Positions 1 through 52,526 of a DNA stretch of 52,526 nt are shown one piece after another. Both the position numbers and the translations under genes were made by a program. Source of the DNA: Fimbriimonadaceae bacterium (lineage in GTDB: Bacteria > Armatimonadota > Fimbriimonadia > Fimbriimonadales > Fimbriimonadaceae); assembly GCA_025934835.1 (NCBI GenBank), contig JAICWL010000012.1:1-52526 (forward strand), in the 5' to 3' direction. Under the pieces are notes generated by a model, which was given only the letters and a program-made list of their open reading frames with translations, ran no database searches and was not told the DNA's origin. Numbering within the stretch: position 1 is the first letter of the stretch; each line of letters opens with the position of its first letter.

Positions 1-765
1 AACGCCGAGTCCGCGTCGCTGGCCCACGGTGAATGAAGCCACGCCATCGTGCCGACCCAAAACGTTGCCGTCCGTATCGATGACCTCGCCGGGCTGGAAG
101 ATATCCGGCCGTGACTTTCGGAGAAACTCGGTGTAGCCGCCTGCCTCGCTGACGAAGCAGATCTCCTGGGAATCCGGCTTGTTTGCAACCGACAACCCGA
201 GGTCCGACGCCAGCGACCTGGCTTCAGCCTTGCTGCGCATCTCGCCCAAGGGGAACCAGGCATGCCGCAGCTGCTCTTGACCGAGCATGTACAGCACGTA
301 ACTCTGATCCTTCGCCTTTGCTCGCGAGCGCAGGAGCCTGTAGCGCCCGTTCATCTGACGGATGCGCGCGTAGTGGCCCGTAGCGAGCCTTTCGCAGCCA
401 AGCTCGCGCATCTTCTCGAGCAGGAGCTCGAACTTGACGTGGCGGTTGCATTGCACACAAGGGTTAGGCGTCCGCCCTGCCGCATACTCGTCGATAAAGT
501 TATCGATGACGGTTCGTCGAAACTCCTCTCGGAAGTTCATTACGTAGTGCGGAATACCGAGCGTTCGAGCTACGCGCCGAGCATCCTCGACCGCGCCCAG
601 GGAGCAGCAACCGGCATGCCGCGGGTCTGTTTGGCTTTCCTGCCAAATCTGCATGGTGAGGCCGATGACCTCGTAGCCCCTTCTTGAAAGAAGCGCTGCC
701 GCGACGCTGCTATCCACCCCGCCGGAGATCGCGACGAGAATGGGTCCACGGGCGCGGCTAGGCAT
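1..765 (-). CDS. mnmA: tRNA-specific 2-thiouridylase MnmA (3' end off window)
   Basis: MnmA activates C2 of the wobble uridine of Lys, Glu and Gln tRNAs with ATP and inserts sulfur. The 255 codons present are the N-terminal two thirds; the stop lies beyond the left edge. The PP-loop ATPase motif SGGVDSS is at residues 14-20. NPCVQCNRHVKF supplies the first catalytic cysteine, ATGHYARI follows, and DSQEICFV carries the second catalytic cysteine. The C-terminal tRNA-binding barrel is missing. The ATG at 765 lies inside the last codons of the VKOR-DsbA gene (8-nt overlap), so the two are probably translationally coupled. The family assignment is firm. Confidence 0.95.
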   Translation of the reverse strand, partial: MPSRARGPILVAISGGVDSSVAAALLSRRGYEVIGLTMQIWQESQTDPRHAGCCSLGAVEDARRVARTLGIPHYVMNFREEFRRTVIDNFIDEYAAGRTPNPCVQCNRHVKFELLLEKMRELGCERLATGHYARIRQMNGRYRLLRSRAKAKDQSYVLYMLGQEQLRHAWFPLGEMRSKAEARSLASDLGLSVANKPDSQEICFVSEAGGYTEFLRKSRPDIFQPGEVIDTDGNVLGRHDGVASFTVGQRRGLGV

Positions 766-1891
766 GGCCGTCGAGCACCGTCTTGTACTTCGGCTCATTC
801 AACACCTCGGCGATATTCGTCGAGTCGGACTGCACGATCGACTTATCCGGTCCGATCACGAAGAACGTCGGAGTCGCACGAATGCCTATTTTGTTCGCCG
901 TCTGGAGATCGCGGTACATCCTCTCGAACACCGGGTCCTTATCGTCCGATATCCGCTTCTTCACGTCGTCGATGTTGAACCCCATCTGGCTTGCCACCGC
1001 GAACACCTGGTCAATTTGGGTGGGAGGATCGGGCAGCGACATGACGGTCATCAGGTACGGCCAGAACTGATGCTTTTCGGCTGCATATTCCCCGACGAGG
1101 GCAGCAGGGGCGGCCATTTTGTGGTCCGGCAGGGACATGAGAGGAAAGTGGCGGTAAACGAGCCGGATCTTGCCCTTATGCTGGTCCACGAAATCGTGCA
1201 TCTCGGGAGTCTTTTTGCGGCAAACCGGGCAGCACATGTCGGCGAATTCCACGACCGTGATCGGGGCTGCGGGGTCTCCATAAATGTTGGCGTCCGCCGG
1301 TACGAGATTGCTGATGCTGACCTCTCCTGAGACTTCGGCCGGCAAATTAGATGAGATGATGACTTCGCGCTGGACAGTCATCGCGATGATGAACAGCAAT
1401 GGGAGACCGATGGCGAGGCCGGTATCGAGAAGAAGGGGGGAGACTGTTGCCGCCTCGGCGGGCTCGGGATCCGTCTGCGCGAGGACCGCGTAAACGATCA
1501 GCGTGATCACCATGGTGATCGCGGATGCGAGGCACCACTTGCAGATCGAATGGATGGTGAAGATCGAGTAGTACTGCAAGTACACGCTTTCGGCGGCGCC
1601 GAAGAGGGCCATCAGAAAGCCCGGCAGCACCAGCTTCCTTGCTGTTGCTTTGGGCGCGAAAAGCCGGATGGCCGCAAGGACTGCAAACACCACGTAAGCA
1701 GCCAAGCCGATGTAGGCAAGTGGTATGCCCAATACGGCGGATGCTCCACTGTTCAGAACTCGCTCGCACTCCGAGGTTTGGCCGCATGGGGGCTCGATCC
1801 CCATTGCCTTGCTCAGAGTCAGAGTGCCCGCGATAAACATCCCCGCAAACGCGAGAACGAGGAGAATTCGGTTAAGAAGTGCGGCCTTCAA
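758..1891 (-). CDS. VKOR-DsbA fusion: disulfide bond-forming membrane protein
   Basis: This 377-residue protein joins a vitamin K epoxide reductase (VKOR) membrane domain to an extracytoplasmic thioredoxin-like DsbA domain. Residues 1-170 hold about five membrane segments with the VKOR cysteines C36 and C42 and the quinone-side pair C117-K-W-C120. The DsbA domain follows, with active-site C221-P-V-C224 and a DsbA-like helical insertion. In this family VKOR oxidises the DsbA domain in cis and passes electrons to quinone, so the protein should drive oxidative folding in the envelope. The start is TTG at 1891; the next in-frame Met (residue 18) would cut the first membrane helix. A TATAAT lies only 8 nt upstream. 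Downstream mnmA overlaps the stop. Confidence 0.93.
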   Translation of the reverse strand: MKAALLNRILLVLAFAGMFIAGTLTLSKAMGIEPPCGQTSECERVLNSGASAVLGIPLAYIGLAAYVVFAVLAAIRLFAPKATARKLVLPGFLMALFGAAESVYLQYYSIFTIHSICKWCLASAITMVITLIVYAVLAQTDPEPAEAATVSPLLLDTGLAIGLPLLFIIAMTVQREVIISSNLPAEVSGEVSISNLVPADANIYGDPAAPITVVEFADMCCPVCRKKTPEMHDFVDQHKGKIRLVYRHFPLMSLPDHKMAAPAALVGEYAAEKHQFWPYLMTVMSLPDPPTQIDQVFAVASQMGFNIDDVKKRISDDKDPVFERMYRDLQTANKIGIRATPTFFVIGPDKSIVQSDSTNIAEVLNEPKYKTVLDGHA

Positions 1892-1899
1892 GAATATCG

Positions 1900-1905
1900 A
1901 TTATA
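1900..1905 (-). promoter_or_regulatory. TATAAT -10-like box close to the VKOR-DsbA start
   Basis: On the minus strand a perfect TATAAT ends 8 nt before the TTG start at 1891. Transcription would begin at or within a few nt of the start codon. I see no convincing -35 box. The pattern matches the leaderless-type starts elsewhere in the window, with slightly wider spacing. Confidence 0.5.
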
Positions 1906-2023
1906 GCTGCCATGGTCTCGGGCGGGTTTTGTTCGCCCGGCGACACTGTCCAACGCTGAATTCCGCTTCGTCGTTCCGTACGAGTTTCGAAACCCGGTAG
2001 TGCACAGTTGTGTCGTACGGGTA

Positions 2024-2236
2024 ATGACAAGTTTTCAGATCGCCGTTCGCTGCCCGGACGTGAAGAACCAGGAGGACGTAATGATCGTGACCCAGTCGCT
2101 CAATGCCTCCCCGGGGATCGGAATGATCAACGTGGACTATCACAACCACGTCGTTCGGTTCATGACGTCGAACCAGGACGGCGGCAAAGACGCGATCAGC
2201 AGGCTGATTGCTGCCGGCTACGAACCGGAAGAGTAG
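2024..2236 (+). CDS. Small HMA-like protein lacking the CxxC metal site
   Basis: This 70-residue protein reads like a ferredoxin-fold heavy-metal-associated (HMA) domain: a first strand (FQIAVRC), a helix with a hydrophobic core, a GIGMINVDYHNHVVRF hairpin, and a last helix ending in the typical AAGYEP. The metal-binding M-x-C-x-x-C loop is absent; only one cysteine (in RCPD) remains there, so classic Cu(I) or Zn(II) chelation is unlikely. The ATG at 2024 is chosen because residues upstream of it are unlike the family. It is divergent from the VKOR-DsbA gene and 21 nt upstream of namZ. Assignment rests on fold pattern only. Confidence 0.6.
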   Translation: MTSFQIAVRCPDVKNQEDVMIVTQSLNASPGIGMINVDYHNHVVRFMTSNQDGGKDAISRLIAAGYEPEE

Positions 2237-2244
2237 AGCGCGAG

Positions 2245-2250
2245 TATCCT
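2245..2250 (+). promoter_or_regulatory. Leaderless-type -10 box (TATCCT) before namZ
   Basis: TATCCT ends 7 nt before the ATG at 2258, with no Shine-Dalgarno sequence between. This is one of eight genes in the window with TANNNT at a spacing of 6-7 nt. Confidence 0.5.
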
Positions 2251-2257
2251 ACGCGGC

Positions 2258-3523
2258 ATGGGGTCGGGGCAGGGCGTCACTGCTACGGGTCTGGATTTGT
2301 TGAGGCTAGACGGCTTCTCGCTCCTCCGCGGCAAGTCGATCGGCGTGGTCTGCAACCAGGCTTCGGTCGATCATCAATACGTTCATATCCTCGATCTCCT
2401 ACATCCTCTATCGAAGGCTGGCCACATCAGGCTGAAGGCGATCTTCGGCCCGCAGCACGGCCTGTTCGGCCACACGCAAGACAACATGGTCGAGTGGGAG
2501 GGCGCGGGCGCAGAAAACGCCGGCGTTCCGATTTATTCGCTTTACGGCGACCACCGGATTCCGACCTCCGAGATGCTCGAAGGGATCGAGGTGCTGGTCA
2601 TCGATATCCAGGACGTTGGCTCGCGGTACTACACGTTCGCCTGGACGATGGCGCACTGCATGCAGGCATGCGAAAGCGCCGGAGTGGCGGTGTTGGTTCT
2701 CGACCGGCCGAACCCGATCGGCGGACTTCAGGTCGAGGGTGCTGTGCTCGATCCAGAGTTCGCCAGCTTCGTCGGCTTGCATCCGCTTCCAATTCGGCAC
2801 GGCATGACGGCATGCGAGCTCGCTGGCTATTTTCGGTCGGCTTTTTACCCGAGGTGCGCCCTAAGCACGGTGACGATGCAAGGTTGGTCGCGGAGCGATT
2901 ACATTGACGACACCGACGCGCCATGGGCAGTGCCGTCACCGAACATGCCGACCGTGGATACGGCGGTCGTTTATCCCGGCGCATGCCTACTCGAAGCAAC
3001 GAACATCAGTGAGGGCCGAGGCACGACACGCCCGTTCGAGACGTGGGGCAGCCCTCTCGTCAACGGTCCGGAGCTGACGCGGGCCCTAAACTCGCTCAAC
3101 CTGCCAGGAGCTCACTTTCGCCATCTAGAGTTCCAGCCGACGTTCCAGAAGTACGTTGGACGCACTTGCCACGGAGCGTTCACGCATGTGCTCGAGCGCC
3201 GAGGCTTCGAGCCGGTGCTCACCTACGTCGCGATCATGCAGGAGATCATTCGGCAGATTGGAATCGTCGACTCGAGTCACCTGCCTGTCACGGAGACGTT
3301 CGTGCCGGATGGCGAGGAGACGAAGCTGAGCGGATTCGCGTGGCGCCGACCTCCCTACGAATACGAGCGCTCGAAATTGCCGATCGACATACTCGCCGGG
3401 AATGCCTGGCTGCGTTCGGCCGTGGAATCGCTTGTGCCTTTGGCAGAAATCCGCGAAAGGTTCTTGGCCGAGTGCTCGGAATTTGAGCCGATTCGACGTG
3501 CCCACCTTTTGTACCCGGTGTAG
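2258..3523 (+). CDS. namZ: DUF1343 / NamZ-type exo-beta-N-acetylmuramidase
   Basis: The protein (421 aa) matches DUF1343, the family of NamZ, which releases N-acetylmuramic acid from the non-reducing end of peptidoglycan fragments. Family blocks are visible in order: GVVCNQAS near the start, FGPQHGLFG, IYSLYG, a VIDIQDVGSRYYTF strand, LVLDRPNPIGG, and a central ISEGRGTTRPFE segment. Length is normal for the catalytic domain. The ATG at 2258 gives no signal peptide or lipobox, whereas many homologues are exported, so this copy may act on recycled fragments inside the cell (inference). It follows the HMA-like gene by 21 nt and appears to have its own leaderless promoter. Confidence 0.88.
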   Translation: MGSGQGVTATGLDLLRLDGFSLLRGKSIGVVCNQASVDHQYVHILDLLHPLSKAGHIRLKAIFGPQHGLFGHTQDNMVEWEGAGAENAGVPIYSLYGDHRIPTSEMLEGIEVLVIDIQDVGSRYYTFAWTMAHCMQACESAGVAVLVLDRPNPIGGLQVEGAVLDPEFASFVGLHPLPIRHGMTACELAGYFRSAFYPRCALSTVTMQGWSRSDYIDDTDAPWAVPSPNMPTVDTAVVYPGACLLEATNISEGRGTTRPFETWGSPLVNGPELTRALNSLNLPGAHFRHLEFQPTFQKYVGRTCHGAFTHVLERRGFEPVLTYVAIMQEIIRQIGIVDSSHLPVTETFVPDGEETKLSGFAWRRPPYEYERSKLPIDILAGNAWLRSAVESLVPLAEIRERFLAECSEFEPIRRAHLLYPV

Positions 3524-3579
3524 GCCAATGCTGCCATTTTATGGCCTTTGGAGAGAAGCACTTATAGTTTATTGCCGTG

Positions 3580-3608
3580 TTGCCTTTTTTTCCTGAAAAC
3601 CTTAATAT
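3580..3608 (+). promoter_or_regulatory. Sigma-70-type promoter for the prepilin-like gene
   Basis: TTGCCT (3580-3585) and TAATAT (3603-3608) are separated by exactly 17 nt that include a T-run, in the AT-rich part of the 193-nt gap after namZ. A start near 3615 would give a leader of about 100 nt before the ATG at 3717. A weak GCCAT-TTT-ATGGC hairpin at 3533-3545, just after the namZ stop, might help end upstream transcription. Confidence 0.55.
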
Positions 3609-3716
3609 TCGTATGCAATCATTCGGGTGTAAGTCGGGCTCAAGAAGGGTTCGACGGCCTTGGGCGGACTACACGGAGGTCGCCGCGCCGGGTCACCACC
3701 AAGCAAGCGGGACATC

Positions 3717-4667
3717 ATGAACAGGGCCTTCACTCTTATTGAACTTCTCGTCGTCATTGCGATTATCGCAATACTTGCGGCCATTCTCTTCCCGGTTTTC
3801 GCGCAAGCGAAGGTCGCTGCGAAGAAAGCCGTCGCCATCTCCAATCAAAAGCAGATCAGCCTTGCGCTGCTGCTGTACACGGGAGATTACGACGACACTT
3901 ATCCTCGTCAGGACAGCTGCGTCGCCGGCAGCTCATTGAATCCGGATCTCGTGAACGCGCCGCACAACAATCCGGGTGTAGGCTGCACCACGAAGTCGTT
4001 TTACGATCGCGTCAACCATTTTTCCTGGCAGAAGTATCTGATGCCGTACTCGAAGAACGAGCAGCTCTTCGAGCATCCTCTTCGACAGCACGACACCACG
4101 AACTGGAACGTGAACGGCGAGCTGTATGGCTCGTTCGCTCTTAACCTGGGCTTCACGGGAGCGCTAGACACGAACGCCGGCAACACTCCGAACAAGGCAT
4201 TCGGCAACCGCGTGCCTTTCACCGGAGGAACTCAGTCTGGTATCCCGAACGTTTCTGCGGCGGGCATCCTGATGGAGTACCCGGTGGGGGCGAGCTCGGT
4301 GATTCCAACGATGACCGACGACAATGCGCCCTCGACGAGCGCTTTGACGGCGTACCCGGTGGCGGTGCGGGAGTACTGGCGCTATAAGCTCATGAAGGGC
4401 ACGGTCACGGATTGTGTGAACGGCACTTCGGGCACCGAGCCCGACCCGCAAAAGGTAGCAGCGGGTGGCATCATCATCGGATTTGCCGATGGGAGCGCGA
4501 AGTTCATGCAGGCCGCCGCGTTCCTCGGCAAGACGCCGACGAAGGCTGAGATCTTCAACGGCGGAGACTTCAGCTTCGGCAACGACTGCTCGAACTTCAG
4601 CGGAAACCTCGGATATACGGTGATCAACACGAACATCGACTATCCGCTGTGGGGCTTCACAAGATAA
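3717..4667 (+). CDS. Prepilin-like secreted protein (type IV N-terminal methylation motif)
   Basis: The 316-residue product begins [13 protein letters not shown], a very short leader followed by the F-T-L-I-E signature cleaved and N-methylated by prepilin peptidase, then a hydrophobic helix ending [10 protein letters not shown]. That ending is typical of a large Armatimonadota family of prepilin-like proteins (known pattern). The rest is a soluble domain with an early DYDDTYP segment and a GFADGSAKF motif near the C-terminus, resembling the H-x9-DG region of DUF1559-like pseudopilins. Such proteins use a type II secretion or type IV pilus machine; the ligand is unknown. The ATG at 3717 is set by the leader. 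The stop overlaps the next gene as TAATG. Confidence 0.85.
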
Positions 4668-4864
4668 TGAGACTGGCCCTGGCATTTGCGCTGATCGCCT
4701 GCGTGATCGCCACCGGCTGCAACGCAGGCGTGACCGAGTCCGACACAGCGAAAATGAGGAAAGAGTTCTCCCAGGCAAACTACGAGAAAGCGATGATCGC
4801 TGCGGGCAAAGGCGCGCAACTCCAAAAGGAGAAGCAGGCCGCGGCATCTCGCGGCGAGCAGTAG
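4667..4864 (+). CDS. Small lipoprotein, 65 aa
   Basis: The start [18 protein letters not shown] is a type II signal peptide with lipobox I-A-T-G-C18; cleavage would leave a lipidated peptide of about 48 residues rich in Lys, Gln, Ala and Glu and probably helical. No domain is recognised. The ATG at 4667 shares the A of the upstream TAA stop (TAATG), so translation is coupled to the prepilin-like gene and the two may work together at the envelope (inference). A terminator-like hairpin follows 25 nt after the stop. Confidence 0.75.
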   Translation: MRLALAFALIACVIATGCNAGVTESDTAKMRKEFSQANYEKAMIAAGKGAQLQKEKQAAASRGEQ

Positions 4865-4889
4865 CTTCGGTCGGGACTGAAAGGAGAGA

Positions 4890-4918
4890 GGGCCGGCGGC
4901 AAAGTCGCCGGCCCTTAT
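4890..4918 (+). terminator. Intrinsic terminator after the prepilin-lipoprotein pair
   Basis: A perfect 9-bp stem, GGGCCGGCG (4890-4898) with CGCCGGCCC (4906-4914), has a 7-nt loop and is followed by TTATT. The T-tract is short but the stem is very stable, and the next promoter begins 18 nt downstream. Confidence 0.75.
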
Positions 4919-4935
4919 TCACATTCGGCTTCCGC

Positions 4936-4941
4936 TATAAT
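4936..4941 (+). promoter_or_regulatory. Leaderless-type -10 box (TATAAT) before darA
   Basis: A perfect TATAAT ends 7 nt before the GTG at 4949. It overlaps an in-frame ATG at 4940, which therefore cannot be the start if this box is used. The family N-terminus (MKL...) agrees with the GTG. Confidence 0.6.
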
Positions 4942-4948
4942 GTCGCCA

Positions 4949-5278
4949 GTGAAGCTGGCGGTATGCATCGTTCACAATCGGGACAAAGGGCGAGTGACCG
5001 ACGAGCTCATCAAGGCCGGTTTCAAGTTCACGGTGATCGGCTCTACCGGCGGTTTTCTTCGCGAGGGGAATACCACCATCCTCATCGGCGTCGAAGAAAC
5101 CGAGATTCAACTTCTCCAAAAGCTGCTCGCTCAGAATTGCAAGAGCAGGGAACAGCTTGTCAATGTCATGCCATTCGAAGCTGCGCCTCCGGGCGCGTTC
5201 ATTCCTAGCCCAGTTAAGGTGCCCGTAGGGGGCGCCGTGATGTTTCTCCTGAACGTTGAGCAGTTCCACCGATTCTAG
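4949..5278 (+). CDS. darA: PII-like cyclic-di-AMP receptor (DarA/PstA family)
   Basis: DarA proteins are trimeric PII-like sensors that bind cyclic di-AMP. The 109-residue product has the family order: VKLAVCIVHNRD first strand, a helix, TGGFLREGNTTILIGVEE (the conserved G-G-F-L-x-x-G-N-T-T loop), then CKSREQ and a glycine-rich C-terminal strand (VPVGGAVMFLL). Start choice: the GTG at 4949 gives the canonical N-terminus and lies 7 nt after TATAAT. holB overlaps its 3' end by 23 nt, the same neighbour as yaaQ-holB in Bacillus. What it regulates is unknown in most bacteria; a c-di-AMP cyclase would have to be encoded elsewhere. Confidence 0.9.
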   Translation: MKLAVCIVHNRDKGRVTDELIKAGFKFTVIGSTGGFLREGNTTILIGVEETEIQLLQKLLAQNCKSREQLVNVMPFEAAPPGAFIPSPVKVPVGGAVMFLLNVEQFHRF

Positions 5279-6218
5279 GCTCGATCAGCTAGTCGGGCTC
5301 AGGTCGGCCAAACGCGTTATCCGGTCCCTGGCGTCCCGGAGCTCGGGTGTTCACGCGGTCCTTCTTTACGGTCCGGAAGGGAGCGGCAAGTCCCAGCTTG
5401 CTGCCGCGCTCGCGGAGCTGTGGCTCTGCCAGAACCCGGGCCCCGAAGGGGCGGACGGTGAGTGCAGAGCATGTCAGGCGTTTTCACGCGGCACGAGCGT
5501 GGATGTTCTGCGCATCGCTCCCTCGGGTCTCAGCCGCATCATTCCGAATAGCGCGATCACTTACGACGCTCAAAAGAAGGACGAGCCGCAGGCGCCACTC
5601 GTCGAGTTCTTCCGCACCCCGCCTATGCTGTCGAGGCACAAAGTGGCGATCATTTCCGACGCAGACAGGATGAATCCCGCTGCATTCAGCGCTCTACTGA
5701 AAACGCTGGAGGAGCCGTACCCGTTCGCGAAGCTGATTCTGACGACCTCGACGGTGCGCTCGATGCCTGCGACTATACAATCTCGCACGCTCGCGGTTGC
5801 GTGCGAACTGCCATCCAGTGAAGAACGCTCGAAGCTATCCTCCGGACTGCCAGATTCGGCCATTCGGCTTTCCGAGGGTGCGCCGGGCCGCATCGCGCGC
5901 ATTTCGGAAAAGCCGGGACCGTATGTCAAGCTGGCGAACTTCGCATCAGGATTGGCCGACCGCTCGCCCGGCGAGGCGCTCGTCGCCGCCGAGGAGTTCC
6001 GGGCGATTGCCGATGAGTTTGAGTCGGTCGCCGGCGGGGCCCGGGCGGGCAATACCGAGGCGCTCGAACTGCTTGCCATCCAGCTTTCCGGGCCGGAGTT
6101 GGCGCGGCCCGAATGGACAAGGGCGGTGATCGAAGCGCACCGAAGAATTCGGGCAAACGGCTCGTTTCCGATCGTAGCGGACGCGCTGTTCGCCGAGATC
6201 CTCGAGCAGCGTGCCTAG
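5256..6218 (+). CDS. holB: DNA polymerase III delta' subunit
   Basis: HolB is the delta' subunit of the clamp loader that places the beta clamp on DNA. The 320-residue protein has an AAA+ domain with Walker A GPEGSGKS, a zinc-module region with three visible cysteines (the family usually has four), the segment IISDADRMNPAAFSALLKTLEEP equivalent to Walker B and sensor regions, and a C-terminal helical collar. The start is a TTG at 5256 inside darA; no closer start preserves the N-terminal helix. The darA-holB link is conserved in other phyla. A separate sigma-factor promoter begins about 40 nt downstream. Confidence 0.9.
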   Translation: MSSSTDSRLDQLVGLRSAKRVIRSLASRSSGVHAVLLYGPEGSGKSQLAAALAELWLCQNPGPEGADGECRACQAFSRGTSVDVLRIAPSGLSRIIPNSAITYDAQKKDEPQAPLVEFFRTPPMLSRHKVAIISDADRMNPAAFSALLKTLEEPYPFAKLILTTSTVRSMPATIQSRTLAVACELPSSEERSKLSSGLPDSAIRLSEGAPGRIARISEKPGPYVKLANFASGLADRSPGEALVAAEEFRAIADEFESVAGGARAGNTEALELLAIQLSGPELARPEWTRAVIEAHRRIRANGSFPIVADALFAEILEQRA

Positions 6219-6257
6219 CGGTCCCTCGTAACCTCACTGCAATCGCTCGGGGACCCT

Positions 6258-6286
6258 TTGGTTGGGAACCCGAACTCGGATATGAT
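6258..6286 (+). promoter_or_regulatory. Sigma-70-type promoter for the ECF sigma operon
   Basis: TTGGTT (6258-6263), a 17-nt spacer and TATGAT (6281-6286) form a reasonable housekeeping promoter. It covers the upstream in-frame ATGs at 6282 and 6285, which favours the ATG at 6318 as the sigma-factor start, with a leader of about 25 nt. I do not see a typical ECF-type AAC...CG(T) promoter, so autoregulation is not evident. Confidence 0.45.
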
Positions 6287-6317
6287 GCGTACTACGCTCC
6301 AGATTCAGGTAACTGAG

Positions 6318-6914
6318 ATGTTCTTTTCGGTGACGACAGAGAGGGTGCCCGCTAGACTGAACAGGGCCGCGCTTTTCGATGACCTCGTGAAGCAAACGCA
6401 CCGGCAGGCTTACAGCCTCGCCTTCAGATTGACCGGCAACTCTTCTGAAGCGGAAGACCTCGTCCAAGAGTCGCTTGTACGAGCCTATCGCTTCTTTCAC
6501 CGATACGACGAGTCGCTTCCATTTTCTAGCTGGCTCTATCGGATCATGGCGAATGCGCACATCGACATGGTGCGCCGCCGGGGCCGGTTGAGAACCACGA
6601 GCATAGAAGGATCGGGCGCCGACGGGTCGTCCACTTGGGATCTACCGGATCCCGAAGCTTCACCGGATCGTTTGATGCTCGAAAGTGCGCTCGACGAGCC
6701 GGTTCAAACGGCACTTATGGCGATGACGCCTGAGTTTCGTACCGCGGTCCTACTCGCCGATGTGGAAGGGATGGCGTATGAAGAGGTAGCGGAGATCATG
6801 AAGACGTCTGTCGGGACAGTCCGATCGCGGATTCACCGAGGTCGCAAGCAATTGCGGTCGCACCTCCTCAAGAACGCTCCAGAAACCTACCGGAGTTTGT
6901 GCGATGAACTGTAA
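6318..6914 (+). CDS. ECF-type RNA polymerase sigma factor (RpoE/SigW-like)
   Basis: This sigma-70 family ECF factor directs RNA polymerase to stress promoters. Region 2 reads EAEDLVQESLVRAYRFF with SWLYRIMANAHID (-10 recognition) and basic MVRRRGR after it. Region 4 near the C-terminus reads MTPEFRTAVLLADVEG, then the HTH MAYEEVAEIMKTSVGTVRSR with IHRGRKQLR. Length from the ATG at 6318 is 198 aa, normal for group-4 sigma factors. An upstream ATG at 6258 is open but overlaps the promoter. The anti-sigma gene overlaps its last 11 nt, the usual coupling for a sigma/anti-sigma pair. The following RseB-like and HtrA genes suggest an envelope-stress role (inference). Confidence 0.92.
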   Translation: MFFSVTTERVPARLNRAALFDDLVKQTHRQAYSLAFRLTGNSSEAEDLVQESLVRAYRFFHRYDESLPFSSWLYRIMANAHIDMVRRRGRLRTTSIEGSGADGSSTWDLPDPEASPDRLMLESALDEPVQTALMAMTPEFRTAVLLADVEGMAYEEVAEIMKTSVGTVRSRIHRGRKQLRSHLLKNAPETYRSLCDEL

Positions 6915-7359
6915 AACCGTCCAGTCTCATCTCTCGGCCTATCTCGACCGAGAGCTTTCCGGCGAGGAAATGCTCGATATTCGCGCGCACCTTTCAGAGT
7001 GCTTCGTGTGCTGCGAAGAAGAGACGGAGCTCAGATCTCTGAAGCGCCTGCTAGGCAGGCTGCCGGCCATCGAGCCTTCCGGTGACTTGGAGCAAAGGCT
7101 CCTTGCCGTCGTGGGCGCAGCCCGTACCGGAGAGCGCAAGCCGGGCCGCCAGGCTCCGTTTGTGCTATTTGCCGGGGTGACGGCGTGCGCCATGGCGATC
7201 ACACTCGCCTTCCTTTCTAAGAGCCACACGACCCCGGCGGAAGCGACCATGCAGTCGCAAGACATCGCCTTCGAGGCGCAGCGTATCCACGATTACACCG
7301 GAGGAGGCGATGCCTATGGGGCTCCGATTGTGTCCGCCGCAAGCTATGCCGGCCGCTAG
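6904..7359 (+). CDS. Membrane anti-sigma factor with zinc-binding (zf-HC2/ZAS) domain
   Basis: The 151-residue product starts with a ZAS domain: C3, then H29-x3-C33-x2-C36 in RAHLSECFVCCEEE, which binds Zn and clamps the cognate sigma factor. One transmembrane helix (FVLFAGVTACAMAITLAF, about residues 83-105) separates this cytoplasmic part from an external tail of about 45 residues without a recognisable sensor domain. It overlaps the sigma gene by 11 nt and the next gene by 14 nt. By analogy with RseA/MucA it should hold the sigma factor at the membrane until regulated proteolysis (inference). Confidence 0.88.
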   Translation: MNCKTVQSHLSAYLDRELSGEEMLDIRAHLSECFVCCEEETELRSLKRLLGRLPAIEPSGDLEQRLLAVVGAARTGERKPGRQAPFVLFAGVTACAMAITLAFLSKSHTTPAEATMQSQDIAFEAQRIHDYTGGGDAYGAPIVSAASYAGR

Positions 7360-8515
7360 GCCAAGAGGCGCCGCGAGCTTGGCGGCGTTCGCTGCTCTCG
7401 TGCCGATTTGTGGCGCTTTCGGCTTGCCGTGCGCACAAAACCACGATAGCTTCAAGGCTCGCGAGCTTCTTGCAAAAAGTCTCCGGCGCGCATTCGACGT
7501 CAACGTCGTCGCGATCATCATGCAGCGCGATGCCACCGACCCCGGCACGTTCCAACGCGTCAAGGTCGAAAGGGCAGCAGACGGGCGAACGCACCATACG
7601 ATCTTGCAGCCGCTTCGGCTCCAGGGAGTCGAGTCGGTGGACGATGGCGACCGAATGCGCGTGTTCCTCCCGGACCGGCGGATGATGATCGACCAGGATT
7701 CGCCCCAACACGATTTTCCGGACCTTTCGAAGCGGATGAAGCTTGCTTCGAAAAACTACACGTTCCGTATCGAGGGCAAGCCGGTCGTCGCCGGCCGCCA
7801 GGCCTGGACCGTCGAGGCCGTACCCCGGCACGACGAGATGGACGTGAGGCGATACGTCATCGACGAGAAGACCGGCTATCCGCTTCGACTCGAAACCATT
7901 TCCGGCGAAGGGAAGCGAAAGCTGTTCTTCGACACCAAGGAGATCCAATACCCGGAGAACGTGGACGAAAGGGTTTTCACCCTGCGCCCGCTTGGCGGCG
8001 TCAAACTGATCCGGTACGACAAACCGAAATTCATGGCTTCGGCATCCGAATGCGCGTCCTACGTCGGGTTCACGCCCGTCGAACCGGAGTCGCTACCATT
8101 CGGCTTTATCGTGCAGGAAGTCCAGTACAACGAAACGCCGGACTGGCGCTCGATCGCGACACGGCTGACCGACGGCTTGGCCCGCGCCACGGTGTATCAG
8201 TGGCGCCTTACCTCGAAGGAGGTACAGGTTAGCTCGCTAGAAGACTCCACCGTTCTAGACCGAGATGGAGTGCGATTCATGATCGTCTCGGACCTCAGTC
8301 CAAGCATTCGCGAGCGCCTGCTCCTTTCGTTTGCAGGACGAGCGGAAGTCGATCCGTTCGAGTTTTGCGCCATGAAGGTCCCATCAGGGGCATGGGCCGT
8401 GGCCTTTTGCTCGGAACTCCCCGGCGGCGCGGATTTGTTGAAGCCTTTAAAGGCCTTCAATGGTGTGGCTGTACAGCCAATCTCAAAGAAGTGCGCCAAT
8501 GTACCCCGTTGGTAA
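7346..8515 (+). CDS. Secreted RseB/MucB-like protein (LolA-like fold)
   Basis: The 389-residue product has a signal peptide (MPAARPRGAASLAAFAALV...). About 200 residues then resemble the lipoprotein-carrier-like N-domain of RseB/MucB: an early FQRVKVERAADGRTHH strand, an RMRVFLPDRRMMI segment, and the pattern GRQAWTVEAVPRHD...RRYVIDEKTGYPLRLE, which is characteristic of this fold. A second domain has the RseB-like feature FTPVEPESLPFGF, then a C-terminal strand pair. RseB binds the anti-sigma factor and senses mislocalised lipids or lipoproteins. Position after sigma and anti-sigma genes supports this. ATG 7346 is preferred over 7310 because it starts the signal peptide and shortens the overlap to 14 nt. 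Family assignment is by pattern, not search. Confidence 0.65.
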   Translation: MPAARPRGAASLAAFAALVPICGAFGLPCAQNHDSFKARELLAKSLRRAFDVNVVAIIMQRDATDPGTFQRVKVERAADGRTHHTILQPLRLQGVESVDDGDRMRVFLPDRRMMIDQDSPQHDFPDLSKRMKLASKNYTFRIEGKPVVAGRQAWTVEAVPRHDEMDVRRYVIDEKTGYPLRLETISGEGKRKLFFDTKEIQYPENVDERVFTLRPLGGVKLIRYDKPKFMASASECASYVGFTPVEPESLPFGFIVQEVQYNETPDWRSIATRLTDGLARATVYQWRLTSKEVQVSSLEDSTVLDRDGVRFMIVSDLSPSIRERLLLSFAGRAEVDPFEFCAMKVPSGAWAVAFCSELPGGADLLKPLKAFNGVAVQPISKKCANVPRW

Positions 8516-8570
8516 GCCCAAACGCCTAAAACGCACGCGGGCAAACCATCGTCACGAAAAGTAAAGAACC

Positions 8571-10142
8571 ATGAATCCACAAGTCAAAACGTCCAAGAGC
8601 GTCTATATCACTCTGACTGCCGGCTTCGCGCTCGGAGCAGTTGCGATGGCCGGCGTGTTCAGCGGAGCCGTGACGACGAAAGCCGCCGCGCAGCAGACCA
8701 TCCTGCCGCGGACTGCATCCGCCATGACCAATGAGAGCATGGCCGAGCTTCGAAACCTCGACAACTCGTTTGCCAATTTGGCAGAGTTCGTGGGCCCGGC
8801 CGTCGTCGACATCCGTTCCACGACAACTCGCCGCGAGGGCCCCGATGGTCAGCGAATGCCGATCGCCGGCGGAGAAGGCTCCGGCTTCATTTACCGCCCA
8901 GACGGATACATCATCACGAACGACCACGTGGTCGGCGGTTTCGACGAAGTCAAGGTAACCCTCCGCGATGGTAGGGAATTCAAAGGCACGGTCCACCGAG
9001 CGCCAGACAGCGACATCGCCGTCGTGAAGGTCGACGCGACCAACCTGCCCACCCTCAGCTTCGCCGATAGCACGAAGATTCGACCCGGCGAGTTCAGCAT
9101 GGCGGTCGGCGCCCCGTTCGGCTTCGAGAACAGCGTGACCGTAGGACACGTCAGCGCCCTGGGGCGAGCGAATCAGATTGGCAACAGGGCCTACACGGAC
9201 CTGATTCAGACCGACACGCCGATCAATATGGGCAACTCCGGCGGTCCGCTGGTCGATGTCGAAGGGCAGGTCATCGGCATCAACACCGCGATTTTCAGCC
9301 CTACCGGTTCGAACGCCGGCATCGGGTTCGCCATCCCGGCGAACCGAGCGCGCCTCATCGCGGACATGCTTATTCAGAACGGCAAAGTCACCCGCGCCAT
9401 GCTTGGCTTGGTGCCGGTCGACCTCAAGGAATATGAGAAGAAGGAGCGCGGACTGGACGGCGGAGCCCTCGTCGAAGAGGTCTCGCCTGGCGGCCCGTCT
9501 GACAAGGCCGGGATCAAGAAGGGCGACGTGGTCGTCAAGATCGGCTCGACGCCTATTCAAAGCGAAGTAGCGCTTCGTGACCTGATGTTCACCTTGCAGC
9601 CGAGCAGCACGGTACCCGTCGAGATCGTACGAAATGGCAAGCATGAGACGGTCAATGTGGCGCTTGTGCCTTACACCGCTCCGAAGCCGGTGGCGCAAGA
9701 GCAGCCGAACTTCGAATATCGCGGGCCGCGAAGCAATCCGTTCTCCGATCCATTCGGCGACTTCCCGGGCTTCCCGAACATGCCGAACTTTCCGAATTCG
9801 CCGAACGACACGACGCCTTCCACGCCTCGCAATCACGAGGGGCCGGCGAAGCTCGGTGTGGGAGTCGGAGACATCACCGATTCGGCTCGGACGCAGTTCT
9901 CGATTCCGTCGAACGTAACGGGCGCGGTCGTTGGATCGGTCGAGCCTGACTCGGTAGGCGACCATATCGGCCTTCGGCCGGGCGACGTTATCGAGTCTTT
10001 CGACGGCAAGCCCGTTACCAGCGCAAAGGCACTAGTCGACGCCATGAAGGGAGTGAAGTGGGGTGAGACCCGCCAGCTCAAGTTCGGCAGATTCGGCCAG
10101 GGTGAAACCATGCAGAGCACAACGGCAGTCACCTTCCGCTAA
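8571..10142 (+). CDS. htrA: HtrA/Deg family periplasmic serine protease with two PDZ domains
   Basis: HtrA/DegP proteases degrade or refold damaged envelope proteins. The 523-residue protein has an N-terminal signal or membrane anchor (about 10-33), a trypsin-like domain with H119 (TNDHVV), D148 (DSDIAVV) and S223 (GNSGGP), a first PDZ domain (about 275-365), a Pro/Phe/Asn-rich linker (FPGFPNMPNFPNSPN), and a second PDZ domain (about 415-520). It lies 55 nt after the RseB-like gene and ends at a strong terminator, making sigma, anti-sigma, RseB-like and protease one unit, as in the Pseudomonas algU-mucA-mucB-mucD order. Confidence 0.95.
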   Translation: MNPQVKTSKSVYITLTAGFALGAVAMAGVFSGAVTTKAAAQQTILPRTASAMTNESMAELRNLDNSFANLAEFVGPAVVDIRSTTTRREGPDGQRMPIAGGEGSGFIYRPDGYIITNDHVVGGFDEVKVTLRDGREFKGTVHRAPDSDIAVVKVDATNLPTLSFADSTKIRPGEFSMAVGAPFGFENSVTVGHVSALGRANQIGNRAYTDLIQTDTPINMGNSGGPLVDVEGQVIGINTAIFSPTGSNAGIGFAIPANRARLIADMLIQNGKVTRAMLGLVPVDLKEYEKKERGLDGGALVEEVSPGGPSDKAGIKKGDVVVKIGSTPIQSEVALRDLMFTLQPSSTVPVEIVRNGKHETVNVALVPYTAPKPVAQEQPNFEYRGPRSNPFSDPFGDFPGFPNMPNFPNSPNDTTPSTPRNHEGPAKLGVGVGDITDSARTQFSIPSNVTGAVVGSVEPDSVGDHIGLRPGDVIESFDGKPVTSAKALVDAMKGVKWGETRQLKFGRFGQGETMQSTTAVTFR

Positions 10143-10156
10143 GCCTCTTGCACATC

Positions 10157-10193
10157 AGCGGGGCATGGACTACAAGTCCATGCCCCGCTTTTT
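10157..10193 (+). terminator. Strong intrinsic terminator after htrA
   Basis: A perfect 15-bp stem (AGCGGGGCATGGACT at 10157-10171 with its complement at 10175-10189) with a 3-nt loop is followed by TTTTTCTT. There is no matching T-run on the opposite strand, so it serves the plus-strand htrA unit and not the convergent 10200 gene. Confidence 0.93.
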
Positions 10194-10199
10194 CTTGTG

Positions 10200-11966
10200 C
10201 TACTGCCCGGTGCCGGCCGAGCCGGCGGTCAGGATGACCGGCGGGAGTCGTTGCCCAAGCGCATCTAAGTGCGCGCGCCGTCGGCGGACGTCCATCAGGA
10301 CGCCGGCAGCAGCGTGGGGCGCAGTCCGCGGCTGAAGGAATGCCTGCTTGAATACCGGCCACATCGGCTCGATATTATGCGACAGGTCGAACACCATCAC
10401 CCCTTCGGTCGACCCGCACGCGGCCTGGAGAGCGTCCTTGAGTCCGTTCGGATTGTCCCGGAAATCTTCTAAGGATATGCCGCAATAGGTCCACGTTTCG
10501 TCTCGCGCCAGGCGGTTGCTGAGCATGCCGGCGCCTTCGATGGTTGCGCCGATCGGCGTGTTCTTGCCCATCGCGTCGTAGATCGTGGCGGTCGTGTAGT
10601 AGCAGCCGGATATCAGGAAGTCCAGCATTCCAGCAAGGCCCGTCTTGCGATACTTTGGTGTTAGAAACCAGAATCCCGCTTCGGTGTCAGGTGCAGCGTA
10701 GTTGTTCCCGAGTGCCGGATACTCGCCGTACCACGAACCGACATACAGACCGACTTGCGTCGTGGGTCGCTCCTCACGCACGATCTGCCTGACCTTCGAT
10801 ACGAAGCCAGAGAGAGTAGCTGCTCGGAAAGCCATCCATTGATCGTAGTATTGGCCAGGACGAACTCCGCGAGTGAGGTCCGGGTTTAGGGTCAGCTTGA
10901 ACACGTCGTCGGGCCATTTCAGGCTCTTGCCAAGCTCGTGCTCGAACTGCTTTCTCGTGACCTCGCTGAAATCGGCTGAAAGGCCCGCATAGCGTAGACG
11001 ATCGTCGTACAGAATCCCATCTACGTCGTAGTTCTTCACGACCTCCCGGGCGATTGAAAGCTCGTAAGCTTGCACCTCTGGGCTGTTCGGATTCACCATC
11101 AAAGGAATCTGAGATTTCGGCCGTTCACCGATTGGGACGAATACCGGCAGCGTGTCGAACTGAAGCGGTCTGCCGGGAGCGCCATGCAGCCTCAAGAAGT
11201 CCGCGGCTTCACCCGGGGGGCCGTACAAGATCACCCCACCCTTTGGAAGGGTCGGCACATTCGCGCCGAGTCCACCGCCCTCGAATCCGTCGACAACCTC
11301 GCCGGTCTTGCGCAGCGTAACAGCGAAGGCGCCCGCCTCGGCTCTTGGCGCTTTGCCGACGTCCGTACACACTTCGATCTTGTCCGCCTCGGGAACGTTT
11401 AGCTTCGCAGCGAGCGGAAACTTTGCTCCCGACCCATCTTCGATGATCGGCTCGGTGTCGTAAAGCACCGTCTGCCAATCCTTTCGCTCGTAGCCAGGGC
11501 CGACTTGGAAAAGCTGATGACCTTCGCTGAACGCGTTGAGGCTGACGAAAAGGCTGAGACCATCCGCGTGCGCCTCGCGCACCATCGGACCGAGCGGGTC
11601 GAAATCTTCCGGCAGCGTCTGCCCGCGCCACTCGCGCAGTTTGGGAGCGATCTTGCTCGGGTACACGACCTGGCCCGAAATCGGCTTGACATCGAACACG
11701 ATTGTGTTGAACCCGACGTCCTTGATTTTCGCGACCAGCGCCTTGATTTTCGATTCTGTGTTGTAGCGATCGATATTCGCTGTGGCATCAATCCACAGGA
11801 TACGGGCCTGCAGGTTCATCGACCTCGCCGTTTGAATGGCCAGGCCAACACCGTTGGCGTAGGTGTCCAGCATTACACTGGGGATCGTCGGGAGGGGCGC
11901 GGCGAGCTCGAATCGTGGCGGATTGGAAAGCGCCACCCCGGCCGCAAGCGCGGTCAAGCCAAACAT
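10200..11966 (-). CDS. Secreted glycosyl-hydrolase-like 10 (GHL10/PF02638) TIM-barrel protein
   Basis: The 588-residue product resembles the GHL10 family (formerly DUF187), TIM-barrel proteins related to GH10/GH13 enzymes. Barrel strands are visible: ARILWIDATANIDRYN, VGFNTIVFDVKPISGQVVYPS, then DFDPLGPMVREAHADGLSLFVSLNAFSEG, the typical order in which a prospective patient is moved along the barrel to NYDVDGILYDDRLRY and VGLYVGSWYGEYP. A short hydrophobic N-terminus (FGLTALAAGVALS) may be a signal peptide. Substrates of this family are poorly known; cell-wall or polysaccharide hydrolysis is an inference. It is convergent with htrA, with the terminator between them, and 52 nt downstream of the M28 peptidase gene. 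Confidence 0.8.
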   Translation of the reverse strand: MFGLTALAAGVALSNPPRFELAAPLPTIPSVMLDTYANGVGLAIQTARSMNLQARILWIDATANIDRYNTESKIKALVAKIKDVGFNTIVFDVKPISGQVVYPSKIAPKLREWRGQTLPEDFDPLGPMVREAHADGLSLFVSLNAFSEGHQLFQVGPGYERKDWQTVLYDTEPIIEDGSGAKFPLAAKLNVPEADKIEVCTDVGKAPRAEAGAFAVTLRKTGEVVDGFEGGGLGANVPTLPKGGVILYGPPGEAADFLRLHGAPGRPLQFDTLPVFVPIGERPKSQIPLMVNPNSPEVQAYELSIAREVVKNYDVDGILYDDRLRYAGLSADFSEVTRKQFEHELGKSLKWPDDVFKLTLNPDLTRGVRPGQYYDQWMAFRAATLSGFVSKVRQIVREERPTTQVGLYVGSWYGEYPALGNNYAAPDTEAGFWFLTPKYRKTGLAGMLDFLISGCYYTTATIYDAMGKNTPIGATIEGAGMLSNRLARDETWTYCGISLEDFRDNPNGLKDALQAACGSTEGVMVFDLSHNIEPMWPVFKQAFLQPRTAPHAAAGVLMDVRRRRAHLDALGQRLPPVILTAGSAGTGQ

Positions 11967-12018
11967 TGTATTCCTTGTACCTTGTCGGGCGCAGAGAGGC
12001 GAATTCTTAGGCAGACGT

Positions 12019-13182
12019 TCAGCGTGCCTCGACGGGGATTCCGTTGACCGCTCCGACCGCGAACACGTGATCGTCCTTGTTGATCAGGGGGATTGTCACC
12101 CGGCCCGTCGCTCCGACGTCCTTTGAACCTTGCCAAACCGGGCTCGTGGTGTCCCGCCAATACACCACATATCGAACGCCCGGCGAGGTCCGCCAGGTTA
12201 TCGTCGTGTCGTGACCCTGGGCGCGGTCGATTCGGGGCTCTTCGGGCGGGGGCCCAGCCTGCGCAAGGGCCGAAGCGGCAAGAAGATTTAGGCGGGCAAC
12301 GTTGGCCGTATAATTCGCATCCACGAACTCGGGCAGATCTTGGTCGGTGTGCTGTCTCGAGTACTCCTCGTCGACTTCCACGAAGCGTACGGCGTTGAAG
12401 CCCTGGTTGTTGAACGGAGTGTGGTCTCCTCCGCGACCGAAGCGATCACGCCGAAATACGAGCTTGGGAGAAAACCCTCGTATCTTGCCCCGGCTAATGA
12501 ACTCGATGAACCGGGCGAGCTCGCGGCTGTTGTGTGGGTGCGTCGACGCCGGCAGGGATTCCTCGCTGAAAAGTCTCACGTGGCGGCTGTCCGACTGGCC
12601 GGCAGTGTTGTGAGTGTTTCCAACCATGTCGTTGCTGAGCACAGCGTCGATGGGCCAATGCTCCTCTTTCGCCCGTTTGGCCAGCGCCGTCGAGCCCAAC
12701 AGGCCCTGTTCCTCCCCGCTGAAGGCGACAAACGTTAGCGTATGGTTCCAGTGCCGCGCCGCCATGACCTTAGCGAGCTCGAGCGTCAGAGCGACCCCGC
12801 TGCCGTCGTCGTTGGCCCCGGGCGCGCGTCCGGACACCATGTCTCGAACTCGCATATTGATCGTGTCGAGATGCCCTCCGATCACGATTCTTCGGTCCGT
12901 ATCACCCGGCAGGGTACCGATAACTTCCACGACCTCTTTGGCCTCGGGCACCCGTTGACTCGGATGAATCTCGTATTTCCAAAGCTCGACCTGCATGCCG
13001 GGGATGGCGCGCATCTGGTCCGCGACCCAATTTGCGGCTTCGGTCAGTGTCGGATTGTTCGTATTTCTGTCGTGCCAGGACGCCAGCTTATCGACGGTGG
13101 CCCGGATCCTGGCGGGCGAGATGGACGGCATGGAAGAAGTTTGACTCACGGCCAGCGCGACGACGAGCGGAATCGCGAACAT
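12019..13182 (-). CDS. M28 family zinc aminopeptidase with C-terminal FN3-like domain
   Basis: The 387-residue secreted peptidase has a signal peptide (MFAIPLVVALAVS) and the M28 two-zinc site: H104 (GGHLDT), bridging D125 (GANDDGSG), catalytic E157 with E158 (SGEEQG), D185 (NDMVG) and a late His in YSRQHTDQD. About 70 C-terminal residues (from EEPRIDRAQG) form a predicted beta domain with the TTITW and YVVYWRD pattern of fibronectin type III. It probably trims peptides outside the cytoplasm. A TTAAAT lies close to the ATG (5-nt spacing), a possible but imperfect leaderless signal. Confidence 0.9.
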   Translation of the reverse strand: MFAIPLVVALAVSQTSSMPSISPARIRATVDKLASWHDRNTNNPTLTEAANWVADQMRAIPGMQVELWKYEIHPSQRVPEAKEVVEVIGTLPGDTDRRIVIGGHLDTINMRVRDMVSGRAPGANDDGSGVALTLELAKVMAARHWNHTLTFVAFSGEEQGLLGSTALAKRAKEEHWPIDAVLSNDMVGNTHNTAGQSDSRHVRLFSEESLPASTHPHNSRELARFIEFISRGKIRGFSPKLVFRRDRFGRGGDHTPFNNQGFNAVRFVEVDEEYSRQHTDQDLPEFVDANYTANVARLNLLAASALAQAGPPPEEPRIDRAQGHDTTITWRTSPGVRYVVYWRDTTSPVWQGSKDVGATGRVTIPLINKDDHVFAVGAVNGIPVEAR

Positions 13183-13213
13183 GGCCTATTTAAGCACGGT
13201 GAAGCATTTGTCG

Positions 13214-14131
13214 CTAGACGGGCAATCTGCCGATGTGTGCGCCTTGCTCGGATGCGTCCAGGATCCAATATCTGCTTTCCAAGCCGAACCGGCCAAATGC
13301 GGCCTTCATGCCGCGCCCGATCCGGTCGTAATGGTCCCGAGCAAACGCGATGATGCCTGGGCCGGCTCCGCTGAGCGCTACGCTGATGGCGCCCGCCGCC
13401 AAGGCGGCCTCTTTGGCTTCGCACGCGCCAGGGATCGCGCTAAGTCGGTAGGGCTCGTGGATTCGGTCGTTCATGGAGCGGTGCAACAGGTCGTCGTCAC
13501 CGAACCGAATCGCCTCGGCAACTAGCATGGCCCTGCCGATGTTGTAGATGGCGTCGGGTCGGGTGTAGGTGCTTGGCAGTGCAGCTCGAGCTTCGGAAGT
13601 CAAATAATCGAAGTGCGGAACGCACACAACGGTCTTCATTGGAACGTGGGGCACTCGCTGGGTCAGCACGCCAGTACGATCGGGCACGACAATTACGAAG
13701 CCACCGAGCAGCGCCGGCGCCACGTTGTCTCCGTGACCCTCGATCTCGGTCGCCCGCTCTAGGATTTGCTGTAGTTCGAGCTCGCTAGGATCCTCGCCTT
13801 CGAGAGCGCGCCTTGTCGCTGCCGAAAACAGAAGTCCTGCGAGAACGGCGGTCGAGCTAGACCCCAAACCGCTGGCGACCGGAATCGTGTTATGACACAC
13901 GATTTGAAAACTCTCGGGCGCCTGTTCGCCCAGTTCCCGAAGCATGATCGCGGCGACAAGGTTATCGGCGCCTAACGGCAGTTCGTCAGCGCCTTCGCCG
14001 TGCGAGACAACCGAGATTTCGGACCCGCCGAGCCTGAATTCGAAGGTGTTCCACAGATCGAGCGCCAGTCCCATGCAATCGAAGCCGGGCCCAAGGTTAG
14101 CCGTGGTAGCAGGAATGCGGACACGGATCAT
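13214..14131 (-). CDS. thrB: Homoserine kinase
   Basis: ThrB phosphorylates homoserine to O-phosphohomoserine, the substrate of ThrC. The 305-residue GHMP kinase has the N-terminal [17 protein letters not shown] block, the ATP-binding loop [12 protein letters not shown], and the C-terminal [18 protein letters not shown] motif. The ATG at 14131 overlaps the thrC stop as ATGA, so an open frame extending upstream to 14260 is not part of the gene. Its order thrC then thrB on the minus strand makes a two-gene threonine operon. No aspartokinase or homoserine dehydrogenase gene is nearby. Confidence 0.95.
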
Positions 14132-15192
14132 GCCGGCACGCCCGCTTCGGACGCAAGAGCACGCAGGAGTTCGTCGAGGTTCGCGCCGATCCGCACCACT
14201 TTCGGCGTCCCGTCGAACACCGAGTCGGGGTCTTTCAGTCCGTGACCGGTCAGCACGCAAACCACGTCCCGCTCTCGCGCATCCACATCGCCATTACTCA
14301 TGGCCTTCCTAAGTCCTGCGATGCCGGCGGCGGAGGAGGGCTCGCAGAACACGCCCTCGAGCTCGGCGACGGCATGGTACGCCTCGAATATCTCCTCGTC
14401 GGTGACGCTCAAGATAAGGCCGGCCGATTCTCGGACCGCGTCTTCTGCCTGCAGCCACCGGGCGGGGTTGCCGATCCGGATTGCGGTTGCCCGCGTTTCA
14501 GGTTCTCGGACGATTTCGCCTCGGACGATCGGCGCGGCGCCCTCGGCCTGTGCGCCCAGCATCTTCGGCCTTTCGCGATCCGAATTCTCGCAGAACCCGA
14601 GCCAGTAGGCGCTGATGTTTCCAGCGTTCCCTACGGGAAGGCAAACGAGGTCCGGCACACGACCGAGTTGCTCGACGATCTCCCATGCCGCCGTCTTTTG
14701 GCCTTGCAGCCGCGCCGGGTTCACCGAATTCACGAGCGCGATGGGCGCCCTTTCAGCAGCCAAACGCACCAACTCCAGAGCCGCGTCGAACGATCCGTCG
14801 ATCGCCAGAATTTGCGCACCATATGCAGCCGCACCGGCCAGCTTTCCCATGGCGATTTTGCCCTCGGGGATCAGCACGCAGCAAGTAATCCCGGCCCGGG
14901 CGGCGTACGCCGCAGCGCTTGCGGCCGTGTTGCCCGTGGAGGCGCAAATCAGCGCGGAGGCCCCGTGGTGAACGGCTTCGGTTACCGCGGCCGTCATTCC
15001 GCGATCCTTGAACGATCCGGTTGGATTCATCCCCTCGCACTTGAGCCAAAGCTTTGCGCCGCCACCGACCCACGCGGAAATCCTTGGCGCGTCGATCAGT
15101 GGAGTGTCGCCTTCAAACAGCGTGATCGGCGTCGCGGACTGCGAGATCGCCATACGCCTTCCATATTTGTGAATGAGCCCTCGATAAGCCAT
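14128..15192 (-). CDS. thrC: Threonine synthase
   Basis: ThrC converts O-phosphohomoserine to threonine with pyridoxal phosphate (PLP). The 354-residue product is the short class without a long N-terminal extension. Visible blocks are [13 protein letters not shown], the PLP lysine in [30 protein letters not shown], a phosphate-binding [14 protein letters not shown] and the C-terminal [11 protein letters not shown]. The ATG at 15192 is chosen over an open frame to 15381 because AGAGGG lies 4 nt upstream and the family N-terminus starts here. It is first in the thrC-thrB operon and divergent from the cNMP gene at 15350. A second threonine synthase is encoded at 41244. Confidence 0.94.
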
Positions 15193-15349
15193 GGATCCCT
15201 CTTCTAGATATTGGCTGCACGGCTCGCGGCGCCGAGCAGTTTTGCGAGGATCGTTCAAATAGGCACAAGGTCGCGATGTTTTGAATTCGTGGGCCTTTCG
15301 GACGGTCCTGGGCCGCCTGCTCGGAGGTTTCCTAGCCGATAGAGCAACC

Positions 15350-15802
15350 ATGACCGAACTCTCCAAAACGCTTTCATACAACTATGTCTTTCGAGGCGTG
15401 CCCAGCGCAGTCGTGTCGGGCATCGCCGCACTGGCAGAAGTCCGCCGGTTCGAAGGCGGTGATACAGTGCTGCGCCAGTTCGACAAGGGGCGCGACCTGC
15501 TTATCATCTTGGATGGGGCAGCGGTAACTCGCACGTTCTCGGGGGAAGTCGTCGCCGAGTTCGGCCCGGGCAGCGTTTTGGGCGAAATGGCGCTTATCGA
15601 TGGGGAAGCGAGGTGCGCGAACGTCAGCGCGAAAGGGCCGCTACGAGCGGCCGTGATTTCAGCGGATACGATCCTTTCGATGATGGATGCGCGGCCCGAC
15701 GTGGCGGGGACTATTTACTCGAATATTGCCAAGGTTCTGTGCCGCAGGCTCCGATCGATGAACGCTCTGGCAGGCGCTTCACGCGAGCGCGTGTCGCTTT
15801 AA
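15350..15802 (+). CDS. Cyclic-nucleotide-binding-domain-only protein, copy 1
   Basis: The 150-residue protein is a single CRP-like cNMP-binding domain: strands around [19 protein letters not shown], the phosphate-binding cassette [21 protein letters not shown] with the conserved Glu and Arg, then a C-terminal helix ([18 protein letters not shown]). It stops there, with no helix-turn-helix or kinase domain, so it is not a CRP-type transcription factor by itself. ATG 15350 is preferred over 15281, as upstream residues are unlike the family. A close paralogue follows 46 nt downstream. The regulated partner is unknown. Confidence 0.82.
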
Positions 15803-15836
15803 CAGTTTATGGCTTCCGGTTCAGCCAATCAACTGA

Positions 15837-15842
15837 TATAGT
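15837..15842 (+). promoter_or_regulatory. Leaderless-type -10 box (TATAGT) before cNMP copy 2
   Basis: TATAGT ends exactly 6 nt before the GTG at 15849. No Shine-Dalgarno sequence is present. Copy 2 therefore seems to have its own promoter although it lies only 46 nt after copy 1. Confidence 0.55.
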
Positions 15843-15848
15843 GATGGC

Positions 15849-16319
15849 GTGGCACCGCTCGATTTGCCGAAAGCCCTTGCGTTCAACTACATGTTCCGCG
15901 GATTGTCCGAGGCCAAGCTGCTGGAGCTGACGGAGTTCGCGCTTATCAAGGATTACCTGGGCGGCGACCTGCTCGTCCGGCAGTTCGATTCGAGCTCCGA
16001 CGTGCTGATTCTGCTGGAAGGCAAGGCCATTACCAAGACGTTTTCCGGCGAAGTCGTGGCGCACTTCGGGCCGGGCAGCGTGATCGGCGAAGTATCTCTG
16101 ATCGACGGCCAACCAAGATCGGCCAACGTGGTCAGCGTTGGCTCATCGAAGGCCGCGATCCTTCCCGCGGTGGTCATTCGGCGGCTGATGGACGAAAATG
16201 CCGCAGTAGGGTATCGGATAACTTCAAATATCGCGCAAGTGCTCTGCCGGCGGATCCGATCAATGAACGAGCACGCTGATTCCCTCGTGCCATCGAAGCA
16301 CGATCTGACCTCCGTCTAA
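15849..16319 (+). CDS. Cyclic-nucleotide-binding-domain-only protein, copy 2
   Basis: This 156-residue protein is a tandem paralogue of the one at 15350. Shared segments include [18 protein letters not shown]-[IL]-GE, LIDG, SANV and SNIAQVLCRRIRSMN. The cassette keeps the Glu (GEVSLIDG) and Arg (QPRSANV) that contact the cyclic phosphate in CRP-type domains, so nucleotide binding is possible. The protein has no DNA-binding or enzymatic domain. The GTG start at 15849 gives the same N-terminal distance to the domain as copy 1. The duplication with divergence suggests two ligands or two partners (inference). Confidence 0.82.
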   Translation: MAPLDLPKALAFNYMFRGLSEAKLLELTEFALIKDYLGGDLLVRQFDSSSDVLILLEGKAITKTFSGEVVAHFGPGSVIGEVSLIDGQPRSANVVSVGSSKAAILPAVVIRRLMDENAAVGYRITSNIAQVLCRRIRSMNEHADSLVPSKHDLTSV

Positions 16320-16442
16320 ACGCAGCCTGGCGGCTGGGCCGTACGCCGCGTGCGGAAACAATGCATGCCGGCGCTCCTTCAATAGATATATTGCGGCGAC
16401 GCTTAGTCGCGCAAACAATCTAAGAAAGGAGAGCGAATTCAA

Positions 16443-17078
16443 ATGCTGAAAACATGGACTGCAGCCGCTTTAATGGCGGTCACCGTGTGTGCAATGGCCC
16501 AAAACTACATAGGCACCAACGGCAGCAACTCAGAGCACGGGATCATGGTCGACCAAGACCTCCGTATGCAGGTTCTTCAACGGTCCGACATCCTTCGGCC
16601 CGCAGACGAGGTGTACATGGAGAGCTTCCTCGACAGGCTTCCCAGCAACCAGGAGCGAGTCGTTGTGAAGGCGCTCGCCAACACCCGCGCGGCAGCATGG
16701 GACATCCGCGATCAGATGGCCTATGCTCCAAGCACGGTGACGACCACCACGACCGACACGACCGGATCGGGTACGCCGAACGAGGATCAAACGAAGCCTC
16801 AGGTCACCAATTCCAACACGTGGACCGTGACCGAAGAGACGATGGCGCCGATGAGACTGGTCGTTCAGCGCCCTGAGCCTCGGGACGTTTCTTGGCAGGA
16901 AGCGCGCGACATTCTCATCTCGGGCCTGGATACCAGTGAGCGAGCGATGTTCTCCGATCTCTGGTTCAACGCCCCTGAGGAAGCCAAGGACGCCATGACC
17001 CGATATGTCATGAACTCGGCTTCTTGGGCCGACATGCCGATCTACCGACACGCCTGGATGTATCACCCGGGCATGTAG
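16443..17078 (+). CDS. Secreted protein of unknown function, 211 aa
   Basis: Not recognised. The product has a signal peptide (MLKTWTAAALMAVTVCAMAQ), probably cleaved after AMA. A Thr/Asn/Ser-rich low-complexity stretch at about residues 97-125 (TVTTTTTDTTGSG...) separates two charged, probably helical segments. The C-terminus is rich in Trp, Met and Tyr and ends RHAWMYHPGM. A strong Shine-Dalgarno AAAGGAG (16425-16431) lies 11 nt before the ATG, in contrast to the leaderless-type genes around it. A hairpin terminator follows. The gene probably stands alone. Confidence 0.75.
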   Translation: MLKTWTAAALMAVTVCAMAQNYIGTNGSNSEHGIMVDQDLRMQVLQRSDILRPADEVYMESFLDRLPSNQERVVVKALANTRAAAWDIRDQMAYAPSTVTTTTTDTTGSGTPNEDQTKPQVTNSNTWTVTEETMAPMRLVVQRPEPRDVSWQEARDILISGLDTSERAMFSDLWFNAPEEAKDAMTRYVMNSASWADMPIYRHAWMYHPGM

Positions 17079-17121
17079 CCTAAACGTCTGCCGGATCTCT
17101 CTCGTGGAGGGACCGGCCTTG

Positions 17122-17149
17122 GTTCCCGGAGCTATCTCGCTCCGGGAAC
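17122..17149 (+). terminator. Hairpin terminator after the 16443 gene
   Basis: An 11-bp perfect stem (GTTCCCGGAGC at 17122-17132 with GCTCCGGGAAC at 17139-17149) has a 6-nt loop and is followed by GCTTAT, so the T-tract is poor. It sits directly upstream of the -10 box of the next gene, which starts 4 nt after the stem. Confidence 0.6.
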
Positions 17150-17152
17150 GCT

Positions 17153-17158
17153 TATCAT
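17153..17158 (+). promoter_or_regulatory. Leaderless-type -10 box (TATCAT) before the SRAP gene
   Basis: TATCAT ends exactly 6 nt before the ATG at 17165. The terminator stem of the previous gene occupies the space where a -35 box would lie. Confidence 0.6.
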
Positions 17159-17164
17159 AAGAGC

Positions 17165-17902
17165 ATGTGTGCCCGCTACTCCTTGGCAGCGATTCCGGAG
17201 CAGATCGAGAGCCTGTTCGATATCGCGCCGACGGGCGACCTCGAGCCGAGATACAACATCGCCCCGACGCAGCAGGTGCCTGCGGTGGTGGAGGGCAAAG
17301 CAGGGCATGAGCTCCGCTATTTCCAGTGGGGACTGATCCCCTCTTGGGCGAAGGACGCTTCGATCGGCCATAGGCTCATAAATGCGCGATCGGAGACGGC
17401 GTTCGAGCGGCCCGCGTTTCGATCCGCCATGGAGCGCCGCCGCTGCCTCCTTCCCACCTCTGGCTTTTACGAGTGGCGCGAGGCCGACAAAGCCCAGAAT
17501 CAGGCGGCTTTTGATGGCATGGACACAAAGCCTCGTAAGCCGAAAGCCGGTCCGAAGCAGCCTTATCGCTTCGAAGTCGACGGCGGCGAGTTGTTCGCGT
17601 TCGCGGGGCTGTGGGAAGTGTGGGACTCGCCCTCCGGGGAGCCGATCCAAACCTGCACGATGCTGACGACCAGCGCAAACCATCTGCTTACGATGTTTCA
17701 CGACCGAATGCCCTGCATTCTGACGAAGCAGGATTTCGATGTCTTTCTCGATCTATCCATGGGGCGAGAAGAGTTGGCCGCAGTCTTATCGCCGTTCCCC
17801 GACGAGCGGATGCGAGCGGTTCCCGTCAATACTGCGCTGAACAACCCACGAAACGAAGACCCAGACCTGGCTTTGCCGGTGGGACCCGTGCTCACTGCGT
17901 AG
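17165..17902 (+). CDS. yedK: SRAP-domain protein (YedK/HMCES): abasic-site DNA-protein crosslinker
   Basis: SRAP proteins form a thiazolidine crosslink between Cys2 and abasic sites in single-stranded DNA, shielding them from cleavage. The 245-residue product begins M-C-A-R-Y, so Cys2 is exposed after Met removal. Other family blocks are RYNIAPTQQ, WGLIPSWAKD, INARSET, RRCLLPTSGFYEW (conserved Glu) and TTSANHLLTMFHDRMP (conserved His). Length is normal. The start is fixed by the Cys2 requirement and by TATCAT 6 nt upstream. It is followed after 9 nt by an aldehyde dehydrogenase gene with its own -10-like box. Confidence 0.95.
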   Translation: MCARYSLAAIPEQIESLFDIAPTGDLEPRYNIAPTQQVPAVVEGKAGHELRYFQWGLIPSWAKDASIGHRLINARSETAFERPAFRSAMERRRCLLPTSGFYEWREADKAQNQAAFDGMDTKPRKPKAGPKQPYRFEVDGGELFAFAGLWEVWDSPSGEPIQTCTMLTTSANHLLTMFHDRMPCILTKQDFDVFLDLSMGREELAAVLSPFPDERMRAVPVNTALNNPRNEDPDLALPVGPVLTA

Positions 17903-17905
17903 CAT
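17900..17905 (+). promoter_or_regulatory. Leaderless-type -10 box (TAGCAT) overlapping the SRAP stop
   Basis: TAGCAT ends exactly 6 nt before the ATG at 17912. Its first three bases are the TAG stop codon of the SRAP gene, so one trinucleotide would serve both translation termination and promoter recognition. Confidence 0.55.
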
Positions 17906-17911
17906 AAGACC

Positions 17912-19354
17912 ATGAGGACCGCAGAGCTGCTCATCGGGGGGCACTTCGTGGGGGGCGTTTGCGACCAAACCACGCCGAAGCAGGTCGTGAAGGACCCGTT
18001 CGACGAATCCACAGTTGGAGTTGCGGCCGAAGGGGGTCGCCAAGAGCTTCTGGGGTGCATCGAAGCCGCTCATGAAGCGTTCGGGTCTTGGCGGAACTCG
18101 CCCCGGCATGCGCGCCAAAAGCTGCTGCGCGACATAGCAGGGAAAGTTCGAGAGCGAGCGAATGAGCTGTCGGACATCCTTACCCGCGAGGTCGGCAAGC
18201 CGATATCCTGGTCGCGTGGAGAGGTATCGAGGCTGGCGTTGACGTTCGACTATGCCGCCGATCTGCTGTCCACCTGGGGCGTCGCGCAGCTTCCGGTGGA
18301 TATGGATCCTCGCGGCGAAGGGTATCGATGTTTCGTAGATCGTTTCCCGGTGGGGGTGGTGTTTTGCATCACTCCCTATAACTGGCCGTACAACCTGGCG
18401 GCGCACAAAATCGCACCGGCGCTCGCCACAGGCAACACGGTCGTTCTCAAGCCGAGCCCGCAGTCGTCGATATCTACCCTGACGATGGCGCGCCTGATCC
18501 ACGAGGCTGGTTGCCCGCCGGGCGTGGTGAACGCTTGGAATGGCGACACGCCGCTTGTTGCCGAGGCACTGCACGACCCGCGAGTCAAAATCGTCAGTTT
18601 TACGGGGTCCGAGGCGGTCGGCTGGCAGATCAAGGAGGCGACGCCCGGTAAGAAGGTCTCGTTGGAGCTGGGCGGCGACGCTTCCGCTGTAGTCATGCCA
18701 GACGCCGACCTAGATTGGGCCGTGAAGCGGATTGTGTCCGGAGGTTACGGCTATGCCGGGCAGGTATGCATCTCGATCCAGCACGTACTGATTCACCGCT
18801 CGGTATACGAAGAAGCGGTAGACAAGCTGACCAAGGCCACAGATGCATGCCCGACCGGTGATCCCAAGCTCGAGGACACCGTGTGCGGGCCGCTGATCTC
18901 CGAGAGCGCGGTCCGTCGGGTGACGCAATGGGTTGACGAGGCGCGCAGCGCGGAAGCGAAGGTTCTGGCGGGCGGCGGAGTCGAAGGCAACGTCATGCGT
19001 CCGACCCTGCTCGAAGCCGTGCCAGATGGAACCAAACTGTCGACCGAAGAAGTGTTCGGTCCGGTGCTCACAGTCCGCCCGTTCGATGACCTTGATGAAG
19101 CTATCGAACGCGTCGATCGATCACGGTTCGGTATCCACTGCGGCATCTTCACGCAGAACATTCGGTGGGCCGAGGATGCTTATCGACGTCTCGACGTCGG
19201 GGCCGTGATCGTGGACGACTACCCTACGCTTAGATTCGACAACATGCCTTATGGCGGCCAGCGGAGGAGCGGTTTCGGACGGGAGGGGCTCGCCTACGCG
19301 ATGGATGAGTACACCGAGCCGAAAGCTATGGTGGTTCGGGTTCGGCCGCTGTAG
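17912..19354 (+). CDS. NAD(P)-dependent aldehyde dehydrogenase
   Basis: The 480-residue protein is a complete ALDH-superfamily enzyme oxidising an aldehyde to a carboxylate. Catalytic residues are Asn157 (ITPYNWPYN), Glu252 (LELGGD) and Cys286 (GQVCIS). The Rossmann FTGSEAVG segment is at about 230, and EVFGPVLTVRPF near 360 is the cofactor-contacting block. The QVCISIQ context resembles the NADP-glyceraldehyde-3-phosphate or lactaldehyde dehydrogenase branch, but the substrate cannot be assigned. It lies 9 nt after the SRAP gene and 9 nt before the Rieske oxygenase gene. Confidence 0.93.
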   Translation: MRTAELLIGGHFVGGVCDQTTPKQVVKDPFDESTVGVAAEGGRQELLGCIEAAHEAFGSWRNSPRHARQKLLRDIAGKVRERANELSDILTREVGKPISWSRGEVSRLALTFDYAADLLSTWGVAQLPVDMDPRGEGYRCFVDRFPVGVVFCITPYNWPYNLAAHKIAPALATGNTVVLKPSPQSSISTLTMARLIHEAGCPPGVVNAWNGDTPLVAEALHDPRVKIVSFTGSEAVGWQIKEATPGKKVSLELGGDASAVVMPDADLDWAVKRIVSGGYGYAGQVCISIQHVLIHRSVYEEAVDKLTKATDACPTGDPKLEDTVCGPLISESAVRRVTQWVDEARSAEAKVLAGGGVEGNVMRPTLLEAVPDGTKLSTEEVFGPVLTVRPFDDLDEAIERVDRSRFGIHCGIFTQNIRWAEDAYRRLDVGAVIVDDYPTLRFDNMPYGGQRRSGFGREGLAYAMDEYTEPKAMVVRVRPL

Positions 19355-19357
19355 ACT
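19352..19357 (+). promoter_or_regulatory. Leaderless-type -10 box (TAGACT) overlapping the ALDH stop
   Basis: TAGACT ends exactly 6 nt before the ATG at 19364 and begins with the TAG stop codon of the ALDH gene. It repeats the arrangement at 17900. Confidence 0.55.
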
Positions 19358-19363
19358 CAGCGA

Positions 19364-20455
19364 ATGGACCTGAAAGTCGAGGAGAATATCGCTCGGGCTT
19401 CCACGCTGCCGAGCGCGTTCTACAAAGACCCGGCGATCTACGAGGCTTCCAAAGAGGCGATATTCGCCTCGAGCTGGCAATTCCTCGGAGACACGGATTC
19501 CTTAAAGAGCCCAGGTTCTGTACATCCGCTGATTCTGCTCGAAGGCTGCTTAGACGAACCGCTCGTCGTCACCCGTGATATGGACGACTCGCTGCACCTA
19601 CTGAGCAACGTATGCACCCACCGGGGGATGAGCGTGGTGGAGGGCGCGGCCGTCGAACGAAGCCTTCGTTGTCGTTATCACGGGAGGCGATTCTCGTTGG
19701 ACGGCACGTTCCATTCGATGCCCGAGTTCGACGGTGTCGAAGATTTCCCTCGCCCGTGCGACGACCTGCCCAAAGTGCCATTTGGGCGATGGGGCAAGTT
19801 GCTCTTCGGTTCGGTGCGCCCGGCGGCGCCGATCGAAGCGGTGATCGAACCGATGCGGGAGCGGATGGCGTGGCTTCCTTTGACCGAGTTTTGCTACGAG
19901 CCGTCGAGAGCTCGGGAGTATATGGTCCACGCTAATTGGGCGCTCTATGTGGACAACTACCTCGAGGGTTTCCACATACCGTACATTCACGCCTCGCTGA
20001 ATAGCACGCTCGACTACGAGAACTATTCGACCCATCAGTACGCTTGGTCGAATCTGCAGTTCGCTGTGGCCAAGGACGGGGAAGAGGTTTTCGATCTGCC
20101 TGAGGGCTCCCCCGACTTCGGGGCGAGAATTGGCGCCTACTATTACTGGGTCTTCCCGAACACCATGTTCAACTTCTATCCATGGGGCTTGTCGATCAAT
20201 GTCGTTCGCCCGCTGGGGCCAGAGCTCACAAAAATCTCGTTTCTGCCGTACGTTTGGCGCGCGGAGAAGTTGAACCGAGGCGCAGGAAGCGCGCTCGACC
20301 GAGTCGAGCGAGAAGATGAAGCGGTCGTGGAAGCCGTGCAGCGTGGGGTGCGCTCGAGGTTTTACGACCGGGGCCGGTTCTCGGTCCGCCGGGAGGCGAA
20401 CGTCCACCAGTTCCATCGGCTCATCGCGCAAGCGATGAGCCGGCCCGAAAGCTAG
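19364..20455 (+). CDS. Rieske [2Fe-2S] aromatic-ring-hydroxylating oxygenase alpha subunit-like
   Basis: The 363-residue protein has an N-terminal Rieske domain with cluster ligands C84-x-H86 and C103-x2-H106 (NVCTHRG...CRYHGRRF). A C-terminal SRPBCC catalytic domain carries the mononuclear-iron signature DNYLEGFHIPYIH (H204 and H209, with D197 as the bridging residue). Such oxygenases use a separate reductase; none is encoded next to it. The substrate is unknown; relatives act on aromatic rings, quaternary amines and choline-like compounds. Co-location with an aldehyde dehydrogenase would suit a demethylation or side-chain oxidation pathway (inference). Its TAG stop is shared with the convergent PD40 gene through CTAG. 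Confidence 0.92.
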   Translation: MDLKVEENIARASTLPSAFYKDPAIYEASKEAIFASSWQFLGDTDSLKSPGSVHPLILLEGCLDEPLVVTRDMDDSLHLLSNVCTHRGMSVVEGAAVERSLRCRYHGRRFSLDGTFHSMPEFDGVEDFPRPCDDLPKVPFGRWGKLLFGSVRPAAPIEAVIEPMRERMAWLPLTEFCYEPSRAREYMVHANWALYVDNYLEGFHIPYIHASLNSTLDYENYSTHQYAWSNLQFAVAKDGEEVFDLPEGSPDFGARIGAYYYWVFPNTMFNFYPWGLSINVVRPLGPELTKISFLPYVWRAEKLNRGAGSALDRVEREDEAVVEAVQRGVRSRFYDRGRFSVRREANVHQFHRLIAQAMSRPES

Positions 20456-21519
20456 CGCTTTCGGAAGTGGTACGGCACACTCTCTCCCCGACCGAGCGAT
20501 CGGCCAGTGAGCGAAGTCCAATAGGTGAACACGCCACCGTCCTGCATCGACTTGACGAGCACCGGCTGGGCTCCGCTGGTGCCCGCGTCGGCGCGGATCG
20601 TGTAGAGCCCACCTTTAACCTGCGCGTCGTCTTGGAGGATATACGAGATTTTCGAACCGTCGTCGCTGTACGCAGGTGCGTATTCGTTATATGCCGTGCT
20701 GCTCGTCACGCCGGTCAGGCCGGTGCCGTCGGCCTTAACTGTGAACAGGTCGAAGGTGCTGTTCGCTCGGTTCGAGCAGAACACGATGTGCGACCCGTCG
20801 CGGCTCCAGCTCGGATAGCTGTCCGAGAATCCGCTACTGGTCACGAAAGACGGACTTCCGGCCCAAATGCTCGAGATGGCGATCTCGGTGCTGCCCGAGA
20901 CGTCGGCAGAATATGCGACGCGCTGGCCGTCGGGAGAGATCGCTGGACCCTGGCCTTCGCCGATCAGGTGCACGGGCCCTCCGTCCAAGTTCACCGCGTA
21001 GATGTTCGTCGTCAAGAAGTCGGTGGTCGCGGAGAAGATTGCCGTTCGGCCGTCTTGAGAGATTACGATATCGTACACGGCGCCATATAGGGGATCAGCG
21101 ACCTTGGCTGCTCCCTCCAACGAGAATTGTGTTCCGCGGTAGATCCCGAAGAATCCATTGGAGGCTGTCGAGCCTGCGAAGACGACGTCGCCTGTAACCG
21201 GGCTATAGGCAAATGCCTGGACCGATTGCGATGTGGACGCCAGCAGCCTGTCGTTCGAGCCGTCCGGCTTGACTGCTCGGAGCTGTGTGGTGCTGACCGT
21301 CTCCTCGGTGTAAAGGATCGTGTCGGGCGGCAACACGCCATTGACGAAGCCGCCTGTTCCCGTCGAAGGGCTGCCTGTTGTCTGGCCGGGGTTATTCGTT
21401 CTCACCCCGAGCGCCGAGCCCAATCCCGCGCCCCCGCACCCGGCAAGCGCCCATGCGAGCGAGGCCAAAGCAATGGCGCGCGCGCAACGCGGCCTGATCG
21501 ACGGCTTACATTTGATCAC
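20452..21519 (-). CDS. TolB-like PD40 beta-propeller lipoprotein
   Basis: The 355-residue product has a type II signal peptide with lipobox L-A-G-C28, then a glycine-rich spacer and about six WD40-like PD40 repeats, for example AISPDGQRVAYSADVSG, SYPSWSRDGSHIVFCSN and YAPAYSDDGSKISYIL. It should be a membrane-anchored beta-propeller for protein or ligand binding at the envelope; no Pal gene is near. The start is GTG at 21519. A GCCGATAA box lies 7 nt upstream. The stop overlaps the Rieske gene stop by 4 nt. Confidence 0.85.
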   Translation of the reverse strand: MIKCKPSIRPRCARAIALASLAWALAGCGGAGLGSALGVRTNNPGQTTGSPSTGTGGFVNGVLPPDTILYTEETVSTTQLRAVKPDGSNDRLLASTSQSVQAFAYSPVTGDVVFAGSTASNGFFGIYRGTQFSLEGAAKVADPLYGAVYDIVISQDGRTAIFSATTDFLTTNIYAVNLDGGPVHLIGEGQGPAISPDGQRVAYSADVSGSTEIAISSIWAGSPSFVTSSGFSDSYPSWSRDGSHIVFCSNRANSTFDLFTVKADGTGLTGVTSSTAYNEYAPAYSDDGSKISYILQDDAQVKGGLYTIRADAGTSGAQPVLVKSMQDGGVFTYWTSLTGRSLGRGESVPYHFRKR

Positions 21520-21526
21520 AGTAAGT

Positions 21527-21534
21527 TTATCGGC
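21527..21534 (-). promoter_or_regulatory. GCCGATAA box before the PD40 lipoprotein gene
   Basis: GCCGATAA is identical to the flagellar sigma-28 -10 consensus and ends 7 nt before the GTG start. I cannot find a matching TAAA-type -35 element at the proper distance, so assignment to sigma-28 is weak. It could equally be a leaderless-type start signal. Confidence 0.25.
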
Positions 21535-21576
21535 AAGTTCGCCCGGTTATCGCATGCAAAATCGGGTGCTGAAGGG

Positions 21577-23265
21577 TCAGTCGAACAGGTTTCCGGCCGG
21601 CGCCCTGTTGCCGAGCATCTCCCGCGCGGCGGCGAGTGAGGACGACGACACATGCTCGCCCGAGAGCATCCTGGCGATCTCCTCGGCGCGCTCCGAAGCG
21701 GCGAGCGGACGAACTCGCGTGGCCGCCCGGCCGTTCGATTCGACCTTCTCGATCCGATAATGCGAAGTAGCCCTGCTGGCGATTTGGGGCAGGTGACTGA
21801 TGACCAGCACCTGGTAGTGCTGTCCCAGCTCTTCGAGCTTGTTTGCGACGGTAGCGGCTGCCCGTCCGCCAAGGCCCGCGTCGATCTCGTCGAAGACGAG
21901 GGTGGGTACGCCGGCGCGTCCGGCTAGCGCGCATTTGATCGCCAGCATCACCCGGGACACTTCACCTCCGCTCGCGATCTTGCTCAAGGGTCGGGGGATT
22001 TCGCCCGCATTGGCGCTGAAGTAGAACTCGACGTCGTCTAGTCCGGAGGCCGACGGCTCCCTCTCGCGAAAAGTGACTTCGAACAGCGCGCGGTCCATAG
22101 CCAAGTCGCGGAGCTGGGCCTGGACCAACTCCGCGAATTCGAGAGCCCCTGCTTTTCGCAGCATGCTCAGCTCAACGCACGTCTGGCGAAGTAGCTGCGA
22201 CGCTCGGTCGCACTCGGCAAGGAGGTCCTGCTCGCTCGTTTCCGAATCCTCTAGGAGCGCTAGCTGCGAACGAGCGTCTTCAAGGAACTGCAAGATTTGC
22301 GCCTCATCGTCTCCGTACTTGCGACGAAGGCGCGTCAGCTCATCCATTCGCGCCGCCGCGGCGTCCAGAGCGGCGGGGTCGGCCTCCAGCGAATCGGCGT
22401 ACGACCGCAGCTCACGCGCGGCTTCTTGCGCTTCCACCCATGCTTCGCGAAGCTTGGCCAACGGCCCTTCGAGACTTGGGTCGAACTGGAGGACTTGATC
22501 GACGTCCGTAATCGCTGCCCCAAGCTGGTCGATCGCGCAACTCTCTCCTTCCTGAAGTATCTCGATTGCCCCGAACGAAGCGTTTGCGAGCTTCTCGGTG
22601 TGTTTGAGCCTCGATAGGCGGTTTCTTAACTCGTCGAGCTCGCCCTCCACCGGTGAGACCGATTCGATCTCGTTGACCTGATAGCGGAGCAGATCTATTC
22701 GCTGCTCGCGATCTCGCAGGCCCGAGCGAAGCTCTTGGAGCCGCTTGGACGCGGAGTCGAACGTAGCGTGCGCCGCAGACACGCCGGCTCGCGCGAGTGT
22801 CGCCCGCTCACCGATCCAAGCGTCCAGATAGCCGATGTGCTGCGCAGTATCCAGAAGGCTCTGATGCTGGTGTTGGCCGTGTAGATCCACGAGCTGTTTG
22901 CCAAGCTGGCGCAGCACGGATACTGGCGTCATCTTTCCGCCGATCCGACATTGCGAGCGGCCCTCTGCGGCAACTTCGCGCTGGATATATAGCAGGCCGT
23001 CTTCCAGCTCTACGCCGAATTCGGCGCAAGTTGCCAGGGCCGGATCGTCGCCCGATAGGTCCAGCACGACGTTCACCGATGCGCGCGGCGCGCCCGTGCG
23101 CACGAGCTCGGTATCCGCTCGCTCGCCGAGAGCAAGCTCGATCGCGTCGATGAGCAGCGACTTCCCCGCGCCTGTTTCGCCGGTCAGCACCGTGAAACCC
23201 GGCCCGAGCTCCAAGCGGGCTTCTTCGATGATGGCGAGGTTCTCGACACTCAGTTCGACGATCAT
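21577..23265 (-). CDS. recN: DNA repair protein RecN
   Basis: RecN is an SMC-like ATPase acting in double-strand break repair. The 562-residue protein begins MIVELSVENLAIIEEARLEL, with Walker A GETGAGKS, a long coiled-coil region (about residues 155-370), the ABC signature LSKIASGGEVSR and Walker B LVFDEIDAGLGG near the C-terminus. Length matches the family. The ATG at 23265 is chosen because an open frame to 23415 adds nothing conserved. The gene is 22 nt downstream of the DinB-like gene on the same strand. Confidence 0.96.
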   Translation of the reverse strand: MIVELSVENLAIIEEARLELGPGFTVLTGETGAGKSLLIDAIELALGERADTELVRTGAPRASVNVVLDLSGDDPALATCAEFGVELEDGLLYIQREVAAEGRSQCRIGGKMTPVSVLRQLGKQLVDLHGQHQHQSLLDTAQHIGYLDAWIGERATLARAGVSAAHATFDSASKRLQELRSGLRDREQRIDLLRYQVNEIESVSPVEGELDELRNRLSRLKHTEKLANASFGAIEILQEGESCAIDQLGAAITDVDQVLQFDPSLEGPLAKLREAWVEAQEAARELRSYADSLEADPAALDAAAARMDELTRLRRKYGDDEAQILQFLEDARSQLALLEDSETSEQDLLAECDRASQLLRQTCVELSMLRKAGALEFAELVQAQLRDLAMDRALFEVTFREREPSASGLDDVEFYFSANAGEIPRPLSKIASGGEVSRVMLAIKCALAGRAGVPTLVFDEIDAGLGGRAAATVANKLEELGQHYQVLVISHLPQIASRATSHYRIEKVESNGRAATRVRPLAASERAEEIARMLSGEHVSSSSLAAAREMLGNRAPAGNLFD

Positions 23266-23287
23266 CGGCGGATAGTTTCGGCGGTCA

Positions 23288-23761
23288 CTACCAGGTCCCT
23301 GCGACTTTCGGCCCGAGGAAGTTGGTGAGCTGCTCCACATGGTACATGTCGTGGCCCACGAGCATCTCGACAAGATCGCGGGCGGACAGCGGCCCCCGCT
23401 CCGTGTGGATCGCAACCTTCTCGAAGTCTTCCGGCCTGAGTGACTGTACGTACTCTACGGTCTTACGCCGCTCGCGGTCGAACGAATCCAGCTCATTGGC
23501 AACGTCGGACTGGTCGTACCGGCGCTCTTTGGCTCTTCGGGTTTCGTCTTCGCCAACGATCTTGCTTCCTGGCCGCTCCACTGCCTGACGCACCCGCTCG
23601 CGCAGGAGCGGCTCCCAGTCGGCGAGGTGCGCGACCACCTCACGCGGAGAGAATCTCGTGAGGTCCAATCGCTCGTCTAGACGCCCTTCGGGAATCATCG
23701 CGACGAGCCGGCGGAAGGCCAGCGGGGAGAGACTGAGGCCCGGAATGAGATACGGATTCAT
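23288..23761 (-). CDS. DinB/YfiT superfamily putative metal-dependent enzyme
   Basis: The 157-residue protein fits the DinB-like four-helix bundle, whose members bind a divalent metal through three histidines and often act as thiol transferases or esterases. Candidate ligands are the His in EVVAHLADWE and the two in GHDMYHVEQL. The name reflects damage-inducible relatives, but the family does not include DNA polymerase IV. The function cannot be assigned. It precedes recN on the minus strand and is divergent from metK. Confidence 0.8.
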   Translation of the reverse strand: MNPYLIPGLSLSPLAFRRLVAMIPEGRLDERLDLTRFSPREVVAHLADWEPLLRERVRQAVERPGSKIVGEDETRRAKERRYDQSDVANELDSFDRERRKTVEYVQSLRPEDFEKVAIHTERGPLSARDLVEMLVGHDMYHVEQLTNFLGPKVAGTW

Positions 23762-23837
23762 CGCCTTGGTGAGAGTACCGCCGAGCGGGGCCCTCGGTCG
23801 GGCTCAGCCAGAGCGGGTACTCTGGCGAGTTAGAAGA

Positions 23838-24956
23838 ATGAGGATTTACACTTCCGAAAGCGTGAGCGAGGGCCATCCGGACAAGCTTGCCGATCAGATT
23901 TCGGACGCCCTGCTAGACGAGTGTTTGGTGCAGGACGAGAATGCCCGGGTGGCCATCGAAACGCTGCTGACGCGCGGCCTGGCAGTTGTTGCAGGTGAAG
24001 TAACGGTCGAGGGATACATCGACGTCGCGGACATCGTTCGGCGGACGATCAAAGAAGTGGGCTACACCGATACGGAACTCGGCTTTGACGGCAACACTTG
24101 CGGAGTCATGGTGGCGCTCCAAGAGCAGTCGCCCGACATCGCTCTTGGCGTGGACGTTGGAGGCGCGGGCGATCAGGGCATGATGTTTGGCATGGCCACT
24201 GACGAGACGCCGGAGCTAATGCCGCTCCCGATTTCTTTGGCCCACGCGCTCACTCGCCAGTCGGCCAAAGTCCGCAAAGAAAATCCCGAGCTTGGCCTTA
24301 GACCAGATGCGAAAAGCCAAGTGTCGATCCGCTACGACGAAAAGGGGCCGCGCGCCATCGAGACTGTGGTCTTCAGCCAGCAGCATGGGCCAGGCATGGA
24401 AGATTCCGTCAAAGACACCGTTCGCACGCGAATCATCGAACCGGTTCTAGAGGAGTACTCCGAGTACGACCAGACCCGCATCGAGACGCACATCAACCCG
24501 ACAGGCAAGTTTGAGATTGGCGGCCCACAGGCCGACACCGGCGTGACCGGCCGCAAGATCATCGTGGACACCTACGGCGGAATGTGCCCGCACGGCGGTG
24601 GCGCGTTCAGCGGCAAAGATCCTACGAAGGTTGATCGCAGCGCGGCTTACATGGCGCGGCATCTCGCCAAGTGCATCGTGAAAGCCGGCCTGGCCCATCG
24701 AGTCGTCGTTCAATTTGCGTATGCCATCGGCGTTGTCCAGCCTATTGCGCTGAACATCGAAACCTTCGGAACCGAGACCGTTGCACCGGAGGAGATCGAA
24801 AGGCGCGTCCGTAAGAACTTCGATCTTTCTCCGAAAGGCATCATCGAGCATCTCTGCCTGAAGGAAACGAAGTATCTGCCTACTGCCAAGAATGGCCATT
24901 TCGGCAACCCGAGATTTCCCTGGGAGCGCACCAAGGAAGCCGAGCGGCTGCGCTAA
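23838..24956 (+). CDS. metK: S-adenosylmethionine synthetase
   Basis: MetK makes S-adenosylmethionine from methionine and ATP. The 372-residue protein has ESVSEGHPDKLADQISDA (the methionine and ATP site), the signature GAGDQGMMFG, DAKSQVSI, the second signature GGGAFSGKDPTKVDRS and the C-terminal RFPWER end. ATG 23838 gives the canonical MRIYTSES start; the frame is open to 23658 but that overlaps the DinB gene. The 76-nt upstream gap is too short for a SAM riboswitch. The TAA stop is shared with lpxB through CTAA. Confidence 0.97.
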   Translation: MRIYTSESVSEGHPDKLADQISDALLDECLVQDENARVAIETLLTRGLAVVAGEVTVEGYIDVADIVRRTIKEVGYTDTELGFDGNTCGVMVALQEQSPDIALGVDVGGAGDQGMMFGMATDETPELMPLPISLAHALTRQSAKVRKENPELGLRPDAKSQVSIRYDEKGPRAIETVVFSQQHGPGMEDSVKDTVRTRIIEPVLEEYSEYDQTRIETHINPTGKFEIGGPQADTGVTGRKIIVDTYGGMCPHGGGAFSGKDPTKVDRSAAYMARHLAKCIVKAGLAHRVVVQFAYAIGVVQPIALNIETFGTETVAPEEIERRVRKNFDLSPKGIIEHLCLKETKYLPTAKNGHFGNPRFPWERTKEAERLR

Positions 24957-26320
24957 GCGGGCGGCACTGCGCCGACCATCGATAGCGCGAGCCTTGCTGC
25001 CCGAGTAATCGCATCCATCGGACCGAGCAGTTGGTCCAACTCGTGAAACGCCGCGAGCTGAGCCTTGCGCTCCGGCGTAGGCGCGAGTAGAGGTTCCAGA
25101 CTCGAGCAGATCGCCTCCGGGGAGGCCTCGTCTTGGAGCAATTCCGGCACGGCCGGGCGATCCAGCAGGATGTTCGGCAACGCGAAGAACTTCGGGCGCT
25201 GAATCCGTAGTAGTCTGGTCTCGGCGAGCATCATCGGGCTGAGACGGTACACCACAACCATGGGGCATCCCATCAGCGCCGCCTGGAGAGTAGCCGTGCC
25301 CGAGCATACAATGCCCGCGCGCGAGCGTTGGAGCACACCCGGCACGTCGCCCTCCGTAAATTTGTCGCCGTGCCGGTCGGGGGCCAGCTTGGTCCAAACC
25401 GAGCGCACCGCGCCGGCCCCCAAGTTCGGCGCAACCGCGAACTCGACGACGAACGATCGGTCCTTGGCAAGCCGTTTAACAGCCTTGGCGATCGGCGGGA
25501 GCACCTCGGAGATCTCGTGCTTCCGGCTACCGGGAAGAATGGCAATCTGCTCACCTTGAGTGCGGTCGCCGCCGTTTTTTGCCGCCTGAGCCATCAGCTG
25601 CTTGATCGGATGACCGAAGAAAGAGGCGTGGCCGCCCGCTTTGTTCAACAGCTCGGCTGACCACGGAAATGGCGTGACGATTTCGTCCGTTACGTCAGGC
25701 AGGTCAGCTCCCTGGCGGTCACGCCGCCACGATCCTGGCGGGATGAAGTACATCACCTTCCAGCTGTGCCCTTTGGCGTGCCGGGCCAAGCGAATGTTGG
25801 CGTAGCCGAAATCGATCGGTATGAAGAGCCCCGGTTTGCCGCTCGCGAGCTCTCGTTTCGCTGCGCGAAAGCCGACTAGTACGCGAAAATACACGCGGGC
25901 GGCTTGGGTGACGGACATCGCGCCCCAGTTCGAGGAGCGGGCCACCATCTTCGCCCGCTCGGCGGCCATGAGCGGGCCGCCGACCGCTTCGAAAACAGGG
26001 CTCGAGAATCGCTCTCTGGCCTCGGCAGACGCCAACCGAAACAGCACGCGCGGAAGCGAGCTCACGAGCAATCCTTGTAGGAGCGGATTCGGGGCAGGAA
26101 TGCCGAGCGATTCAAGCAAGGCGTCGAGACGCCCGCGCTCGGCTGCCGGGAGCTTTTCCGATGGGACCAGCGCATGGTTCGAAGGGAACCGAGGGTCGGA
26201 GCGAATTGCAAGCTCGAAGATTTCCTGCTCGCGTCCACGCAGGAGGAGTCTCATTTCCCGCATGAGCGCCGCGCCGTAGGCATCTCCACTGGCTTCACCG
26301 GCCGAAAGAAAAATGCGCAT
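24953..26320 (-). CDS. lpxB: Lipid-A-disaccharide synthase with N-terminal insertion
   Basis: LpxB joins UDP-2,3-diacylglucosamine and lipid X to form the lipid A disaccharide. The N-terminus MRIFLSAGEASGDAYGAAL and the downstream FEAVGGPLM, SNWGAMSV, PPGSWRRDR, FFGHPI, LPGSRKHEI and GTATLQAALMGCPMVVVYRLSP blocks are all family features. The protein is 455 aa, against about 380 in E. coli. The excess is an insertion of about 85 residues (25-109) between the first helix and the GGP strand. It lies 16 nt downstream of lpxA and presumably acts at the inner membrane. Confidence 0.93.
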   Translation of the reverse strand: MRIFLSAGEASGDAYGAALMREMRLLLRGREQEIFELAIRSDPRFPSNHALVPSEKLPAAERGRLDALLESLGIPAPNPLLQGLLVSSLPRVLFRLASAEARERFSSPVFEAVGGPLMAAERAKMVARSSNWGAMSVTQAARVYFRVLVGFRAAKRELASGKPGLFIPIDFGYANIRLARHAKGHSWKVMYFIPPGSWRRDRQGADLPDVTDEIVTPFPWSAELLNKAGGHASFFGHPIKQLMAQAAKNGGDRTQGEQIAILPGSRKHEISEVLPPIAKAVKRLAKDRSFVVEFAVAPNLGAGAVRSVWTKLAPDRHGDKFTEGDVPGVLQRSRAGIVCSGTATLQAALMGCPMVVVYRLSPMMLAETRLLRIQRPKFFALPNILLDRPAVPELLQDEASPEAICSSLEPLLAPTPERKAQLAAFHELDQLLGPMDAITRAARLALSMVGAVPPA

Positions 26321-26336
26321 GGGTCGCGCCTGGCCG

Positions 26337-27125
26337 CTAGTGCTGGTCTCCGCGGCCGTTCTTGCCCTGGTATCGCCGCAGCTCGTACGCGAGCAAGTAT
26401 TCGACCTCCGGCGTCAGGGTCACCTCTCTCTGCACGATCTCGATCGCGTTCCTCAGGTTGAGCTGAGACTTAAACAGCAGCTTGCACGCCTTATGTAGGG
26501 CTAGTCGAGTTTGCGGCGTAATGCCATACCGTCGAAGGCCGATCGCGTTGATGTCGTGGACCTCGTCGCGCATTCCGTCGACGATCATGAACGGTGGCAC
26601 ATCGCGCGTGATTTTTGAAAAACCGCCGACCATGGCCACTTTGCCAATCCGACAGAACTGGTGGATGCCCACCATGCCGCCGATATTCGCGAGCTCTTCT
26701 ATGGTCACGTGTCCGGATACGCCCGTGCTGTTCGCCATCGTCACGAAGTTCGACACGGTCACGTTGTGGCCCAAGTGGCAGTAAGCCATGAAGAAATTGT
26801 CGTCACCCACTACGGTGGCATTGCCCTCGCCTGTGGCCCGATGTATCGTCACGTATTCGCGAAAGACATTGCGGTCGCCGATTCGCAGAAACGTGGGCTC
26901 GCCTTTGTACTTCCGGTCCTGCGGGTCGCCCCCCAGGACGGTGCCTTGGCCGACAAAGTTATCCGCGCCTAGCGTCGTGCCAGTCTTGATCGTCACGTGA
27001 GAGTCGAGGGTGCAGCCCGGCCCCAATACGACGTTCGATTCGACATTGCAAAACGGCCCGACGATGACGTCGTCGGCGAGTTCGGCGCCAGGATCCACCA
27101 CAGATATCTTGTGAATCTGCGGCAA
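26337..27125 (-). CDS. lpxA: UDP-N-acetylglucosamine O-acyltransferase
   Basis: LpxA performs the first step of lipid A synthesis, transferring a 3-hydroxyacyl chain from ACP to UDP-GlcNAc. The 262-residue protein, the same length as E. coli LpxA, is a left-handed beta helix of hexapeptide repeats (for example VIVGPFCNVESNVVLGPGC), with the active-site region NFFMAYCHLGHNVTV and a C-terminal helical domain. The start is TTG at 27125, 2 nt after the fabZ stop; no ATG or GTG is suitably placed, and the frame upstream is inside fabZ. Confidence 0.95.
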   Translation of the reverse strand: MPQIHKISVVDPGAELADDVIVGPFCNVESNVVLGPGCTLDSHVTIKTGTTLGADNFVGQGTVLGGDPQDRKYKGEPTFLRIGDRNVFREYVTIHRATGEGNATVVGDDNFFMAYCHLGHNVTVSNFVTMANSTGVSGHVTIEELANIGGMVGIHQFCRIGKVAMVGGFSKITRDVPPFMIVDGMRDEVHDINAIGLRRYGITPQTRLALHKACKLLFKSQLNLRNAIEIVQREVTLTPEVEYLLAYELRRYQGKNGRGDQH

Positions 27126-27127
27126 GG

Positions 27128-27565
27128 CTAGCTGTCCCTTTCCTTGAGCTTGAATGTCATGTCCATGCTCGCCGCGACATCTCCGTCCACGGTCGCAACG
27201 GCATGGATTTTCCCGACGGTGCCGCGCATCCATAGCACCTCCACGTCGATGATGAGTTGGTCTCCCGGAACGACCGGCCGCTTGAATTTGACCTCGTCGA
27301 TGGCCCCGATGAGCGGGATCATCCCCTTCAAAGTCGGCATTGCAAGGAAGATCGCCGCACCGACCTGAGCCATGGATTCCACGATTAGCACGCACGGCAT
27401 GATCGGCTTGCCTGGGTAGTGGCCCTGGAAAAACGGCTCGTTGAAGGTTACATTCTTCAGCCCTTTGCAATACTTGCCATCCTCACTGATCTCCAGGATC
27501 CGGTCGACGAGGAGCATCGGATAGCGGTGGGGCAGGAACTCGAGAATCTCTTCGATGGTGAACAA
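27128..27565 (-). CDS. fabZ: 3-hydroxyacyl-ACP dehydratase FabZ
   Basis: FabZ dehydrates 3-hydroxyacyl-ACP in fatty acid synthesis and competes with LpxA for the same acyl chains. The 145-residue hot-dog protein has the N-terminal LPHRYPMLLVD block and the active site GHYPGKPIMPCVLIVESMAQ, which holds the catalytic His and Glu. The usual Gly after M-P is Cys here. The start is TTG at 27565, giving the family N-terminus. fabZ-lpxA-lpxB is the standard lipid A cluster; lpxD is not in the window. Confidence 0.95.
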   Translation of the reverse strand: MFTIEEILEFLPHRYPMLLVDRILEISEDGKYCKGLKNVTFNEPFFQGHYPGKPIMPCVLIVESMAQVGAAIFLAMPTLKGMIPLIGAIDEVKFKRPVVPGDQLIIDVEVLWMRGTVGKIHAVATVDGDVAASMDMTFKLKERDS

Positions 27566-27606
27566 GGACTAGGGTCTCCGAACTCGCGCACAGTCTACCG
27601 CCGAGC

Positions 27607-28554
27607 CTACTTGGCTCGTCGGCGAGTGAAGGCGCGCAACTCTTCCGGACGGTCCCGCAGATGAGCCAGCAGCGCCCGTCTTTTCTCGGCGCCGCGTCGG
27701 GTGGGCCCGGCGGTCGGCAGTAGGCCCGGCATGATCCGCCCGACGCGATGGTAGATGCCAACCCACCGTTTCTTTACCGCATCCGGAGATGCGCCCAAGA
27801 TCTGGGCGATTTCGTAGTCGGTGAAGCCATCGCGCGCCAACAGCAGGATCTCACGCTGCGGTTCGGTGAAGTGGAACCGAGGGGGGAAGTAGGTGAACAT
27901 GCGCACCAGCCAGTAGTTTTCCGTCGTCAATGCGTCCTCGCGCGTGTTGCCCACCAAGTAGGGGCGCTTAGGCTCGGTCGTCATCTGTCGATCCTTGGCC
28001 CATTGGGCGTAATTGTTCAGCAGCTTCACGCCGCTTCGGTACGCCAGGTCCAGAATGTCCGCCTCGACCTCGCCGAATAGCACACGAAGCTTATGACCGC
28101 CGTGGCGTTCGACGAAAGAGTTCACGATGAACCCGCGCAGATTGGCGGCCGGCTCCGTCAGATGCTCTTTCCCCTCCCAACCGAGGGCGCAAATAAGCAT
28201 GTTAACTCCGTCTTCCGCGTTCTTGATTCCGAAGTCGGACTCTTTGAGCAGCGGAGAGTGACCAGCGTCGATTCGCTTGCGGATCTTCGAAAGCACGTAG
28301 GGCTCGTAGTCGTGCACAAACGCCGCGTAGCAGTCATCCTCTATACCGACCGCGCACATCACCGCCTTGACCTTTTGGGTATTGTCTTGACTGAGGTCCT
28401 CGGCAACGACGCCGAGCATCGCTCCAGCGTCCCAGATGGTCTGCCATTCAAGCTCGATCTCGCGCATCCGAGCGTCGTCGCGCTCCCACGAGTGGCACAA
28501 ATCGAGCAAGGCGGGCAAGTCCTCTCTACGAATTGGCCTTGCGACTAGGTGCAT
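27607..28554 (-). CDS. HTH regulator with unrecognised N-terminal domain
   Basis: The 315-residue protein ends with a LuxR/sigma-region-4-like helix-turn-helix (TEPQREILLLARDGFTDYE then IAQILGASPDAVKKRW, about residues 220-275) and a basic Arg/Lys tail. The N-terminal part of about 200 residues begins LVARPIRREDLPALLDLC, which looks like an acetyltransferase start, but I do not recognise the rest. It has several Trp and Cys residues and a histidine pair in VERHGGHKLRVLFGE. ATG 28554 is chosen; an ATG at 28608 would add 18 low-complexity residues. A terminator of the upstream operon lies between them and the nucleoside hydrolase gene, so it has its own promoter, not identified. Confidence 0.7.
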   Translation of the reverse strand: MHLVARPIRREDLPALLDLCHSWERDDARMREIELEWQTIWDAGAMLGVVAEDLSQDNTQKVKAVMCAVGIEDDCYAAFVHDYEPYVLSKIRKRIDAGHSPLLKESDFGIKNAEDGVNMLICALGWEGKEHLTEPAANLRGFIVNSFVERHGGHKLRVLFGEVEADILDLAYRSGVKLLNNYAQWAKDRQMTTEPKRPYLVGNTREDALTTENYWLVRMFTYFPPRFHFTEPQREILLLARDGFTDYEIAQILGASPDAVKKRWVGIYHRVGRIMPGLLPTAGPTRRGAEKRRALLAHLRDRPEELRAFTRRRAK

Positions 28555-28619
28555 CGAATTGTTTCTATTGTGACTGCATTGCTGTGGTGTCGCCTGACAT
28601 TCGGCCATAAAATCCAGCC

Positions 28620-28660
28620 AAAAAACGATAAGGGCGCGTTGCTTCGCGTTACGCTTGTCG
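28620..28660 (-). terminator. Probable intrinsic terminator of the ftsY-nucleoside hydrolase operon
   Basis: On the minus strand an imperfect stem (CGACAAGCG... pairing with ...CGCCCTTATCG) is followed directly by TTTTTT. The stem contains the nucleoside hydrolase stop codon (28649-28651), so the end of the coding region is part of the hairpin. Mismatches lower the confidence. Confidence 0.5.
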
Positions 28661-29563
28661 CCTAATGCGATTGAATAGGTCCTGGAAAATGGCGTTCCTA
28701 GCCACCCAGCTTGCCGACCGCACCGGATGCCGGCTACTCTCGAAGCGCCAGGTCAAATCTTCCGCGAGGATGGGCGACGGCACGACCTCGGCGCGAACGA
28801 AGGCAGGATCCGCCAGCCAGGCCGTGGCTGCCAAGTCCCAAATCTCCTTTTCGTAGCCAACCCTATCCAGCCCATGAGATTCGAACAATCCGGTGAGGAG
28901 GCGTCCGACCGGGCCGCTCGAACCAATATCGCGCTGGAGGCCAGGGAACCCGAGCAGCATGTGAGACGCTACTCCCAGGCAAGGAATGAGGATGAGCGGC
29001 ACTCCCGAATCGAGCAGCACTCTCGCGGAATTCGGATCTTGAGATAGGTTGAATTCGCGCGCATGGGGCCAGCCCAGGGCGTGGCCACCGAGCCAGACCA
29101 CGACAATCTTTCGAATGATTTCAGGCGCCAAGAGGATGGCCGAAGCAACGTCGGTCGCCGCGGCCGTAGCCACGACGTACAAGGGCAGATCGCTCTCCCT
29201 CGCGAGCTGGACCAAGTGCTCGGCCGCATCGCTGTTTACGGGCTCGGGACGGTCGGCCATGAACCGGCGCGAGCCGCGCAGCACATCGGGCGGGTTCACC
29301 GGATCGAGGGCTTCGAGGACGCGCAGCGTCTCGCGGTAGCTCTTCTCCATGCCGTCTTCCGGCCCGGAAGAGCGCTCGTTGCTGAAAGGCGCCGCATAGA
29401 TCGCCCGTATGTCAAATCGCTCGGGACAAAGGAGAGCATGCGCGATGGCGAACTGGTCGTCCACCTCGTTATCGGTGTCGCAGTCCATGACCACCCGCAG
29501 GCGCCCGGACGGGTATTCGAGCCGGCTGCGCAGCAGGTCGAGGTCCGGCGCTGGGAATGTCAT
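28649..29563 (-). CDS. Nucleoside hydrolase family protein (IUNH-like)
   Basis: The 304-residue protein resembles inosine-uridine preferring nucleoside hydrolases, which cleave the N-glycosidic bond of ribonucleosides. The calcium-binding N-terminal motif reads MDCDTDNEVDDQFAIAHAL, where the common form is DTDPGIDD; the Asn-Glu variant occurs in a branch of less characterised relatives. ATAAATDVASAILLAPE and VWLGGHALGWP blocks fit the family core. The ATG at 29563 overlaps the ftsY stop as ATGA, so it is translationally coupled to ftsY, an odd functional pairing. Nucleoside-type ABC permeases occur at the right end of the window. Confidence 0.83.
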   Translation of the reverse strand: MTFPAPDLDLLRSRLEYPSGRLRVVMDCDTDNEVDDQFAIAHALLCPERFDIRAIYAAPFSNERSSGPEDGMEKSYRETLRVLEALDPVNPPDVLRGSRRFMADRPEPVNSDAAEHLVQLARESDLPLYVVATAAATDVASAILLAPEIIRKIVVVWLGGHALGWPHAREFNLSQDPNSARVLLDSGVPLILIPCLGVASHMLLGFPGLQRDIGSSGPVGRLLTGLFESHGLDRVGYEKEIWDLAATAWLADPAFVRAEVVPSPILAEDLTWRFESSRHPVRSASWVARNAIFQDLFNRIRRQA

Positions 29564-30432
29564 TCGAAAAGGCTCGCCGCGAATTGGTCCGGCTTGAAGT
29601 CCTTCAGATCCTCCGCTTTCTCGCCCGTTCCGATCAGTTTCACGGGAATCTTGAGACGTTCGTAGACGCCGATCAGCGCGCCGCCTCGCGCGGTTCCATC
29701 CACTTTGGTGAGCACGAGGCCGGTAATCCGTGCGGCCCTTAGGAATTCCTCGGCTTGGCGGATAGCGTTTTGACCCGTGTTGGCGTCGAGCACCAGTAAT
29801 ATTTCATCCGGCTTCCTGCCGAGGGCCTTCTCGGCCACTCGCACGACCTTTTGGAGCTCTGCCATAAGGTTCGCTTTGGAGTGCTGCCGGCCGGCGGTGT
29901 CGGCCAGCACGAAGTCGATTCCTCGTGACCGGGCGGCCGTGATAGCGTCGAAGACCACCGCGCTCGCATCGGATCCTGGCTGCGACCGAACGATTTCGAC
30001 GCCCACTCGGTTCGCCCAAGCTTCGAGCTGATCGATAGCGGCCGCTCGGAACGTGTCTCCGGCTGCGAGCATGACCGAGAACCCTTTGCGCTTGAGCAGG
30101 TGAGCGACCTTGGCGATCGTGGTCGTCTTGCCCACGCCGTTAACGCCGACGAATAGGAAAACAGACGGCGGCTCGTCGCTGTACTCGAGTCCCGCAGGAC
30201 CTTGCGAGCGGAAGCGGTCGGCTATCTCCTGCTGTAGCCGGACCTTCATTTCAGTCGGATTGGTGACCTTCTCCTCTCGAACGGCGCGCCGAAGCGCTTC
30301 GAGAATTTCGTGGGCGGTGGTGACGTTCGTGTCCGTTTGAAGGAGCGCTTCCTCGAGCTCCTCATAGAACTCGTCGTCGATCACACCTCGGCCCATGATC
30401 CGGTCATACCGCTCCATCAGCCGCTTGAACAT
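29560..30432 (-). CDS. ftsY: Signal recognition particle receptor FtsY
   Basis: FtsY is the membrane-associated SRP receptor GTPase. The 290-residue protein is nearly the minimal NG domain: a short helical N domain (residues 1-85), then G1 GVNGVGKTTT, the DTFRAAAIDQL block, G3 DTAGRQHSK, G4 TKVDGTARGG and the C-terminal GTGEKAEDLKDF closing motif. The long acidic A domain of E. coli FtsY is absent, as in many phyla. Its stop overlaps the start of the nucleoside hydrolase gene. Divergent from the small membrane protein gene at 30557. Confidence 0.96.
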   Translation of the reverse strand: MFKRLMERYDRIMGRGVIDDEFYEELEEALLQTDTNVTTAHEILEALRRAVREEKVTNPTEMKVRLQQEIADRFRSQGPAGLEYSDEPPSVFLFVGVNGVGKTTTIAKVAHLLKRKGFSVMLAAGDTFRAAAIDQLEAWANRVGVEIVRSQPGSDASAVVFDAITAARSRGIDFVLADTAGRQHSKANLMAELQKVVRVAEKALGRKPDEILLVLDANTGQNAIRQAEEFLRAARITGLVLTKVDGTARGGALIGVYERLKIPVKLIGTGEKAEDLKDFKPDQFAASLFE

Positions 30433-30556
30433 CTCTCGAAAGGGTACCTGCTGGGGTCCCAGTGGTCAGGCTGCCGGCTGGAACTCGCAAGGACCCGAAT
30501 TGATCGAACTAGGCAAGCGTTTCATCGCTGAAAGAACACAAAGGGAGAGAACAACA

Positions 30557-30709
30557 ATGTTAGAGGCTATTATCGTCATCCTCGTAGTCCTGTGGGCGCT
30601 TGGATTCTTCGCGGTGCATATCGGCGGAGCATTCATTCACCTGCTTCTGCTCATAGCACTCGTGGTGCTTGTCATTCGATTGTTTGCACGCCCGGCTGTC
30701 GTGCCCTAG
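30557..30709 (+). CDS. lmo0937-family small membrane protein, 50 aa
   Basis: The 50-residue product has two hydrophobic helices, LEAIIVILVVLWALGFF and FIHLLLLIALVVLVIRLF, joined by AVHIGGA, the pattern of the lmo0937 family (DUF5670). The function of the family is unknown; members often occur in stress-related settings. AAGGGAGAG lies 7 nt before the ATG, a clear Shine-Dalgarno site. It stands alone between divergent ftsY and convergent ssb. About 170 nt after its stop (30710-30878) hold no gene that I can see. Confidence 0.8.
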   Translation: MLEAIIVILVVLWALGFFAVHIGGAFIHLLLLIALVVLVIRLFARPAVVP

Positions 30710-30878
30710 AACGTGCGCCGTTCAATAACGTTCGAGTAGAAGAGAAACGTCGAATCCCGCCGCAGCCCCGAAAGAGCCTGTCGCTGAAAAGCAGTTGCAG
30801 GTCGATTCGGGACCGCGGCGTTCTTGCGTCATCGAACGGCCATGGGCGGCAATGCGCCGGGCAGGCGATCGGCCCCTT

Positions 30879-31220
30879 CTATGCGGCCGTTTTCTCGGTT
30901 GGCCGATCTAGAGCCTGGAGGTTGTCCGCGACGATCTCGATGATCTCGCGGGGGTTGCCGTCCTTGTCGGTGAACCGCCTTGCTTCGAGGCGACCGTCGA
31001 CGGCGATCAGCCGGCCTTTCGTCACATATCCGTGAACGAAGTCGGCAACCGAATTGAAGCCCTTCACACGGAAGAAATCGGCATCGCGCTCCGAGGGGTC
31101 GGACGGCTTCATGCGCTTCTTGACGGCAATTTGCAATTCGACGACGCTCTTGCCAGTGGCAGTCGTCCGATGATCAGGCTCGCGGGCAACGCGCCCAACG
31201 AGTACTACACGATTTGTCAT
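30879..31220 (-). CDS. ssb: Single-stranded DNA-binding protein, short form
   Basis: The 113-residue protein is one OB-fold: MTNRVVLVGRVAREPDHRTT, a central DADFFRVKGFNSVADFVHGYVTKG segment and GRLEARRFTDKDGNPRE, all matching bacterial SSB. It ends shortly after the fold (ALDRPTEKTAA) and lacks the disordered linker and the acidic D-D-D-I-P-F tip that recruits repair and replication proteins. A full-length SSB is probably encoded elsewhere. AAGGAGA lies 7 nt upstream of the ATG at 31220. A TACAAT -10-like box is at 31259-31264. Confidence 0.93.
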   Translation of the reverse strand: MTNRVVLVGRVAREPDHRTTATGKSVVELQIAVKKRMKPSDPSERDADFFRVKGFNSVADFVHGYVTKGRLIAVDGRLEARRFTDKDGNPREIIEIVADNLQALDRPTEKTAA

Positions 31221-31258
31221 TTCGCGGTCTCCTTAGCGGCTCCGGGGTCGCTGGCTAC

Positions 31259-31264
31259 ATTGTA
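31259..31264 (-). promoter_or_regulatory. -10 box (TACAAT) for ssb
   Basis: TACAAT on the minus strand would start transcription near 31252, giving a leader of about 30 nt that contains the Shine-Dalgarno site. The -35 position (GACGCA) is poor. Confidence 0.45.
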
Positions 31265-31309
31265 GCACTAAATAGCGCACATGCGTCTACTATATAGACT
31301 CGCGGAGCG

Positions 31310-31337
31310 AAAAAAAGGCGGCCACTTTCGGGCCGCC
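31310..31337 (-). terminator. Orphan intrinsic terminator, minus strand
   Basis: On the minus strand GGCGGCC and GGCCGCC (31331-31337 and 31317-31323) form a perfect 7-bp stem with a CGAAAGT loop, followed by seven T residues. On the plus strand there is no T-run. No minus-strand gene precedes it, so it ends either an unannotated small RNA or a long ssb leader transcript. Confidence 0.8.
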
Positions 31338-31473
31338 TAATAGCACTTTCTGTCAGTGCATGAACTTGCCAATGCGTAGTAACGAATCTGAGTGAAGAAA
31401 GTTTAGCTATCCAAAGCTTTTTCTGAAAAAGCTGCCGGGGATTCCCGCGCGCCGCGCATGGAGCCGCCGGCCC

Positions 31474-31500
31474 TAAGATTCTTGCGGTTCGTTCCGATAA
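31474..31500 (+). promoter_or_regulatory. Sigma-28-like promoter before the flagellar operon
   Basis: TAAG (31474-31477), a 15-nt spacer and TCCGATAA (31493-31500) closely match the flagellar sigma-28/sigma-D consensus TAAA-N15-GCCGATA(A/T). Transcription would start near 31507, about 84 nt before the flgB ATG. Confidence 0.55.
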
Positions 31501-31590
31501 CACCTATGGGCCTCAATGGGCCCGGCGAGTCCATGGATTGGGCGAGCCCTCAAAGCGAAGGGATGCGCGGGCGAAGAACCGACCGTGCCG

Positions 31591-31962
31591 ATGTTAGACA
31601 ATCTATTCTCACCTCAGCTTAACAATCTGCAGCGTGCCATGAGCCGTGCCTCAGAGCGGCAATCGCTGCTAATGGCGAACCTCGCGAACATCAACGTGCC
31701 CGGTTACAAGCGGCGCGACATCGACTTACACATCGAGCCGGACGACGACGGCAACTCGTTCGAATCACACTTCGCCCAGCTTAGGGCCCGACAGGCGCAG
31801 AACTCTTCGGATCAAACGTCCATTCGCCCGGACGGCAACAACGTGGACATGGAGAAAGAGGTCGTCTCCATCGCCGACACCGAAATGTACTACAGCGCCG
31901 TCAGCGACCTTGCAACGAATTACTTCTCGAATCTGAAGAGCGTCATCCGCGAAGGACGCTAG
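31591..31962 (+). CDS. flgB: Flagellar basal-body proximal rod protein FlgB
   Basis: FlgB is a proximal rod subunit assembled on the MS ring. The 123-residue product has the rod-protein N-terminal motif LLMANLANINVPGYKRRDIDL (related to the ANxANxxTPGY signature) and the family C-terminal helix (EMYYSAVSDLATNYFSNLKSVI). The ATG at 31591 starts the conserved region; an open frame to 31516 is unlike the family. It is the first gene of a same-strand block reaching 39047. Confidence 0.93.
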   Translation: MLDNLFSPQLNNLQRAMSRASERQSLLMANLANINVPGYKRRDIDLHIEPDDDGNSFESHFAQLRARQAQNSSDQTSIRPDGNNVDMEKEVVSIADTEMYYSAVSDLATNYFSNLKSVIREGR

Positions 31963-31985
31963 TCACCCAGTAGCAGCCAATCCCC

Positions 31986-32384
31986 ATGAGTCTCAACAGC
32001 GCAATGAACACCGCGGCCACGGGCCTCTCAGCAGAGAGGTTTCGTATGGACGTGATATCGGTCAATATCGCGAACGCCAACTCCACGCGCAGTGGAACGG
32101 GCCCGGCGGGCGACCCCTACAGGCGCAGGGAAGTTGTGCTGAAAGGCGGCTCGGAAGGGCCGACCATCCAGGCTGTCCTTCAGGACCCGCGGCCATTCAA
32201 CAAGAAACTCGACCCCGCCAACCCGTATCACGACGAGAAGGGTTTCGTCGACGTGACGAACGTCGAGCCGATCACGGAGATGGTCGACATGCTTACCGCC
32301 AGTCGCTCCTACGAGGCGAACGTGGCCGCGTTCAACACCGCGAGAGGAATGATCAAGAGCGCGCTGAATATCGGAAAGGTTTAA
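31986..32384 (+). CDS. flgC: Flagellar basal-body rod protein FlgC
   Basis: FlgC (132 aa) has the N-terminal signature MDVISVNIANANSTRSGTG, the YRRREVVLKG segment and the typical C-terminal EMVDMLTASRSYEANVAAFNTARGMIKSAL helix of rod and hook proteins. It follows flgB after 23 nt and precedes fliE by 32 nt, the standard flgB-flgC-fliE order. Confidence 0.95.
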   Translation: MSLNSAMNTAATGLSAERFRMDVISVNIANANSTRSGTGPAGDPYRRREVVLKGGSEGPTIQAVLQDPRPFNKKLDPANPYHDEKGFVDVTNVEPITEMVDMLTASRSYEANVAAFNTARGMIKSALNIGKV

Positions 32385-32416
32385 CCACGAGAATCGGCCC
32401 CTGACACTGGCACCCC

Positions 32417-32725
32417 ATGCGCATAGCCACCAACCCCGCGATAACGTCCGCAATGCAGGACGGCAAGCTCGCTGCCCCGACTGGGCAGGCGGGAGCACCG
32501 GGCGAAGACTTCGCCCAGATGTTGATGGACGGGCTCAAAGACGTGAACGACTCCCAGCAGCATGCCGGCGAGCTCCAAACGGACTTGATCACGAATCGAC
32601 GACCGGTGGACTACCACGACGTGATGATCGCGATGGAAAAGGCGAACACGACCCTCCAGCTCACGATGGCTGTGAGGAACAAGATCTTGGACGCCTACCA
32701 GGAGATCAGCAAGATGCAGGTGTAG
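32417..32725 (+). CDS. fliE: Flagellar hook-basal body complex protein FliE
   Basis: FliE links the MS ring to the rod. The 102-residue product has an Ala/Gly/Pro-rich N-terminus, FAQMLMDGLKDVNDSQQHA, then DYHDVMIAMEKANTTLQLTMAVRNKILDAYQEISKMQV, which is the conserved C-terminal block. The gene ends 96 nt before fliF; the gap contains two hairpins. Confidence 0.93.
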   Translation: MRIATNPAITSAMQDGKLAAPTGQAGAPGEDFAQMLMDGLKDVNDSQQHAGELQTDLITNRRPVDYHDVMIAMEKANTTLQLTMAVRNKILDAYQEISKMQV

Positions 32726-32750
32726 GAAAGGGTTGAGCCTTAGGAATCGA

Positions 32751-32818
32751 GTCTCGAATGTTATGTGTCGAGACCCTAAAACCGGCTCTGCCTTCCGTCC
32801 TCCGGTCGCGAAAGCGAC
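32751..32818 (+). promoter_or_regulatory. Two intercistronic hairpins before fliF
   Basis: Hairpin 1 pairs GTCTCGA (32751-32757) with TCGAGAC (32768-32774) across a 10-nt loop. Hairpin 2 pairs GTCGC (32805-32809) with GCGAC (32814-32818) across a GAAA tetraloop and ends 3 nt before the fliF ATG, where a Shine-Dalgarno site would normally be. Neither has a T-run, so they are not terminators. Confidence 0.5.
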
Positions 32819-32821
32819 AAC

Positions 32822-34450
32822 ATGGGCAGCTTTTTATTTCGGTTGAAAACCTGGTGGGACGCTTCCGAGCGGTCGCAAAAGGCCGTGCTGATCGGAAGCG
32901 TTGCGTTCTTCGCCGTCCTCTTCGGCGGGACGTTCTTCTTTGCTTCAAGGCCGAGGATGACCATGCTCTATGGCGGCCTCTCCGACGCCGACAAGTCGGT
33001 GATCGTCGAGCAGCTTCAATCGCAAGGAATTGCGGTCAAGTACGACGTGCCGGGGACGGTCGAGGTGCCGGAAGACAAAGCCCAGGATGCCCGCATGATG
33101 CTCGCTGCGGGTGGCAAGGTGCCCAAGTCGGCGCACATGGGCATCGAGGGCCTGGACAAGATCGGCCTGATGACGACACCGGCCCAGGAAAAAGAACGCC
33201 TGAAAGCGATTTTGGAAGGCGAGCTGGCGAAGACGATCGAGACTTACGACACGATCCAGGCAGCCCGTGTGCACATCACTTTGGGCGACAACTCGCCGTT
33301 CGTCGAGCAAAGGCGGCAAGCCACCGCGAGCGTCAGCATCACCGAGGCATCGGGTGCGACGGTGACCCCGGATCAGGGCAGGGCGATCGCCACGCTGGTG
33401 GCAGGCTCTGTCCCCGACCTGGACGTCAAGAACGTCTCGGTCGTAAACCAGCGGATGGAGTTCGTGTTCAACGGCCAAGACGCCGACAGCACGAAGAACG
33501 TGGCCGAGTCGAAAATCGCCATGGAGGACACCGTGGCGCACAATCGCGAGCGGGAGCTTCAGCGAACCCTCGACAGCGTGTTCGGTGTCGGCAGCACGGT
33601 TGTGTCTGTCCGATGCGAACTGGACCTGGATAAGCAGCGGTCGAGCGCGCTGACGAGAGTTCCCACCGACCCTATCGAGAAGCAGACGGTCAAGGAGGAG
33701 ATGCCGATGGCTGGCGGAGCCTCTGGCGCCGCAAGCGTCGACGTCGGCAATTCGGCGGCGAACAAAGCCGGTGACAAATACACCAGCCAGAGCTCATCTC
33801 AAACACGCATGGTCAGCGAGACGACCACCGAGACCGAGAAGGCAACTGGCGCTATCAAGAGCATGGTGATCAACGTGCTTGGCAACGAGGACAAGATCAA
33901 GGGCCAAGACCAGGCCAAGCTCGAAGATTTTCTTCGCCAGGAGGTCGCGAACAAAGGCGCGGACAAACTAAATTTCCCGGACCCGAAAGTCGAATGGGTC
34001 AAGTTCGACACCTCTACTGCGGTCGCTGCCGCCAAGGCTGGCACCGAGGCCACCTCCCAGGCGCGGGTTCAGCAGGCGTTCTCGATCCTACCGATTGCAG
34101 CGCTGATCTTCGTGGCGATCATGGTTGTGAAGAGCCTCGGGAAGTTCGCCAAGGGCATCTCGCAAGAGGGCGGGGCTTTGAACTATCCGCTCGCGCTCGA
34201 AGGCGATGCGCTGGCCGGCGCGCAGAACCTGATCGCAGCCATCGATGGAGCGAACGAGGGCTTGGCGCGCTCACGCACCCACCCGGACGGCAAGCCGATG
34301 ACGAAGGAAGAAGAGGAGGAGGCGATTCTCGTCGAATCGATCAAGAACCGCGTGCACATGCCGCTCGAGCAACTTAAGAAGATGGCCGCGGATCGACCTC
34401 AAGTCGTCGCGATGCTGATCAAAAGCATGATCCTGGAGGAGAGGCGATGA
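32822..34450 (+). CDS. fliF: Flagellar MS-ring protein FliF
   Basis: FliF forms the MS ring, the membrane base of the flagellum. The 542-residue protein has a first transmembrane helix (about 20-42, VLIGSVAFFAVLFGGTFFFA), ring-building motifs including LYGGLSDADKSVIVEQL and AARVHITLGDNSPFVEQRRQATASVSI, a variable periplasmic region with MVSETTTETEKATGAIKSM, a second helix (FSILPIAALIFVAIMVV, about 418-436) and a cytoplasmic tail that binds FliG. Its stop overlaps the fliG start as ATGA. Confidence 0.96.
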   Translation: MGSFLFRLKTWWDASERSQKAVLIGSVAFFAVLFGGTFFFASRPRMTMLYGGLSDADKSVIVEQLQSQGIAVKYDVPGTVEVPEDKAQDARMMLAAGGKVPKSAHMGIEGLDKIGLMTTPAQEKERLKAILEGELAKTIETYDTIQAARVHITLGDNSPFVEQRRQATASVSITEASGATVTPDQGRAIATLVAGSVPDLDVKNVSVVNQRMEFVFNGQDADSTKNVAESKIAMEDTVAHNRERELQRTLDSVFGVGSTVVSVRCELDLDKQRSSALTRVPTDPIEKQTVKEEMPMAGGASGAASVDVGNSAANKAGDKYTSQSSSQTRMVSETTTETEKATGAIKSMVINVLGNEDKIKGQDQAKLEDFLRQEVANKGADKLNFPDPKVEWVKFDTSTAVAAAKAGTEATSQARVQQAFSILPIAALIFVAIMVVKSLGKFAKGISQEGGALNYPLALEGDALAGAQNLIAAIDGANEGLARSRTHPDGKPMTKEEEEEAILVESIKNRVHMPLEQLKKMAADRPQVVAMLIKSMILEERR

Positions 34451-35460
34451 GGAAGAACAAGGACGAGCTGACCAACCGCCAAAAGGCGGCCGTAATGCTC
34501 ATGGTGCTCGGGCCCGATAACGCGGGTAATGTGATCCGGCACATCGAAGAGGAGCATATCGAGCAGCTCTCGCTCGAGCTCGCTCGCCTCGACAAGATCT
34601 CGCCGGAGCAGCGCGAGGCTGTCATCTCCGAGTTTTACGAAAGCGCGGTCGCCCAAGAGTTCATCGCAGAAGGCGGTGTCCATCAGGCTCGCCAAGTGCT
34701 GGAGTCCGCGTTCGGCGCCAATCGAGCCGACGAAGTGATCCAGCGCGTGGTCGCGACCATGCAGGTGGTGCCGTTCGAATTCCTGAAGAAGGCGGATCCG
34801 GCGCAGGTGCTCAGCTTCATTCAGGACGAGCACCCGCAGACGATCGCTTTGATTCTCGCCTACATGCCGGTCAACAACGCGGCGATGATCCTGAGCAAGC
34901 TGCCGAGCGATCTGCGGGGAGACGTCGCCGCGCGCATTGCGATGATGGAGCAAACGCCGCCTGAAGTCATCCGGAAGGTCGAGCAGGTGCTCGAGAAGAA
35001 GGTCTCCAGCATTTTGAACCAGGAAATGTCTCAAGCCGGCGGACCAAAGGCTCTGGTCGACTTGCTTAACAGAGTGGATCGCTCGACCGAGCGGGTGATC
35101 ATCGAATCGCTGTCGGAGAACAGCCCAGAGCTCGCCGAGACGGTCAAGAACATGATGTTCGTGTTCGAGGACATTGTTCAGCTCGACGACCGCGCCGTAC
35201 AAGCGATCCTGAAGGAAGTCGACATGCGGGAGCTGGCCACGGCTCTCAAGAGCGTCGGGGGCGAGGTCCAGAACAAGATTTTCCGGAATATGTCCGAGCG
35301 AGCGGTTTCGATGTTGCGCGAGGACATGGAGTTCATGGGGCCAGTGCGGTTGAGAGTCGTCGAGGAGTCCCAGCAAAAGATCGTGTCGATAATCCGCCGG
35401 TTGGAAGAGGCCGGAGAGATCACCATTGGCAGGACCGGCGAGGAAGACGTCCTTGTCTAA
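34447..35460 (+). CDS. fliG: Flagellar motor switch protein FliG
   Basis: FliG transmits torque between stator and rotor. The 337-residue protein shows NRQKAAVMLMVLG at the N-terminus, the middle-domain EHPQTIALILAYM (the EHPQR-like motif) and the C-terminal charged ridge MFVFEDIVQLDDRAVQAIL with VDMRELATALKS. Length is standard. It overlaps fliF by 4 nt, and fliH starts inside its end. Confidence 0.97.
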   Translation: MRKNKDELTNRQKAAVMLMVLGPDNAGNVIRHIEEEHIEQLSLELARLDKISPEQREAVISEFYESAVAQEFIAEGGVHQARQVLESAFGANRADEVIQRVVATMQVVPFEFLKKADPAQVLSFIQDEHPQTIALILAYMPVNNAAMILSKLPSDLRGDVAARIAMMEQTPPEVIRKVEQVLEKKVSSILNQEMSQAGGPKALVDLLNRVDRSTERVIIESLSENSPELAETVKNMMFVFEDIVQLDDRAVQAILKEVDMRELATALKSVGGEVQNKIFRNMSERAVSMLREDMEFMGPVRLRVVEESQQKIVSIIRRLEEAGEITIGRTGEEDVLV

Positions 35461-36142
35461 GCCCGCGACGCGAAGGCCCATGCAGCAGGTGGGCTCGTTC
35501 CTCGACATGCTGCTGCCAGTTGCGGCGGTGGCAGATACGGCGCCCGTTGCCCGGCGACGAAAGCTCACGCAGCGAGAGCAACTCGAGCAGGCGTTCGAAG
35601 ACGCCAAGCTGAGAGGGTATCGCGAGGGGCTCGCAGCAGGGCAAGAGGATGGCCGAGCGATAGGGGCTCAGATGGGCCAGCGAGAAGCCGCCGAAGAGCT
35701 GACGCGAGCTTCGAGCATCGAAATCGAGCGATTTTGCCGCGAGTTGCAATCGGTCCTCGACAGGGTCGACGACGCGCTCGAACGCTGGAAGCGAGATGCG
35801 GAGTCGCGCCTCACGGACCTTGCGATAGTAGCCGTGCGCAAAGTGCTTTCATCGGAGCTCAATATTTCGCGCGAGTCCGCGCTTGGGATCGTTCGGGAGG
35901 CCGTCGCAGAGGTTACTCATTCATCCAAGGCCCGGATTCGGCTCAACCCGTTCGACCTGGAAACGATCAGCGCCTACCGTGAGCAAATTCTGGCGGCCTC
36001 GGCCTCGCTAAGAGGCGTCGAATTCGTAGCGGACGAGAGCATCGAGGCAGGATGCATCATCGAGACGGATGGCGGCTTGGTGGACGCCAGCTCCGGTACC
36101 CGCCTGCTGCTCATCGTGAACGAGATGGAGGACGCGGCTTGA
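35453..36142 (+). CDS. fliH: Flagellar assembly protein FliH
   Basis: FliH is the stator-like regulator of the export ATPase FliI. The approximately 229-residue protein has a basic N-terminus, the GYREGLAAGQEDGRAIGAQMG segment (GxxxG-type FliH repeats), a coiled-coil region and the C-terminal VEFVADESIEAGCIIETDGGLVDAS block shared with the V/F-ATPase E/delta subunits. The start is uncertain: TTG at 35453 overlaps the fliG stop by 8 nt; TTG at 35426 and ATG at 35480 are alternatives in the same frame. Confidence 0.88.
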   Translation: MSKPATRRPMQQVGSFLDMLLPVAAVADTAPVARRRKLTQREQLEQAFEDAKLRGYREGLAAGQEDGRAIGAQMGQREAAEELTRASSIEIERFCRELQSVLDRVDDALERWKRDAESRLTDLAIVAVRKVLSSELNISRESALGIVREAVAEVTHSSKARIRLNPFDLETISAYREQILAASASLRGVEFVADESIEAGCIIETDGGLVDASSGTRLLLIVNEMEDAA

Positions 36143-37458
36143 CGTCCGTACCGACTTTCTCGCGCCTTGCCGACGCGATCGAAGCTGCTCCGAAATTCCG
36201 AATCCTGGGCAAAGTCGTCGACGTCGTGGGCCTCGTCATCGAATCTTCGGGACCGAACGCCCGCATAGGCGACCTCTGCTGGATCGAAGGAGGGACCGCG
36301 GAGTCCACCGTGGCCGCAGAAGTCGTTGGTTTTCGTGGCGACCGAACTCTGCTGATGCCTTTGGGGGAGCTCTCGGGAATACGCGCCGGATGCACCGTGC
36401 GGGGAACAGGTTCTTGCCTGCGAGTACCGGTGGGCTCCGGCCTGCTCGGTCGGACCATCGATGCGCTCGGTCGCCCGATGGATCAGTTGGGACCGATCCG
36501 AAGCACAGAGTCCTACCCGATTCTGGCCCAACCTCCGGGCGCGCTCGAGCGGCCCGTGATCTCGAGACCGTTTTGGACCGGAGTCCGAGCCATCGACGGC
36601 ATGCTCACGCTTGGCGAAGGGCAGCGGCTCGGCATCTTCTCAGGATCCGGAGTGGGCAAGAGCACGCTGCTGGGAATGGTTGCACGCAATTGCGACGCCG
36701 AAGTGAACGTAATCTGCCTGGTCGGCGAGCGAGGCCGCGAGGTGCGCGAGTTCATTCAGAACGATCTTGGGCCGGAGGGCATGAAGCGGAGCGTCGTGGT
36801 GTGCGCCACTAGTGAGCAGCCCGCCCTAGTGCGCATAAAGTCCGCGCTTGCTGCTACTGCCATCGCGGAAGCGTTCCGGGACGAAGGACGCTCCGTGATG
36901 CTGATGATGGACAGCGTGACTCGCTTCGCCACTGCGCAAAGGGAAGTAGGACTCGCCATCGGCGAACCGCCCAGCACGAAGGGGTACACGCCGAGCGTGT
37001 TTGCGGCACTGCCCAGGCTCATGGAGCGCGCGGGTATGGGCAAGAGGGGCGCGATCACGGCGCTGTACACCGTGCTCGTTGAAGGGGATGACACGAACGA
37101 GCCGGTAGCCGACGCCACTCGGTCGATCCTCGACGGGCACATCGTGCTAAAGCGACAGCTCACTGCGAAAGGCCACTACCCTCCCATCGATGTGCTTCAG
37201 AGCCTGAGCAGAACGATGCCGCTCGTGTGCGATGACTCTCAAGTGGCGCTCGCCAACGAGGCAAGAGAGCTCTTGGCCGAGTACGACGAGATTGAGGATC
37301 TGGTGAGCATCGGCGCTTACAAGCAGGGATCGAAACTGATCGCCGACCAGGCGATCGAGCGCGTGCCCCACATCGTGAAGTTCTTGAAGCAAAGCAAGCA
37401 GGAGGGCTCGCGGTCAGAAGACACGCTCGCCCTGATGGAGGAAGCCGTTCGTGGTTAA
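36139..37458 (+). CDS. fliI: Flagellum-specific ATPase FliI
   Basis: FliI powers and directs type III export of flagellar parts. The 439-residue protein resembles the F1-ATPase beta subunit: GLLGRTIDALGRPMD, Walker A GSGVGKSTL, Walker B VMLMMDSVTRFATAQREVG and the EPPSTKGYTPSVFAALPRL block. The TTG at 36139 overlaps the fliH TGA as TTGA and gives the usual N-terminus; an open frame to 36052 lies inside fliH. Confidence 0.96.
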   Translation: MTSVPTFSRLADAIEAAPKFRILGKVVDVVGLVIESSGPNARIGDLCWIEGGTAESTVAAEVVGFRGDRTLLMPLGELSGIRAGCTVRGTGSCLRVPVGSGLLGRTIDALGRPMDQLGPIRSTESYPILAQPPGALERPVISRPFWTGVRAIDGMLTLGEGQRLGIFSGSGVGKSTLLGMVARNCDAEVNVICLVGERGREVREFIQNDLGPEGMKRSVVVCATSEQPALVRIKSALAATAIAEAFRDEGRSVMLMMDSVTRFATAQREVGLAIGEPPSTKGYTPSVFAALPRLMERAGMGKRGAITALYTVLVEGDDTNEPVADATRSILDGHIVLKRQLTAKGHYPPIDVLQSLSRTMPLVCDDSQVALANEARELLAEYDEIEDLVSIGAYKQGSKLIADQAIERVPHIVKFLKQSKQEGSRSEDTLALMEEAVRG

Positions 37459-37870
37459 TTTCGAATTTGGGCTACAACGCGTGCTGGACTACCGCCAGAT
37501 GGAAGAGTCATGGGCGAAGGACGCTTACCTGGCCTCCAGAGCCGAGCGCGTGGAATGTGAGCAAACGATCCTAGAGGTGATCGTCAACAGATCCGAGTTT
37601 CTCGCCCAGCCAGCCAATACCCTAGGCGAGCGGCAAGCTTTGGAGAGAATGCTCGAGCGTCTGGACGGCGAGGAGCGGGCCCATCGGATTGCTCTCGAAG
37701 TGCTGGCCAACGAAGAGGAGCAGGCGCTGCAGACTTGGCATGCCAAGAAGCGCGATCTAGAGAGCTTGGTCAAACTTCGCGAAGCCGAGTTCGAGGAGTG
37801 GTCGATCGAGGTCGCCAGACGCGAGCAGCGCGAGCTGGACGAGTGGACGTCGATGCGGAGGACAGGATGA
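37451..37870 (+). CDS. fliJ: Flagellar export chaperone FliJ
   Basis: FliJ is a coiled-coil protein that sits in the FliI ring and escorts chaperones. The 139-residue product starts FEFGLQRVLDYRQMEE, the characteristic FliJ N-terminus, and is predicted to be almost wholly coiled coil, rich in Glu, Arg and Leu. The start is GTG at 37451, overlapping fliI by 8 nt. Identity rests on length, helical pattern and position. Confidence 0.87.
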   Translation: MVNFEFGLQRVLDYRQMEESWAKDAYLASRAERVECEQTILEVIVNRSEFLAQPANTLGERQALERMLERLDGEERAHRIALEVLANEEEQALQTWHAKKRDLESLVKLREAEFEEWSIEVARREQRELDEWTSMRRTG

Positions 37871-38472
37871 GACCGATGACACTCAAGCCGCTTGGCCCTG
37901 AGGGTATCGAGCGGCGCATCCAAGAGATCAAGTCGCGGATATCGTTCCTATCCGGTAGCGCGGGCTTTTCCCAGGCGCTGTCGAACGCGGGGCTCCAGCC
38001 GATGCCGATCCAAGGCTCGATCTCGGGCGGCCCGGGCTCGTCCCCCATGAATCCGTTCGGTCCCGGCCTGAATGTAAATCCGCTTTCGGACAAGTATCGA
38101 CCGATGGCCCAGCGGATCGCCGGCGAGGAGGGTGTCGATCCGCAGATTTTCGATGCGTTGATTCAAACGGAGAGCTCGTACGATCCGAACGCTCGCTCAA
38201 AGGCCGGCGCGTTGGGGCTTGCACAGCTCATGCCGGAGACTGCCGCCTCGTTGGGCGTGCAGGACCCAATGGATCCAGAGCAGAGCTTGCGTGGCGGCGC
38301 GCGGTACCTGGCGTCGCTGATGAATAAGTTTCACGACCCGAAGCTTGCGCTTGCGGCATACAACGCCGGCCCGGAAGCGGTCGTGCGCCACGGCGGGGTT
38401 CCTCCGTATGCCGAAACCCGGAGCTACGTCGACAAAATTATGAGCCTGGCTAACGGAGTAAGAACGCCGTGA
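37867..38472 (+). CDS. Lytic transglycosylase (SLT domain) in the flagellar operon
   Basis: The 201-residue protein has an N-terminal spacer rich in Gly, Pro and Ser (about 1-75), then an SLT/GEWL domain: catalytic Glu in ALIQTESSYDPNA (E102), SKAGALGLAQLMPETA, GGARYLASLMNKFHD and ALAAYNAGPEAV. It should cut peptidoglycan so that the rod can cross the wall, the job of FlgJ or its stand-ins elsewhere (inference). No signal peptide is visible, so export may occur through the flagellar channel. It overlaps fliJ as ATGA and the next gene as GTGA. Confidence 0.9.
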   Translation: MRPMTLKPLGPEGIERRIQEIKSRISFLSGSAGFSQALSNAGLQPMPIQGSISGGPGSSPMNPFGPGLNVNPLSDKYRPMAQRIAGEEGVDPQIFDALIQTESSYDPNARSKAGALGLAQLMPETAASLGVQDPMDPEQSLRGGARYLASLMNKFHDPKLALAAYNAGPEAVVRHGGVPPYAETRSYVDKIMSLANGVRTP

Positions 38473-39047
38473 AAGTCGCAGCCATCGCCTGCGCGGTCTT
38501 GGTGCTGATCGTCGGCGCGGTAATTGGGCTCGGCATGGCGGGAATCGTCAACATTCCTGGCCTGTCACCACCGAAACTGGTGAAAAACCCTCACGCCGGA
38601 AAGCCTGTTCTAGACCCAGCGACGGGGAAGCCGGTTCTCAACCCGAAAACTGGTAAGCCGGAGGTGGAGCCGAACATGGTGTCGGCGGAAGAAGCCCAGC
38701 GTATCGCAAAGCAGGACGCGGTCAAGCAGGAAGCTCAAAATGACACGGCGCCCGCAAAGCCTGTGGTTGCCGCCAAGAGCACTCCATCCGCTATTCCTCG
38801 AGTCATTCCGAAGCCAGACGAAGACGCGGGCAATAAGAAGCTGGCTTCAATTTGGGAGGAGATGGATGCGACCAAGCTCAAAGATGTGGTCGCCTCTTGG
38901 AAGCCGGACGAGCTTGCGAAGGTCTTGATGAAGATGGACCCCGACAAAGTGACTGAGCTGCTTTCGACTTTGGACCCGAAGAAGGCGTCCGATTTGAGCC
39001 GTCAGCTTCTCAAGCTCGGTTCCAATCCGCCCAAGACGTCGTCCTAG
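38469..39047 (+). CDS. motE: MotE-like flagellar protein (MgtE_N domain)
   Basis: The 192-residue protein has one N-terminal membrane helix (AIACAVLVLIVGAVIGLGM) and a Pro/Lys-rich periplasmic linker containing three near-identical repeats (GKPVLDPAT, GKPVLNPKT, GKPEVEPNM). The C-terminal helical domain, IWEEMDATKLKDVVASW then ELAKVLMKMDPDKVTELLSTLDP, is typical of the MgtE N-domain superhelix of MotE, the chaperone of the MotC stator component. The GTG start at 38469 overlaps the transglycosylase gene. It is the last gene of the flagellar block; its TAG stop is shared with the convergent 39044 gene. Confidence 0.8.
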   Translation: MKVAAIACAVLVLIVGAVIGLGMAGIVNIPGLSPPKLVKNPHAGKPVLDPATGKPVLNPKTGKPEVEPNMVSAEEAQRIAKQDAVKQEAQNDTAPAKPVVAAKSTPSAIPRVIPKPDEDAGNKKLASIWEEMDATKLKDVVASWKPDELAKVLMKMDPDKVTELLSTLDPKKASDLSRQLLKLGSNPPKTSS

Positions 39048-39496
39048 GCTTGACCGGGGCCCACGTTGGGAGGGCCACCCTGTCCGTCGCCGCTACCACT
39101 GTCGCCGCCATCGTCCGGCGGGCCGACGGTCGGGCCGTTGTCGGGCGAGGGTTTATCCCCCATATCCGGTGATGTGTCGCCCGTGCTCGAATTGTCCGGA
39201 GCGGCCATCTCGTCCACCGGCTGCTCTTCGGCTGCCTTCTTGGCGTGCCGATGGCGTCGCTGGCGAACGGGCTCCTGCTTCTTGACCGTGACGTCCACTT
39301 CTGGCTCGGGCCTGGCTACGCTCGCAACCGACTCCGGGGGCTCGTTTGTTGCCGTAGTCGGAATCTGACGGTCGCTGCCCGTGCCTGCGCCCGGAATGTG
39401 CGGACCGATGAAAAAGTATCCGCAAACGGCTAGTGCGAGGGGAAGGACGAACCACTTCATGAACAAGCCAAGGGGAGAGAGTCTCATGCCAGCCAC
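39044..39496 (-). CDS. Single-pass membrane protein with acidic Pro/Gly/Asp tail, unknown function
   Basis: Not recognised. The 150-residue product has one membrane helix (MKWFVLPLALAVCGYFFIG), a linker with a basic patch (RQRRHRHAKK) and a low-complexity tail dominated by Asp, Gly, Pro and Ser (for example GDTSPDMGDKPSPDNG). Translation in this frame looks real because the helix and the charge-segregated tail make sense, while the opposite frame is less protein-like. The GTG at 39496 has TAAAAT 5 nt upstream. It faces motE and shares its stop. A surface or envelope spacer protein is a guess. Confidence 0.6.
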   Translation of the reverse strand: MAGMRLSPLGLFMKWFVLPLALAVCGYFFIGPHIPGAGTGSDRQIPTTATNEPPESVASVARPEPEVDVTVKKQEPVRQRRHRHAKKAAEEQPVDEMAAPDNSSTGDTSPDMGDKPSPDNGPTVGPPDDGGDSGSGDGQGGPPNVGPGQA

Positions 39497-39532
39497 GTCC
39501 TATTTTAGCTTAGGTAACCTCTTCGGTCCTAG

Positions 39533-41269
39533 ATGCCGAGTCCGATCGAAGCTTACGAAGAGGTGCTCCAGCTTCAGATAGGCCTGCTCGAAGCGCTACC
39601 GCCGACCTCTGGGAGCTACCCATATCCGAGCTTGGGCATTACGGGGCAAACGGAGTCTCGCCCTTTTCGGGCAGCAGTTCTGGAAAACGCTTACCTGCGC
39701 CTGGTTGTGCTTCCCGAGCTTGGCGGCAGGATCATTTCACTTTTTGATAAGCGAACGGCGCGCGAATCCCTGCCTGTGCGCGAACGACTCGAGCCCGAGG
39801 CTGGAGGAGATCGAGGCGCATATCTTCCGGACGGAATCCAAATCTGCCTGAGTCAAGGGCACCGCCTGAATTCGATGGGTCCTGTTCACGCGGCCATCCA
39901 CGCCGGCGAGGAATCCTCGGCGATCTGGCTGGGTGAATTTGGCGCGGGTCAACCTTACGGGCTCACCGCAAGAATCTCGCTCGAAGCGGAGAGCGCTGTC
40001 GCGCGGATCGAGTGCAGGATGCACAATCGCGGTTGGGACCGATTGCCTTATTCCGGAGGGTTCAGCCTCGGGTTTACCGGCGAGGAGCCGAGTTCGGAGT
40101 TCTGGCACGACGCTCGAATGGACATCGGCCTAGCGTGGCTTCCCGTGGACCGAGGATGGGAAGCTTGCTCCCTAGAAGCTGGGTGCGTTTTCGCTAATCG
40201 CTTTGCAATGGATGCCGAGTTGTCGCCGCGCCAGGTCGATGCCTGGTCTGTCGAGCTTCTTCCGGTGACGTCGCTGGGTGGAATCTCTGCGGCATCCCGA
40301 GATTTGGCGGCTTTTTTGACTCCGGAAGCCCTCCGTTTGCAAGCGGCGCGAAGGCTGCCAAACCACAAAGTGCTCATCCTGACGAAGGACGGCCAAACTC
40401 TTGAAGCGCCCGCGGATTTGTACCCTGAGCACATTCTCGAGCTTCCACTCGACGGTCTTCCGTCCGAGCTGACGGAGCTTGTCGTTATGTCCGATCGGAG
40501 GGAGGAGGTCCTCCGGTTTGCGGCAGCGGGGGGCGGCGAGCGCAGCGACCTTCCGAAGGTGGCGATGCGGGCCGAAGTGCTCCCGCCGACCCAGGATGAG
40601 GCAGCGCTTACCCGTGCGACATTCAATGTCTCGACCCGCCACATCGCGTGGACTCGGCTAGGCATGATATCGTTGGCGCAAGGGGACACCGCTGAGGCGG
40701 GCGAGCGCTTCGAGCAAGCGCTCCTATATAACGCCGACGATCCGCTGCTGTGGTGGGAGGCGGCGGCCGCAGCCCGAGTGGCGGGACGTAGCGGGGACGA
40801 AGAGCCCGCCGAGCTACTGAATGCGCACTACCTCTCGCCGCTGGAGCCCGCACTGCGCGCTGAGGCTTTCCTTTCGCAGCCAGTAGAGCCGGGCAAGGAG
40901 CCTAACCCGCTGGTCGCTCCTTTGGATGAAGCCCCAGAAAGCTACATCGAAGTAGCGGCTATGCTCGTGGAGCATGGGCTCTTGAGCGACGCCACGCGCT
41001 GGATCGACGAGGCGCTGAGGCATGCGGACCTTGCCATGCTTCGGATCCTGCTTGCTTACTGCTACCTTTCGGGCAGCAGGATGGCTGCGGAGGCCGCCTC
41101 CGAGATTCAAAAGGCCGAGGCTCTCGGGCTTCCCACACCGCTTCCGTGGCGCAGAGTCGAGATCGACGCCCTACGGGCTGTTGGCTCGAGATTCCCCGAG
41201 GCTGTCGGCATTCGGAAATGGCTCGAGCTGGCTGAGCGACTCGCTACTCGAACGCCTCGAGATACTTGA
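39533..41269 (+). CDS. DUF5107 (galactose-mutarotase-like) protein with C-terminal helical repeats
   Basis: The 578-residue protein matches the DUF5107 pattern: VLENAYLRLVVLPELGGRIISLFDK is the usual opening of this mutarotase-like beta-sandwich, followed by strands to about residue 350. The C-terminal 200 residues are TPR-like helices (GMISLAQGDTAEAGERFEQALLYNADDPLLWWEAAAAARVAG). In longer relatives the same two parts occur together. It probably binds or acts on carbohydrate; no catalytic residues can be named. The end overlaps the convergent threonine synthase gene by 26 nt. Confidence 0.8.
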   Translation: MPSPIEAYEEVLQLQIGLLEALPPTSGSYPYPSLGITGQTESRPFRAAVLENAYLRLVVLPELGGRIISLFDKRTARESLPVRERLEPEAGGDRGAYLPDGIQICLSQGHRLNSMGPVHAAIHAGEESSAIWLGEFGAGQPYGLTARISLEAESAVARIECRMHNRGWDRLPYSGGFSLGFTGEEPSSEFWHDARMDIGLAWLPVDRGWEACSLEAGCVFANRFAMDAELSPRQVDAWSVELLPVTSLGGISAASRDLAAFLTPEALRLQAARRLPNHKVLILTKDGQTLEAPADLYPEHILELPLDGLPSELTELVVMSDRREEVLRFAAAGGGERSDLPKVAMRAEVLPPTQDEAALTRATFNVSTRHIAWTRLGMISLAQGDTAEAGERFEQALLYNADDPLLWWEAAAAARVAGRSGDEEPAELLNAHYLSPLEPALRAEAFLSQPVEPGKEPNPLVAPLDEAPESYIEVAAMLVEHGLLSDATRWIDEALRHADLAMLRILLAYCYLSGSRMAAEAASEIQKAEALGLPTPLPWRRVEIDALRAVGSRFPEAVGIRKWLELAERLATRTPRDT

Positions 41270-42377
41270 GGCCGGTGCCGGTATTGAAAAGCACGACGGT
41301 TTCGGCCTCTCCGAAAAAGCCCATTGCCCGAAGAGCCTGCGCGGCGGCGAGAGTGGCCCCTCCTTCCGGGGCGGCGAAAACGCCGGTGGCTTTGCCCATT
41401 TCGCGCACGGCGTCAATCATCTGGTCATCGGTCACAGTCACGGCGATCCCACCGGATGCGCGGATGAGATCCAACATGATGAAATCTCCGACCGCTTTCG
41501 GCACGCGAAGCCCTGAAGCTCGGGTGGCGGCGTTTGGAAACTCGGCAGCGAATCTCTCTCCCGCGTCGTAAGCCCGCACGATCGGCGCGCAGCCCTGCGC
41601 TTGGACTGAAATCATCTTCGGCCTTTTGTGGTCGATCCAGCCGAGCCGCTCCATCTCGTCGAAAGCCTTCCACATTCCGATCAGGCCGGTGCCGCCGCCC
41701 GTCGGGTAGACCACCGCATCTGGCAGGCGCCATCCCATCTGCTCGGCGAGTTCGTACCCCATGGTCTTCTTGCCTTCGACCCTGTAAGGTTCTTTGAGCG
41801 TGCTAAGGTCGAACACCTCGCCGGAGGTCCGATCGACTAGGTCGCGCACCCGAACGCCGCAGTCGGTAATCAAACCATCGACGAGCGTCACTTCGGCGCC
41901 GAGGGACTCGCATTCGATGGCGAACGCCTTCGGAGTATCGCGCGGCATGAACACGTGCGCGGGGAGACCCGCCTTTGCTGCGTATGCGGACATGGCGCCG
42001 GCCGCATTGCCCGCGCTCGGTACTGCAAGCCGCTTGGCTCCCAAATGCTTGGCCATGGATACCGCGGCCGACATGCCTCGAGCCTTGAAGCTACCGGTCG
42101 GGTTCAGTCCTTCATCCTTTACGTACCAATTGCGGCCCAGCGCAGGGGCATGATGCAGCGGTGTAAACCCTTCGCCTAGCGAAACCGGCTCACAGTCCGG
42201 AAGCACTTCCCGATAGCGCCACATCGTGGGCTCACGGCCTGCAAGCTCGCTGCGGTCGAAATGAAGCTCTTCCAAATCGATGTCGACCTTGAGCGGCTTT
42301 CCGCATTCGCACAGATTGATCAGTCGGTCCGCAGGGTATTCGCGGCCGCATAGCCAGCAGGTGAGGCGCGTGGGCAC
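41244..42377 (-). CDS. Threonine synthase paralogue with N-terminal zinc ribbon
   Basis: The 377-residue PLP enzyme begins with a zinc-ribbon-like CWLCG...CECG pair, then has EGFTPLHHA, the PLP lysine in [28 protein letters not shown], a [13 protein letters not shown] phosphate loop and [10 protein letters not shown]. The zinc-ribbon class is usually annotated threonine synthase, but some members are cysteate, diaminopropionate or other beta/gamma-replacement enzymes. As thrC at 14128 already sits with thrB, this copy may have a different substrate (inference). The start is GTG at 42377 with TACACT exactly 6 nt upstream. Confidence 0.85.
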
Positions 42378-42383
42378 GGTTCG

Positions 42384-42389
42384 AGTGTA
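42384..42389 (-). promoter_or_regulatory. Leaderless-type -10 box (TACACT) before the threonine synthase paralogue
   Basis: On the minus strand TACACT ends exactly 6 nt before the GTG at 42377. The same hexamer at the same spacing precedes the TPR gene at 44765 on the other strand. Confidence 0.55.
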
Positions 42390-42484
42390 CAGCCCAAAGC
42401 ATCGCAGGAAAACCGCTCGCTCGCATAGAATCTAGAGTGGGCGCTCCGGCGTTTCGCTGCCGAGAGGTTGGCAGCATACTAAGC

Positions 42485-42919
42485 ATGATGGATGTGATGC
42501 TGGAAGTCGCTCTCGAACCGAATGTGACTGCGCCTCGGTACGAGTCCGAAGGCGCCGCAGGCATGGACCTTCGCGCCTCGGAGTCGGTAGAGCTGGCTCC
42601 TATGCAACGCAAGCTCGTGGCCACGGGGGTGCGGATCGCGGTGCCGCCAGGATTCGAGGCGCAGGTCCGCCCGCGGTCGGGGCTGGCCATGCGGCACGGC
42701 GTCACGATGGTGAATTCGCCGGGAACAATCGATTCGGACTATCGTGGAGAAATCAAATTGATCATGATCAATCTTGGCGAGACTGTCGTCAAATTCGAAC
42801 GGGGGGAGCGGGTTGCACAGCTTGTTGTCTGCCCGATTGCGCGGGCCGAGGTGAGAGTCGTCGAGACTTTGGACGAAACCGAGCGAGGAACGGGCGGCTT
42901 TGGCAGTACGGGGACCTGA
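42485..42919 (+). CDS. dut: dUTP diphosphatase
   Basis: Dut hydrolyses dUTP to dUMP, keeping uracil out of DNA. The 144-residue protein shows all five trimeric dUTPase motifs: [36 protein letters not shown] and the C-terminal arm [11 protein letters not shown]. Start: ATG 42485 or 42488; CATACT lies 7 nt before the latter. A GTG at 42437 is open but adds residues unlike the family. The next gene starts 20 nt inside its end. Confidence 0.96.
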
Positions 42920-43946
42920 TCGAACGAAGGTCTGCGAACGCTGCTTCGCAGTCGTTGACGCGGCTCTGGCAGCATGCCCGGAGTGCGGCGCGCCGCTCGG
43001 TGGAGATATCGAGCAAGCGACCGACACGGCGATGTATCCCGAGCTCGCGCGCGCCAACGTGCTACGCCTGCGTGGTGAGTACAAGCAAGCCGAGCAAATC
43101 TGCCTAAACATTCTGCGTCGGTATCCGAACAACGTGACCGCACACACGCTGATGGGCGATGTGTATAGCGACCTCGGTGACCTAGAGAACGCGGCGCAGT
43201 GGTACGAGCTTGCGCTGGACCTCGACCCGTCCTCCGAGACCGACAAGCAGAAGCTCGAAGCAGTGCGCGAGCAGATCCGCGCGAGAGACGCCGGCCAGGC
43301 GACCAACGAACTGGCGGTTCCAGACCACACCAAGAGCACCCCGGCTTTGCTCGGGCTTGCCCTTGCCATCTTCGCGGTGATCGCCATCGGCGCCTTTATG
43401 CTCGGACGAGGAACTCAGGTCGCGCCGGTCGTGAGAAGGCCGATCTCGGCGCCGCTGGAGTCCGCGCCGGTGACCGATCCGGCATCTAGCGCACATGGGC
43501 TCGGCGTGCCGGGGCTCAATCCCGCGCTCGAGGACCGGACTACGATGCAGACGATAGCGCAGCATTCGCCGCTGGGGGCTCGCCTGGTGTCTGCGATCAC
43601 AGACCCGCGAACGAAGAATCTCACGCTGACGATTGCGGTAACGGGCTCGGACGACGACAGACGGATCGCAGCCGAATTGGCCAAGACGGCAGTGGACCAG
43701 CTTACGGACGCATCGGTGGTGACGGTGCGGGTCGTGCGTTCGGACCATTTGGATTACGTCGCCGATGTCCAGCGGGAGAAGGTCCTGCAGGTCGAGACTC
43801 CGCAGTGGCAGGCGTCCGCGGCATCGCCCGATGCTTGGATCACCAGCGTGCTCATGAACGAATGGACACCGCAGACGCCTTCTTCAGAGCCTGCAGCCTC
43901 TTCGCCTCCTCCAACGTCAACGGGAACGAGCCCTCAATCGCCATAA
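42900..43946 (+). CDS. Zinc-ribbon/TPR membrane protein, unknown function
   Basis: The 348-residue protein begins with a zinc ribbon ([20 protein letters not shown], two CxxC pairs), then one or two TPR repeats ([25 protein letters not shown] and [27 protein letters not shown]), a membrane helix ([20 protein letters not shown], about 153-172), and an external part with a beta/alpha region ([28 protein letters not shown]) and a Pro/Ser/Thr-rich end. The start is TTG at 42900, inside dut. It may be an envelope or signalling adaptor; the function is unknown. Confidence 0.75.
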
Positions 43947-43956
43947 TCGAAGGGTC

Positions 43957-44703
43957 ATGCGACTATCGGTCCAACTGTACACCCTCCGCGATCAGCTGTC
44001 TTACGACGTTCCCGGCACCCTCCGCCAAGTGCGCGGAATCGGGCTCGAGTGGGTGGAATTCGCGGGAGGATACGGCAAGAGTGCGTCCGAATGGAGGACG
44101 ATGCTCGACGGCGAGGGCCTGAAAGTTTCCGGGAGCCACATCGGAATCAGCGCGATCGAGAACGAGTTCGATCAGGTCGTCGAGGACTGCAAGATCCTGG
44201 ACAACGAGTTCGTCGTCGTACCCTGGGTTGCCGAGAAGGACTACGAAGGAGGTTGGGACGCCTTTGGACACAGGCTCGAGGCAGCCGCGGCGAAGCTGAA
44301 GGACCAGGGGCTGCAGTTGGCCTATCACAATCACGCTTTCGAATTCACGAGGGGCTCGAACGGCAGGTTGGGCCTGGAAACGCTGTACGACTCGACCGCG
44401 CCGGACCTCGTGAAATCCGAGTTGGACGTAGCGTGGGTGCAGATCGGCGGCGGAGACCCAGCCGCATGGATCGAGCGCCTCAAAGGTCGCATTCCTCTCA
44501 TTCATCTCAAGGATTACAACCCGGACATGACACCGCAGTGGCAGCCGGGCGGCGAGGGAGTAGTCGATTGGAACGCGGTGCTTGCGGCGGCCAAGAACGT
44601 GGGAGTGGAGTTCGGTGCGATCGAGCTCGACGAGTCGCCGGGCGACCCGGTGGAAGCGGTTCGCAGCAGCTACCGGTTCTTCTCGGGTCGTGGCTTGCGC
44701 TAG
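43957..44703 (+). CDS. Sugar phosphate isomerase/epimerase-like TIM-barrel protein
   Basis: The 248-residue protein belongs to the xylose-isomerase-like/AP-endonuclease-2 TIM-barrel group: MRLSVQLYTLRDQL first strand, GLEWVEFAGGYG, LQLAYHNHAFEF (a metal-binding His-Asn-His pattern), SELDVAWVQIGGGDP, IPLIHLKDY and a late GAIELDES with a glutamate ligand. Many such proteins isomerise or epimerise sugars or inositols. The substrate is unknown. It starts 10 nt after the zinc-ribbon/TPR gene. Confidence 0.87.
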   Translation: MRLSVQLYTLRDQLSYDVPGTLRQVRGIGLEWVEFAGGYGKSASEWRTMLDGEGLKVSGSHIGISAIENEFDQVVEDCKILDNEFVVVPWVAEKDYEGGWDAFGHRLEAAAAKLKDQGLQLAYHNHAFEFTRGSNGRLGLETLYDSTAPDLVKSELDVAWVQIGGGDPAAWIERLKGRIPLIHLKDYNPDMTPQWQPGGEGVVDWNAVLAAAKNVGVEFGAIELDESPGDPVEAVRSSYRFFSGRGLR

Positions 44704-44752
44704 CCATTGGGCTTAGTCCCCGCATCCACGGGTTCGACGCGCTTGCAGCCGG

Positions 44753-44758
44753 TACACT
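44753..44758 (+). promoter_or_regulatory. Leaderless-type -10 box (TACACT) before the TPR gene
   Basis: TACACT ends exactly 6 nt before the ATG at 44765 and there is no Shine-Dalgarno sequence. Confidence 0.6.
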
Positions 44759-44764
44759 CTGGCC

Positions 44765-46609
44765 ATGAAAGTCGCCGCGCTGCCCTTCAACGCCTTGGAA
44801 GGGACGAAACCTGCCTACGGACGGCAAATCTCCGCATTCGCCGCCGAGCAATTGCGGGCTCACGCCAATGCCGAAATCAATTCGGTGAGCTTCCTGACGC
44901 AGATTCAGGAGCCAGACGGCGTCCGCATGGCGTTCGTGAACATTGGCGACGACCTGCTACCGTACGAGCAGCTCAAGGACCTCTTCCAGCAGGCTGAGGT
45001 CGACGTCGTCATGGACGGATCGATCAAGGTGACGGACGACGAGATCGAGCTGACCACGCGATTTTCGGGCAAAGACAGCGAAGAGCCGATCGCGCTCGAT
45101 ACCCAGAAGTTCGGCAAAGCTGAAATCTTCCAGAAGCTCCATTGGCTGATCAAGAAGCTAGGCGACGTTGCGGAAATTGGCCTTCCCGAGCTGCTTTCGG
45201 GCGAGACGATGGAATTCGGAACTGACGATCCCGAAGCGTTTCTCGGATTCTTGGAAGGGTACGACTCGCTGAACTACATCCAGCAGGCGAATGGAATGGT
45301 CGCCAAAGAGTTCAGCCCGGAGGGCGCCATCGAAGCGCTGGTTGCCTCCGTAAGCGCCGACCCCGACTTCGAGGGCCCGTACCATGTATTGGTCCAGCTC
45401 GCTCGCGCTTGCGCGCACTTTCGCATTGGCACTCCAGAGATGCTCGAAAAGGCGCTCAAGAGGCTTATCGAGCTCGTGCCCGACGAGATGGGCGCGTATT
45501 TCGGCCTTGGAGAGGTTTATGCGTCGCTCGGCGACCATGCGCGCTCGGCCGAATGGTTCGAGAAGGCGATCCAGGTGCAACCCGCCGGCCAAGAGGACCC
45601 GGCACTATTTACCCGCCTCGGCCTCGCTCAGCTTCAGTCCGGCATGCCCGTAAACGCCGAGCGCAACTTCCGCAAGGCGATGGAGAAGGAAGGGGACGAC
45701 AAGCCCTCGGCCGACTACCTTGCCGGCGTCCTGCAACAGACCGGGCGCGCGCACGAAGTTCCGGGCATGTGGAAGAAGATCGTCGACGCCAATCCCCAGA
45801 ATGCCCAGGCACAGGCCAAGTATGCCGTCTCCCTTTACCAGGCCGGCAAGGAGGCGGAGGCCGAGAAAGCGTTCGAAAATGCGCTCGACACGCTCGAGGA
45901 CACCACGATCGTGAAGCGCTATTACGCTCCATTGCTCGTGCAAAAGGGTGACTACGACCGCGCGATGGATTTCTATGAGGACTGCATCGATGTCGCCCCG
46001 AACGATGTTCAGCTCTTGTCGGAGTACGCCGGCACGCTCGAAGCGGCCGGAAGGGAATTCGAAGTGCCCCCGATTCTCAAGAGCCTCCTTGCGAGCAACC
46101 CCGATCCGAATACCCGCGCCAACGCTCTCGCAAGGCTGATCGAATTGGAGCAGCCGAAGCGGGCGGAGAACGTCGACAATGCCCGAAAGAAAATGGAGGA
46201 AGGGGACTTCGCTGGTGCGATCCAGATCCTGAAGCCTCTCCGAAACTGGCTCGCCGATTACTGGAAGCTTTGGGGAATGCTCGCATCGGCTTACAATCAG
46301 ACGGGACAGTTCGAAGAAGCCGAGGAGGCGGCGAAGCGGCTTTTGGAGCTCTTCCCTGGTTGCGAGCCGGCCTACGGAGAGCTTGCCACCGCTCTGAACG
46401 GAAAGGGTCAAACCGAGGAGGCCTACCAGATGCTTCGGTACGCCGCGGCGAACAATCCGAGCTCCCTTCCGATCTACGTCAACTTGGGCTTGGCGGCGAA
46501 GCGCTCCGGGCGGCCCGATGAAGCCAAGGGCTTGGCCAAGCAAATCCGGGAGGCCGTGGGGCCCAATCCCGAGCTGGAGCCGGTGCTCACCGAGATGGAG
46601 ACAGACTAG
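44765..46609 (+). CDS. TPR protein with N-terminal TolB-N/FlgO-like domain
   Basis: The 614-residue protein starts MKVAALPFNALEGTKPAYG, and with ADVVMDGSIK-type and ELTTRFSGKDSEEP strands this resembles the TolB-N/FlgO-like domain often fused to TPRs in adenylate-cyclase-type regulators. From about residue 150 the protein is TPR helices, for example MGAYFGLGEVYASLGDHARSAEWFEKAIQVQP and DYWKLWGMLASAYNQTGQFEEAEEAAKRLLELFP. There is no signal peptide or catalytic domain, so it is probably a cytoplasmic scaffold. The start is fixed by the -10 spacing. It lies 61 nt after the sugar-isomerase-like gene. Confidence 0.82.
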   Translation: MKVAALPFNALEGTKPAYGRQISAFAAEQLRAHANAEINSVSFLTQIQEPDGVRMAFVNIGDDLLPYEQLKDLFQQAEVDVVMDGSIKVTDDEIELTTRFSGKDSEEPIALDTQKFGKAEIFQKLHWLIKKLGDVAEIGLPELLSGETMEFGTDDPEAFLGFLEGYDSLNYIQQANGMVAKEFSPEGAIEALVASVSADPDFEGPYHVLVQLARACAHFRIGTPEMLEKALKRLIELVPDEMGAYFGLGEVYASLGDHARSAEWFEKAIQVQPAGQEDPALFTRLGLAQLQSGMPVNAERNFRKAMEKEGDDKPSADYLAGVLQQTGRAHEVPGMWKKIVDANPQNAQAQAKYAVSLYQAGKEAEAEKAFENALDTLEDTTIVKRYYAPLLVQKGDYDRAMDFYEDCIDVAPNDVQLLSEYAGTLEAAGREFEVPPILKSLLASNPDPNTRANALARLIELEQPKRAENVDNARKKMEEGDFAGAIQILKPLRNWLADYWKLWGMLASAYNQTGQFEEAEEAAKRLLELFPGCEPAYGELATALNGKGQTEEAYQMLRYAAANNPSSLPIYVNLGLAAKRSGRPDEAKGLAKQIREAVGPNPELEPVLTEMETD

Positions 46610-46627
46610 GCCGCACGCATCGACGGC

Positions 46628-47269
46628 ATGAACGCACGAGGAACAGGCACGCGTAAGCCGGGCGCAACGCAAGAGCAGCATGCGCCCCTGTGGATCAAGT
46701 GCTTTGTGCTCTTCCACTTGCTCGCGATCACAGTATGGGCGCTGCCGAACCCGCCCCAGGGCATCGTGGACGGGAAAGTGGAGCCGGCAGGAACGGACTG
46801 GATTCTTGTTTACGACAAGAAATACGTCCAGCCTGCGCCCCCTTTCCAGCAGTATCTGATCCTGACCGGCTTTTGGCAGTACTGGGACATGTTCGCGCCC
46901 GACCCCGTGCAACAGGATGTGTGGTGTGATGCCGAGGTGCTGTACAAGGACGGCTCGAAGCGCCGCTACGGCTATCCTCGCATCTACGATCTCCCGATCC
47001 TCGCGAAATACCCCAAGGAGCGATATCGCAAGTTCTTCGAGCGTGCTCCCGACCCGACCAGCGCGTTCCTTTGGGCGCAGTTCGGCCAAAGGATTGCCTA
47101 TCTGAACGCCGATAATCCCGCGAATCCGCCGGTCAAAGTGTTTCTCCACAAGCATGTGCTGCTGATCTCCCCTCCTGGCTTGCCGCAGGCGACCCAGTAC
47201 ACGGACCAGCAGTACTACGTCCACGTCGTCGACCAGCGTCGCCTCGCTAAGGACCTGGCGAGGGGCTAA
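46628..47269 (+). CDS. Membrane-anchored partner of HTTM protein (DUF5819-like)
   Basis: The 213-residue protein has one N-terminal membrane helix (IKCFVLFHLLAITVWAL) and an external domain with a W-x-x-x-D-M-F-A-P-D-P motif (FWQYWDMFAPDPVQQDV). Similar W-x-M-F-A-P-x-P proteins, such as DUF5819, occur beside HTTM genes (from memory of such neighbourhoods). Two late His-containing strands (VFLHKHVLLISPP and YYVHVVDQ) follow. The stop shares an A with the HTTM start (TAATG), so the two are made together and probably form a complex (inference). No enzymatic role can be stated. Confidence 0.65.
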   Translation: MNARGTGTRKPGATQEQHAPLWIKCFVLFHLLAITVWALPNPPQGIVDGKVEPAGTDWILVYDKKYVQPAPPFQQYLILTGFWQYWDMFAPDPVQQDVWCDAEVLYKDGSKRRYGYPRIYDLPILAKYPKERYRKFFERAPDPTSAFLWAQFGQRIAYLNADNPANPPVKVFLHKHVLLISPPGLPQATQYTDQQYYVHVVDQRRLAKDLARG

Positions 47270-48519
47270 TGAGCGAGCCCCAGGAAAGTTTTTGGGAGTC
47301 TGTGAACCGATATTGGTTCGGCCGGGGGTCCCCCACCAGTCTGGGGCTTCTCAGAATCTGCACCGGCATCCTCACGTTCATCGATCTTTCGCTGCTGCTT
47401 CCGGACTGGAAAGCATGGTTTAGCCAGGTCGGCTATGTGCCGACATGGATTGGCGCCATGTTCATGAACCAGCACATCGAGGCGTGGCCGAAATCACCTT
47501 TCACGCTCCCGCGCACCGACATTTTCGTGGCAATCACCGATCCTCGGATCAGCTTCGCACTGTACGTGGCGATCATGGTGTTGGCGCTGCTGACGGCGCT
47601 CGGACTTTGGACGCGCGTTAGCTCGCTTCTTCTCGCGGTCGGAATGGTCTCCCTACAGCACCGAAACGGGGCCATCCTGCATGGCGGCGACACCGTGCTC
47701 CGGCTGTGCGTATTGTATGTGGCGATCTCGCCGGCGGGGAGGGCGTGCTCGATCGATCGGTTGATTGCGCTGTGGAAAGGCCGAGAGAGCCCCAATCCAG
47801 TGCTCGTTTATATCTGGCCCCAGCGGCTCGTGAGCTACAACGTCGCACTCATCTATTTCACAACGGTGTGGCTCAAGACCTTCGGGCACCTCTGGCGCAA
47901 CGGCACGGCAACCTGGTATCCCGCCAGGCTGAACGAGTTTCACCGATTCCCGGTGCCGGCGTTCTTCAACGAGCTTCCGATGGTGTACATCACGACCTAC
48001 GGGACGCTCGCCGTGGAGTTTTCTCTTGCTACGCTGGTGTTCTTCCGGCCGCTGCGAAAGTATTGCGTGCTCGGCGGCATCATGCTGCACGCTTCCATCG
48101 AGTACACCATGAACATTCCGCTGTTCAGCTACCTGATGGTGTCGATGTACATCTGCTTCTTCGATGGGGAAGAGATATCAGCCTGGGCGGAGCGGGTCGG
48201 CCGGCAGCTCAAGGGGCTGCATGCTTCGATCTTCTTGCCTCAAGGCACCAGGCTTCGTCCGGCTGCGGCGGCGTTCTTGGACGCGGTTGACCCCCTGAAA
48301 GTTGTGAATTATCTCCCGGGCCACGGGCCGACCTGGACTGCGGAACCCAACGGGCGGGCCGCGCACATCTCGTGGACACGCAGCTTGGGTGCTTGGGTTT
48401 TCGCCTGGGTTCCCGGGGTCTGGCCGAAGATTTTGGATGCCAGCCTCGAGCCCGCCAAGGAGGAGCCGGTTGATCCCGCCAAGCAGCGTGCCAAGACGAA
48501 GAAGCATGCTTCCAGGTAA
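47269..48519 (+). CDS. HTTM-domain membrane protein (gamma-carboxylase-like)
   Basis: The 416-residue protein has the multi-pass HTTM architecture related to vitamin K-dependent gamma-glutamyl carboxylase: SLGLLRICTGILTFIDLSLLLPDW as first helix, then about six more, with RNGAILHGGDTVLRLCVLYV (the conserved N-G-x-x-x-x-G-D segment) and YFTTVWLKTFGHLWRNGTATWY. A soluble C-terminal region of about 100 residues ends in basic residues. The function in bacteria is unproven; carboxylation or lipid-linked reactions have been proposed. It is coupled to the 46628 partner by TAATG. Confidence 0.85.
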   Translation: MSEPQESFWESVNRYWFGRGSPTSLGLLRICTGILTFIDLSLLLPDWKAWFSQVGYVPTWIGAMFMNQHIEAWPKSPFTLPRTDIFVAITDPRISFALYVAIMVLALLTALGLWTRVSSLLLAVGMVSLQHRNGAILHGGDTVLRLCVLYVAISPAGRACSIDRLIALWKGRESPNPVLVYIWPQRLVSYNVALIYFTTVWLKTFGHLWRNGTATWYPARLNEFHRFPVPAFFNELPMVYITTYGTLAVEFSLATLVFFRPLRKYCVLGGIMLHASIEYTMNIPLFSYLMVSMYICFFDGEEISAWAERVGRQLKGLHASIFLPQGTRLRPAAAAFLDAVDPLKVVNYLPGHGPTWTAEPNGRAAHISWTRSLGAWVFAWVPGVWPKILDASLEPAKEEPVDPAKQRAKTKKHASR

Positions 48520-48528
48520 AAGCCAGTC

Positions 48529-49431
48529 ATGCGACCTTGGCAATTCGGCAAGCCCAAGAATCCGGGCTTCGGAATCAGCAAAGGCTACTACCTAACCATC
48601 CTCGCTTCGAAGGCGACCCTACCATCGCTGCTTGAGATCGCCAACCCTGCGGGTACTGGCGGCGCTGCTGTGGGACTGGCCGCCCCACTCGCGCCCGGTG
48701 CGGACCAAGACTCACTCTCGACGCCCATCGAGCGAGGCGCCTATGTGATTGCCACAAAGGACCGCAAGACCGTGATCAAGATGCTCGTGGTTAGCAAAGA
48801 GGAGGCCGGCTTCGACCCGGAGGAGTTCGTTCGCAGTTCGCTTGCCGCAGTCGCAGAGCCGGAGATGATCGCCCGGATCCGCGGCACCTGGAACCTCTTG
48901 CAGCTTACGATCGAATCTCACGACCCGATGGTCTACGCATCCCTCGATTTCTATCTGGGGATCGCGGTGCGCCTGGCAATACTCAGCGAGGGTGTAGTCG
49001 CCGATTCGATCTGCATGAGATATCTGCTGCCGCAGGATGTCATTCACCGCGACCGGCTGGAGCCCCAACTCGACGCGCGCGACCACGTCGCGGTGCACTT
49101 TAGAACCTCGGCCGGCGCTATCCATTGCTTCACGCTCGGAATGCAAAAGTTCAACTTGCCGGAGATCGAGGTCGCCGGCTTGCTCGACGCCGACCAGGCT
49201 GCAGCAGAGGCGTTTATGATCACCCTCTGCGAGACGATCCTGCTCGGAAGGCCGCTCCGGGAAGGGGATAGGGTCGGCGCAGACGCAGATCCGTTTGAGG
49301 TTCGAGTAGGAGGCTTCGACAAGGCTTTGTGGGAAGGCATTCCTGTGTTCGAACTGCTCCCGAGCACCCGCTCGACGGCGACCGACGCGCTCGCCGCGTG
49401 GGCCGGCGAAGCCAAGCTAAAACCGCGCTAG
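48529..49431 (+). CDS. Conserved-looking protein of unknown function, 300 aa
   Basis: Not recognised. The 300-residue protein has no signal peptide or membrane helix. It begins RPWQFGKPKNPGFGISKGYYLTILA, has an early Gly/Ala-rich region, then an alternating alpha/beta pattern (ARIRGTWNLLQLTIESHDPMVY and VADSICMRYLLPQDV) and a C-terminal FELLPSTRSTATDALAAW. It starts 10 nt after the HTTM gene and may belong to that cassette. TAAAAG, whose TAA is the HTTM stop, lies 6 nt before the ATG, a weak variant of the leaderless signal. The stop is shared with the convergent gene. Confidence 0.7.
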   Translation: MRPWQFGKPKNPGFGISKGYYLTILASKATLPSLLEIANPAGTGGAAVGLAAPLAPGADQDSLSTPIERGAYVIATKDRKTVIKMLVVSKEEAGFDPEEFVRSSLAAVAEPEMIARIRGTWNLLQLTIESHDPMVYASLDFYLGIAVRLAILSEGVVADSICMRYLLPQDVIHRDRLEPQLDARDHVAVHFRTSAGAIHCFTLGMQKFNLPEIEVAGLLDADQAAAEAFMITLCETILLGRPLREGDRVGADADPFEVRVGGFDKALWEGIPVFELLPSTRSTATDALAAWAGEAKLKPR

Positions 49432-50714
49432 CCGCCGGCCTTTGCGCTCGGTTTTGGCAGGCGCCGCACGGCGTATCCACGGCCGGCTCCCCAGCTCTTT
49501 GGAAATCCGTCCGGCTTCGCATAATGAAACCGGATCGAGCTGCTGGCGATGACGTGTCCACTACGATCGACCGAATCGGTGCCAACGCTCGCGAACAAGT
49601 GATTGTCGCGGCGGACGAACGCGGTCGTGCGCACCGTAGGGGCGGACACTTGCAGGATGTCGCACGGCTTTCCGTCGACCGCCCCGGCTCCAACTATGCG
49701 GACAGTTGCGTTTGTGGGGAAGAGTTCGCTATACGGCGCGACGCGTAAGAGAACATCCCGCAGCAGAGGGTCCACCCGGAACCCGGCCTCGGCCACCGTC
49801 GCAAGGATTTCGTGGGATTTGAGCGGGCCCTTCATGATCTTCGCCCCTCTCTTGTCCACGATCGTCAGGGTCCGGCCGTCGTAAAGCCAAGACCAAGATG
49901 GGTCCGATTCGCCAATCCTCGCGCCGCTCCAGTAAAGATGTTTTGCCCCTTCGGCGCCATCGGTGTCGATGCGCGCCGATCGCAGCGCCCCGTATGCGTT
50001 TTGGGTAGATCGGGCGATTCGCTCTGCCTCGTGAGAAGCGTATTTCGGCGGTCTCTCCCGCTCTGTGAAAACTTTGACGATGCGCGCGTCCTTCGGGACC
50101 CTGGACGTGCTCATTCGCGGCGTATGGTACGAAAACTTCCAATCGACCGTCGTGCCCCCCGCTCGAGATTCGAATCCGGCTAGGTGATGCTGGGAGTCGA
50201 ACGCGAGCTCAGTGTACGCGCGCTTGCCTGCGAGCGTCGATTGCCTCGAGATCGTAACCTTGCTGCCGCGAGCGCTCACAGCCCACCCGGGCAGAGACCG
50301 CATGCCGGAAAGAAATGCATCCAGCACCTTCGGACTCAGGCTGATCTGCACCGGGGCATCGAGCTCACCGAGGGCTGCGGTCGCCCGCTGTAGAACGGTG
50401 GACGCCGCCGGCAGGGGCCGGCTCAGTGTCTCGTTCGCTCGGGAATCGTAGGCGACCATCTTGCCGGCTGTTATCCAATAGCTGCGGTCGGTGCGGTCGA
50501 GCTTGCCCCGGGCAGGCTCCTGGATCCTGATCAAGAGGGGCCCGTTGCCGACGTAGTTCAGGAAATACGAAGTTGAGGAACGGTTCGTGGGGGTACGCAC
50601 GTTCGTGGCGATATCGACCGCGATAGACCGCGCGCGTCGGCTTTGCGCGATGCAAGAATCGATGAGCTTGGCGACCTGAGGCTGGGGTGCGAGCGCGAGG
50701 GTGAGCAGTGGCAT
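49428..50714 (-). CDS. Putative exported protein with LolA/DUF2092-like halves
   Basis: The 428-residue product seems to hold two related halves. Each has a helix-rich start (SRRARSIAVDIATN; TQNAYGALRSARIDTD), a YFLNYVGNGPLLIRIQEP or YWSGARIGESDPSW strand region, a TAGKMVAYDSR or YDGRTLTIVDKRG hairpin, and a VLDAFLSGMRSLPGW or VDPLLRDVLLRVAPY helix. The second half also has the DGKPCDILQVSAPTVRTTAFVRRDNHL pattern seen in DUF2092 and other lipoprotein-carrier-like folds. A short hydrophobic N-terminus may be a signal. Lipid or lipoprotein carriage in the envelope is an inference from fold only. Confidence 0.6.
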   Translation of the reverse strand: MPLLTLALAPQPQVAKLIDSCIAQSRRARSIAVDIATNVRTPTNRSSTSYFLNYVGNGPLLIRIQEPARGKLDRTDRSYWITAGKMVAYDSRANETLSRPLPAASTVLQRATAALGELDAPVQISLSPKVLDAFLSGMRSLPGWAVSARGSKVTISRQSTLAGKRAYTELAFDSQHHLAGFESRAGGTTVDWKFSYHTPRMSTSRVPKDARIVKVFTERERPPKYASHEAERIARSTQNAYGALRSARIDTDGAEGAKHLYWSGARIGESDPSWSWLYDGRTLTIVDKRGAKIMKGPLKSHEILATVAEAGFRVDPLLRDVLLRVAPYSELFPTNATVRIVGAGAVDGKPCDILQVSAPTVRTTAFVRRDNHLFASVGTDSVDRSGHVIASSSIRFHYAKPDGFPKSWGAGRGYAVRRLPKPSAKAGG

Positions 50715-50745
50715 GGATCGCAGATAAAGGTACCCCGCGAGTGAT

Positions 50746-51600
50746 TCAGGCTTTGCCGAGGCCGGCAGGCGTACGGTTGCGCCCTAGATACCCGGCGAGC
50801 GCAACGACCGTCACGACGTACGGCAGCGATGCCCAGGCCTCGGAGGGCAGGATGACGCCGAGCAGGCGCGAGCCCTGAAATTCAACTTGCAGTGCGTTGA
50901 AAAAGCCGAACGCGATGCAGGCGAGTGTCGCGGGGATTGGTCTCCAACCTCCTATGATCAGCGCCGCCAGGGCGATGTACCCTCGGCCCGCGGTCATGTT
51001 ATCGGAGAATGCCCCGGTTTCGGCCACGAGCATCGCTCCGGCGACGCCCGTGAAAATGCCCGTTGCGACCAGCCCTACGAATCGAACTCGGAGGGGATCG
51101 ATGCCGACGAGGCGCGCCTTGTCCGGGTCACTGCCGACGGCCAGAAGCCGCAAGCCGCCTCGCGTCCAACGCACGTAGCAGAAAACGAGAATCGGGAGGA
51201 CAAGGGCTGAATCCCGGAAGAACCAGGGCGAAAGGTGTGGGATCTGGCCCGTCTTGGTAGGGTCGGCCAGCGCTGTGTAAAGGAAGTTTGTTCCACCGGC
51301 AGCAATCGCGTTGATCGACATTCCTGAGATCACGTGATCGATGTGATACACCTGGGTGGCGAGCCAATGGAGCAGGCTCATCGCCATCGCCGCTACGATT
51401 CCGCAGCACAATCCGCCGATCGGGCCGACACGCGTTGCGGCGATAGCCGTTACTGCGGCGGACATCAGCATCATCCCTTCGAGGGCGATGTTGATGATCC
51501 CGCCGCGCTCGCTGGCGAAGCCTCCCATTGCCGCCAAAATGAGCGGGGCCGCAAGCAGAAGAGTGTCGAGCAGAATCGAGCTTATCCAGGAATCAGGCAA
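50746..51600 (-). CDS. ABC transporter permease, nucleoside type (NupQ-like)
   Basis: The 284-residue inner-membrane permease belongs to the BPD-transporter-2 family used by BmpA-type nucleoside importers: ASERGGIINIALEGMMLMSA near the N-terminus, GGLCCGIVAAMAMSLLHWLA, DHVISGMSINAIAAGGTNFLY and the coupling-helix region AVGSDPDKARLVGIDPLRVRF. The start is TTG at 51600, overlapping the upstream permease gene by 8 nt. The ATPase and binding-protein genes should lie beyond the right edge. With the nucleoside hydrolase at 28649 this points to nucleoside use (inference). Confidence 0.9.
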   Translation of the reverse strand: MPDSWISSILLDTLLLAAPLILAAMGGFASERGGIINIALEGMMLMSAAVTAIAATRVGPIGGLCCGIVAAMAMSLLHWLATQVYHIDHVISGMSINAIAAGGTNFLYTALADPTKTGQIPHLSPWFFRDSALVLPILVFCYVRWTRGGLRLLAVGSDPDKARLVGIDPLRVRFVGLVATGIFTGVAGAMLVAETGAFSDNMTAGRGYIALAALIIGGWRPIPATLACIAFGFFNALQVEFQGSRLLGVILPSEAWASLPYVVTVVALAGYLGRNRTPAGLGKA

Positions 51601-52526
51601 CGACCACCACCCTTCGGTATCGGATCGCTGCGGCGATCAAAATGATGAAGCCGAGGATCACGAACGTGATCCCTTTCGGAACGCCGTTCACGGCAAGCGA
51701 CGTCCCACCTTTCTCCAAGGCTCCGAACAGCAAACTGGCGGGAAGCACTCCCAGCGCGTCATTGCCCGCCAATAGTGCGACTCCGAGCGCGTTGAATCCG
51801 TATCCGGGCGAAAACCCCTCATAGAACCGCCCCTCGTAGGCAAGCACCTGGAGAGCTCCGGCAAACCCCGCGATCGCCCCGGACACGGTCATCGCCCAAA
51901 TGGTCACCTTAGTCGTCGAGATCCCCGCAAAGCGTGCGGCGACCGGGTTCGCACCCACGGTTTCGAGCTCATAGCCGGCCACGAATCTGCGCAGCCAGAA
52001 TGCCAGTAGGATTGCGCCAATAACGCCGGCAAGCAGTGCTCCATTGACCTGGAAGGGACCTGCATCGACGAGCGGCGGCACTCGGGTCGAAGAGAGCACA
52101 TATGATGTCGTGCGAGACTGCTGCTGCGGATCTTTGAACGGTCCGGCAACAAGCGCGCCAGTCAGCAGGACGCCAACACTGTTCAGCATGATCGTCGTGA
52201 TCACTTCGTGGCCGTTCCGGTACGCCTTGATGAGCCCCGCTGGCAGCGCCCACAGCCCGCCGGCCACGAAGCCGGCAATACAGGCAAGCGCCATGCCGGC
52301 AAAGCCAGGCAGTCGGCATGCGATCACGGCGGCCGAAAGAGCGCCGACCAGGAACTGACCGTCGGCGCCGATGTTGAAAAGCCCTGCCCGCAGCGCGACG
52401 AATACCGACAGCCCCAGCAGCAACAGCGGTGTCGTCTCGCGAAGCGTTCCGGTCCAAGCTGGAGCGCTTCCCATGCTGCCTTTGAAAAGCGTCACGGCTG
52501 TGGCGCCTGGCCCCGCTCCGGCGACC
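51593..52526 (-). CDS. ABC transporter permease, nucleoside type (NupP-like), 5' end off window
   Basis: The 310 codons present are open to the right edge, so the start is outside the window; a GTG at 52495 is inside the frame but the residues before it (GPGATAVTLFKGS) fit the family, so it is not the start. Family blocks are ETTPLLLLGLSVFVALRAGLFNIGADGQFL, VITTIMLNSVGVLL, the coupling region ELETVGANPVAARFAGIS and GYGFNALGVALLAGNDALGVLPAS. It pairs with the NupQ-like permease to form the membrane channel. Confidence 0.88.
   Translation of the reverse strand, partial: VAGAGPGATAVTLFKGSMGSAPAWTGTLRETTPLLLLGLSVFVALRAGLFNIGADGQFLVGALSAAVIACRLPGFAGMALACIAGFVAGGLWALPAGLIKAYRNGHEVITTIMLNSVGVLLTGALVAGPFKDPQQQSRTTSYVLSSTRVPPLVDAGPFQVNGALLAGVIGAILLAFWLRRFVAGYELETVGANPVAARFAGISTTKVTIWAMTVSGAIAGFAGALQVLAYEGRFYEGFSPGYGFNALGVALLAGNDALGVLPASLLFGALEKGGTSLAVNGVPKGITFVILGFIILIAAAIRYRRVVVVA

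Follow-up and report, generated by a model that had tools for sequence, protein, structure and literature searches.

Stop codons inside predicted leaderless promoters at 9-nt gene junctions of an Armatimonadota-like bacterium

The TAG stop codons of two consecutive genes in a bacterial contig each form the first half of a TANNNT hexamer that ends 6 bp before the ATG of the following gene, and we consider it likely, judging from the sequence, that both belong to true -10 elements from which leaderless mRNAs are made. The DNA analysed (the window, 52,526 nucleotides) makes up the entire contig C45 in the genome assembly G000 (3.33 Mb). The host is termed Armatimonadota-like because the named genomes with the most similar aldehyde dehydrogenase (ALDH), at 52-53% identity, are two Chthonomonas/Chthonomonadaceae MAGs of the phylum Armatimonadota.

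Results

Two stop codons overlap predicted -10 boxes

The locus comprises three plus-strand genes, encoding an SOS response associated peptidase (SRAP) family protein (17165-17902; Pfam PF02586, E 4.1e-68, residues 1-228 of 245), an ALDH family protein (17912-19354; Pfam PF00171, E 7.3e-136) and a Rieske/ring-hydroxylating oxygenase alpha subunit (19364-20455; Pfam PF00355, E 4e-14, and PF00848, E 2.3e-28). The initial annotation had read the TAG stops of SRAP and ALDH as the beginning of TAGCAT and TAGACT boxes exactly 6 nt before the next ATG, and the sequence bears this out at both junctions. TAGCAT (17900-17905, plus strand) starts with the SRAP stop (17900-17902), which would be the first half of the ALDH -10 box, and is separated by the spacer AAGACC from the ATG at 17912. 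TAGACT (19352-19357, plus strand) starts with the ALDH stop (19352-19354), the first half of the predicted Rieske -10 box, and is followed by the spacer CAGCGA and the ATG at 19364. Each gap between the genes is 9 nt. Both junctions have the features of a leaderless box, a TANNNT hexamer whose end lies 6 bp from the ATG. Inspection of the sequence revealed no Shine-Dalgarno (SD)-like motif at either junction, and a search for a classical -35 element belonging to the TAGCAT or TAGACT box found none at normal spacing.

SRAP has a predicted leaderless -10 box of its own that the initial annotation did not contain, TATCAT (17153-17158, plus strand), 6 nt before the ATG at 17165 and with its first T at -12. 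Altogether, a box at -12 or -13 precedes 7 of the 52 genes in the window whose upstream DNA was usable. Two further junctions were considered and rejected as fused boxes. TAAAAG (48517-48522, plus strand), put forward originally as a weaker third case, begins with the TAA stop (48517-48519) of an HTTM-domain gene (47269-48519) and is correctly spaced, 6 nt before the ATG at 48529 with a gap of 9 nt, but it fails TANNNT because its sixth position is G and not T; it was not counted as a box. The sixth position is not T in the pair 43946/43957 (gap 10, TAATCGAAGGG) either.

RNA folding of the segment 5' of SRAP (17079-17164) gave -43.2 kcal/mol (z -5.26), and none of 200 shuffled sequences was as stable. 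Two strong hairpins in tandem (17090-17149) separate the SRAP box from the gene before it; the second, just 5' of the box (17122-17149, plus strand), is a perfect 11-bp stem. No T run follows it in the sequence. The second hairpin is possibly the end of the transcript that precedes SRAP.

TANNNT at -12 has the marks of a putative leaderless promoter box

Genes were called by codon statistics with a start-codon prior, and upstream motifs were not used, so that the starts are motif-blind. The G000 sample covered 795,123 bases with 626 genes, 603 of them with usable upstream DNA. Two genomes of the same genus were sampled, G008 (800,000 bases, 618 usable genes) and G006 (400,000 bases, 295 usable genes), as was G029, a genome of the same order (400,000 bases, 286 usable genes). 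Errors in start calling are expected to blur signals, not to favour T at one particular position following the stop.

TANNNT with its first T at -12 was found in 40/603 genes of G000, 44/618 of G008, 18/295 of G006 and 17/286 of G029. These rates are well over those at offsets beyond -20 or nearer than -11, and the peak at -12 has a weaker shoulder reaching about -17. The 400 kb of Deinococcus deserti plasmids taken as a positive control also showed the -12 peak (14/279 genes), while 300 kb of E. coli K-12, the negative control, had TANNNT at -12 in 1/221 genes. SD-like motifs precede 4% of the G000 and G008 genes boxed at -12/-13 (n = 121), as compared with 25% of the other genes. A G stands directly before 65 of 108 non-fused boxes and before 83 of 248 TANNNT hexamers elsewhere (p = 2e-6), giving a box consensus in G000 and G008 of about G-TANNCT. 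In the DNA before 87 boxed genes, TTGAC/TTGA showed no enrichment at spacers of 15-18 and a small count at spacer 19. With its sharp peak, few SD motifs, preceding G and conservation at ALDH orthologues (described below), TANNNT at -12 has the behaviour of a leaderless promoter box, and such predicted leaderless promoters are common in the G000 lineage. These features also lend support to the earlier proposal that each gene of the locus may have its own leaderless promoter.

In G029 the boxes are preceded by GG: of the 31 boxed genes, 26 have G at -1 and 28 have it at -2. G is also frequent before TANNNT elsewhere in that genome. The G before the boxes of G000, G008 and G006 and the GG in G029 could be a clade-specific extension of the -10 element. 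GTANNNT further occurs about 8-12 nt before the window starts at 23838 and 39533 and before the minus-strand gene 29560-30432. In G000 and G008 together GTANNNT is in excess from about -17 to -13, which suggests very short leaders or mis-called starts.

Stop codons and boxes coincide at gaps of 9-10 nt

We sorted the genes of G000 and G008 by the gap to the upstream gene. Among same-strand pairs, boxes were present in 1/230 at gaps of up to 8 nt, 13/24 at 9-10 nt, 1/42 at 11-20 nt, 11/78 at 21-40 nt and 39/403 above 40 nt; among divergent genes the figure was 48/370. The difference between gaps of 9-10 and 11-20 nt is significant at p = 1e-6. In all 13 boxed pairs at gaps of 9-10 nt the upstream stop starts the box, as TAG in 10 and TAA in 3. 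Other overlaps of a box with the upstream ORF, for example one in which the last T of the box is the T of the stop, were dismissed, as the 230 junctions with gaps of up to 8 nt hold a single box.

The initial annotation had suggested asking whether a stop followed by NNT is over-represented at such gaps, and in G000 and G008 it is. TARNNT was present at 10 of the 14 TAA/TAG stops with a gap of 9 nt and at 33 of the 154 whose gap was another value between 3 and 57 nt (Fisher p = 0.0002). The hypothesis of fused boxes arose from the two window cases; tests that leave the window out are weaker and still significant (8/11 versus 31/143, p = 0.0008). When TARNNT was shuffled over the 247 pairs of G000 and G008 with gaps of 0-50 nt, 4.4 fused boxes were expected at gaps of 9-10 nt, and the observed 13 were reached in 1 of 20,000 shuffles. 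Leaving out the window reduced the set to 232 pairs, with 11 fused boxes observed and 3.5 expected, a count again reached in 1 of 20,000. G precedes 10 of the 13 fused boxes; for TAA/TAG stops at other gaps the figure is 45 of 159 (p = 0.0007). This preference is seen in G000 alone (7/7 versus 30/90) and is not significant in G008 alone (3/6 versus 15/69).

The excess of gap-9 pairs in itself is weaker: there are 15, where neighbouring gaps average 6.1 (p = 0.0017), or 12 when the window is left out (p = 0.023). E. coli has pairs at gaps of 9-10 nt too, mostly of the stop-plus-SD kind, and the bare excess is therefore not the evidence. What argues for fusion in the sequence is the T at position 6, combined with a G before the box and the absence of SD motifs. 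TARNNT was found at 0 of 5 E. coli K-12 TAA/TAG stops with gaps of 9-10 nt (300 kb). The D. deserti plasmids (400 kb) are uninformative on fusion, because they contain no gene pair at these gaps. In G006 and G029 pooled the excess at gap 9 was absent (1/5 versus 12/72 at other gaps), so that the fusion is at best lineage-restricted or undersampled. G000 also has two TAAGGA junctions with gaps of 9 nt (L016, start 8649; L114, start 2771), where the stop is apparently fused to an SD motif.

The ALDH box is found in some relatives beside other neighbours

The 9-nt same-strand gaps gave the three genes the look of an operon in the initial annotation, and the gaps stand; the neighbourhood is not conserved in relatives. 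In G008 the genes for SRAP, ALDH and Rieske have their best homologues at 0.72, 4.81 and 3.00 Mb of a single 5.23-Mb contig, in G006 at 0.74, 0.83 and 0.28 Mb of one contig, and in G002 at 0.09, 1.63 and 0.64 Mb of one contig, more than 80 kb apart in each of these genomes.

Four of seven same-genus ALDH orthologues (59-64% identity) have TANNNT 6-7 nt before the start: TACACT in G017, TAACCT in G013, TATTCT in G005 and TACGAT in G019. By comparison with the genome-wide box rate this gives a binomial p of 0.003 on the assumption of independent relatives, which they are not. An upstream stop forms none of the four boxes. Three begin with TAC or TAT, and TAACCT of G013 is not the stop of the called upstream gene, which ends 25 nt before the start. 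Among the remaining close orthologues, G004 has TANNNT at 5 nt, and G008 and G012 have CANNNT at -12. TANNNT at 6-7 nt was seen in none of eight more distant relatives with a readable start, some of these starts being ambiguous (G020, G002, G010, G021, G022, G006, G009 and a Chthonomonas MAG); G010 has TAGTAT at 5 nt. Other ALDH loci were excluded because the match was too weak, or lay too deep in the protein, for the start to be located. Since four of the close orthologues keep TANNNT without an upstream stop, it appears that within the genus the ALDH box existed before it was fused to the SRAP stop. Cause and effect probably run opposite to what is implied by the title of the initial annotation, in which stop codons double as the first bases of a promoter: the box would be older, and the upstream ORF would have come to terminate in it.

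Discussion

A probable dual-use trinucleotide

In the mechanism that we favour, one trinucleotide would be read twice. At the DNA level, the housekeeping sigma factor would recognise TAGCAT and TAGACT as TANNNT, and transcription would start about 6-7 bp past the box, at or beside the A of the ATG. The resulting mRNA would begin at the start codon and be translated without an SD site. At the RNA level, the same TAG would be the stop in the transcript of the upstream gene. Sharing the TAG would let two genes stand 9 nt apart, each with its own promoter, and a gap of 9 nt would be the tightest spacing that keeps a box at -12 clear of sense codons of the upstream gene. Termination-reinitiation on transcripts that read through from upstream may give the downstream gene a further supply. 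The neighbourhood is most likely younger than the box, and a TAA or TAG within a -10 box would offer a ready stop to an ORF arriving in frame. A fused junction would allow a distal gene to be leaderless even when closely packed.

The readings that compete with or extend this mechanism overlap, and the confidence we place in it, in a combination with read-through and in passive capture of the stops is for this reason not exclusive. That internal leaderless promoters act together with read-through from SRAP, coupling providing a basal supply of ALDH and Rieske and their own promoters an independent one, comes close to an even chance. The genes are separated by only 9 nt, all of the sequence evidence for the boxes applies equally, and there is a precedent in Mycobacterium smegmatis, for which operon-internal promoters giving monocistronic transcripts are discussed (PMC6448022). 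The sequence cannot separate this combination from independent promoters alone. Without a conserved gene order or an obvious shared pathway, however, co-transcription of SRAP, ALDH and Rieske would be incidental.

It is also quite possible that the fusion is unselected: boxes would come first, upstream ORFs would drift until they meet an in-frame stop, and TAA or TAG boxes would catch one frame in three. The ALDH orthologues that have a box without the stop fit such passive capture, as do the unfused boxes at gaps of 21-40 nt. Boxes would be expected at gaps of 12-20 nt as well, but the frequency at 11-20 nt is low (p = 0.055 against 21-40 nt). Passive capture concerns the evolutionary origin and leaves promoter function unaffected. 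We are doubtful of the stronger proposal that the fusion is a selected junction type, giving the tightest packing in which each gene keeps its own leaderless promoter, with a stop, mostly TAG, maintained for both functions, and that it could account in part for TAG being the most frequent stop of G000 and G008. Fusions as the cause of the TAG abundance were rejected, because the 13 fused junctions found are too few.

TAG terminates 256/603 genes in G000 and 265/618 in G008, more than any other stop, which is not the case in G006 and G029. Among genes scoring above 40 its share is 43% in G000, 42% in G008, 24% in G006 and 27% in G029. Most prokaryotes use TGA more than TAG, according to the abstract of PMC10471768.

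A single polycistronic operon, with ALDH and Rieske translated by termination-reinitiation across the 9-nt gaps and TANNNT at the stops by chance, is improbable. It would suit the common strand, the repeated 9-nt gap and the lack of space for a terminator; TARNNT is frequent at TAA/TAG stops generally (167/823), and translational coupling is described as most efficient at short intergenic distances (PMC12548453). Two adjacent one-in-five matches, even with the exact spacing, could indeed be chance, but the excess remains without the window, neither junction has an SD-like motif, and the genes are unlinked in relatives, where the ALDH box is kept beside other neighbours. A translational signal at gap 9, a stop context or reinitiation motif in place of a promoter, would account for the fixed distance of TARNNT from both stop and start but is hardly credible, as the same hexamer occurs at -12/-13 of divergent genes, where no upstream ribosome arrives.

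Implications and relation to known systems

If the promoter reading is right, the leaderless -10-adjacent promoter extends to Armatimonadota, and one trinucleotide is constrained twice, by its role as an RNA stop and by its place in a DNA promoter. Touching genes could still be switched on separately through a fused stop and promoter. Operon predictors based on spacing would wrongly merge genes that probably have separate promoters, for which TARNNT-N6-ATG at gaps of 9-10 nt offers a simple rule.

No literature on a Pribnow box overlapping a stop codon was found among open-licence PMC papers, which as a partial collection make this absence weak evidence; nor did titles or abstracts there yield a paper on a leaderless -10-adjacent promoter in Armatimonadota. 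The closest known system is the -10 motif adjacent to ORFs in Deinococcus-Thermus (Zhong et al., 2025, PMC12340547; Zheng et al., 2011, PMC3160421). In Deinococcus, TANNNT located 6-7 bp ahead of an ORF is reported to have promoter function and not to be replaceable by an RBS, bases 1, 2 and 6 of the motif being irreplaceable (PMC12340547). The boxes described here share the position of TANNNT 6-7 bp before the start, the lack of SD and an mRNA that would be leaderless; a -35 element is reported not to be needed in Deinococcus-Thermus (PMC12340547; PMC3160421), and here none is enriched at normal spacing. They differ in the Armatimonadota-like host, in the G before the box and in that the TA of a junction box belongs to the upstream stop codon; the terms 'stop codon' and 'termination codon' are absent from PMC12340547. 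Mycobacterial leaderless genes (PMC4633059) and M. smegmatis promoters (PMC6448022) are similar in the start codon at the 5' end of the transcript, the TANNNT -10 element and the discussion of operon-internal promoters, whereas the available parts of these two papers stress RTGA couplings with small ORFs and describe no stop shared with a -10 box. Stops fused to an SD sequence (TAAGGAG) are alike in that the stop adjoins or forms part of the initiation signal of the next gene at a gap of 9-10 nt; unlike these translation signals in RNA, TARNNT lacks SD bases and matches a promoter element in DNA. The analysis supports the predicted stop-promoter fusion as a systematic variant of the known leaderless -10-adjacent promoter.
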